Of a stretch of 32,066 nt of DNA, positions 1 to 32,066 are shown piece by piece (within the stretch, counting starts at the first letter, position 1; the number at the start of each line of letters is the position of its first letter). The position numbers and the translations under genes are program-made. Source of the DNA: a virus; IMG/VR virus record IMGVR_UViG_3300031578_000215, positions 1 through 32,066 of that record; one strand, written 5' to 3'. Below the pieces are notes generated by a model. That model had not been told where the DNA came from. It searched no databases and was given only the letters and a program-made list of their open reading frames with translations.

Positions 1-1054
1 CATTTTCGTCAACATGATATATTTGTTTTGCTGCAAAATAGTGATTCTTAAAAGCTAATTGACCTGAACCATCTGTATAGAATATTTGATTAGCAGTCCC
101 ATCGGCTTGTGGATATTTCAATCCGTCTAAAAGCACATTGCCCGTGCCATCTGGCGTAATCGCGATGTCACCGTTGGAAACAGACACAATGCTTTTGCCG
201 TTTACATCAAGATTTCCGCCTAGTTGTGGAGATGTGTCGTCGACTACATTTGATATGCCAGGATCATCATTCTTAAAAGTTAATTGACCTAAGCCGTCGG
301 TATACATTACTTGCCCGGCGGTGCCGTCTGCTGTCGGATATGTAATTCCTGCAATAGTAATTCCTGCAAAAGTTGGCGAAGATGTAGTTGCAATATCTTG
401 AGGAGTAGTCAATGTTGGATTGCCTGCAATCCCATCACCATCAGCTACATTAATTTGATTTAATGCCCCCACAATAACTCTTGTTGCATACGTAGAAGAT
501 CCGGTTCTAGTTACAAGACCATCTGTATCCAATGCTGCTAGCGCAGTTAAATCAGTATTCAACGGTTGAGCTTTATCTTTAATGTCTTTAGCTACATGCT
601 CCGTTATTAAAGATGTTGCTTTGTCTTCTAACGTCGTGTCATTTGATATTTCATTTACAACAGAGCCAAGACCTAATTCAGCAGATACAACTTTCAAAGC
701 TCCGGTAGGGCTTAAAGTTCCCGCACCTTCAACTAAGCCATTCGGGATACTATTGTTTGTAACAATTGCATTTGCCGTTGAATAAAACCCTGATACATCT
801 CCAAGATCATCAAAATTTTCAGTATGCTCATCTATTTCTGCATCAGTCATTCTAAGCCATCTACCAGAGCCGACAGTAGGTTGAACTACTTTATCATCAT
901 CAGGTGTCGCAGTTGATAATGGATCATAACGATACATTCCTTTATTTTTTATAATAATAATTACCCCATCAGCATAAAGGGTTACATCTAGTGCTTTTAA
1001 AGTTGTCACATCCGCAACTGGTCTTTGAATAATTTGACGTTGTAAAATAGCCAT
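1..1054 (-). CDS. Tail fibre, N-terminal part (gene continues at 31543-32066 if circular)
   Basis: The frame starts at ATG 1052-1054 behind a GGAGGA ribosome site and stays open to base 1 (351 codons plus one base). The product begins MAILQRQIIQRPVADVTTL, then has low-complexity, Ser/Thr/Asp/Gly-rich sequence typical of phage fibre shafts. Two copies of a YPxADGTAxQxxYTDG-type repeat, ending GQLxFKN, lie about 75 residues apart near the left edge. Such repeats are common in phage tail fibres that bind the host surface. The leftover base joins in register to the open frame at the right edge, giving a 525-residue protein. It follows the other virion genes in the late cluster. Function as fibre or adhesin is inferred from composition and position. 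Confidence 0.8.
   Translation of the reverse strand, partial: MAILQRQIIQRPVADVTTLKALDVTLYADGVIIIIKNKGMYRYDPLSTATPDDDKVVQPTVGSGRWLRMTDAEIDEHTENFDDLGDVSGFYSTANAIVTNNSIPNGLVEGAGTLSPTGALKVVSAELGLGSVVNEISNDTTLEDKATSLITEHVAKDIKDKAQPLNTDLTALAALDTDGLVTRTGSSTYATRVIVGALNQINVADGDGIAGNPTLTTPQDIATTSSPTFAGITIAGITYPTADGTAGQVMYTDGLGQLTFKNDDPGISNVVDDTSPQLGGNLDVNGKSIVSVSNGDIAITPDGTGNVLLDGLKYPQADGTANQIFYTDGSGQLAFKNHYFAAKQIYHVDEN
44..345 (-). repeat. Two direct repeats (44-120 and 269-345) inside the tail-fibre gene
   Basis: Both copies begin with ATTCTTAAAAG on the plus strand and are offset by exactly 225 bp (75 codons). They encode the diverged repeats ending TDGLGQLTFKN and TDGSGQLAFKN. This looks like an internal duplication in a fibre shaft and could support recombination between fibre modules. 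Confidence 0.7.
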
Positions 1055-1072
1055 TTAAAATCCTCCTATGAT

Positions 1073-1243
1073 TTATTCTGTAGTCCATTTTTCTCCGAAT
1101 TCATCTTCCCATATGTCACAACCTTCATCTTGTGTTGATGTCCAATAATGAGTATATATAGGTGATGAACCTTTTTTTTCTAAACAAGTTTGCCAGAACA
1201 TAATTTCTTGTTGTAAAATATTCCTACGTTTTATATCTTCCAT
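1073..1243 (-). CDS. Small protein between fibre genes (56 aa), function unknown
   Basis: ATG 1241-1243 overlaps the stop codon of the gene before it as TAATG, which suggests translational coupling. The product starts MEDIKRRNILQQEIMFWQ and ends GCDIWEDEFGEKWTTE. It has a basic, helical N-terminus and a Trp-rich acidic C-terminus. Its place between two fibre-associated genes would suit a fibre chaperone or attachment factor, but no family was recognised. Confidence 0.65.
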   Translation of the reverse strand: MEDIKRRNILQQEIMFWQTCLEKKGSSPIYTHYWTSTQDEGCDIWEDEFGEKWTTE

Positions 1244-1563
1244 TATTGTCCGCCGTGCGCAGTTGTATACGTTACTGTAGTAGTTCTTAATGTTCCTTTT
1301 ATAACAGCCTGATATAATACTTTTTTACTTACTTCAATAACGTAATCACCATCTAATAATCCATAATAAGGGATTGTCTCACCATTTTTACCCTCAAGTA
1401 TTAAATCTCCTCCACCTCCAATATGGAACTTACAGGCATAATTAGGTAATTCTACATCTGCGGATAAAGCAGTATCGTAATTGACTTCCCATCCTACATT
1501 AGTAACTATTGAAACTTCATTAGATGGTGCATTTGGGTTTACTTGATTTTTTTGATAATTCAT
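1243..1563 (-). CDS. Small structural protein, resembles phage spike-base family (106 aa)
   Basis: The start is ATG 1561-1563 with GGAGAA eight bases upstream. The protein has a Gly-rich turn followed by alternating beta segments (HIGGGGDLILEGKNGETIPY) and a C-terminus of the kind LRTTTVTYTTAHGG. The layout GGxGDxxxxxxxGxxxxxxxxxxGxxxxxxxxVLxxxxxxGT recalls the small all-beta spike-base proteins (RCAP_rcc01079 type) found beside tail genes in many phages. That match is from memory of the pattern, not from a search. It lies between the 780-residue fibre gene and the 56-residue gene and is probably virion-associated. Confidence 0.65.
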   Translation of the reverse strand: MNYQKNQVNPNAPSNEVSIVTNVGWEVNYDTALSADVELPNYACKFHIGGGGDLILEGKNGETIPYYGLLDGDYVIEVSKKVLYQAVIKGTLRTTTVTYTTAHGGQ

Positions 1564-1575
1564 TTTAATTTCTCC

Positions 1576-3918
1576 TTAATATTTAATAAATGGAACAAGA
1601 TTATAGTTGACTGGACGTGATTCAGTTCCTCCTGTATTTTCGATTATTTTATTACCACTTGTGCCAAAAATATCTCTAAATTGTAGACCAGTAGTATGCT
1701 CAGGTCCTCCTAAACATCTAGCTCCATTAGCAATATCATAACAACTTGAAGATGTTTCACTTCCTCCCCATACTCTATGTCTATGACTTTCGAATTCATC
1801 TTGTTGAAATGAACCAACTGTTTTTTCAAAATCACTAGATAATACTCTAAAACCATGATCTGGATCTAATTGTCTAGATGACTCAGAATCCATTCTCACA
1901 AAAGCACCATTAAAATCTGGAACAGTAAAATATGCTCCAGAAAGTATAGAATCTGTCTTTTGTTGAACATTAGCAGCGGTATCAGAACCATTAAGAGCTA
2001 CTTTTAGCCCTGTTCTTCCAGAATGAACAGGATCTGTTCCTATACCATCGATTGTATACCAAACATAAAGACCACTAGTTACATTATTCTCTACAAAGAA
2101 AGATTCACCGCCACTAAGAGTAGAAGCAGCATTACAGGCTATTCTAGTTGTATGATGTCCTTCTAAAGCTTCAGCTACTAATAACGTAACATCTCGTCTA
2201 TTTGGATGAAGCGAAGATAAATCAACTCTAATTCCAGTTCGACCTCCAACTGCCGGATCTGTTCCTACATTATTTTTTGTAAACCACACATAATAATCAT
2301 CTGTTGTACTGCTGATTTCAAAATAAGTTCCAGCAGTAATACCTGCAAAATCAAGAGGCGCTATAGTATATATTTCTGGTTGAGATCCACCACCATCTTG
2401 AATTTTTGTAATAGTAAAACCAGATGTTCCAGCAGAAGCATCAGTAACATTTCCATTAGCATTATTAGTACATCTAATAATAGTTCCATTATCAAAAGTA
2501 AGAATAAAACCTAAACCATTTAACCATCCTGGATTTAAAGTTGTAATAGTAAATCCTGTATCATGATCAGCCCAATTAGTTACTGTTCCTATAAATGTAT
2601 TTGTAGCTACTAAAATATTTGTAGCAGTATCAGCCATTCTAAGAGATCGAAAACCATCATTTCCTGATCCAGTTCCTTTATAACCATATCCCCATATATT
2701 ACCTATTTTATTATATAATCTGTTATAAGTTACTACATCATCAGTTTCACTAATTGTATCGAATGTAGCATAAGAAGAGCTATCACAAGATAAATATCCA
2801 TATGGTCTTATATTATGAGCAAAAAGCTTTATATGCCCTACAATACCAGTATCTACTGCAATAGTTTTATTGCTTGTAATAATTAAAGGCAATCCAACAT
2901 CATCATTAGTTAAATCTGGTAATTCTATAGCTTTTTTCTCAACTGCAGACATTTCGTAGGTTTTATAATTAAATTCAATTAATTCCTCACCTTTATTTAA
3001 TTGGAAATTAGCAATATCTACTGTACTTACTTGATTTAATGGAAGCCTTATTCCAGCATATAAAGCATCATCATTATTTGTACCTAATACTTTCCCATTG
3101 ATTGCTGGAATAACTATAGTCAATGTAACTCTAGCCCAATTAACCCCAAGACTTTCAATAGTTAAAGTTTCTACATTTCCGCTTGGCGATCCTCCAGTTC
3201 CAAAATGCTGAATAAGAGCCACCTGAATAGATGAACTTGTTGAGCTTCGAGCAAAGAAACTGATAGTAACAGTTTCACCTGAAAGAGTTTCTACACCTGT
3301 AATTCTTAACGCAATATCTTTATAAGATTCTCCAGCTCCTCCAACTCCAGTACAATTATATCTTAAATAATATTTTGGATTCTCAGGAACATCTGTCTGA
3401 CCAACTATAAATTCAGGAAATGAAATAGTATTAATAGCATTAGTATTATTTCTTCTAAATACCCAATGATCTGCTGCTATATCAAAATCATTCGGATGAG
3501 CAACTAAATAATCATTATCGAATGCTGTTTTATAATGAAATCTAAATTGAGGATTTAAAAAATAATTTGTAGGATCGAATTCTGTAACAACAGGAGCGTC
3601 ATCACCAGAGGATGGATAATTATCTATACTTTTTACTAAAGTAGTATCAGATTTACGAACTTCTATATAGTATGGCTCATCATCTGCGTAATAAATAGCC
3701 CCTATAGATCCAACAGAGTCCAATGTATGGGGGTTGTCCCATTCAGGTGGTTCAGTAGCATGTGGTGTAATAACGTCCGTTAAATAGGTTGCTTTGTGCG
3801 TAGAATGATCTGTCGCCTTAAACCATTCGATTGTTCCACCGATTAAAGGTGCTCCTGTTACTGGATCGAAAAAATAATTAATAAATTGCGGTTGTATTGT
3901 ATAATTTACTAAAGCCAT
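1576..3918 (-). CDS. Tail fibre/spike with C-terminal collar-type domain (780 aa)
   Basis: The start at 3918 overlaps the preceding stop (TAATG) behind GGAGGA. Residues 1-110 look like the head-binding start of phage spikes (FFDPVTGAPLIGGTIEWF, then NPHTLDSVGSIGAIYYADD). The middle is beta-rich. Near residues 530-650 two similar segments occur (YVWFTKNNVGTDP and YVWYTIDGIGTDP, each followed by GRTG), an internal duplication. The C-terminus has the collar or tip pattern: GAFVRMD, then FQQDEFESHRHRVWGG and finally ESRPVNYNLVPFIKY. The SHxH and RPxN motifs are typical of phage tail-collar fibres. The protein is the likely receptor-binding adhesin, since no P22-like endorhamnosidase spike is seen. 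Confidence 0.85.
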   Translation of the reverse strand: MALVNYTIQPQFINYFFDPVTGAPLIGGTIEWFKATDHSTHKATYLTDVITPHATEPPEWDNPHTLDSVGSIGAIYYADDEPYYIEVRKSDTTLVKSIDNYPSSGDDAPVVTEFDPTNYFLNPQFRFHYKTAFDNDYLVAHPNDFDIAADHWVFRRNNTNAINTISFPEFIVGQTDVPENPKYYLRYNCTGVGGAGESYKDIALRITGVETLSGETVTISFFARSSTSSSIQVALIQHFGTGGSPSGNVETLTIESLGVNWARVTLTIVIPAINGKVLGTNNDDALYAGIRLPLNQVSTVDIANFQLNKGEELIEFNYKTYEMSAVEKKAIELPDLTNDDVGLPLIITSNKTIAVDTGIVGHIKLFAHNIRPYGYLSCDSSSYATFDTISETDDVVTYNRLYNKIGNIWGYGYKGTGSGNDGFRSLRMADTATNILVATNTFIGTVTNWADHDTGFTITTLNPGWLNGLGFILTFDNGTIIRCTNNANGNVTDASAGTSGFTITKIQDGGGSQPEIYTIAPLDFAGITAGTYFEISSTTDDYYVWFTKNNVGTDPAVGGRTGIRVDLSSLHPNRRDVTLLVAEALEGHHTTRIACNAASTLSGGESFFVENNVTSGLYVWYTIDGIGTDPVHSGRTGLKVALNGSDTAANVQQKTDSILSGAYFTVPDFNGAFVRMDSESSRQLDPDHGFRVLSSDFEKTVGSFQQDEFESHRHRVWGGSETSSSCYDIANGARCLGGPEHTTGLQFRDIFGTSGNKIIENTGGTESRPVNYNLVPFIKY

Positions 3919-5660
3919 TAGCTTTGTCCTCCTTGTCCATACCCTCTAATAAGTAATGATCTTAATGTTGGAGATGTTACTGCTTGTGCACCAACTCCGG
4001 CTAATTTGCCACCAACTCCAGCCCCTAATCTTTGAAGATAAGGATAAGCTAAGAGCAAAGTTCCAATATCAGGATGTCCACCTAATATTCCAGCTAACCC
4101 TCCAACTGTTCTGGCTGATTCAAATCCTCTTTGAACAGGAGCTTTTTTTGTTGGCTCTTTAAATAAGCTTGGATTTTTTTCATGTAATTTCGAATATGAA
4201 TCTAACAACTGCTTATCATCTTTATTAAACAGAGCATTTTTTTGATTTTCTCCTAACTTATTGTATTGAGATAATATTTTTGCAGGATCTCCTTCTTGAT
4301 TTCTTAAATAATGATAAGCAACAAGATCTTTAGATTCTTCGTCAGGCATCATGTGTTTTAAATTATTTAATAATTCAACAGGATCTTTTTGTTTAGAAGG
4401 TCTTAAATATTCCTCTACCATTCCTGAAATAGGTTTTCCTTTTGCATATCGATTATAGAATGGAGATTTATTTTTTGTTCCACCTGGAACCTTTTTAAAA
4501 GGAAGCAATTCATCTTTATATCTTTGATCTGCTGTTTCCCATAAATTTTTTATTTCTGGATCTTCTCCTAAAGAATCTGATAATGTATCTTTAAGAGCAT
4601 CTTTTGCCTCCATAGCTATATGACGTCTTTGATCATCATATTTAAATCGTCCAATATCTTTATTTAACCGTCTTTTAGCTAAATCAACTTTATCGAAAGT
4701 AGGAGTTTTAAGTTTTAACCATTTATTGAGATAATTCATGGTTTTGATTTGATCCTCATCTAATTCTTCATCTCCATCGAAAAGACCTCCTTCTTCCATT
4801 TCTTTTTGTTTAATTTTATCCATTTTATCCATATAAGGTTGTTGATTTATCTTAAGTCCTTGTTCTTGAGCCATTTTTGTTGGTGTTTCATAAGCTGTAT
4901 GAATACTTTGTTCAGGCTGTACCCATCTTGCTGTTTCAATTTCAGGTTTTCCTTCTAATTCTTCAAAATGTTGAGAAGCTCTATCAAAAATATCTTGAGC
5001 ACTTGTTTCTTTAGTGCTAGATCCTCTTAATTTATCTAACATTGAATCTAATGCTGCTTTTGATCGAGGATAGACAACTTCAGCTCTTTGCATTGCTTTT
5101 TGAGCAGCTTTAGATAATCCTCTACCGACACCATGCAAAACTGTGCCTGTAACACCTCCCACTAAAGCTCCTCTTCCTGGAGTTGTTGGAGCTTGTCCAG
5201 CCCCATAAACACCTCCTATTGCTGCTTGTTCTGCTGCTGGTGCTATCTTTCCAGCCAAAGGTGCAAGTCTTTCAGCAAGACCAAGAGGAGCCATAGCTTC
5301 TGCAGTTCCTGCATAACCAAGCCCTCCACCAGCTAAAGTTCCTATTTTTCCAGCTAATGTTTCTTGTCCTGGAGCCCTAGGTAATTGCGGAGCAGCTTGA
5401 GGTTGTTTTCCCATAAGACCTCTTACAACATTAATTGGAAGCATTGTCACATTTGCTATTTGTTGAGCTAATTCTTGACCTGCTGCTGCTGGCATTGCTA
5501 CTGGTGCGCTTGTTAATATCTTGCTTAAAAGCCCTTGTCTATCAGGAGTTATTCCAGGCTGAGGTTGAGCTTGTGCAGCTAATAAATTAATTGGTTGTGC
5601 CTCTGTTACTGGTTCAATAGGAGTTTGTAAATCTTCTTTTGTAAGTAGCATTTCAGGCAT
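3918..5660 (-). CDS. Candidate DNA-ejection (internal virion) protein, 580 aa
   Basis: The start at 5660 is coupled to the previous stop (TAATG) with GGAGGAC upstream. Residues 105-180 are Gly/Ala-rich and hydrophobic, with small-residue packing like membrane-active segments. Residues 190-480 are charged and helical, and the last 70 residues are again Gly/Ala-rich. No enzyme motif was recognised. In P22 the last gene of the ejection set (gp16) lies at this place, after gp7 and gp20, and such proteins leave the capsid and form a channel across the envelope. The role is inferred from position and composition. Confidence 0.7.
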   Translation of the reverse strand: MPEMLLTKEDLQTPIEPVTEAQPINLLAAQAQPQPGITPDRQGLLSKILTSAPVAMPAAAGQELAQQIANVTMLPINVVRGLMGKQPQAAPQLPRAPGQETLAGKIGTLAGGGLGYAGTAEAMAPLGLAERLAPLAGKIAPAAEQAAIGGVYGAGQAPTTPGRGALVGGVTGTVLHGVGRGLSKAAQKAMQRAEVVYPRSKAALDSMLDKLRGSSTKETSAQDIFDRASQHFEELEGKPEIETARWVQPEQSIHTAYETPTKMAQEQGLKINQQPYMDKMDKIKQKEMEEGGLFDGDEELDEDQIKTMNYLNKWLKLKTPTFDKVDLAKRRLNKDIGRFKYDDQRRHIAMEAKDALKDTLSDSLGEDPEIKNLWETADQRYKDELLPFKKVPGGTKNKSPFYNRYAKGKPISGMVEEYLRPSKQKDPVELLNNLKHMMPDEESKDLVAYHYLRNQEGDPAKILSQYNKLGENQKNALFNKDDKQLLDSYSKLHEKNPSLFKEPTKKAPVQRGFESARTVGGLAGILGGHPDIGTLLLAYPYLQRLGAGVGGKLAGVGAQAVTSPTLRSLLIRGYGQGGQS

Positions 5661-6931
5661 TATTGTCCTCCATGTTTTTGTCTTAATCTGCGAATCACTT
5701 CATCCGGAGAAATTCCAAGTTGTTTAGCTGTATGATCTATATTTTCTTGAGTAGAACCAGGAACATTAGCGAGAATTAAGCCTTTTTTATATTGAAATCC
5801 TTTTTCAAATTTTTCTTCACCTACTATTCCGCCTTTAACTCTTGCTAAAGAACCATCATGATAATGTTGTAAATATTCTTTTAATTTATTCCATCTTTGA
5901 AGAGCAAGTTGAGGATTATTATTTAAAACATTATCAACACCTTGACTCATGTTTGCTACTGCATCAGCTATATATTTTTCTACATATCCTTCTCTTACAG
6001 AAGTAGCCATACTTTGTCTTAATGTATCTGTAATAAATTTATGTGTTTGTTTTGAAAAAGTTTGATAATCATCAAATCTCTTTTTTCTATCTCCTGTTAA
6101 TAATCCTGCTGCATTAGCTGCTTGATCATTTCTAAATGCTAAACCTCCAGCAGTTCCCGAATAAGCCATAACTGGAGAAATATCTTGTTTTTTTATTTCA
6201 GATAAAATCGAACCTGAATATGCAGCCCTATTTCTAGCTGTTTCATCAGATGTTTCTTTTTCTAATTGACTGCCTGTTTGTGCAGCCATTTCGCCAAATT
6301 GTTGTTGTTCTTCAGGTGTTGTATGTGATTGAACGGCTGGAGTTTGAGTTAATGCCGCTGCGACTGGATGTTGAACTGTTTTAGGAGTTTGTAATCCAGT
6401 AGCAGGAGATTGCCCTGCTGCTAATTCTTGACCTGTATCTGTAGTTATACCTAATTGTTCTTTTTCTTGTGGGCTCATTTGAGGCAAAATACTATCTAAA
6501 AAGCTTCTATCTCCAGCTGCTGCTCGTTGTTGAGCTTGTTTTACCATTTGTAATTTAGTCGCTGAAGGAAGATAAGACCATGTTCCTCTTTGTTGTAAAC
6601 TTGCTGTTTGAGCTTTTCTATAAGCTTCACCGGCATCCCAATCTTCTTTTGTAACTTGAAATGGTTGCCCAGTCATCATACTCCTAACTTTTGCTCTATT
6701 TACCGCTAATGCTGGTGCTCCTGTTATTCCAGACATTCCCAATAAAGGATCTTGCGCTTTTGCTTGAGCTAATTGAGCTTGAGCTTGAGTTAATCCTAAT
6801 TTTGCTTGTTCTTCAGGTTGAAGATAAGGCATTAATAAGGATTGTTGTCTTATTTTTTGTGCATGCTCCATTAGACCAGGAATTATTCCTGCTCCTGTTG
6901 CCGCAGCTTGTGGATCAAAAAATATAGCCAT
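5660..6931 (-). CDS. Candidate internal virion/ejection protein, Gln/Ala-rich (423 aa)
   Basis: The ATG at 6931 has a weak AAGGA nine bases upstream. The product is rich in Gln and Ala, with long helical runs (QAQAQLAQAKAQ near residue 50, and a Q/T/P linker at about residues 180-235), then a charged helical C-terminal half. It has no membrane segment or catalytic motif. It is the middle of three consecutive genes between the tail-hub genes and the fibres, the position of gp20 in P22, so a role in DNA ejection is likely but unproven. Confidence 0.7.
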   Translation of the reverse strand: MAIFFDPQAAATGAGIIPGLMEHAQKIRQQSLLMPYLQPEEQAKLGLTQAQAQLAQAKAQDPLLGMSGITGAPALAVNRAKVRSMMTGQPFQVTKEDWDAGEAYRKAQTASLQQRGTWSYLPSATKLQMVKQAQQRAAAGDRSFLDSILPQMSPQEKEQLGITTDTGQELAAGQSPATGLQTPKTVQHPVAAALTQTPAVQSHTTPEEQQQFGEMAAQTGSQLEKETSDETARNRAAYSGSILSEIKKQDISPVMAYSGTAGGLAFRNDQAANAAGLLTGDRKKRFDDYQTFSKQTHKFITDTLRQSMATSVREGYVEKYIADAVANMSQGVDNVLNNNPQLALQRWNKLKEYLQHYHDGSLARVKGGIVGEEKFEKGFQYKKGLILANVPGSTQENIDHTAKQLGISPDEVIRRLRQKHGGQ

Positions 6932-6941
6932 AACATTATCC

Positions 6942-7601
6942 TTATAAGAAAAGTCCTAAAGCACCACCCAAAGCACCACCTAAAAGACCTCCCATTCCAG
7001 ATGCAGATTGTGCTTGTCTTTGAGCAGCTAAAGCCTGTGCATTTGCAAGAGCTTCTGATAATCCACCAACTTGTTGTCCAGCCTGCATTCCAAGCCCAGC
7101 CATCTGTCCAGCAGCTCCATAACCCATTTGACCAAGACCACCCATACCACCAAGATATGTTTGACCCATACCTAAAACATTATTTAAATATTGCTGCATA
7201 TCTTGAGAACTAAGACCTTGTGAATATTGCAATACATCTTTAGCCTCTTGACCGCTTCCAGCAAGACCTTGAGCGCCCATTACATTTTGTAATTGCCCCA
7301 GTCCTTGTTGTTCTTGAAATTGCGCTGCTGGTGATTGTTGATATCCAGACATTATTTGTGAATATAATTGAGTAGGATCTTTATAAGCACCTAAGGCACT
7401 CATATAATCTCCTAAAGCACCTCTACCAGCTTGCTCATATGGGCTTAATTGTCCTATTCCTTGTTGATACATTTGTTTAATATAATCTTCTGCACCACTT
7501 AAAGTTTTCTCTCCTCCTCCAGTATAATCACTAGGACCTCCTAAAATAGATCCTAAAAAAGACCCCAAACCTCCTCCTAAACCTGCTCCTATTTCGAACA
7601 T
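6942..7601 (-). CDS. DNA-transfer/ejection protein, Gly/Gln-rich (219 aa)
   Basis: ATG 7599-7601 lies behind GAGGTG. The N-terminus (GLGGGLGSFLGSILGG) and C-terminus (GGLLGGALGGALGLFL) are glycine-rich hydrophobic helices. Between them is the pattern GIGQLSPYEQAGRGAL, then SPAAQFQEQQGLGQL and SQDMQQYLNNVLGMGQ. This set of motifs recurs in podovirus DNA-transfer proteins that are packaged in the capsid and injected. The Gly-helix ends suit insertion into membranes. It is the first of the three ejection-type genes. Confidence 0.8.
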   Translation of the reverse strand: MFEIGAGLGGGLGSFLGSILGGPSDYTGGGEKTLSGAEDYIKQMYQQGIGQLSPYEQAGRGALGDYMSALGAYKDPTQLYSQIMSGYQQSPAAQFQEQQGLGQLQNVMGAQGLAGSGQEAKDVLQYSQGLSSQDMQQYLNNVLGMGQTYLGGMGGLGQMGYGAAGQMAGLGMQAGQQVGGLSEALANAQALAAQRQAQSASGMGGLLGGALGGALGLFL

Positions 7602-7609
7602 AATTCACC

Positions 7610-8023
7610 TCAATTATTACTTCTATAATTTTCAATCCACATTTCTCTACTTTTGTTGTAATGTAGAGTTATTGTGTCACCTAATCCCATTTCGAATGAA
7701 CTGCTACCTTGTAATTGCAGTCCATTCCCATCTATTACTTTAATTATATTTGTATCGCTCATGCCTTCTAAAGTAATCTTTTGCCCATCGAATCCAGTAA
7801 CAATTTGCGGATTTGACGTTAATTCTGTAGTTCCTGCGCTAGATCCTTGAATTCTCATATTAGTTGATGTTGCTGGTATCTGAGAGCTTGCAGATAAATC
7901 CAAAGTCTGAGAGGGAGGGGTTCCATAATTAACTTTACTAGTTAATTGTGTAAACCATCTGCTCCAGTTTGGATTAACCGCTAATTTCTCAGCAATATTG
8001 TCTAATGGTCTATCTTGTAACAT
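7610..8023 (-). CDS. Small virion protein at the tail-needle position (137 aa)
   Basis: The start at 8023 overlaps the stop of the gp10-like gene (TAATG). Residues 1-40 are helical (NPNWSRWFTQLTSKVNYG). The rest is a repetitive beta region with phrases such as GQKITLEGMSDTN and VIDGNGLQLQGSS, ending in a typical MWIEN close. Similar beta modules occur in phage tail tips. In P22 the gene after gp10 encodes the needle gp26 that plugs the tail. Here the position matches but the sequence is not the long coiled coil of gp26, so the functional match is only a guess. Confidence 0.65.
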   Translation of the reverse strand: MLQDRPLDNIAEKLAVNPNWSRWFTQLTSKVNYGTPPSQTLDLSASSQIPATSTNMRIQGSSAGTTELTSNPQIVTGFDGQKITLEGMSDTNIIKVIDGNGLQLQGSSSFEMGLGDTITLHYNKSREMWIENYRSNN

Positions 8024-9444
8024 TATTCATGTCCTACAGTTAAAGCACATCCCAATAATATAAATGGGATATTGTTATAATTTTCTATTCTTAATGTAGT
8101 CAAATGGCTATACCCAAGGTTAAAAAATCTTACTTCTGTATTCCTTTTACCCATCTTTCCCATAGATTGGCTTAGTTGGTTTCCATAGCTTATTCCAGCA
8201 TCTCTAGAAACTTCTAGCATCAAAATAGGATTTTCATCTTTACCAAATTCAAGACCTACACCACTTTTCACATCGAATCTAATTTCGTGTAGTGTGTGAT
8301 TTTTATATGTTGGTAAAGAAAAAACCCCTACTTCACGCATTTTCTTTATTGATGTACCGTCATCATCATAAATCTGATCTGAAAGTTCTAAAATCTTGCT
8401 ACTATTAAAAGGTAAGACATAATGCCTATCGTTATAATAAAAATATGCTTCTGGTAACCATCTATCTTTATCTTTATATGCGACTTGTGACCACATATTA
8501 GTATTTATGCAATACATCCATGAACGATTATCACTAGTAAAATTAATAACATAGAAGATATACCCATAATCATTCTTAAACATAAATGATGTAGCATCTT
8601 CATAATCTTCATAAATACTAAATTCTTGTTCTAAAGCTTGATTACTTATAGTTATTGGATCACTTCCTTTTGTTAAGACGACAGAAAGCTGACCAGTTCT
8701 AGTTCTTGCGAGCCAGATAGCATATTCAAAATTAATAGATATACTTCCAGCAGCAGCACACCCATAATCTAATGTTTGTGTGCTTTCCCTACTAAATGGA
8801 AAAGCCTGTCCAGACTCATACCAAACTTCAACAGAACGATTTCCAAAAAGATATAACAGACCTTTTAATCGTCCTAATCCAACAAAAATATCTGGATAAG
8901 ATGTTATTTGCGCTCTATCTAATGTATTCCACGATGTCGCATCATTTATGCCTGAAATACCCCATTGACTGCTATTGCTTTGTGCAACAATAAATCTTTG
9001 AGCTAAGACTGTGACATCTATGGGATTAGAAAAAAAACCTCCTGATGTTATTTTGCTAAAAGCACTTGTATCTTTTTCATAAACCCAGCCCCCTTTCCCG
9101 TCAACAAACATCAGTTGACTGCCATTATCTTCTATTCCAACATATCCTGTATTTGTAAGAATTGTTCCAATATTTACAATATTGAAGGAATTGTCCAAGG
9201 AATAGATGGTGTCCTCTATAACAACAAATACTTTATTATCAAATACATGCGCAGCTCTTCCTCTACCAGTTACAGCAAGTTCTTTTATCTCTTTTAATCC
9301 AGGTCTAGTAAAAAAAGCCTTGCCATTTTTTCCCTGAATATCAATAGCAACATACATATTTAATGTACGTTTCGGATCGAACTCATCAAAACCATGTCTT
9401 GAATAACCTCCTATAATATCTAAATTTTTAGTTTCTATAGCCAT
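8023..9444 (-). CDS. P22 gp10-like tail hub / packaged-DNA stabilisation protein (473 aa)
   Basis: The length is nearly that of P22 gp10 (472). The N-terminus NLDIIGGYSRHGFDEFDPKR, the phrase FFTRPGLKEI, and the beta-propeller-like segment with FGNRSVEVWY and AIWLARTRTGQL follow the gp10 family pattern. In P22 gp10 forms the hexameric hub below gp4 that holds packaged DNA in and anchors the spikes and needle. The gene directly follows the gp4-like gene (2 bp apart), the same order as in P22. The ribosome site is weak, so coupling with gp4 translation is likely. Confidence 0.88.
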   Translation of the reverse strand: MAIETKNLDIIGGYSRHGFDEFDPKRTLNMYVAIDIQGKNGKAFFTRPGLKEIKELAVTGRGRAAHVFDNKVFVVIEDTIYSLDNSFNIVNIGTILTNTGYVGIEDNGSQLMFVDGKGGWVYEKDTSAFSKITSGGFFSNPIDVTVLAQRFIVAQSNSSQWGISGINDATSWNTLDRAQITSYPDIFVGLGRLKGLLYLFGNRSVEVWYESGQAFPFSRESTQTLDYGCAAAGSISINFEYAIWLARTRTGQLSVVLTKGSDPITISNQALEQEFSIYEDYEDATSFMFKNDYGYIFYVINFTSDNRSWMYCINTNMWSQVAYKDKDRWLPEAYFYYNDRHYVLPFNSSKILELSDQIYDDDGTSIKKMREVGVFSLPTYKNHTLHEIRFDVKSGVGLEFGKDENPILMLEVSRDAGISYGNQLSQSMGKMGKRNTEVRFFNLGYSHLTTLRIENYNNIPFILLGCALTVGHE

Positions 9445-9446
9445 TG

Positions 9447-10145
9447 TTAAACCAGTGCTGATAAATCAGTAACATATCTCGTACTTTGAAATACTGTTGT
9501 ACCATTTAAATCTAAGTTATAATCATTACTTACCATCATGTCGTTTTTAGCTTGTTTATAATAATCTTCTGACATAGCAGACCAACTACTTGATGGATAC
9601 CTTGTATTTAACATTCTCCCTAGCGCGTACTCTAAGTAAAAAAACATATAAGGTGGAATATCTTCTAAATCTGTATTAAGCTCTTGATCACTAATTTTAA
9701 ATTTACCTTTAATAGAGCATGAATATGCTTTATTAGGGCTTTGATAAAAAGTTAATTTAGATTCTTCTGGATATTTCGTCAAAAAACACATGCTGGGACG
9801 ACCATAAGTTGCATGATAATTTCGTTCGTAATATAAAGAATCAGAAAGAATATCAACCGGATATAAAGTACCGTTTTCAATTATAGATACATGAGAAAGA
9901 CTTGTGATGGTAAAGCCATCAGTAGCAACAGAAAAAGCATAATCTCTTTGATCAATAACTAGACTAAAATCATGTATAGTAAATGAGGGAATAAAAAGTC
10001 CTACACCTGATAATTGATCGATGAGAACATTTAAACAATCTAAACCTTCGGTGGTTTGATCACCAGTAAGATTTCTATCATCAGACTTTATATTTATAAG
10101 CCTGTATGCTCTATCTATAAGAGTATTTACTGATCTTGTTGCCAT
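9447..10145 (-). CDS. P22 gp4-like head-tail adaptor / tail accessory factor (232 aa)
   Basis: ATG 10143-10145 lies behind GAGGAGG. The start MATRSVNTLIDRAYRLINI, the phrase GLDCLNVLIDQL and the C-terminal pattern YALGRMLNTRYP match the gp4 family. In P22 gp4 assembles as a 12-mer below the portal and begins tail assembly. At 232 residues it is longer than P22 gp4 (166) but similar to longer homologues in other podoviruses. It lies between coat and gp10-like genes, as expected. Confidence 0.87.
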   Translation of the reverse strand: MATRSVNTLIDRAYRLINIKSDDRNLTGDQTTEGLDCLNVLIDQLSGVGLFIPSFTIHDFSLVIDQRDYAFSVATDGFTITSLSHVSIIENGTLYPVDILSDSLYYERNYHATYGRPSMCFLTKYPEESKLTFYQSPNKAYSCSIKGKFKISDQELNTDLEDIPPYMFFYLEYALGRMLNTRYPSSSWSAMSEDYYKQAKNDMMVSNDYNLDLNGTTVFQSTRYVTDLSALV

Positions 10146-10163
10146 TACAGTCCTCCTCAGTAC

Positions 10164-10189
10164 CTATTTAAAATAGGGGCGTAAGCCCC
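10164..10189 (-). terminator. GC-rich hairpin after the coat gene, partial terminator
   Basis: On the minus strand GGGGC-TTAC-GCCCC (10176-10189) forms a five-pair stem followed by TATTTT. A second, overlapping stem CCTATT/AATAGG (10164-10178) could compete with it. It falls between coat and the gp4-like gene, where partial termination would keep coat mRNA in excess. Confidence 0.55.
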
Positions 10190-10194
10190 ATTAT

Positions 10195-11442
10195 TTAGGA
10201 TACAACTCGAACTACTTGTGATGGAATCCATACCCATCCACACAATACGTCAAGACGTAATGAGTTTAAGTTTTCAGCTATTTGACCGCATTTAGATACA
10301 CGAACCGACCAACCAGTGTCTGGATCAGTTGTCGTTGAGCTATCCATACCATCAAACTCTTGCAAAGGTGGGCATACTGCATATAAGCCGCATGACGGAT
10401 AGGCTAAATTGACATTATGTAATCCATCAAGACCATCAGCAACCGTTCCTTTTCTAATAACAGTAATAGTTGCACCATCAGGAATTTTTCCAGATAAGTT
10501 TCGGTTTGGATCAGCAGTATCAATATTAATCGTAGGATTAACCAGAATTGTAACAGCACCACCAGCACTAGAATCTGCGTCAGCAGTGACTACAAACTGC
10601 GCATATTGACCCGTATTAACTTTGTTTACTCTATTAACAAAATAAGGTTGTAATGTTGGATGAGTTATTTCAATTACATCACCTTTTTTCAAAATTCCAG
10701 TAATACTTGCAGTAAATCCGTCAGCAACAATAGTATTACCTGATGTTACATCACCATTAACAAGCGGTGCGCCATAATCTCCAGTATAAGATTGATGTTT
10801 AGCAATACTTTGATCTTCGTAAAAATCAAAATATGATAATTTACCCATTCTTGAACCGAAGCTTATGTCTTTATTTAATGTTTTATTAAATGAATTTTGT
10901 AAAGATGATTTCAATGCTGAACTATCACGATGATTGATAGCAAAATACCAATTTTTGCTTTTATCAATACCTTGTTCAGCCATAACAGCACCAGCCAAAT
11001 CTACTTCAGCAAACGTGTTAATAGCTGTTCCTGGAGTGCCAACAGTGTAATAAGCACTATTAGCAGCATCAGCAGCTATTTCTTTGTTTATATCTGAAAT
11101 TATATTGTGTACAGCAGGATTTAAAACCCTGTCTTTCCATGTGTCATAACGCAACTTTGTGGAAAGATCGACTGTTGAGTAATTAATATAAACAGTAAAT
11201 AATTGTTGCAAAGTCAGTGGTAAATACGTTTCTTTAATGTCTTTAGCAGTAACAGAATCACCACGTTGAACTATATGCTGATTATCTAGTCTAATATTAA
11301 CTACCTGTCCAGCATCATAGGTATTATTACTAAACATACCATCATATTCACGATTAGCAGTTGCGATAAAAGTATTATTTAATTTGAATGTCGCAGCCAT
11401 TTGCTTTGACAATAGCGTACTAGTTATAAGCGTATTAGCCAT
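10195..11442 (-). CDS. Major coat protein, P22 gp5 family (415 aa)
   Basis: ATG 11440-11442 has AAGGAGATC upstream. The N-terminus MANTLITSTLLSKQM, the phrase YDAGQVVNIRLDNQHIVQRG and the following helix (LRYDTWKDRVLNPAVHNIIS) are like P22 gp5 and other HK97-fold coat proteins of that branch. P22 coat is 430 residues. It follows scaffold at 33 bp and would be the most abundant protein of the capsid. Residues 215-300 form an inserted beta region that may match the I-domain. Codons do not differ visibly from the neighbours. Confidence 0.92.
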   Translation of the reverse strand: MANTLITSTLLSKQMAATFKLNNTFIATANREYDGMFSNNTYDAGQVVNIRLDNQHIVQRGDSVTAKDIKETYLPLTLQQLFTVYINYSTVDLSTKLRYDTWKDRVLNPAVHNIISDINKEIAADAANSAYYTVGTPGTAINTFAEVDLAGAVMAEQGIDKSKNWYFAINHRDSSALKSSLQNSFNKTLNKDISFGSRMGKLSYFDFYEDQSIAKHQSYTGDYGAPLVNGDVTSGNTIVADGFTASITGILKKGDVIEITHPTLQPYFVNRVNKVNTGQYAQFVVTADADSSAGGAVTILVNPTINIDTADPNRNLSGKIPDGATITVIRKGTVADGLDGLHNVNLAYPSCGLYAVCPPLQEFDGMDSSTTTDPDTGWSVRVSKCGQIAENLNSLRLDVLCGWVWIPSQVVRVVS

Positions 11443-11475
11443 AATAAGATCTCCTTAAAATCAATAAGTTATAAT

Positions 11476-12309
11476 TTAGAGAGAACCAAATTTCTCTTCT
11501 AATTTTCTTCTTTCATTCTCTACAATTTGAGCGTAACTCATCTTTGTAGAGTCGGTTTCTTTTGATTTAGGGACTGCCTTAGTCTGTGAGATAGGAGGGG
11601 GTGCAGATGATTTTATTGGTTTTGTTCTATGTAGAACGTTACCTTCAACCAAATACATTTCTCTTATCTGTTGATCTACTGGCAATCTAGAGATTCTAGC
11701 GGTTTCTTTTTTATTTTTTGAAAGATGATAAATAAGCTCAGCACTATTAGGAGTGTTTTTAGCAGCTAATAACATTGCTTCTGTAAAGCAATTATCAAAT
11801 TCTGGATCTTTAACAAGTGCTTCAAAATCTTCATATTTATCAAGGGCTTCAACCATTTGTTTAGCAAATCTTTGCTCTTTAACGGCTTCTTGCACTTGAA
11901 TTTGTTGATTTTGTTGCTCAATCAACCGCTGTTGATATTGCTTTGTTTGATCCTCGGTTAATAATCCTTCAACATTCTGTAAGTCATTTTGAATCTTGGC
12001 TTCATAAGAACGTTTTAATGCGTCTAATTCTCTTTGATGTTTACGTTGTTCTCGAGCAAGGCGTTTTTGTAACCACTTCGGGTCTTTTTCGTCTTCTTCT
12101 TCAACGTTTTTTTCATCAGGTTGATCAGATTTTTCATCTTTTTCCAGAGTTTCGGTCTCTGTGGGTGAAGCATCGTCGTCCAATCCTTGGTCAACACTTT
12201 CTTCAGCTGGAAATTCTTCATCCAAAGAATCTTCTTGAGGCTGGATTTCATCTTGAGGAGCTGGATTTTCGATGTCTTCAGTCACAGAAGAATTATCTTC
12301 TTCTGACAT
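11476..12309 (-). CDS. Scaffolding protein (277 aa)
   Basis: ATG 12307-12309 lies behind AAAAGGAG. Residues 1-75 are strongly acidic (Glu/Asp-rich with Pro). Residues 80-150 form a charged coiled coil (KRLAREQRKHQRELDALKRS, then a Gln-rich helix). The C-terminus is a short basic helix (ENERRKLEEKFGSL). An acidic start, a helical middle and a basic C-terminal coat-binding helix are the layout of P22-type scaffolds, which guide procapsid assembly and then leave. P22 gp8 is 303 residues. It lies directly before coat and has its own promoter. Confidence 0.85.
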   Translation of the reverse strand: MSEEDNSSVTEDIENPAPQDEIQPQEDSLDEEFPAEESVDQGLDDDASPTETETLEKDEKSDQPDEKNVEEEDEKDPKWLQKRLAREQRKHQRELDALKRSYEAKIQNDLQNVEGLLTEDQTKQYQQRLIEQQNQQIQVQEAVKEQRFAKQMVEALDKYEDFEALVKDPEFDNCFTEAMLLAAKNTPNSAELIYHLSKNKKETARISRLPVDQQIREMYLVEGNVLHRTKPIKSSAPPPISQTKAVPKSKETDSTKMSYAQIVENERRKLEEKFGSL

Positions 12310-12341
12310 CTAAAATCTCCTTTTCCTACTATGTTTTTTAT

Positions 12342-12415
12342 AGCTACATATTCGCTAGCTATACATTTATGGCTGTATATTAGCCGTTCTATACGTTTGT
12401 GGTCGCATATTCACC
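12342..12415 (-). repeat. Three 15-nt hairpin units spaced about 30 nt apart in the scaffold leader
   Basis: The plus-strand units are AGCTACATATTCGCT (12342), GGCTGTATATTAGCC (12371) and GGTCGCATATTCACC (12401). Their outer three or four bases differ between copies but pair in each copy (AGC/GCT, GGCT/AGCC, GGT/ACC), while the central ATATT is kept. The spacers also match partly (CTATACATTTAT and CTATACGTTTGT). Given the promoter at 12431-12459, all three lie in the mRNA leader of scaffold and coat. They could be binding sites for a protein, RNA-stabilising stems or a DNA operator array. Confidence 0.75.
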
Positions 12416-12430
12416 AAAAGTCGTGATTCA

Positions 12431-12459
12431 AGTCTAATCGCTTAAGATAGAAAGGTCAA
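12431..12459 (-). promoter_or_regulatory. Sigma70-type promoter for scaffold/coat
   Basis: Read on the minus strand, TTGACC (12454-12459) and TAGACT (12431-12436) are separated by 17 bp. The predicted start near 12424 leaves a leader of about 115 nt before the scaffold gene. A separate promoter is expected here, because terminators at 14.57-14.78 kb should stop most transcripts coming from the portal unit. Confidence 0.6.
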
Positions 12460-12478
12460 TTGGTTTTTAATAAATAAA

Positions 12479-12542
12479 TAGAGGGCTCATCTTCATGAAA
12501 GAACAAGAAACGCCTAAGTTTAAAAAAAAGACACGCCCTCTA
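12479..12542. repeat. 8-bp inverted repeat TAGAGGGC/GCCCTCTA
   Basis: The arms at 12479-12486 and 12535-12542 are perfect and flank 48 bp. This lies just past the recombinase gene pair and just upstream of the scaffold promoter. The loop is too long for an ordinary terminator. A recombinase site or attachment site is possible, but nothing else in the window confirms it. Confidence 0.4.
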
Positions 12543-12547
12543 AAAAG

Positions 12548-12769
12548 TTAATGATTTCTTTTATCTAAAGATATCATTCTATTAAGTTCGCTATTAAGTT
12601 GAAGTATTTCATATTCTAAATCATATAAAATTTTATTATATTTTTTTAATAAATCTTCTTCTTGAATTTGTCTCAATAATTTTAATAAATTTAATGAATG
12701 TCTATCTATATGAATTAATGATGATTTATCCATTTCTATAGTTTCACCAGAATCAATTGATATCTTCAT
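12548..12769 (-). CDS. Small coiled-coil protein downstream of the recombinase (73 aa)
   Basis: The start at ATG 12767-12769 is chosen because GGGGAG lies nine bases upstream, overlapping the end of the recombinase gene; a longer frame would overlap that gene by 38 bp. The product starts MKISIDSGETIEMDKSSLI and continues as a helical region with leucine heptads (LLKLLRQIQEEDLLKKYNKI). No family was recognised. The tight spacing suggests co-transcription with the recombinase, for instance as a directionality or accessory factor, which is only inferred. Confidence 0.65.
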   Translation of the reverse strand: MKISIDSGETIEMDKSSLIHIDRHSLNLLKLLRQIQEEDLLKKYNKILYDLEYEILQLNSELNRMISLDKRNH

Positions 12770-12773
12770 TACA

Positions 12774-13355
12774 TTAATCTCCCCAAAAATTATTAAATCT
12801 ACCAGAAGCAAGCTCAGTATATCTTACTGTGTGCTGGATATTTTTATGTCCAAGATAATGCTGAATACTTCTAGTATCTTGACCATCATTAGCTAATTTA
12901 AATCCTGTTGAGTGTCTTAACATATGAGGATGAAGAGGAAAATTAAATCCTGCTTCTTTACCTGTTTTCATCATAATCTTTCTAAAAGCAGAATCTGAAA
13001 GCGGTGCTTTTTGCTCAGAAATAAATATATATGATTGAGAAGGATACTCTTTCTTTATTTTTTTTAAAGCCCTAATTTCCTTTGCGCTTAAAGGATGAAC
13101 GCTATTTATGCCTTTCTTAAGCCTATTTATATGAATTTTACCTTCTTCCAGATCAATCTGGCCCCATTTTAAATTAATTAATTCAGAAACTCTAAGCGCA
13201 TGTCTATAAGCTAATAAAATCATAGTAGAATTTCTATAACCATTTCTACTTATTTTCCTAGCACATACAATGAGTTTTTCGACTTCATTATAAGTAAGAT
13301 ATTCGCGAACTCGGCGTTCTATATTTTTAAGTTTTTTGGGGGGATTTGTTTTCAT
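12774..13355 (-). CDS. FimB/FimE-like tyrosine recombinase, catalytic domain only (193 aa)
   Basis: All six active-site residues can be seen: R55 (in RVSELI), K80 in the INRLKKG turn, H144 and R147 (HPHMLRHSTG), H170 (YLGHKN) and nucleophile Y179 (RYTELASGRF). Length and the phrases NRLKKG, HPHMLRH and YLGHKNIQHT are like the phase-variation recombinases FimB and FimE (about 200 aa) rather than the usual 350-residue phage integrases. The N-terminal arm-binding and core-binding domains are absent. The start overlaps the previous stop (TAATG). The likely role is integration and excision, or DNA inversion. It lies in an unusual place, between portal and scaffold genes. Confidence 0.9.
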   Translation of the reverse strand: MKTNPPKKLKNIERRVREYLTYNEVEKLIVCARKISRNGYRNSTMILLAYRHALRVSELINLKWGQIDLEEGKIHINRLKKGINSVHPLSAKEIRALKKIKKEYPSQSYIFISEQKAPLSDSAFRKIMMKTGKEAGFNFPLHPHMLRHSTGFKLANDGQDTRSIQHYLGHKNIQHTVRYTELASGRFNNFWGD

Positions 13356-13666
13356 TATTGGAATTCTTTAAACTTTTTGAGCATTTTGAAAAAACTCTTA
13401 ATTACTTCATCGCTTGCTATTATTATCTCTCCATCCTCAGTAGATAATTTTTCGTCTATAAAATACATATTTCCTAAACTAAATATAATATTATGCTTTA
13501 AACATACTTTTTCGAAATCAATAAAAAAATCTACAAAATATTTATGTATTTTTTTTTCATGCGCTAGCAGACAAAGTTCATTAGTTGAAACATCATGCGG
13601 ATCTCTCCCTCTTTTCTTTAATTCAGTGCATAGGTTATTTTTAATTTCTTTTATCACACTTTTCAT
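13355..13666 (-). CDS. Hypothetical protein, member of a three-gene phage family (103 aa)
   Basis: The product contains FFIDFEKVCLKHNIIFSLGN followed by a charged beta region and a helical end. The same arrangement (FLxxLxxxYxEYxxxxxF) appears in the genes at 19394-19690 and 19683-19970, so the three look like diverged paralogues. The ATG at 13664-13666 has AGAGG directly against it, too close to serve it well. A GTG three codons later (13655-13657) has AGAGG seven bases upstream and may be the true start. It is coupled to the recombinase by TAATG. Function unknown. Confidence 0.7.
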   Translation of the reverse strand: MKSVIKEIKNNLCTELKKRGRDPHDVSTNELCLLAHEKKIHKYFVDFFIDFEKVCLKHNIIFSLGNMYFIDEKLSTEDGEIIIASDEVIKSFFKMLKKFKEFQ

Positions 13667-13730
13667 CCTCTATTCTTTCATAAAGCTTTTCAAAAATATC
13701 TGGTTTGCATGGGTAAAACTTGATACACAT
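13641..13730 (-). CDS. Very small ORF with good ribosome site (29 aa)
   Basis: ATG 13728-13730 follows GGAGTAAAG closely. The product starts MCIKFYPCKPDIFEKLYERI and has three cysteines. It fills the space between two clear genes and overlaps the next by 26 bp. Coding is plausible from the ribosome site and gap filling, but the size makes it uncertain. Confidence 0.4.
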   Translation of the reverse strand: MCIKFYPCKPDIFEKLYERIEDEKCDKRN

Positions 13731-13732
13731 CT

Positions 13733-14020
13733 TTACTCCTCTCTATCAGCAAGGTTACTCATATATATAAAAAAATCTCTCACAGAGATTCTAACTATTT
13801 TTTCTATTTTATCGTCTAAACATCTATTAAATGAAGCTTCTATTTGCGCTCTAATTTCATTTTCTAACACACTAGTCATTACTCTTTCTTTTTCTTCAAA
13901 ATAATGAGCAATGAGCTGATGATTCATTATAAATGAATCCACATGCTTTTTTATAAATTTCTCAAGATTACAATGTTTTATAACATCATCTGTAAAATAT
14001 CTTTCTGCCTCACTACTCAT
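13733..14020 (-). CDS. Hypothetical helical protein (95 aa)
   Basis: The start at ATG 14018-14020 is preferred over longer in-frame starts, because GAGGA lies seven bases upstream and because a longer form would overlap the next gene. It begins MSSEAERYFTDDVIKHCNLE and is helical and charged throughout, with no membrane segment or known motif. It lies in the recombinase-side operon. No function can be assigned. Confidence 0.65.
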   Translation of the reverse strand: MSSEAERYFTDDVIKHCNLEKFIKKHVDSFIMNHQLIAHYFEEKERVMTSVLENEIRAQIEASFNRCLDDKIEKIVRISVRDFFIYMSNLADREE

Positions 14021-14036
14021 TTTATATTCCTCTTTT

Positions 14037-14234
14037 CTATTCATCACGATCGATAAAATCAAAACATGATATATCATCCGGCAATACGCATTTATCATAG
14101 CTTGAACAATAGAGACCATTTGGATTTTTAGGCTTCGTTATACGAATAAATCCATTATATGACGTGATCTCCTCTTTTTTAGCAAAATAGCACTGAGAAC
14201 AAGTTTTAGATTTGTCAATTTCTTTTATGTGCAT
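14037..14234 (-). CDS. Small cysteine-rich, possibly zinc-binding protein (65 aa)
   Basis: ATG 14232-14234 has GGAGGGG five bases upstream, which decides this start over one nine codons earlier. The five cysteines form CSQC, then CSSYDKC, then a single C in the ISCFDF end. The pattern resembles small treble-clef or ribbon zinc proteins encoded by many phages. The substrate or partner is unknown. It is the second gene of the leftward small-gene unit. Confidence 0.65.
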   Translation of the reverse strand: MHIKEIDKSKTCSQCYFAKKEEITSYNGFIRITKPKNPNGLYCSSYDKCVLPDDISCFDFIDRDE

Positions 14235-14299
14235 TTCAACCCCTCCCCATTTTTTTATCATCTATTTTATTTCTATCTTCTTCATTCATCATTGTTAAT

Positions 14300-14446
14300 T
14301 CACTTCTTTTGATAGAGAAAAATAGTTAGATCTTCTAAAGACTGATATTGCATGTTTTCAGATAGTTGATCCTTAAAAGGTAAATTTCTAACTAATTTTG
14401 CAATTGATTCATAGGTATATTCCTTGCTGTCTATTGTCTTACTCAT
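14300..14446 (-). CDS. First gene of the recombinase operon, hypothetical (48 aa)
   Basis: ATG 14444-14446 follows a strong GGGGGG ribosome site. The product begins MSKTIDSKEYTYESIAKLVR and ends TIFLYQKK; it is helical with no known motif. It is the gene nearest to the minus-strand promoter at 14502-14530, so it should be transcribed first in the unit leading to the recombinase. A short regulator is possible but not shown. Confidence 0.6.
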   Translation of the reverse strand: MSKTIDSKEYTYESIAKLVRNLPFKDQLSENMQYQSLEDLTIFLYQKK

Positions 14447-14501
14447 TTTTTATCCCCCCTCTAAAATATAACATTATATAATAACTTTCCCGAAAACGAT
14501 C

Positions 14502-14530
14502 ATTATAGCATAACGCATAAGCGAAGTAAA
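14502..14530 (-). promoter_or_regulatory. Promoter of the recombinase operon with operator-like motif
   Basis: On the minus strand TTTACT (14525-14530) and TATAAT (14502-14507) are 17 bp apart, with an extended TGC before the second box. Directly downstream, at the expected start of transcription, is TTTTCGGGAA (14487-14496), which recurs as both arms of the hairpin at 14571-14600. A repressor binding that motif would cover the start site. Confidence 0.6.
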
Positions 14531-14570
14531 ATACTATTGTTTGGGGGTTTTAGGACTGTATAAAAAAAAA

Positions 14571-14600
14571 GATTCCCGAAAATGGTTATTTTCGGGAATC
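14571..14600 (-). terminator. Strong hairpin terminator for leftward transcripts
   Basis: A perfect 13-bp stem (GATTCCCGAAAAT with its complement) closes a four-base loop. On the minus strand it is followed by nine T residues, a classical Rho-independent terminator. It should end transcripts coming from the terminase-portal unit before the recombinase promoter. The arms also contain the operator-like TTTTCGGGAA. Confidence 0.8.
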
Positions 14601-14660
14601 TAGGAAGGTTTGCGATATTTATGTAAAGAAATGACAATGAAACTTAAATATAGCACATTA

Positions 14661-14727
14661 TATATAAATTGCAACTATTTTTTATACACCCTCCTAGGAG
14701 ACGCATATTTTTATACAAATTACAACT
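14661..14727. repeat. Two 16-bp direct repeats flanking the palindrome CTCCTAGGAG
   Basis: TATATAAATTGCAACT (14661-14676) and TATACAAATTACAACT (14712-14727) differ at two positions and start 51 bp apart. Between them lies the perfect palindrome CTCCTAGGAG (14691-14700). Paired direct repeats beside an excisionase-like gene are typical of excisionase or recombinase binding sites. Confidence 0.5.
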
Positions 14728-14737
14728 CTAAAAGATG

Positions 14738-14777
14738 AAAAAGTTGGCATTCAGCGCGGCTGAGTGCCAAACTTTTT
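14738..14777. terminator. Bidirectional hairpin terminator
   Basis: The arms AAAAAGTTGGCATTCAG and CTGAGTGCCAAACTTTTT pair with one bulge and one G-T pair around the loop CGCGG. Runs of T follow the stem on both strands, so it can act in either direction. It backs up the 14571-14600 terminator for leftward transcripts. Confidence 0.7.
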
Positions 14778-14783
14778 CGATGC

Positions 14784-14789
14784 TATACT
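14784..14789 (+). promoter_or_regulatory. Weak -10 box before the excisionase-like gene
   Basis: TATACT lies 19 bp before ATG 14809. No good -35 box is seen at the right distance, because the position falls in the hairpin arm. If used, it needs an activator or is intentionally weak. Confidence 0.3.
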
Positions 14790-14808
14790 TTTATATAGAG
14801 AATAAATT

Positions 14809-15027
14809 ATGAAAAATGAAAACATTAAAAGAAAAATCATTCCCGCAGCCCAATGGAATAAATATCATCCTTGGCCACCCAAAGGAGGTCTTCGTTATTT
14901 AATACATAACGCGGAAAAAAATGGTTTTAAGAAGGTAATCCGTCGTGTCGGTAAAACTGTATTACTTGATGAAAAGGCATTTTTTGATTGGGTGGATGAA
15001 CAGAACGAAATTACTAATAATTCATAA
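14809..15027 (+). CDS. Excisionase-like small DNA-binding protein (72 aa)
   Basis: The only plus-strand gene in the left half of the window. The product contains WNKYHPWPPKGGLRYLI, then NGFKKVIRRVGKTVLLDEKA and FFDWVDEQN. This is the pattern of small phage winged-helix proteins in which the Trp-Pro-Pro-Gly-Gly-Leu turn precedes the recognition helix and the VLLDE strand forms the wing. They are often annotated as excisionases or AlpA/MerR-like regulators. It lies opposite the recombinase operon across the control region, which fits a recombination directionality factor. The ribosome site is weak (AGAG). Confidence 0.7.
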   Translation: MKNENIKRKIIPAAQWNKYHPWPPKGGLRYLIHNAEKNGFKKVIRRVGKTVLLDEKAFFDWVDEQNEITNNS

Positions 15028-15049
15028 TTCCAAAAATAAGGCTTATTCT

Positions 15050-15077
15050 GAAATAAGATTATTCTTATTTCTTTTTT
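15050..15077 (+). terminator. Terminator of the excisionase-like gene
   Basis: GAAATAAG and CTTATTTC form an 8-bp stem with a six-base loop, followed by six T residues on the plus strand. It overlaps the last codons of the converging minus-strand gene. Confidence 0.6.
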
Positions 15078-15277
15078 CTGCCTTTTTTTGGAAATTTAGC
15101 CAAAATTTTAGCCAATTGAGCACGCTCAGCAAGTTTTGTCATACCGCCAGCTTTAGTTCGCTGTGCTGCTGCTTTCTTTATTTTAGCTTTTGGAATAGGT
15201 TTTCCTTTTTTAGCCCCCAATGCTTCTCTTAAAGCACCAGGCTTTTTAATAGCTCCTGTTATCCACTTTTTAGCCAT
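15065..15277 (-). CDS. Small, very basic phage protein (70 aa)
   Basis: It starts MAKKWITGAIKKPGALREAL and is more than one quarter Lys/Arg, ending KFPKKGRKKK. The KKWIxGAIKKPGALR start is a recurrent phage family seen near portal and terminase genes, with no firmly known function. Its charge suggests binding to DNA or RNA. The ribosome site GGAGAAGGAG is strong and the gene overlaps the previous one by 8 bp, so it belongs to the portal unit. Confidence 0.8.
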   Translation of the reverse strand: MAKKWITGAIKKPGALREALGAKKGKPIPKAKIKKAAAQRTKAGGMTKLAERAQLAKILAKFPKKGRKKK

Positions 15278-15497
15278 TCTCCTTCTCCTTTTGTTCTTTA
15301 GATCTCTTACGACAATCTCTAAGAACGTTTACAACTTCTTTTATATTATCTTTATGTGATAAATAATGTTGCAAAACCTCATTAATTTGCTGACGTCCTT
15401 TTAATATTATCGCCGCTTCATCTTTAGATAAAATAACATCAATATTATCAATGGCTTTTAATAGATTCTTTAATCCTCTTTCTACATGTCTACTCAT
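15270..15497 (-). CDS. Small helical protein next to the portal gene (75 aa)
   Basis: The start ATG at 15497 overlaps the portal stop (ATGA) and has CAGGAGAAAG upstream. The product is helical and charged (MSRHVERGLKNLLKAIDNID, ending CRKRSKEQKEKENG). No family was recognised. It is probably a late protein made with the portal. Confidence 0.7.
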   Translation of the reverse strand: MSRHVERGLKNLLKAIDNIDVILSKDEAAIILKGRQQINEVLQHYLSHKDNIKEVVNVLRDCRKRSKEQKEKENG

Positions 15498-17560
15498 AAT
15501 CTTTCTCCTGGTAATTGTTCTAACTGTTTCCCTGTCTCTTGAACTTTAGCAAGCAGATCTAAATATGCTTTTGCGATCTCAGCATCAGCCTTTTTGTGCC
15601 CCAACTCTAATTGAGCCTCTCTATCTTCACGGCTATGCCGTGTCTTCATGAATTCGTTTATAGCATCTAGCTGTGCTGTTTGTGCATCAATTGTATTTTT
15701 TAAAGCTGTTGTATTATTCTTATGTGTTTCTGATTGTGTACGATCCACTTGAGCTTTAGCAGCTTGCATTTGAAGCATAGCCATCGGATTTTGTTTTGGA
15801 GGAGGAGGCGGACGACCTTCTTCTTTAGCTATAATTTCTGGTGGGACTAATTCTTTTAATCTATCGCGAATAACTATAGAATCATCTAAATCTAAATTTT
15901 TAGCATATTTATCAGCAACTAACGGAGCTGCTTGAGGATAAACACTAATTAAATCCTTTAATGCTGTAAGATTCTCAAATTTCTGTAAGGCAAAAGATGA
16001 TCCTGCTTCGACTTCAATATCTAATTCAGCTCTGGAAAGATTATTTCTTCCGTCATTTATCTCAATTTGTTTAGAATTGCCATCATCATCAGTTATATGA
16101 ACAACTCTTTGAGTATCATATATTGAAGGAAATAATGATAATGCAACACGATCAAGTTGCTCAATAGCCCTATCTCTATTATCTATATATATATAAGCAC
16201 TATTATTTCCTTGACGTATTTTATTGGCAATTGCAACACCACTTATTTCGTTTCCGGCTGCTCCTCTATTAGCATTAAAAAGACCTAAAACTGTATGAAG
16301 CTCTGTATCTACATAGGCTTGTTGATTAATTAATGTTGACGGAATTTCAATGGGTGGAACTCTTTCTGGTTTCATACCATTTACAATATCATAACCCAAA
16401 TATCCTTGAACAGTATCTGGATTTTTCCAAATATTTTTATTATCTTTAATACAACCATTTGGTCCCATAAATTGCTCTTTACGACCACTTTTGACATATT
16501 GAGTAATATCACTTTTAAGAAAATTATAGAATTTTTGTGCATCTCTAGCAAATAAAGTGAATGATTTGGTTATCTGTTTCCCATTAAGATAAAATGAATT
16601 GCCATCCTCAAAAACAATCGGTAAGTATTTAGAAGGCCATAAGCTCTTTTCTAAAACCTCTGCTGCTCCTATCTTATAATGATATATCTCATAATCATTC
16701 GTTTCTCTTTCATCTATAATCTCTAATGGTATAAAACTAGGAGCAATTATATTATTTTCATCATAAGTAAGACTATTATAATGATCTTCAATAATTTGTT
16801 CAGCGTCTTTCTTATCAACAGTTCTACCATCACTTAATAAAACTATTTTCTTCTTTTTCCATTTCTTCTTATATATATCTGCAATAACAACCTCTTCTTT
16901 TGATATCCAATCAAAAACACCAGCTACATTATTATCTGAAGCTGGTAATGTTGTTGGAACTTCTATATTTGGATAAGCAGATTCGAACTCTTTACGGGTC
17001 ATTATCGTATATACGCCACAATAATCACCATCACTTTTTGTTACATCTTCTGCTGAAGGATCGAAAAAAGCCTTATAAGGCTCAGGAATAGAATAAAATT
17101 CTACTTTTTGATTAAAACTATTCTCATTTTCATAATCAGTCTTAACTCCCATTGCCCCAAAACCTAAAAGAGAACATTCAAGCCCTGTTTGATAAACAAT
17201 ATCGGCCTTAGAATTATAAGCAATACTTTTTAATAATCCTTTACTTAATGAAAGCTCTTGTTGAGAAATAACACCATTAATAGATCTAACTTTAATATTC
17301 GAATCTTTTGATCTTTGTTCACCAACAATCTGTTGAATATATGAATATAGTTTATTAATAGTGAGCATCGGCTTTCTACGCCGCTCATACTCCTTAACAG
17401 ATAATTCATCCCATTGATTACCATTTACAACAAAATCTACCTCATCTTTATAATTAGTTATATTGTCCTTAAAATAATCATACCACCGTGCTATATTTTC
17501 TTTTATCTCATCTAATATCTCTTTATCTTTTTCTTTTCCATTTTCCTTGGTCTTTATCAT
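15494..17560 (-). CDS. Portal protein, P22 gp1-like (688 aa)
   Basis: The start ATG 17558-17560 is chosen because AAGGAG lies seven bases upstream; a TTG nine codons earlier has no such site. Residues 25-110 contain WYDYFKDNITNYKDEVDFVV, NGNQWDE and MLTINKLYSYIQQIVGEQR, followed by the large wing region and a C-terminal helix rich in Gln, the P22 portal layout (725 residues in P22). The C-terminal stretch QMQAAKAQVDRTQSETHKNN is a likely barrel helix extension into the capsid. The portal forms the dodecamer through which DNA is packaged and ejected. It lies downstream of the large terminase. Confidence 0.92.
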   Translation of the reverse strand: MIKTKENGKEKDKEILDEIKENIARWYDYFKDNITNYKDEVDFVVNGNQWDELSVKEYERRRKPMLTINKLYSYIQQIVGEQRSKDSNIKVRSINGVISQQELSLSKGLLKSIAYNSKADIVYQTGLECSLLGFGAMGVKTDYENENSFNQKVEFYSIPEPYKAFFDPSAEDVTKSDGDYCGVYTIMTRKEFESAYPNIEVPTTLPASDNNVAGVFDWISKEEVVIADIYKKKWKKKKIVLLSDGRTVDKKDAEQIIEDHYNSLTYDENNIIAPSFIPLEIIDERETNDYEIYHYKIGAAEVLEKSLWPSKYLPIVFEDGNSFYLNGKQITKSFTLFARDAQKFYNFLKSDITQYVKSGRKEQFMGPNGCIKDNKNIWKNPDTVQGYLGYDIVNGMKPERVPPIEIPSTLINQQAYVDTELHTVLGLFNANRGAAGNEISGVAIANKIRQGNNSAYIYIDNRDRAIEQLDRVALSLFPSIYDTQRVVHITDDDGNSKQIEINDGRNNLSRAELDIEVEAGSSFALQKFENLTALKDLISVYPQAAPLVADKYAKNLDLDDSIVIRDRLKELVPPEIIAKEEGRPPPPPKQNPMAMLQMQAAKAQVDRTQSETHKNNTTALKNTIDAQTAQLDAINEFMKTRHSREDREAQLELGHKKADAEIAKAYLDLLAKVQETGKQLEQLPGERL

Positions 17561-17624
17561 TTGTACTCTCCTTAGTATATTTGACAATCTTGGTCTCTAT
17601 TTCTTCCATAATATTTTTATTACG

Positions 17625-17747
17625 TTATAATTGCATTACAAAAAGTTCCAGCTTTTTCTTTGATGTTATATCTTTCATATCTTCAATACAGTCTAAAGCT
17701 GAATCTATACTAATAATCAAAATATCCCTAAATTTTCTTATATTCAT
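17625..17747 (-). CDS. Small ORF between terminase and portal (40 aa)
   Basis: ATG 17745-17747 begins 12 bp past the terminase stop, in the same frame, with AAGG upstream. The product starts MNIRKFRDILIISIDSALDC and is helical. Coding is likely from position and ribosome site; the function is unknown. Confidence 0.45.
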   Translation of the reverse strand: MNIRKFRDILIISIDSALDCIEDMKDITSKKKLELFVMQL

Positions 17748-17756
17748 TTCTTTACC

Positions 17757-19310
17757 TTATAACCAAACACTCTGATATTCAAACTGATCATTTACTATAT
17801 CCGCAGGCGTTTTCTCGCTTTGTTGATAGCACTCCATTGCGCCATATTGTAAGCAATCTGCTATATCACTATATGGATGATTTTTGTTCGGAAGATCTCT
17901 ATAAGTATCTTCGCCAATAATTCTCATTCGTTTGTAGAAATAATAACCACTCATCGCCTTTCTCAGGATAGGACAACCAGTCTTAGAAAGCAAGAAGGCA
18001 GGCTCACCAGAAATAAGCCTATTCAGATAATACTTTACAGCTTCTAAGCGAGGCAAGATATTATTAGTAATGGCTATTCGTGTCTCTATTCCTTCCTCTC
18101 TTAATATCTCCATCGAACTTATAGCCATCTCAGAGACCCCTTTTCCAGCATCACCTGAAGGATCTCCAACTGAAACAACTGGAAATCCGGTAAAATTCTT
18201 CTCTATAAATGGCTTAACTATATCTTTTGCCAGTTCCCTTATAAACATTCTTTCTGTTGTAAATTCCTTCAAACATCTCAATTGACCATCATCTCTGAAT
18301 TGAACTATTAAACAAGCCGGTGTTAATCCAAAATCCCAACATAAATATATAGCAGTATTTTCTAAAGGCACGATATCATTTACACCATGCAGGTCATCGT
18401 TATATTCATCGAAAACATGCTTACCTTTTACAACAATTCCCCATTCGCCTCGACAATAGACTTTAATAATCTCTTCTCTAAATTTATTTTGTTTTGCATA
18501 ATCGTAATAATAATGTTCTTTGAGATTTTCTACATTGTCCGCTGCTGGATTATCTTTCCATTGATTATGTTCATTTTTGATTAATCCAGGAGGCTGTCTA
18601 AATAATGTTGTTCCTTCAATCTTCTCTTCTTCGAAATACTTGTATAGCCAGTGATCAGTATCAGGAGGGTTTGTATCTCCTAATATTCCACCCCAAAAAG
18701 GAGCTTCTATTTGCCATTTGGCAGGATATTGACCAACACGACCTATCATATGCGAAAATATTCCATATGGAATATGCTGTAATTCATTAAAATATGCGCC
18801 TGTAACTTCCAATGATTCCAAAGAATCTCGTTGATCTTCTCTATCTAATCCAACGAATAAAAGTTCAAGCTCAATTATTCCTTCGCCATCATTAAATCTG
18901 TATTGATGTATAATAATTGGTTTCTTTCGTTTAGAAACTATTGGTAAATGATTAAACCATTGTAACCATGTATTTAAAGTAGTAGTTTCAATTTTTCCTA
19001 TAGTATTTCTAACAACAATCCATCTAGAACGTCTAATCCCATCTTTACACTTAGGTATTGTACATGCTTTATATAATATTTCGTGGCAACTCATTACTGA
19101 TTTACCACTTCGAAAAGCCCCCATTACTACTTTAACAGTATCATTAGAAGCATGAAATAATTGAGCGGTTTTATTCGGTACATATATTTTAGAACGATGA
19201 TTTACTTCTGATGAGTAATCATCATTTATCTTGATATCAACAATATCATCAGCATTATAATATTGTTCAAGCTTTTGTAATCTGTTTAATGATCTGGTCT
19301 GGCTTAACAT
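17757..19310 (-). CDS. terL: Terminase large subunit (517 aa)
   Basis: The ATPase has a Walker A motif GAFRSGKS at residues 64-71 and a Walker B-like GAYFNE with catalytic E176. The nuclease domain shows the acidic residues D326 (CWDFGLTPAC), D383 (VGDPSGDAG) and D482/D485 (HPYSDIADCLQYG). This is the motor that cuts and pumps DNA into the procapsid through the portal. The length is normal for the family. No clear ribosome site precedes ATG 19308-19310 and no other start is available before an upstream stop, so translation may depend on coupling. Six small genes separate it from the small subunit. Confidence 0.93.
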   Translation of the reverse strand: MLSQTRSLNRLQKLEQYYNADDIVDIKINDDYSSEVNHRSKIYVPNKTAQLFHASNDTVKVVMGAFRSGKSVMSCHEILYKACTIPKCKDGIRRSRWIVVRNTIGKIETTTLNTWLQWFNHLPIVSKRKKPIIIHQYRFNDGEGIIELELLFVGLDREDQRDSLESLEVTGAYFNELQHIPYGIFSHMIGRVGQYPAKWQIEAPFWGGILGDTNPPDTDHWLYKYFEEEKIEGTTLFRQPPGLIKNEHNQWKDNPAADNVENLKEHYYYDYAKQNKFREEIIKVYCRGEWGIVVKGKHVFDEYNDDLHGVNDIVPLENTAIYLCWDFGLTPACLIVQFRDDGQLRCLKEFTTERMFIRELAKDIVKPFIEKNFTGFPVVSVGDPSGDAGKGVSEMAISSMEILREEGIETRIAITNNILPRLEAVKYYLNRLISGEPAFLLSKTGCPILRKAMSGYYFYKRMRIIGEDTYRDLPNKNHPYSDIADCLQYGAMECYQQSEKTPADIVNDQFEYQSVWL

Positions 19311-19393
19311 TTTTCGGTAAGTTTTGAATAATCCATTTATGTAATTCCGTATCTATTACTTTTGCGGTATCTGGAGCGATATTTCGTAAATCC

Positions 19394-19690
19394 TTATTGT
19401 TGTACTATTTCTAAAAAGGCATTTTTAGTGGCTTCAAACAGATTTTTTATATCTTTTTCTACATCCTCTAAAAAATCTTTTTTTACGTCTTCAAAAGCAT
19501 TCTCTATTGCATCACCAGGTGCAAAAAATAAATTAAATCCTTCATGCTTAAATCCATATCCTATATTTTCTAATCTTATAAAACTAAAGACAAGATTATA
19601 TTCTTTATAAAGATTTGCTAATTTATTTAAAAATTCTATCTTTTTGATTTTTTCTTCTTCATAATCTTTTAATGTAAATTCATCATTCAT
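19394..19690 (-). CDS. Hypothetical protein of the three-gene family (98 aa)
   Basis: ATG 19688-19690 overlaps the end of the previous gene by 8 bp. Residues 20-45 (FLNKLANLYKEYNLVFSFIR) match the pattern of the two paralogues at 19683-19970 and 13355-13666. The C-terminal half is a helix with many Glu and Phe (DVEKDIKNLFEATKNAFLEI). No catalytic or membrane motif. Function unknown; an accessory protein inserted between terminase genes. Confidence 0.7.
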   Translation of the reverse strand: MNDEFTLKDYEEEKIKKIEFLNKLANLYKEYNLVFSFIRLENIGYGFKHEGFNLFFAPGDAIENAFEDVKKDFLEDVEKDIKNLFEATKNAFLEIVQQ

Positions 19691-19970
19691 TTTTCATCTC
19701 ATCTACAGTTTCTTTTACTTCGTTGATAAATTGTTTATTTACCATTTTAAAAAGCCTTTTTATTACGTTAGGCGGCATATGATGTAATTGCGGACGCCCC
19801 GGGGATAGTAGATATCCTGTGTCATCTTCTTCTAGTTTGTAACCGTCAAAATTAAGAATCATTTTATATTCTACATATACTTTTTCTAAAGAATTTAAAA
19901 ATTCCGCAGTTCGAAAAGCCTCTTTTTCTACTAGGATTTTTATTTCTTCGTTAGTTGGTTTTTTAGTCAT
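19683..19970 (-). CDS. Hypothetical protein of the three-gene family (95 aa)
   Basis: The start ATG 19968-19970 is chosen because it carries the GAGATGACAATG leader that this phage repeats before other genes (see the finding on GACAATG leaders). It begins MTKKPTNEEIKILVEKEA and contains FLNSLEKVYVEYKMILNFDG, like its neighbour downstream. The C-terminus is helical. It overlaps the previous gene by 8 bp. Function unknown. Confidence 0.7.
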   Translation of the reverse strand: MTKKPTNEEIKILVEKEAFRTAEFLNSLEKVYVEYKMILNFDGYKLEEDDTGYLLSPGRPQLHHMPPNVIKRLFKMVNKQFINEVKETVDEMKNE

Positions 19971-20280
19971 TGTCATCTCTCGTTTTGTATGCAAATCTTT
20001 CCGCGGCATACCATACTAATAAATTTTCAAATTGGGTAACACCCGTAACACCCCCCGCCCCTTCAAAATTAGAAATCATTTTTACAATATTCATTCTACA
20101 TGATGCGGCATCATCACACAGTGTTTCCCAGATTTCCTTTTTATATTTTTCATACAATTCTGTTGTTTTAGGCGAATTAAAAATGTGCGGAAAGCTGACT
20201 GGGGCGCTGAGGTTTGCTACAGCGTATAAGCTTTCGTCATCAAATTTATCTGACATCCATTTTTCAAACTCATTAGTCAA
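19963..20280 (-). CDS. DUF7222-like protein, paralogue of the gene at 21983 (105 aa)
   Basis: The start is a TTG (20278-20280) with AAGGAG seven bases upstream. The paralogue begins MNEFKSWI and this one (M)TNEFEKWM, which supports the TTG. Shared parts are TxELYxxxKxEIWxxLxDD, then KMISxFxGAxxV and LLVWYAAE. The same pattern is known to me from small accessory proteins of phages and plasmids grouped as DUF7222; their role is unknown. It sits in the terminase cluster while its paralogue is in the early plus-strand operon, so one copy has moved or been acquired separately. Confidence 0.8.
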   Translation of the reverse strand: MTNEFEKWMSDKFDDESLYAVANLSAPVSFPHIFNSPKTTELYEKYKKEIWETLCDDAASCRMNIVKMISNFEGAGGVTGVTQFENLLVWYAAERFAYKTRDDND

Positions 20281-20378
20281 TTTTGATCTCCTTTACTAAG
20301 GACAACTTCTTCCTTTTTCTATTCAATTTATCCATTTTTTTGAAAAATCTGTCTGATGATTTTCCCGTCCAGCCCTAT

Positions 20379-20597
20379 TCATTTCTTTTTACTCATTAGT
20401 CTATATCCAATTTCAATACTCTGCATACGCACTTTTATCCCTTCAATTGACTCAGATAAGGCATTGATAACGCCTTTCATTTCCTCGATATCATCATGAA
20501 CAGCTGTTAGAAATTCGATCATTTCATCAACACCGACGTGGGGCATATTCACAATGATGTCATGTATTTTATGTTCGTCGTAATTAGATGTTCTCAT
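20379..20597 (-). CDS. Small coiled-coil protein (72 aa)
   Basis: ATG 20595-20597 follows AAAAGGAAA. The product starts MRTSNYDEHKIHDIIVNMPH and has a coiled coil (MIEFLTAVHDDIEEMKGVIN onward), ending MSKKK. It lies between terminase genes. No family recognised. The next 98 bp to the following gene hold only a possible 20-codon frame. Confidence 0.65.
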   Translation of the reverse strand: MRTSNYDEHKIHDIIVNMPHVGVDEMIEFLTAVHDDIEEMKGVINALSESIEGIKVRMQSIEIGYRLMSKKK

Positions 20598-20608
20598 TTA
20601 TTTTCCTT

Positions 20609-21058
20609 TTATTCATCTAATTCATATATAACTTTTTCACCACCATTATCTGTATGTATTATTTTCTTTTTATAAATATCACCATTAATATAAAGACAAT
20701 CGGCCACAGTAGTTAGAAGATGACCCGATTCTGGAAATGTTTCTTTATCTACATATGTGCAATATTTATAACGAGGTGAAAGCTCATCATCTTCATGACT
20801 TAATTTATGTTGTAAAGCTAATAAATCATTATAAACAAACCTAACCATATCATATTCAAAAAAAGTAAATAAAATAGATAATTGTTGATCAATTAATCGT
20901 AATAACATTTCTCTTTGAGAAGCAGAAAATTCTACATTTACATATTTCACATTTAGTTTCTTTTTCAATTCTCTTTTTACTATAATTTCTTCCAATCCTG
21001 ATTCTTCTCTTTCTTTTTGTTTTGCTTTGTCATATTCATCATATTTAATTTTATTCAT
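20609..21058 (-). CDS. Hypothetical protein (149 aa)
   Basis: The start ATG 21056-21058 overlaps the stop of the previous gene as ATGA and has GGAAGA upstream; a slightly longer frame is less likely. It begins MNKIKYDEYDKAKQKEREES, is helical to about residue 95, and ends in a beta region (GHLLTTVADCLYINGDIYKK). No motif recognised. Coupling suggests it works with the 90-residue protein before it. Confidence 0.65.
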   Translation of the reverse strand: MNKIKYDEYDKAKQKEREESGLEEIIVKRELKKKLNVKYVNVEFSASQREMLLRLIDQQLSILFTFFEYDMVRFVYNDLLALQHKLSHEDDELSPRYKYCTYVDKETFPESGHLLTTVADCLYINGDIYKKKIIHTDNGGEKVIYELDE

Positions 21059-21327
21059 TCTTCCGGATCCCAATTGTATATAGTTTGATCATTTCCAGGA
21101 ACTTTTACTCTTTTATATCTTTCGTCATTAATATAAAAATATCTTCGTTTCTTAAGTTTTTTTTGCAGCTGTATTTCTGTTTGTAAGATTGTTAACACAA
21201 CTTCTTGAGATGTATTGTACTTTTTCTGTGTATATTTTAACATTTTATCAGCAACAAGCTCATAGAGTTCTTTTGTTTCTCTACTTGTTAGAAAAAATAG
21301 ATATTTCTTTCTTTTAAATAAGTTCAT
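21055..21327 (-). CDS. Hypothetical basic protein (90 aa)
   Basis: Both ends are ATGA overlaps with neighbours (21324-21327 and 21055-21058), so it is part of one translationally coupled unit with the small terminase. It begins MNLFKRKKYLFFLTSRETKE and is basic in the first 60 residues, with a beta-rich end (RRYFYINDERYKRVKVPGND). Function unknown; its position fits an accessory packaging or late protein. Confidence 0.7.
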   Translation of the reverse strand: MNLFKRKKYLFFLTSRETKELYELVADKMLKYTQKKYNTSQEVVLTILQTEIQLQKKLKKRRYFYINDERYKRVKVPGNDQTIYNWDPEE

Positions 21328-21725
21328 TTATCTAGTCCTGCCTTTTTCTCAAGTTTTTTAATTCTTTCTTCAAACTGCGCTGCTTGTATAAGTTTTTCGA
21401 AAGTAACAGCATTTTCCATTAGTTTACTTCCCTCCGCAGCTGTTATTTCACCCTCTGTTATATACTCATTAATCTTTTTAATTTGATCCAGCGGTGAGCC
21501 TTTCAAGTCTATACCTGTTAAAAAATCATCTTTTCCGACGAGCGGCGTAATCACTTTACTTATATAAGTTAATAAAGAAGGATCACCCTCCAAAGCCAAC
21601 TCAAGAATCTTTTTATTAACGTCCTCCCCTCTCTCCTCAAAAATCTTTCTGTATTTCAATCTGCTGCTGGTAACCCCCTTCGGTCTCCCGTTGGGGTTGC
21701 CGCTTCGTCCAGGTTTAAACGGCAT
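21324..21725 (-). CDS. terS: Terminase small subunit candidate, DUF5681-type (133 aa)
   Basis: The start ATG 21723-21725 is decided by AAGGAG nine bases upstream and by the protein start MPFKPGRSGNPNGRPKG, the typical beginning of DUF5681 proteins. Such proteins are often encoded just upstream of large terminases and serve as the DNA-recognition subunit. Residues 50-133 are helical (oligomerisation). It is the first gene of the long leftward late cluster, driven by the promoter at 21787-21814. The large subunit is 2 kb downstream rather than adjacent. Confidence 0.75.
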   Translation of the reverse strand: MPFKPGRSGNPNGRPKGVTSSRLKYRKIFEERGEDVNKKILELALEGDPSLLTYISKVITPLVGKDDFLTGIDLKGSPLDQIKKINEYITEGEITAAEGSKLMENAVTFEKLIQAAQFEERIKKLEKKAGLDK

Positions 21726-21786
21726 AATCAATCTCCTTATATTGTACTTTATTGAACTAAACAATAAAATATTAATCCTAGCCCAC

Positions 21787-21814
21787 ATTATATCATAATC
21801 ATATACTTACGCAA
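21787..21814 (-). promoter_or_regulatory. Leftward promoter of the terminase/late unit
   Basis: On the minus strand TTGCGT (21809-21814) and TATAAT (21787-21792) are 16 bp apart, in the context GATATAATGTGG. The same GATATAATGTGG occurs in the divergent rightward promoter. The leader is about 55 nt. Confidence 0.65.
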
Positions 21815-21884
21815 CAATTTATATTATTTCCGCGCTTTTCCTTAATATATAATCATTTATTTATAATATATTAAAAAAAAAAGC

Positions 21885-21912
21885 TTGACAAATGTCGCAC
21901 ATGCGATATAAT
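21885..21912 (+). promoter_or_regulatory. Rightward early promoter P1 with palindromic operator
   Basis: TTGACA (21885-21890) and TATAAT (21907-21912) are 16 bp apart. The spacer holds the inverted repeat TCGCACATGCGA (21895-21906), so a bound repressor would sit between the two boxes. It drives the small-gene operon from 21983. GTGCGA recurs in two other promoters of this genome. Confidence 0.8.
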
Positions 21913-21982
21913 GTGGATATAAGATTAAAAAAAATGATTATTAATTAGTTTTATTAGGCTTTATTTAAAAGGAGAAACGACA

Positions 21983-22291
21983 ATGAACGAATTTAAGAGC
22001 TGGATTATAGCTAACTTTGACGAAGGGACTTTATGCGATTTAGCTAAGAACGGGGCGCAAAATGGCTTTGAAGGGCTTATTTATGATGACGAAACATCCG
22101 AGCTATATAAAAATCATAAGGATGAAATTTGGAAAATGTTAGGTGATGACGGAGAAGATTACGGCGAGAGCATTCTTAAGATGATTTCTCATTTTAGGGG
22201 CGCAAACGAGGTATTCCGTGCTTCAAATTTTGAAACTTTGCTAGTGTGGTATGCTGCTGAAAAAGTTGCAAATCAATTAATTGAAGCTTAG
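21983..22291 (+). CDS. DUF7222-like protein, first gene of early operon (102 aa)
   Basis: The ATG follows the leader AAAGGAGAAACGACA. The protein has MNEFKSWIIANFDEGTL, then TSELYKNHKDEIWKMLGDD and ETLLVWYAAEKVANQL, clearly related to the minus-strand gene at 19963-20280 over its whole length. Acidic overall. No catalytic motif is evident; related proteins are small accessory genes without known role. Its place directly behind a repressible early promoter suggests a host-interaction or anti-defence function, which is inference. Confidence 0.8.
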   Translation: MNEFKSWIIANFDEGTLCDLAKNGAQNGFEGLIYDDETSELYKNHKDEIWKMLGDDGEDYGESILKMISHFRGANEVFRASNFETLLVWYAAEKVANQLIEA

Positions 22292-22328
22292 TTTTATTAT
22301 TATTTTAAATTTAAAAGGAGGAAAGACA

Positions 22329-22790
22329 ATGAAAACGCGTGAACTAATTGAATTGAATATTATCGATATCCTGAGCTGGTCAATACTACGTAATCAAGAA
22401 AGTATTTTTATAGATATCATGTCAAAGTTTAACGAAGAATTTTATTTTAACATTAATCGTCACGATGAAAACAAAACCTCATTTTTATTATCGGCTGTAA
22501 ATACGCAAAATCCAAAAATGGTTAAAATATTATTAGAGCATGGTGCCGATATTAATCAAAAAAACTCCCAAGAAAACTCCCCTTTATTACTAGCTGCGTA
22601 CCGCGGTAATACGGAAATAGTAAAATTACTAGTAGAAAACGGTGCAAACATTGAAGCTAAAAATATGTGGGGAATTCACGCATTAGTTTTGGCTGAATGC
22701 AATGGTCACACAGAGATAGTAGAATATTTAAAAGAAGCAGAAAATAAACCCCGAAGGAAGAGAAAGAAACGGTCAGGAGAAAGAAAATGA
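22329..22790 (+). CDS. Ankyrin-repeat protein (153 aa)
   Basis: The start ATG 22329 is set by the leader AAAGGAGGAAAGACA. After a helical N-terminus come three ankyrin repeats at about residues 55-145: VKILLEHGADINQKNSQ, VKLLVENGANIEAKNMWG and NGHTEIVEYLKEAENK. The C-terminus is basic (PRRKRKKRSGERK). Ankyrin repeats mediate protein binding and, in phages, are mostly seen in those of host-associated bacteria. It is coupled to the next gene by an ATGA overlap. A shorter ankyrin gene lies at 28646. Confidence 0.88.
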   Translation: MKTRELIELNIIDILSWSILRNQESIFIDIMSKFNEEFYFNINRHDENKTSFLLSAVNTQNPKMVKILLEHGADINQKNSQENSPLLLAAYRGNTEIVKLLVENGANIEAKNMWGIHALVLAECNGHTEIVEYLKEAENKPRRKRKKRSGERK

Positions 22791-23224
22791 ACGAAATTAA
22801 AAACGAAATTAAAGCAGAATTCTTACAAGATATAAAAAACTATATAGATACTAAAGCTTGCGAGGAATATTTAACTGTTAGTAAAAAAAGTGAAAATGAT
22901 CAAAAAGCCCTAATATCTATTAAAAAATCATTAAAAAACGAAACATTTGAAATTATCGATAAAATGTCTGAAATTTTAAAATCAGAAATTTTAGATTTTC
23001 TAGATAAAAGCCCAGCCTATTCTATCTATAGAAGTGCTGAAATCAGACAGATATTTAATACTTCTGACGATATAGAATTTTTTGATAGCGGCGATAAACT
23101 TGAAAAATGGTGTAGCAATAATAATATTAATTTAGATGAGCTTAATAATAGGGGGCATAACTCGTCTACATTATTAACAAATATAGAAATTATACACTAT
23201 AAGATGTACAAAATAAGTTATTAA
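22787..23224 (+). CDS. Hypothetical protein (145 aa)
   Basis: ATGA overlap with the ankyrin gene and CAGGAGAAAG upstream make coupled translation likely. It begins MNEIKNEIKAEFLQDIKNYI, is helical for 90 residues and Asn/Asp-rich after that (KLEKWCSNNNINLDELNN). The pairing with an ankyrin protein suggests a two-protein unit. No family recognised. Confidence 0.7.
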   Translation: MNEIKNEIKAEFLQDIKNYIDTKACEEYLTVSKKSENDQKALISIKKSLKNETFEIIDKMSEILKSEILDFLDKSPAYSIYRSAEIRQIFNTSDDIEFFDSGDKLEKWCSNNNINLDELNNRGHNSSTLLTNIEIIHYKMYKISY

Positions 23225-23254
23225 ATTTTATTATTTTTAAAAAGGAGAAACATT

Positions 23255-23431
23255 ATGAATACTGATAAAGAATGGAGAATAGCTAAAACTGATGATGACT
23301 ATGACGAAGAAGGTAATGAATATATTACAATATTGAAGCGAAATAGTCCGAGTCGTCGATATTATTTGAAAAACGGGGACACGAAACACTTATACTTAAG
23401 CGACGAAGAGTTATACGCACTCGCAAAATAA
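23255..23431 (+). CDS. Small acidic protein (58 aa)
   Basis: ATG 23255 follows AAAAGGAGAAACATT. The product starts MNTDKEWRIAKTDDDYDEEG and ends HLYLSDEELYALAK, with an acidic N-terminus and a basic middle (LKRNSPSRRYYLKNGD). It lies in the early operon. No family recognised. Confidence 0.7.
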   Translation: MNTDKEWRIAKTDDDYDEEGNEYITILKRNSPSRRYYLKNGDTKHLYLSDEELYALAK

Positions 23432-23493
23432 ATAATGAGAACGAACATGAACACTATAAAACACACTGAGTTATAAAAAGAGGAGAAACGACA

Positions 23494-23676
23494 ATGAACT
23501 TATCATGTGATGATTTTGAAAATCTTGATATTTTATATGACAAATTACGAGAGTTTGAAACAGAATTAGATAAATTTATATCAAAGAGAAATAGAGATAA
23601 AGTTGATCATCTGCTTTTTCAAAAAAGAATGATTGAGCGAGGGATTAAAAGATTCCATAAAAAATATATTTTATAA
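23494..23676 (+). CDS. Small helical protein (60 aa)
   Basis: ATG 23494 follows AGAGGAGAAACGACA, a near copy of the leader of the first gene of the operon. The product (MNLSCDDFENLDILYDKLRE, then a basic helix RMIERGIKRFHKKY) is probably a helical hairpin with an acidic first and basic second helix. Function unknown. Confidence 0.7.
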   Translation: MNLSCDDFENLDILYDKLREFETELDKFISKRNRDKVDHLLFQKRMIERGIKRFHKKYIL

Positions 23677-23693
23677 AAAATGAGGGTATGACA

Positions 23694-23864
23694 ATGACTA
23701 AAGAAGAAAAGATAAATATTTATCAAGTATTAATCAAGGCTGCAACGGAAGAAATAAAAGAATTTTTAGAAGAAAAAGAAATAAAAAAAAACCTAATATG
23801 TGGAAGGATTGCAGGTATAAATAATCATGTTCAAAATCTAGTTAACTTATTAAAGGGGAATTAA
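23694..23864 (+). CDS. Small helical protein (56 aa)
   Basis: ATG 23694 follows GAGGGTATGACA. It starts MTKEEKINIYQVLIKAATEE and ends NNHVQNLVNLLKGN. Entirely helical, with no known motif. It stops 2 bp before the next start, so it belongs to the same coupled unit. Confidence 0.65.
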   Translation: MTKEEKINIYQVLIKAATEEIKEFLEEKEIKKNLICGRIAGINNHVQNLVNLLKGN

Positions 23865-23866
23865 TT

Positions 23867-24121
23867 ATGTATTATTCAATAGTAGACAATGATAGCAATT
23901 ACGTACTTTCATGTGGTATGAATTCTAGCAATCCAAATGAAATCAAAAAGGCATTATTAAAATATATAAAGCCATATTTAGAAGGAAAAAGAGAATACAT
24001 TTTACTAAAAAATAGTGATCTTCACGATCTAATGAGACTCTATAGATTTCGTCTTTTTGCGCATTCGTATAAGTTTACAAAAGAAAAGTATATGCGCAAA
24101 ATCTCAGAAGTATTGGGATGA
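23867..24121 (+). CDS. Hypothetical protein (84 aa)
   Basis: ATG 23867 follows AAAGGGGAATTAATT. The product begins MYYSIVDNDSNYVLSCGMNS with a beta start, then is helical with a basic C-terminus (FTKEKYMRKISEVLG). No family recognised. Middle of the early operon. Confidence 0.7.
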   Translation: MYYSIVDNDSNYVLSCGMNSSNPNEIKKALLKYIKPYLEGKREYILLKNSDLHDLMRLYRFRLFAHSYKFTKEKYMRKISEVLG

Positions 24122-24125
24122 AAAA

Positions 24126-24290
24126 ATGAAAGACAATAAAATGATTTTGACAAAAAACGAAGCGAGACAACTTATTAATCATATGCACGGCTTATTTCCG
24201 AGTTATATAAAAGAAATGATTAAAATAATAAGAGCCGAAAATTTAAAAAATGGGGAGGTAAATAATGATGGATATAGAATCAAGGAATGA
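24126..24290 (+). CDS. Small protein (54 aa)
   Basis: The start ATG 24126, 4 bp past the preceding stop with GGGATGA upstream, is preferred over a longer frame that would overlap the neighbour. It begins MKDNKMILTKNEARQLINHM and is helical and basic. Its last codons overlap the next gene. Function unknown. Confidence 0.6.
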   Translation: MKDNKMILTKNEARQLINHMHGLFPSYIKEMIKIIRAENLKNGEVNNDGYRIKE

Positions 24291-24414
24291 GGACGAATAT
24301 TATCATCGAGAGGATGATGACTGGCAACAAGCACAAGAAACTTTCGATGAATGGAGGTATTGGTTAGGCGATGTTTTTAAATTTAAATTGTGGAAAAAAA
24401 CGGACGGCGAATGA
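24265..24414 (+). CDS. Very acidic small protein (49 aa)
   Basis: Two ATG codons in a row (24265 and 24268) follow GGGGAGG. The product is strongly acidic (SRNEDEYYHREDDDWQQAQE) with five Trp and four Tyr residues, and ends in a basic patch (KLWKKTDGE). Small acidic, aromatic-rich phage proteins are sometimes DNA mimics or host-enzyme inhibitors, but no match was recognised. It is the last gene of the P1 operon. Confidence 0.65.
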   Translation: MMDIESRNEDEYYHREDDDWQQAQETFDEWRYWLGDVFKFKLWKKTDGE

Positions 24415-24415
24415 A

Positions 24416-24458
24416 GCATTTGCACTTATTCTTTATCCATAAAGAATAAGTGCAATGC
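24416..24458 (+). other. Long hairpin closing the early operon
   Basis: GCATTTGCACTTATTCTTTA and its complement (one unpaired T) form a stem of 19 pairs around the loop TCCA. No T tract follows on the plus strand, so it is not a standard terminator. It may protect the mRNA end or be an RNase processing site. Confidence 0.6.
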
Positions 24459-24599
24459 CGCCTATGGTACTAATTAAATAATAATCCATTATATTTTAAT
24501 TAGCCTTATTATATTAAATTATTTTTAATAAAAAAGATACAGACCAAATGCTGAATTTTACGTAAGAAAAAGCTTACAAGATATTTTTTTATATTTCGC
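24459..24599. other. Gene-free, very AT-rich gap before promoter P3
   Basis: Almost pure A/T from 24470 to 24535, with a weak inverted repeat CTAATTAAA/TTTTAATTAG and a small hairpin GTAAG/CTTAC (24562-24577). No gene is seen. It could serve as an upstream promoter element or an easily melted region. Confidence 0.4.
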
Positions 24600-24627
24600 T
24601 TGTGCGACATGATAAATATGATATAAT
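24600..24627 (+). promoter_or_regulatory. Promoter P3 with GTGCGA operator motif
   Basis: TTGTGC (24600-24605) and TATAAT (24622-24627) are 16 bp apart, in the context GATATAATGG. GTGCGAC (24602-24608) covers the -35 box and matches the motif in P1 and P2. The expected start near 24634 falls at the first stem of the structured leader. Confidence 0.65.
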
Positions 24628-24635
24628 GGACGAAT

Positions 24636-24718
24636 AATAAGCGCAGATTTCATGTTTATAACTAAAACATGAAAATACTCCAACGGCACCCTTTCTGCGC
24701 TTATTCTAAAAGGAATAA
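24636..24718 (+). promoter_or_regulatory. Structured mRNA leader with alternative ribosome-site hairpin
   Basis: AATAAGCGCAG (24636-24646) pairs perfectly with CTGCGCTTATT (24695-24705). Inside, TTTCATGTTT (24648-24657) and AAACATGAAA (24665-24674) form a perfect 10-bp hairpin, and a single-stranded part with CTCCAACGGCACCC follows. An alternative hairpin TTATTC-TAAAAG-GAATAA (24701-24718) covers the AAAAGGA ribosome site of the gene at 24721. It uses the same TTATT as the outer stem, so the two folds exclude each other. This is the layout of a translational switch. Confidence 0.7.
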
Positions 24719-24720
24719 TT

Positions 24721-24939
24721 ATGAGCTTAAAAGACTCTATTACAACTAATGAAGCGGCTATACTTGTTAATAAAAATAAACGACACATCCAATATTTGTG
24801 TAAAAACAAATTTATAGATGCTAAAAAATTTAAAACCGGAACCTGGATTTTATCGAAGAAATCTCTTTTAGCTTATTATGAAAATTTAAATCTAGGGAAA
24901 AAAAATGCCGTTACTTTCAGGGAAATTAAAGAAAGTTAG
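24721..24939 (+). CDS. Helix-turn-helix, excisionase-family regulator (72 aa)
   Basis: The protein has the pattern of small MerR/excisionase-type domains: ITTNEAAILVNKNKRHIQYL forms the helix-turn-helix at residues 7-26, followed by the wing KTGTWILSKKSLLAYYEN at about residues 38-55. Such proteins act as excisionases or small transcription regulators. It stands alone behind promoter P3 and a structured leader, so its level appears tightly controlled. It overlaps the start of a broken small gene by 35 bp. Confidence 0.8.
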   Translation: MSLKDSITTNEAAILVNKNKRHIQYLCKNKFIDAKKFKTGTWILSKKSLLAYYENLNLGKKNAVTFREIKES

Positions 24940-25072
24940 ACTAAAAAATATTCAGACAGAAATTTCTGCTGGAAAATAACCTAAACAAGCTGTTGCAATT
25001 GCAAATTCTAAGGCAAGGAGGTCTAAAAATGCAAACCTATCTAAGAAAACCAGAAATCGTAAAAGCCGCTAA
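24905..25072 (+). pseudogene. MPLL-type conserved small phage gene broken by an in-frame TAA
   Basis: The frame begins MPLLSGKLKKVRLKNIQTEI, then SAGK, a TAA stop (24977-24979), and continues in the same frame as PKQAVAIANSKARRSKN to 25072. Intact small phage proteins of this type read straight through this place (AGKxxKQAVAIAxSKA). One base change from a Lys codon AAA would give this TAA. The ribosome site of the next gene lies within the frame. Either the gene is dead or only the N-terminal 24 residues are made. Confidence 0.7.
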
Positions 25073-25250
25073 GTATGAGAAAGGAATGGAGGACGGTATC
25101 TATGAAGATATTGGTTTGCCTTACCTCTATACTCCGAATGGTAAAATGTGGATTTTAGATGGTGATTACATCGTCATTGATGAAAAAGACAGGAAACATG
25201 TCCAACCTCCGGATATTTTCGAAAAGAAATACTCCCCATATTCTGGCTAA
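25029..25250 (+). CDS. Small conserved phage protein (73 aa)
   Basis: The start ATG 25029 is fixed by AAGGAGG eight bases upstream. It begins MQTYLRKPEIVKAAKYEKGM, then has GKMWILDGDYIVIDEKDRKH and ends PPDIFEKKYSPYSG. The pattern of an early KP, a central GDxI turn and a PDIFE end is shared by many small phage proteins of unknown role that fold as one beta domain. It is the last rightward gene before the converging replication unit. Confidence 0.75.
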   Translation: MQTYLRKPEIVKAAKYEKGMEDGIYEDIGLPYLYTPNGKMWILDGDYIVIDEKDRKHVQPPDIFEKKYSPYSG

Positions 25251-25319
25251 ATCTTATACATAGCTGAGAGCTAAAATAATAGGCATTGTGGCGTTTAAAA
25301 TTTCACCCATGCCAAGGTA

Positions 25320-25745
25320 CTAATTTTTTAATATCTCCTTGCTACAGCCTTGGTTGGCACCTTCTATCAGCTGCTTCTCTTGAGATATAGCCTGCTTGAA
25401 AGCTTCTTCATAATTTTTACCAGTTTTTTCGATAATGTATATAATTTTATTTTGAAATGATTGTGCCGCTTGCTCCGCTATCTCTTGAGCTGAGGGCTGC
25501 GTTCTAACTTTTACGCGTAACGTTATTTTTTCGCACAGTTCTCTAAGTCTTGCCGGACGAGGCCAGTAAAGATCGGATTTAATGCTTTCGTCCACGGCTT
25601 CAGAAATAATATCTGCCTCGAAATTCTGTAAAATATTCCAATATTCATACAGTAAATCTTTGTTTTCTAATACATTTTTATTAAACACAACATCAATTCT
25701 CCTTAGTTGGGACACAAAGTTTTTTCTCGATTTTTCCTTTTTCAT
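25320..25745 (-). CDS. Helicase-loader-like replication protein (141 aa)
   Basis: ATG 25743-25745 overlaps the initiator stop (ATGA), with GGAGGAG upstream. Residues 25-75 (EYWNILQNFEADIISEAVDE, then YWPRPARLRELCEKI) match the helical N-terminal module seen in phage helicase loaders and inhibitors of the G39P kind. The rest is a helical tail. Coupling with the initiator gene supports a role in bringing host helicase to the phage origin. The assignment is by pattern and context only. Confidence 0.6.
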   Translation of the reverse strand: MKKEKSRKNFVSQLRRIDVVFNKNVLENKDLLYEYWNILQNFEADIISEAVDESIKSDLYWPRPARLRELCEKITLRVKVRTQPSAQEIAEQAAQSFQNKIIYIIEKTGKNYEEAFKQAISQEKQLIEGANQGCSKEILKN

Positions 25746-26761
25746 TTTTCATCTCCTCCTGAAATGAAGTCTTCAACAACAGATTTTTGATTTTTTTTCT
25801 TTTCTGCTAGTTGAATAAATTTTTCAACGTGATCTGCATCGCGAAGTATGAGTTCAATCGAATCATAAACTTCACCGAGCGGATTTTTTCCCATGTGGAA
25901 TCCTGATTGAGCGCATCCGTCCACAGCAAGCTTCAAATTTGCAGAATCATTGTTATACGATTTCAAAGTTTTTGCAATTATTGTTTTTCGCTTTTTATCT
26001 AAAATCGCTTTAGGATGATTCATGACGGTTCGCCAGTAATCGAAAACTTCATAAATAATTTTTGAAGAAGAAGACGTCGAGGTAAGCGAAGCGTCCTCGA
26101 CAATGGTGGAAGAATTTTTGGCTGTACAATTCTTGCGCATCACTTTCTTTTCTATATTTTCTTTATCTATTGCTAATGCTAATGCTAATGGATCCTGCTT
26201 CCCATGTGCCTTGCCATCCTGCTTGCCATGTGACATGCCATCCTGCTTGCCATCCTGCTTGCCATCCTGCTTGCCATGTGACATGCCATGTGACATGCCA
26301 TCCAGGATCCCATCTAGGATCCCATGCGATATTCCGTTCGGAATAATGTCAGATTCCGCATACTTTTTGTTCTTAAGATTTTGGTACCATTCTCTCTTTA
26401 ATCTGCAATCTGGCAATTCATTTAATAAAAAAACCCAGTTTTGCCAAGAGTTTACGGATGTTGGAGGATTATACTTAAAATAATTTTTCAAATATATTAC
26501 TTGGTGTTTTTCGCAGACGTCAATAATTTCCAGTTTAATAAGTTCGTTCACTGCTGCTTTATATTTTTTTAAATTCCAACGTTTCTCGTCAGCAAGTGCG
26601 CCGATTGATGCTTTGAATAAACCCAAAGCGTTAGAATATGGAGTTGTGAGCAGATGAAAATAAACAAGTTGAATTCCATCTTTTAAAAAAGGGAACTTAT
26701 TATCGTTCCAAATTTTTCTAAAAATGTTCACATAAAGATTTTTTTGCCGAAATTTTGCCAT
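25742..26761 (-). CDS. Replication initiator / replisome organiser (339 aa) with internal iterons
   Basis: Residues 1-130 form a winged-helix domain ([39 protein letters not shown]). Residues 144-190 are a low-complexity array of MSHG, KQDG and ILDG repeats coded by 12-bp DNA repeats. Residues 240-330 are the phage replisome-organiser C-terminal domain ([20 protein letters not shown] and [20 protein letters not shown]). Such proteins bind the phage origin and load helicase. In lambda and several other phages the origin repeats lie inside this gene, as they appear to do here. It follows the repressor gene and precedes the loader-like gene. Confidence 0.82.
26171..26333. repeat. Tandem 12-bp repeats inside the initiator gene, candidate replication origin
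   Basis: From 26190 to 26333 twelve 12-bp units follow in register. Type A CCATCCTGCTTG occurs four times unchanged (26214, 26238, 26250, 26262). Type B CCATGTGACATG, with the inverted repeat CATGTGACATG, occurs three times (26226, 26274, 26286). Type C CCATCYAGGATC occurs twice (26298, 26310). The remaining units are degenerate. Next to them GCTAAT is repeated three times (26172-26189) beside AT-rich DNA. This matches an iteron array with a melting region. Confidence 0.75.
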
Positions 26762-26804
26762 TTCTTAACCCTCTTTTTTTATAATTCCTTTTAATTTTCA
26801 CCGT

Positions 26805-27068
26805 TCACTTACCCTTATTAACGGTTCCATTTGTCCATATTTTATCCAATGATAAGTTTGGTTTAACACAATATCCTTGTCTATTTAGTTCTTTTAACTG
26901 CCCATTTAAAGCGTTTATGATCGAAAGAGCCGTTTTAATCGGCGGTGTAATCTTTCCCACTTCATAATTACTAAGGCTGCCTTGCGTTGTACCCGCAAGT
27001 TGAGCCAGTTCATTCAAAGTTAAATTAGCTATTTTTCTGTATTTTTTCAGGTTGTTAACTGCTGTCAT
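26805..27068 (-). CDS. XRE-family helix-turn-helix repressor (87 aa)
   Basis: The ATG at 27066-27068 has AGGAG seven bases upstream. The helix-turn-helix covers about residues 15-40: LTLNELAQLAGTTQGSLSNY followed by EVGKITPP, typical of the Cro/C1 family. The C-terminus is short, so there is no self-cleavage domain. It lies divergent to the Bet-type gene, with two opposite promoters between them. It is the natural candidate for the protein that binds the GTGCGA motif of P1, P2 and P3. It could be a CI-like or Cro-like regulator. Confidence 0.85.
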   Translation of the reverse strand: MTAVNNLKKYRKIANLTLNELAQLAGTTQGSLSNYEVGKITPPIKTALSIINALNGQLKELNRQGYCVKPNLSLDKIWTNGTVNKGK

Positions 27069-27130
27069 ATTTATACTCCTATTTTTTAGAAAACTATAAT
27101 TTATTACATTATTGATTAAGTATCATAGCC

Positions 27131-27136
27131 ATTATA
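27131..27136 (-). promoter_or_regulatory. -10 box of the repressor/replication unit
   Basis: TATAAT on the minus strand in the context TGATATAATGG, the form used in other promoters here and with an extended TG. The -35 region is only A/T-rich. The leader is about 55 nt long. Confidence 0.5.
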
Positions 27137-27199
27137 TCAGAAAAAATAATAAAAAGAATTAAAATATTATCTTTTTCTTTAATATTTTAAAAAAAATGC

Positions 27200-27227
27200 T
27201 TGACGCAGGTGCGATATAATGTATAAT
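27200..27227 (+). promoter_or_regulatory. Promoter P2 with GTGCGA operator motif
   Basis: TTGACG (27200-27205) and TATAAT (27222-27227) are 16 bp apart. GTGCGAT (27209-27215) lies in the spacer, as in P1. It drives the recombination operon beginning at 27265 and faces the repressor gene. Confidence 0.75.
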
Positions 27228-27264
27228 AGTCACATAGTAAATTTTTTTATATTAAGGAGAGAAA

Positions 27265-28014
27265 ATGAGCACTGAAATTATTAAAAAAGAAGGGAGTAAA
27301 TCTATTGCAGAAATAAATAGCTTTACTCCAGAACAGATAGAACTAGTAAAAAAGACTGTTGCAAAAAATGCTACAGATGATGAATTACAAATGTTTTTAC
27401 ATCTTGCAAAAAAATATGGTCTTGATCCATTAGCTAAACAGATATGGTTTATAAAGTATAAAGTTGCTGAAGCACCTACTATTTTTACCAGTCGTGATGG
27501 ATATTTAAAAATAGCTCATGATAGCGGACAATTTGATGGGCTTGATAGTCATACTATTGATGATGAAAATGGCAATCCAGTCAAAGCTATTTGTGAGGTA
27601 TGGCGCAAAGATATGTCTCATAGTTTTAAAGCAGAAGTAAAATTTAAAGAATATGGAATGAACAATAGAAATCCAATATGGCGAAGCTATCCAAGCGCTA
27701 TGTTAATTAAAGTGGCTGAAGTATTTGCATTAAAACGAGCATTTAGCATTTCAGGTCTTGTTACTTCTGAAGAGATGAGTCAAGAACAAGAACCTATATC
27801 AGTTGATCAAAATCATAAAGATCTTAAAGACGGAATATTAAATCTTCTTAAAAATGACGTTTTTACCGATGAAGAAAAAAATAAATGGAATAATTTTCTT
27901 GAAAAATATAATAATAACGAAGAAGCTTATCAACACGCATTAAACAAGATAACAGAGGAAATAGTAAAGAGAACGTCCCAACTAAAAATAAGGCAGGAAG
28001 AAAATGAAACTTAA
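27265..28014 (+). CDS. bet: Bet/RecT-type single-strand annealing protein (249 aa)
   Basis: Residues 18-60 (NSFTPEQIELVKKTVAKNAT, DDELQMFLHLAKKYGLDPLA) and the following KQIWFIKYK match the start of the lambda Bet family. The core continues with FTSRDGYLKIAHDSGQFDGL, and GNPVKAICEVWRKD and ends WRSYPSAMLIKVAEVFALKR. Bet-type proteins anneal complementary strands and work with a 5'-3' exonuclease and a single-strand-binding protein. The C-terminal 70 residues are variable and helical. No exonuclease gene is visible, but the DUF669-type gene is close downstream. The ribosome site is AAGGAG. Confidence 0.9.
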   Translation: MSTEIIKKEGSKSIAEINSFTPEQIELVKKTVAKNATDDELQMFLHLAKKYGLDPLAKQIWFIKYKVAEAPTIFTSRDGYLKIAHDSGQFDGLDSHTIDDENGNPVKAICEVWRKDMSHSFKAEVKFKEYGMNNRNPIWRSYPSAMLIKVAEVFALKRAFSISGLVTSEEMSQEQEPISVDQNHKDLKDGILNLLKNDVFTDEEKNKWNNFLEKYNNNEEAYQHALNKITEEIVKRTSQLKIRQEENET

Positions 28015-28141
28015 ACCGATGGATAATGTATTACAAATATCTATAGCACGAGTATCTTCTCCCTCGTTAGTTAGCAGCTTTGGTCGGATCTGTGATAGGT
28101 TTAGAGCTAAAGAGTTTAGTATGGTTAAAAAGGAGAAATGA
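28004..28141 (+). pseudogene. Remnant sharing its start with the ankyrin gene at 28646 (45 codons)
   Basis: The first 35 bases, beginning ATGAAACTTAAACCGATGGA, closely resemble those at 28646, and the peptides begin MKLKPMDNVL and MKLKPIDKAL. After that the similarity ends. The 45-codon frame has no ankyrin pattern (FGRICDRFRAKEF). It overlaps the Bet gene end and the next leader. A decayed partial duplicate is more likely than a gene, though a small peptide cannot be excluded. Confidence 0.5.
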
Positions 28142-28143
28142 CA

Positions 28144-28404
28144 ATGAAAATTGATTTAAGAGAGCAAGTTGCTGAACTTTTACATGATCAACAGAAGGGG
28201 TGGCTAAAATGGCTTTTAGATCGCTCACAAATTAGATGGCTTGATGATGACATACTTGATGAGGGCATGATTAAAGTAATGAATTCGTCCTATATAGCAT
28301 TGTCTGAAGAAGAAAAAGAACTATACAGAAAAGATGCAGATAATATGATAGGATTATTTGAAGATAATATAGGCTCTGAGAATGAAAGATGGGGCGAATG
28401 TTGA
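28144..28404 (+). CDS. Hypothetical acidic protein (86 aa)
   Basis: The second ATG (28144) follows the leader AAAGGAGAAATGACA shared with other early genes. The product begins MKIDLREQVAELLHDQQKGW and is helical and acidic, with a Trp-rich first third. No family recognised. It overlaps the next gene as TGATG. Confidence 0.7.
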   Translation: MKIDLREQVAELLHDQQKGWLKWLLDRSQIRWLDDDILDEGMIKVMNSSYIALSEEEKELYRKDADNMIGLFEDNIGSENERWGEC

Positions 28405-28649
28405 TGGAGATTAGAGATGAATTAAAATGGCCGTCAGAAACTGGAACAGTTGGCCAAGTTCTCGTAGAAAGAATTACTATAGAAGGTAGAGATCGCGAGG
28501 GACTTTTTTCTTTACTAAAAGAAAACGAAGAGTATCTTTATAATAAATTTGGAGATAGATATTTTGAGAAAGTTTTAGCACTAACAGAAGGATTATCACA
28601 TTTTGAATTGCTTGAAATTCTTTTTATAATCTTTGGAATGCATAAATGA
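28404..28649 (+). CDS. Hypothetical protein (81 aa)
   Basis: The start at ATG 28404 overlaps the preceding stop and has GGGG ten bases upstream; two in-frame ATG codons just before (28389, 28398) are alternatives. It begins MEIRDELKWPSETGTVGQVL and ends HFELLEILFIIFGMHK, with a hydrophobic C-terminal helix. It is coupled by ATGA to the ankyrin gene. Function unknown. Confidence 0.65.
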   Translation: MEIRDELKWPSETGTVGQVLVERITIEGRDREGLFSLLKENEEYLYNKFGDRYFEKVLALTEGLSHFELLEILFIIFGMHK

Positions 28650-28879
28650 AACTTAAACCAATAGATAAAGCATTATTAGATTATGCAAAATCAGGAGATT
28701 TAGAATTAATTAAATATTTAATTGGAAAAGGAGCTAATATTAAAGCTAAAGACGAAGATGGCTTTACAGCTAAAACGTTAGCATCATATAACGGACATTC
28801 AGCAATTGTTGAATATTTTGAAAACTTAAAAACTAAAACAGGAGAAAATAATCATGACATTAATAGAATTAGATTTTAA
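28646..28879 (+). CDS. Short ankyrin-repeat protein (77 aa)
   Basis: ATGA overlap with the preceding gene. Residues 7-65 form two ankyrin-type units: ALLDYAKSGDLELIKYLIGK, then GANIKAKDEDGFTAKTLASY and NGHSAIVEYFENLK. The last part resembles the end of the longer ankyrin protein at 22329 (NGHTEIVEYL), suggesting a common origin. It overlaps the DUF669-type gene by 26 bp. It probably binds a host or phage protein; the partner is unknown. Confidence 0.82.
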   Translation: MKLKPIDKALLDYAKSGDLELIKYLIGKGANIKAKDEDGFTAKTLASYNGHSAIVEYFENLKTKTGENNHDINRIRF

Positions 28880-29141
28880 TTTAGATGACGTTGAATCATC
28901 TCAAGAAATAAATAATTTCGAGCCAATCCCGCCAGGAGATTATAATGCTGTTATTGAAAAGGTTGAGGAGGTTTTTTCAAGAAATGGGCATAAGATGATA
29001 CGAATAGAATTTAAATTAATTGGTGATACACAATATAGAAACAGAAAGATATTTAATAATTATAATATTCATCATCCAACCGATATTGCTCGGGATATTG
29101 CTCGAAGGCAATTAAAAGATATTGTAGATAAAGCAGCTTAA
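28854..29141 (+). CDS. DUF669-type single-strand-binding-like protein, N-terminal part (95 aa)
   Basis: Residues 5-70 (LDFNLDDVESSQ, NNFEPIPPGDYNAVIEKVEE and MIRIEFKLIGDTQYRNRKIF) follow the DUF669 pattern. DUF669 proteins are thought to act as phage single-strand-binding proteins beside RecT-like annealers, as here. The frame stops at TAA 29139-29141 just after IARRQLKDIVDKAA, where family members normally continue. The sequence after the stop, in the same frame, is the missing second half (29160-29357). The ribosome site is ACAGGAG. Confidence 0.75.
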   Translation: MTLIELDFNLDDVESSQEINNFEPIPPGDYNAVIEKVEEVFSRNGHKMIRIEFKLIGDTQYRNRKIFNNYNIHHPTDIARDIARRQLKDIVDKAA

Positions 29142-29159
29142 TATATAGGAGTAAAAAAA

Positions 29160-29357
29160 ATGAAAGTAATTGATACAAATAACCTAGTTGGAAAAAAAAT
29201 AATGTTACATATTGAGATTGATAAAAAGGATTCAAAATATAATAATATCACTTATTATAAAGAGTTCGCAGGAGAACAAAATAAAATGAGTTATACGCCA
29301 AGCGAAAATAACAAACAAGAATCAGCTTCAGACTTCGACGACGATATCCCATTTTAA
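29160..29357 (+). CDS. DUF669-type protein, C-terminal part with SSB-like tail (65 aa)
   Basis: It lies in the same frame as the gene before it, separated by one TAA and five codons, and has its own TAGGAG ribosome site. The start (NNLVGKKIMLHIEIDKKDSK, then NNITYYKEF) is the usual second half of DUF669 proteins. The end DFDDDIPF equals the C-terminal tip of bacterial SSB, by which SSB recruits repair and replication proteins. It may be made separately by re-initiation or fused by readthrough. Confidence 0.72.
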   Translation: MKVIDTNNLVGKKIMLHIEIDKKDSKYNNITYYKEFAGEQNKMSYTPSENNKQESASDFDDDIPF

Positions 29358-29368
29358 GAGGAATTAAT

Positions 29369-29677
29369 ATGTCAGCATTCAGCGAGCTTATTAAAAGTTT
29401 GCCCTCGTGGGAAAAAGAAAGAAGAGAAAAAATCCTTAATGATCCCTCTCATCCACAGTATGAAATAACAAAATATTTTCAAGCAGAAAGAGAGAAAAAT
29501 CAAAAAATATTAGATAAATGGTTTACTAAAGAAGATATAGATTCTCTTTATAGATTAAACAAAAGAATACGATACAATACTGAATATGAAGATATTAAGA
29601 TGGCTTGTAGATGTACTGCATTAATGTTTGAGAAGATTAGCAAAAATAATAGAAGAAAAAACGAACAAAAGAAATAG
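29369..29677 (+). CDS. Hypothetical protein (102 aa)
   Basis: ATG 29369 follows AAGAGGAATTAAT. It begins MSAFSELIKSLPSWEKERRE and is helical and rich in charged residues, with a basic end (KISKNNRRKNEQKK). CRCTALMF near the end holds two cysteines. It belongs to the recombination operon. No family recognised. Confidence 0.7.
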   Translation: MSAFSELIKSLPSWEKERREKILNDPSHPQYEITKYFQAEREKNQKILDKWFTKEDIDSLYRLNKRIRYNTEYEDIKMACRCTALMFEKISKNNRRKNEQKK

Positions 29678-29709
29678 ACAGTAATACGAAAATAACATAT
29701 AATAATTAA

Positions 29710-29803
29710 TGTGTCGAAATCTTTTATTCTAACATAGAAGCCTTAAATAACCATTTATCCATATTTAAGTTTGAAATAAATACACAAGCCAGATTTCGAC
29801 ACA
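29710..29803. mobile_element. 94-bp MITE-like element with 13-bp terminal inverted repeats
   Basis: TGTGTCGAAATCT (29710-29722) and its exact complement (29791-29803) bound 94 bp. The element is flanked by the direct repeat ATTAA (29705-29709 and 29804-29808), like a 5-bp target duplication. Inside is a second stem CTTAAAT/ATTTAAG (29742-29748, 29763-29769). It has no coding capacity and no transposase is in the window. Alternatively the nested stems are a functional RNA fold before the endolysin gene. Confidence 0.5.
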
Positions 29804-29819
29804 ATTAAATACCAAAATT

Positions 29820-30230
29820 ATGTTTTATTTTAGCCAGACATCATCAAAAAGACTTTCCACTTGTGATCCACGATTACAAAAATTATTTAATGAAGTTATA
29901 AAAACTATAGATTGTACTATTGCTTGTGGATTTCGAAACAGAGATGAACAAGAGAAAATGTATAATAAAGGTCTTTCACAAAAGAAATGGCCTGATAGCA
30001 AACATAATCAAAGACCATCATTAGCTGTTGATGTTTACCCGTACATAAACAATAAGATGATTAACGGAGATTATCCAAAAGAAGTCGGGCAAATTAAATA
30101 TTTTGCTGGACAAGTAATACAGATTGCTAGATATCTTGAAATACCTATTATATGGGGCGGAGATTGGAATAATGATGGGAATACTATAAACAATGGGTTT
30201 AATGACTTAGGCCATTACGAGCTAATCTAA
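29820..30230 (+). CDS. Endolysin, M15-type zinc peptidase (136 aa)
   Basis: The zinc ligands of VanY/endolysin-type M15 peptidases are present: H62 and D71 in SKHNQRPSLAVDVYPY, and H132 in FNDLGHYELI, with IIWGGDWNNDG before it. Length and layout are those of small phage endolysins that cut peptide bonds in peptidoglycan. There is no signal peptide, so a holin is needed for release; a three-helix holin is at 31158. The gene has no clear ribosome site and lies directly after the MITE-like element. It converges with the minus-strand lysis genes, the stops overlapping by 2 bp. Confidence 0.9.
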   Translation: MFYFSQTSSKRLSTCDPRLQKLFNEVIKTIDCTIACGFRNRDEQEKMYNKGLSQKKWPDSKHNQRPSLAVDVYPYINNKMINGDYPKEVGQIKYFAGQVIQIARYLEIPIIWGGDWNNDGNTINNGFNDLGHYELI

Positions 30231-30466
30231 AGATCTTTATCAAAAGCATTTCTTATCAAAAGCTTTTTAATATCATCTATTTCTTTATTCAAAGTACTAA
30301 CTTCTGCTTCTAATTCAATTGTTTCTTTGGTTATGTTTTCTACATTTTCTTGTAATCTATCAGTTTTTTCAAAAAATCTTTTTATAAAAAACGATATAAT
30401 TGAGCTTAATAATACAATTAAAAATACGCAGATAGTTGTTTCTTTTACAATTAAGCTTGGAATCAT
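30227..30466 (-). CDS. Membrane-anchored coiled-coil protein, possible spanin-like (79 aa)
   Basis: A single membrane segment (TTICVFLIVLLSSIISFFI, residues 9-27) is followed by KRFFEK and a coiled coil (LQENVENITKETIELEAEVS). An N-terminal anchor plus coiled coil is the plan of inner-membrane spanins, and a small lipoprotein is encoded nearby (30906-31079). However, the basic residues just after the membrane segment favour a cytoplasmic C-terminus, which argues against it. It directly follows the RusA gene. Confidence 0.6.
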   Translation of the reverse strand: MIPSLIVKETTICVFLIVLLSSIISFFIKRFFEKTDRLQENVENITKETIELEAEVSTLNKEIDDIKKLLIRNAFDKDL

Positions 30467-30925
30467 TTAATTATCCATTATTTTAAAAATTTCATCATAA
30501 TCTAGGTTAGTAGCATCACCTACAAAAATACGAACCTTATTTTTATCGCTATATTGTTTAGAAACAATTAATTGTGATACTAAACGATCATCTATATATA
30601 CTATGTTCGTCAAAGAGTCTTTTATAGCCTTAACCAAATTATCAAGATCTGGTTTTGATGTATGAAATATTTTATTTGAAATGGTTTTCTTTTTTTTAGC
30701 TTCGCTCCAGCTTTCGGGTGGTGTAAAGAAAAAGAAAACAAACAAACATACAGAAGAATCAAAAATCTTTTTGCCTTTCATCTCTTTTTTAGCATGCCAT
30801 TGGACTATTTCTTCATATTTCTTAGTCTTAGATGGCGTATAAGACGAACGTTTATTATTTCTAAAACACATCCTATGTCGTAATTTAGAAATTGGGATTA
30901 AATCATCAATGATTATCTTTATCAT
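30467..30925 (-). CDS. rusA: RusA-family Holliday junction resolvase (152 aa)
   Basis: The RusA active-site pattern is clear: KPDLDNLVKAIKDSL (D93, D95) followed by VYIDDRLV (D112/D113). RusA dimers cut four-way junctions symmetrically with divalent metal. The N-terminus (KIIIDDLIPISKLRHRM) and basic region RNNKRSSYTPSKTKKYEE fit. In lambdoid phages RusA is usually an early gene; here it is in the late leftward unit among lysis genes, where it could resolve branched DNA before packaging. It overlaps the lipoprotein gene by 20 bp. Confidence 0.9.
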   Translation of the reverse strand: MIKIIIDDLIPISKLRHRMCFRNNKRSSYTPSKTKKYEEIVQWHAKKEMKGKKIFDSSVCLFVFFFFTPPESWSEAKKKKTISNKIFHTSKPDLDNLVKAIKDSLTNIVYIDDRLVSQLIVSKQYSDKNKVRIFVGDATNLDYDEIFKIMDN

Positions 30926-31079
30926 TTTTTTCTATAGGAAAATCTAATTTAGTTGGTGTTTTCTGTTCATATTTTACTACCGAGTCTGTATGTCCATTTT
31001 TATTCGAAATAACTTGTGTGAATGCCGAACATCCAAAACAAAAAAATACTATCATTATCAAAATTATAATTTTATTCAT
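30906..31079 (-). CDS. Small lipoprotein, possible outer-membrane spanin (57 aa)
   Basis: ATG 31077-31079 follows CGGAGTAAAA. The signal peptide MNKIIILIMIVFFCFGCSAF has a lipobox-like FGC with Cys17 as lipidation site, leaving a 41-residue mature lipoprotein without strong structure. A lipoprotein beside holin and a membrane coiled-coil protein suggests the outer partner of a spanin pair for disrupting the outer membrane, which would require a Gram-negative host. Proline content is low compared with Rz1, so the role stays tentative. Confidence 0.65.
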   Translation of the reverse strand: MNKIIILIMIVFFCFGCSAFTQVISNKNGHTDSVVKYEQKTPTKLDFPIEKNDKDNH

Positions 31080-31157
31080 ATTTTTTTTACTCCGTTAAAA
31101 AATATATTAATAAGCTTAATTATAACTTATTTTTACATGTTTTGCTATATTTTTGTT

Positions 31158-31532
31158 CTAGAAATGATCACGCGCCACACCCTTAATTTTTTCGATAGTC
31201 CTATATCCACTATTAACAAAAATTAAAGATACCATTGAGACTAAATTATCTATATCAACTGGTGGCACATGTAATCCAGCCGTTCGCATTAATGGGCTTA
31301 TTATAAGATGAAATAATAATCCAGCAGAACAAACCCAAAAAACGCTATATCTCGCCCCAGTAATAAAGAAATTACTGTGTTTAAGCTCCATCTTAGCAAT
31401 ATCTGTTTGTAATTCGGCCTTATGCAATTCAAGATTAGAAAGAATTTTCTCAATCTGAACTCTTTCATCTTGAGACGTAACCGTAGCAAGAGCAATATCA
31501 CCAATTTTCTTTATAATAGTAGATATATTCAT
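31158..31532 (-). CDS. Three-helix holin (124 aa)
   Basis: Residues 27-52 are an amphipathic helix (LSNLELHKAELQTDIAKMEL). After it come a hydrophobic segment (YSVFWVCSAGLLFHLIISPL), a linker and a second segment (DNLVSMVSLIFVNSGYRTIE) ending EKIKG. The xGYRTIEKIKG end and the pre-membrane helix are typical of the three-helix holins (GTA holin group). The holin makes the pores that trigger lysis and let the endolysin reach the wall. The ribosome site is AAAGGA. It follows the fibre gene directly. Confidence 0.82.
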   Translation of the reverse strand: MNISTIIKKIGDIALATVTSQDERVQIEKILSNLELHKAELQTDIAKMELKHSNFFITGARYSVFWVCSAGLLFHLIISPLMRTAGLHVPPVDIDNLVSMVSLIFVNSGYRTIEKIKGVARDHF

Positions 31533-31542
31533 ATATTATCCT

Positions 31543-32066
31543 TTACTGGTAAGGCTTAGGCCATACAACAACGTGCATCTTGAAAGGATCCCCCCAGCCG
31601 ATTTCAGCTTTAATAGAAACCGAATGCTGACTAACAGTGTCCACTGTTTCTATAGTCTTATCCGATCCCGCTAAGTTACGAACCTCTCCTGCTGTTCCGT
31701 CATTCGGATTATATACGGTAACATTGGCTGCTGTCGGAACATCAAGCAATGCAGTAGTGTAGTTAAAGTGTGCAACATGCATCATCGTAGGATCCACTTC
31801 ATAGCAAAATGCAGATAGTATTGCAGATGTCATCCGTGACGCAGTTCCTACCTTAATACGATTATCCTCTGTACACGCAATTCTAGTTTCTGTTTTTGTG
31901 ACCTCGTCCCGATCTTCAAAACCAATAAACGTAGATCCGCGGTGCATTGCTAATTTTTTAAATACCATATATTCAGTTATTGTTTCAGTACCTGGTGTTC
32001 TGATTAAAAGTCCTAGCCTAGTTGCCGCTGGATTAAATGAAGCTAAGCTTATGCCCTCCCATTTAA
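31543..32066 (-). CDS. Tail fibre, C-terminal part (continues from 1054 through base 1)
   Basis: The frame is open at the right edge and needs one base from beyond it. Its first full codons read KWEGISLASFNPAATRLGLL, followed by IRTPGTETITEYMVFKKLAM. Joined to the left-edge fibre it gives one frame of 526 codons including the stop. The part seen here is beta-rich and ends DPFKMHVVVWPKPYQ, a plausible receptor-binding tip. An internal ATG at 31968 has no ribosome site, which also argues that the gene is longer. Confidence 0.78.
   Translation of the reverse strand, partial: KWEGISLASFNPAATRLGLLIRTPGTETITEYMVFKKLAMHRGSTFIGFEDRDEVTKTETRIACTEDNRIKVGTASRMTSAILSAFCYEVDPTMMHVAHFNYTTALLDVPTAANVTVYNPNDGTAGEVRNLAGSDKTIETVDTVSQHSVSIKAEIGWGDPFKMHVVVWPKPYQ

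Follow-up and report, generated by a model that had tools for sequence, protein, structure and literature searches.

What would the folded RNA between the promoter and the start codon of a small DNA-binding gene do for its phage transcript? The locus lies in IMG/VR virus record IMGVR_UViG_3300031578_000215, positions 1 to 32,066, and "the window" below means this whole stretch of 32,066 bases. The window phage is P22-like: it encodes a P22-type portal, and other genes match a terminase, a major head protein, a head closure protein, RecT, a DnaD/O-like replication protein, an SSB-like protein, RusA, an endolysin, a holin and a spanin. The short tyrosine recombinase that it also encodes (12774-13355; 193 aa, FimB/FimE-like, NF007370 E=1.8e-49) suggests that the phage may be temperate. 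Near the recombinase gene an inverted repeat, TTCCCGAAAACGATCATT/AATGGTTATTTTCGGGAA (14487-14598), encloses or borders a minus-strand promoter and is possibly an invertible promoter or an attachment site. A strong hairpin (14741-14780) stands directly upstream of a 72-aa plus-strand ORF (14809-15027), which by eye has the likeness of an Xis/AlpA-type regulator and has no match in Pfam, NCBIfam or PHROG.

The features of the leader and its surroundings are collected in Table 1. The TTGTGC-16-TATAAT promoter ends at 24627, so that the promoter-to-start spacing rule predicts a start at about 24634. The inner hairpin is stacked directly on the outer stem, and the leader fold has a z of -5.0, with none of 200 shuffles equally stable. 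Its outer stem is the sole perfect inverted repeat in the 32 kb whose arms reach 12 bp or more and whose interior measures 20-66 nt; shuffled windows have 0.33 each. The first-pass annotation had placed the outer stem at 24636-24646 with 24695-24705, which is borne out with one pair more than stated, and the perfect 10-bp inner hairpin that it described is present. The single strand CTCCAACGGCACCC, which it called conserved-looking, fared otherwise: this segment is missing from the leaders of three related phages, and extended into its flank it has no exact match in IMG/VR. We consider the leader very likely to be a genuine control element.

Table 1. Coordinates of the leader, its promoter, the operator-like sites and related features in the window
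Feature	Position	Strand	Remark
Palindrome TCGCTTGTGCGA, operator-like	24596-24607		Overlaps the -35 of the HTH promoter
Palindrome TCGCTTGTGCGA, further copies	21895-21906 and 27203-27214
Palindrome with 1 mismatch	14513-14524		Within the minus-strand promoter at ~14.5 kb
Sigma70-like promoter TTGTGC-16-TATAAT	24600-24627	+	Predicted transcription start ~24634
Outer stem, 5' arm AATAAGCGCAGA	24636-24647	+	Starts ~2 nt past the predicted transcription start
Inner hairpin TTTCATGTTT/AAACATGAAA	24648-24657/24665-24674	+	10 bp, 7-nt loop
Single-stranded C-rich segment ATACTCCAACGGCACCCTT	24675-24693	+	19 nt; sequence not conserved
Outer stem, 3' arm TCTGCGCTTATT	24694-24705	+	Final five bases common to the SD hairpin
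Shine-Dalgarno (SD) hairpin TTATTC/GAATAA	24701-24706/24713-24718	+	Alternative 6-bp fold
Shine-Dalgarno AAAAGG region	24708-24714	+
HTH_17/excisionase-family-like DNA-binding protein, 72 aa	24721-24939	+	HTH_17, phrog_2655
Second start-anchored stem leader, upstream of the endolysin gene	29675-29819	+	Promoter TAGACA-17-TATAAT

The protein encoded behind the leader matches Pfam HTH_17 at E=1.9e-4, below the gathering cut-off, and phrog_2655 (excisionase) at E=7e-6. A RecT search of IMG/VR led to three related phages (L002, L003 and L004) with an orthologue of the gene, and that of L003 passes the cut-offs of both Pfam HTH_17 and the TIGR01764 excisionase family. The window protein is 32% identical to the L002 orthologue and, across its first 49 residues, about 37-41% identical to those of L003 and L004; the relatives' proteins are 87-92% identical to that of L002. 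Since the three relatives are so close to one another, they are counted here as one lineage. When IMG/VR was searched with the HTH protein, the HTH alignment, RecT, the replication protein, the terminase and loop DNA patterns, the gene was found in only these three other phages. A scan of GTDB with RecT returned remote MAGs only; a search of phage GenBank found no DNA match, and Listeria excisionase-like proteins at 35-41%. Three further records were rejected: the pattern match in L014 falls within a gene and is due to chance, L021 was reached through a distant match to the replication protein and showed no HTH orthologue, and L028, with 95% identical DNA, ends before the leader. This last is a 7.7-kb IMG/VR fragment about 95% identical to 15.0-19.4 kb of the window, with the segment matching 14.0-14.3 kb placed in a different order, as in a mosaic relative. 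Around the gene itself, a perfect 17-bp hairpin with a 2-nt loop (24420-24455) lies where the upstream small-gene operon ends, with no U tract after it. The small ORF at 24905-24979 (MPLLSGKLKKV...) reaches a TAA stop where its L002 counterpart (6502-6639, 46 aa) continues, and it looks decayed or truncated.

Each of the three orthologues is preceded by a TTGACA-16-TAGAAT promoter, and from the predicted start runs a stem of 16-17 bp with an inner hairpin inside, followed by a second stem. Both stems taken together with the inner hairpin have 99% of their cells paired, with four compensatory pairs among the three sequences; 4 of 500 shuffles match both this pairing and the four compensatory changes. 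A core inside the first element hardly varies, the leaders have a stretch of conserved loop (AAAAAACAACACAA), and in L004 the second stem has lost its loop. A minus-strand ORF in these leaders (MKVVLFF...) is unlikely to be real; an indel in L003 shifts its frame, and it runs antisense to a conserved plus-strand gene. A dif/Xer site was rejected by eye, the spacer being wrong and the relatives different.

A covariance model was built from the three relatives only, with the window left out. Its best match in the window is 24632-24711 at 18.3 bits, the next reaching 13.9 (E = 0.19 over the 32 kb and 0.048 over the 8-kb early region), and the model brings two parts of the window leader into alignment, its edge on the promoter side and the GCAGA/TCTGC top of its stem, beyond which the window leader and those of the relatives cannot be aligned. 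What they have in common is leader position and architecture, with no loop sequence found in both. This modest evidence suggests that the leaders may share a common origin; it is also possible that they converged on the same form. At the structured start of the HTH mRNA there is probably a genuine, lineage-wide leader RNA.

Two folds compete at the ribosome site of the window. According to the first-pass annotation, both need 24701-24705, and the coordinates of the outer stem and the SD hairpin confirm the overlap. At -3.9 kcal/mol the SD hairpin ranks in the top 2% for stability when 103 likely start regions from the four phages are compared, and only 1.3% of shuffled spacers are as stable. 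At 37 C the complete outer stem has -25.9 kcal/mol, as against -24.5 kcal/mol for the fold in which the SD hairpin forms and the outer stem is shorter; with 1.4 kcal/mol between them, the free leader is already a mixed population in which the SD hairpin pairs with a probability of 0.03-0.36 (up to 0.6 at 20 C). When the lower five bases of the 5' arm were blocked in silico, this probability rose from 0.03-0.36 to 0.73-0.99 and the exposure of the two SD guanines fell from about 0.5-0.6 to 0-0.1. For the SD hairpin to form, only the five pairs at the bottom of the outer stem must open; the seven above them, like the inner hairpin, are present in either fold, so the mutual exclusion is real but local. 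In the relatives the SD region has 0 to -0.6 kcal/mol and forms no SD hairpin, and their stems end upstream of it with no shared bases. The proposed logic, in which a formed outer stem frees the ribosome site and an opened one closes it, therefore survives in part: blocking the stem foot does close the site in silico, while the free leader is mixed, full opening is never needed and the overlap is not conserved. An H-type pseudoknot between the loop and the SD (CCUUU:AAAGG) was rejected by reasoning, since its linker, at about 3 nt, is too short to reach across a 12-bp stem.

The operator-like palindrome places the promoter in a wider set. Its consensus WCGCnnnTGCGA is common to the HTH, early-left (21885) and RecT (27200) promoters, each of the three exact sites overlaps a promoter whose core is TTG...TATAAT at identical spacing, and CGCNNNTGCGA has 4 matches at 3 sites in the window where 0.16 are expected. 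These sites are probably the regulon of one phage repressor, and to judge from their presence in these three promoters the HTH leader would probably be transcribed within that repressor-controlled regulon.

A stem anchored at the predicted start recurs at the endolysin gene. There a 13-bp stem (29710-29722/29791-29803) encloses 68 nt, has its first base at the predicted start and ends 16 nt before the ATG of a gene with no clear Shine-Dalgarno; the z of the fold is -4.95. No such leader was found upstream of the relatives' endolysin genes. When 288 promoter-like sites of the four phages were scanned for stems that begin where transcription is predicted to start, the three relatives' HTH leaders ranked highest, followed by the endolysin leader and the HTH leader of the window. 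All five score higher than 99.9% of 2,400 random positions, a comparison that is partly post hoc since the HTH leaders had been chosen beforehand. A sixth stem flagged by the scan, L004:5453-5546, was discarded as lying inside a coding region, and 235 further promoter-like sites in other stretches gave no such stem.

Of the explanations considered, the most likely, which we put forward tentatively, is that an early transcript under repressor control begins with a structured 5' leader that acts in cis, through mRNA stability and by keeping the SD partly open. Because transcription would start about 2 nt before the 12-bp stem, the new RNA would close its own 5' end. The resulting 70-nt domain, with the outer stem, the inner hairpin on its 5' side and a single strand of about 20 nt on its 3' side, would end 15 nt before the AUG of the HTH gene. 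Such a 5'-terminal stem may shield the HTH mRNA against 5'-end-dependent decay, and its foot, by tying up the 3' arm that could otherwise fold around the SD, would act as an anti-sequestor that leaves the SD partly open. The leader would then work constitutively rather than through a ligand. Against this reading, the relatives number only three, from one lineage, and the window leader aligns with theirs at GCAGA/TCTGC alone; for a plain stabiliser, moreover, their second stem and conserved AAAAAACAACACAA loop would be superfluous.

Next in likelihood, though rather unlikely, is a dual RNA like IsrK or the P4 CI and P1 c4 RNAs, in which termination or processing would release the unit from the transcription start to the stem as a short RNA that works in trans or by attenuation, read-through giving the HTH mRNA. 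The U tract that directly follows the first stem in L003 and L004 resembles an intrinsic terminator, and from it we infer that this stem could also terminate transcription; the near-invariant loop core of the relatives fits the same reading, and the C-rich single strand of the window could pair with ribosome sites. The window stem, however, is followed by CTAAAAGG, with no U tract. The loop is predicted to pair with start regions of the phages or with the flanking transcript no better than shuffled sequence does, the sole low value falling upstream in L002, within a repeat gene that is not at that place in L003 or L004. Less probable again is a regulated two-state switch, where the ribosome site would be shut or set free according to whether a ligand or protein opens the stem foot or holds it. 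The near-equal energies of the two folds, the rarity of the SD hairpin and the in silico closing of a mostly open SD all speak for it. Mutually exclusive folds that would gate expression are seen in silico in the window but in none of the three relatives, which lack both SD hairpin and overlap, and the downstream gene encodes a DNA-binding protein, not a metabolic one. An Rfam search of the leader matched no family, no ligand pocket was found in it, and a ligand-binding core conserved across homologues was likewise not found. Of the earlier idea of a riboswitch or protein-controlled switch, the structured leader is supported; the switch itself is no more than a possibility.

The remaining two explanations come last. 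A DNA-level site for recombination, replication or hairpin extrusion is very unlikely: the inverted repeat does fold on both strands (-23.5 and -26.5 kcal/mol) and the window has a tyrosine recombinase, but the recombinase has no match in the records of L002, L003 and L004 and the stems begin at the predicted transcription start. Furthermore, the four wobbles in the relatives' stems are all G·U on the plus strand and A·C on the other, which points to a plus-strand RNA rather than a DNA site. About as unlikely is a put-like antiterminator, a nascent leader that binds RNA polymerase and suppresses downstream termination. The leader does follow an early-type promoter directly, is about 70 nt long and has its first pair near +3, as in HK022 putL (PMC9378689); the transcript, however, has only about 600 nt before convergent genes, and the long early operons with the same operator-like site have no such leader.

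Most phage regulons have been described through repressors and operators. The cis-acting leader would suggest that one branch of a regulon under operator control has an extra level of regulation by RNA, common to sequence-divergent relatives and perhaps present at a lysis gene too. If the leader is shown to set the level of the HTH protein, the locus lends itself to a compact test of ribosome-site tuning by a stem foot of 5 bp. A bolder proposal, which we regard as unlikely, is a new family of start-anchored leaders before small HTH regulators and, here, the endolysin gene, each with an outer stem around the whole leader, a hairpin on the 5' side and a 3' single strand of about 20 nt, to which a phage or host factor would bind and so gate expression.

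Among known systems, the P1/P7 c4 and P4 CI antisense RNAs are phage leader RNAs of about 70-80 nt from immunity or early regions. The mechanism of P4 CI is summarised in PMC4825925. Unlike these RNAs, the window leader does not match the Rfam c4 model (RF01695), and its unpaired segments find no complementary target in the flanking transcript better than chance, no pairing shared by the phages beating shuffled sequence. Like the window leader, HK022 putL RNA follows immediately on an early promoter with about 70 nt of structured RNA, but put consists of two separate stem-loops of about 70 nt in total that act on RNA polymerase (PMC9378689), whereas the window has one closed stem and the relatives have two, over about 150 nt. 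The first-pass annotation knew of no described phage element with this layout; phage leaders with two folds controlling a ribosome site are nonetheless known, IsrK of Gifsy-1 being an example (PMC4825925). Like the window leader, IsrK-orf45 of this Salmonella prophage has its own promoter and two folds around the ribosome site of a small ORF (PMC4825925). In an IsrK-type dual RNA a terminator yields a short RNA by which the long form is activated in trans; neither a terminator nor a trans partner was found for the window leader. Stabilisation of mRNA by 5'-terminal stem-loops is an established mechanism for ompA, papA and aprE (papers cited in PMC3997798). As summarised there, these leaders too carry a stem a few nt from the transcription start in the 5' UTR of the gene, and the window leader likewise has a stable stem within a few nt of its predicted 5' end; compared with the leaders in that summary, its stem closes almost the entire leader and encloses a second hairpin and a single strand of about 20 nt.
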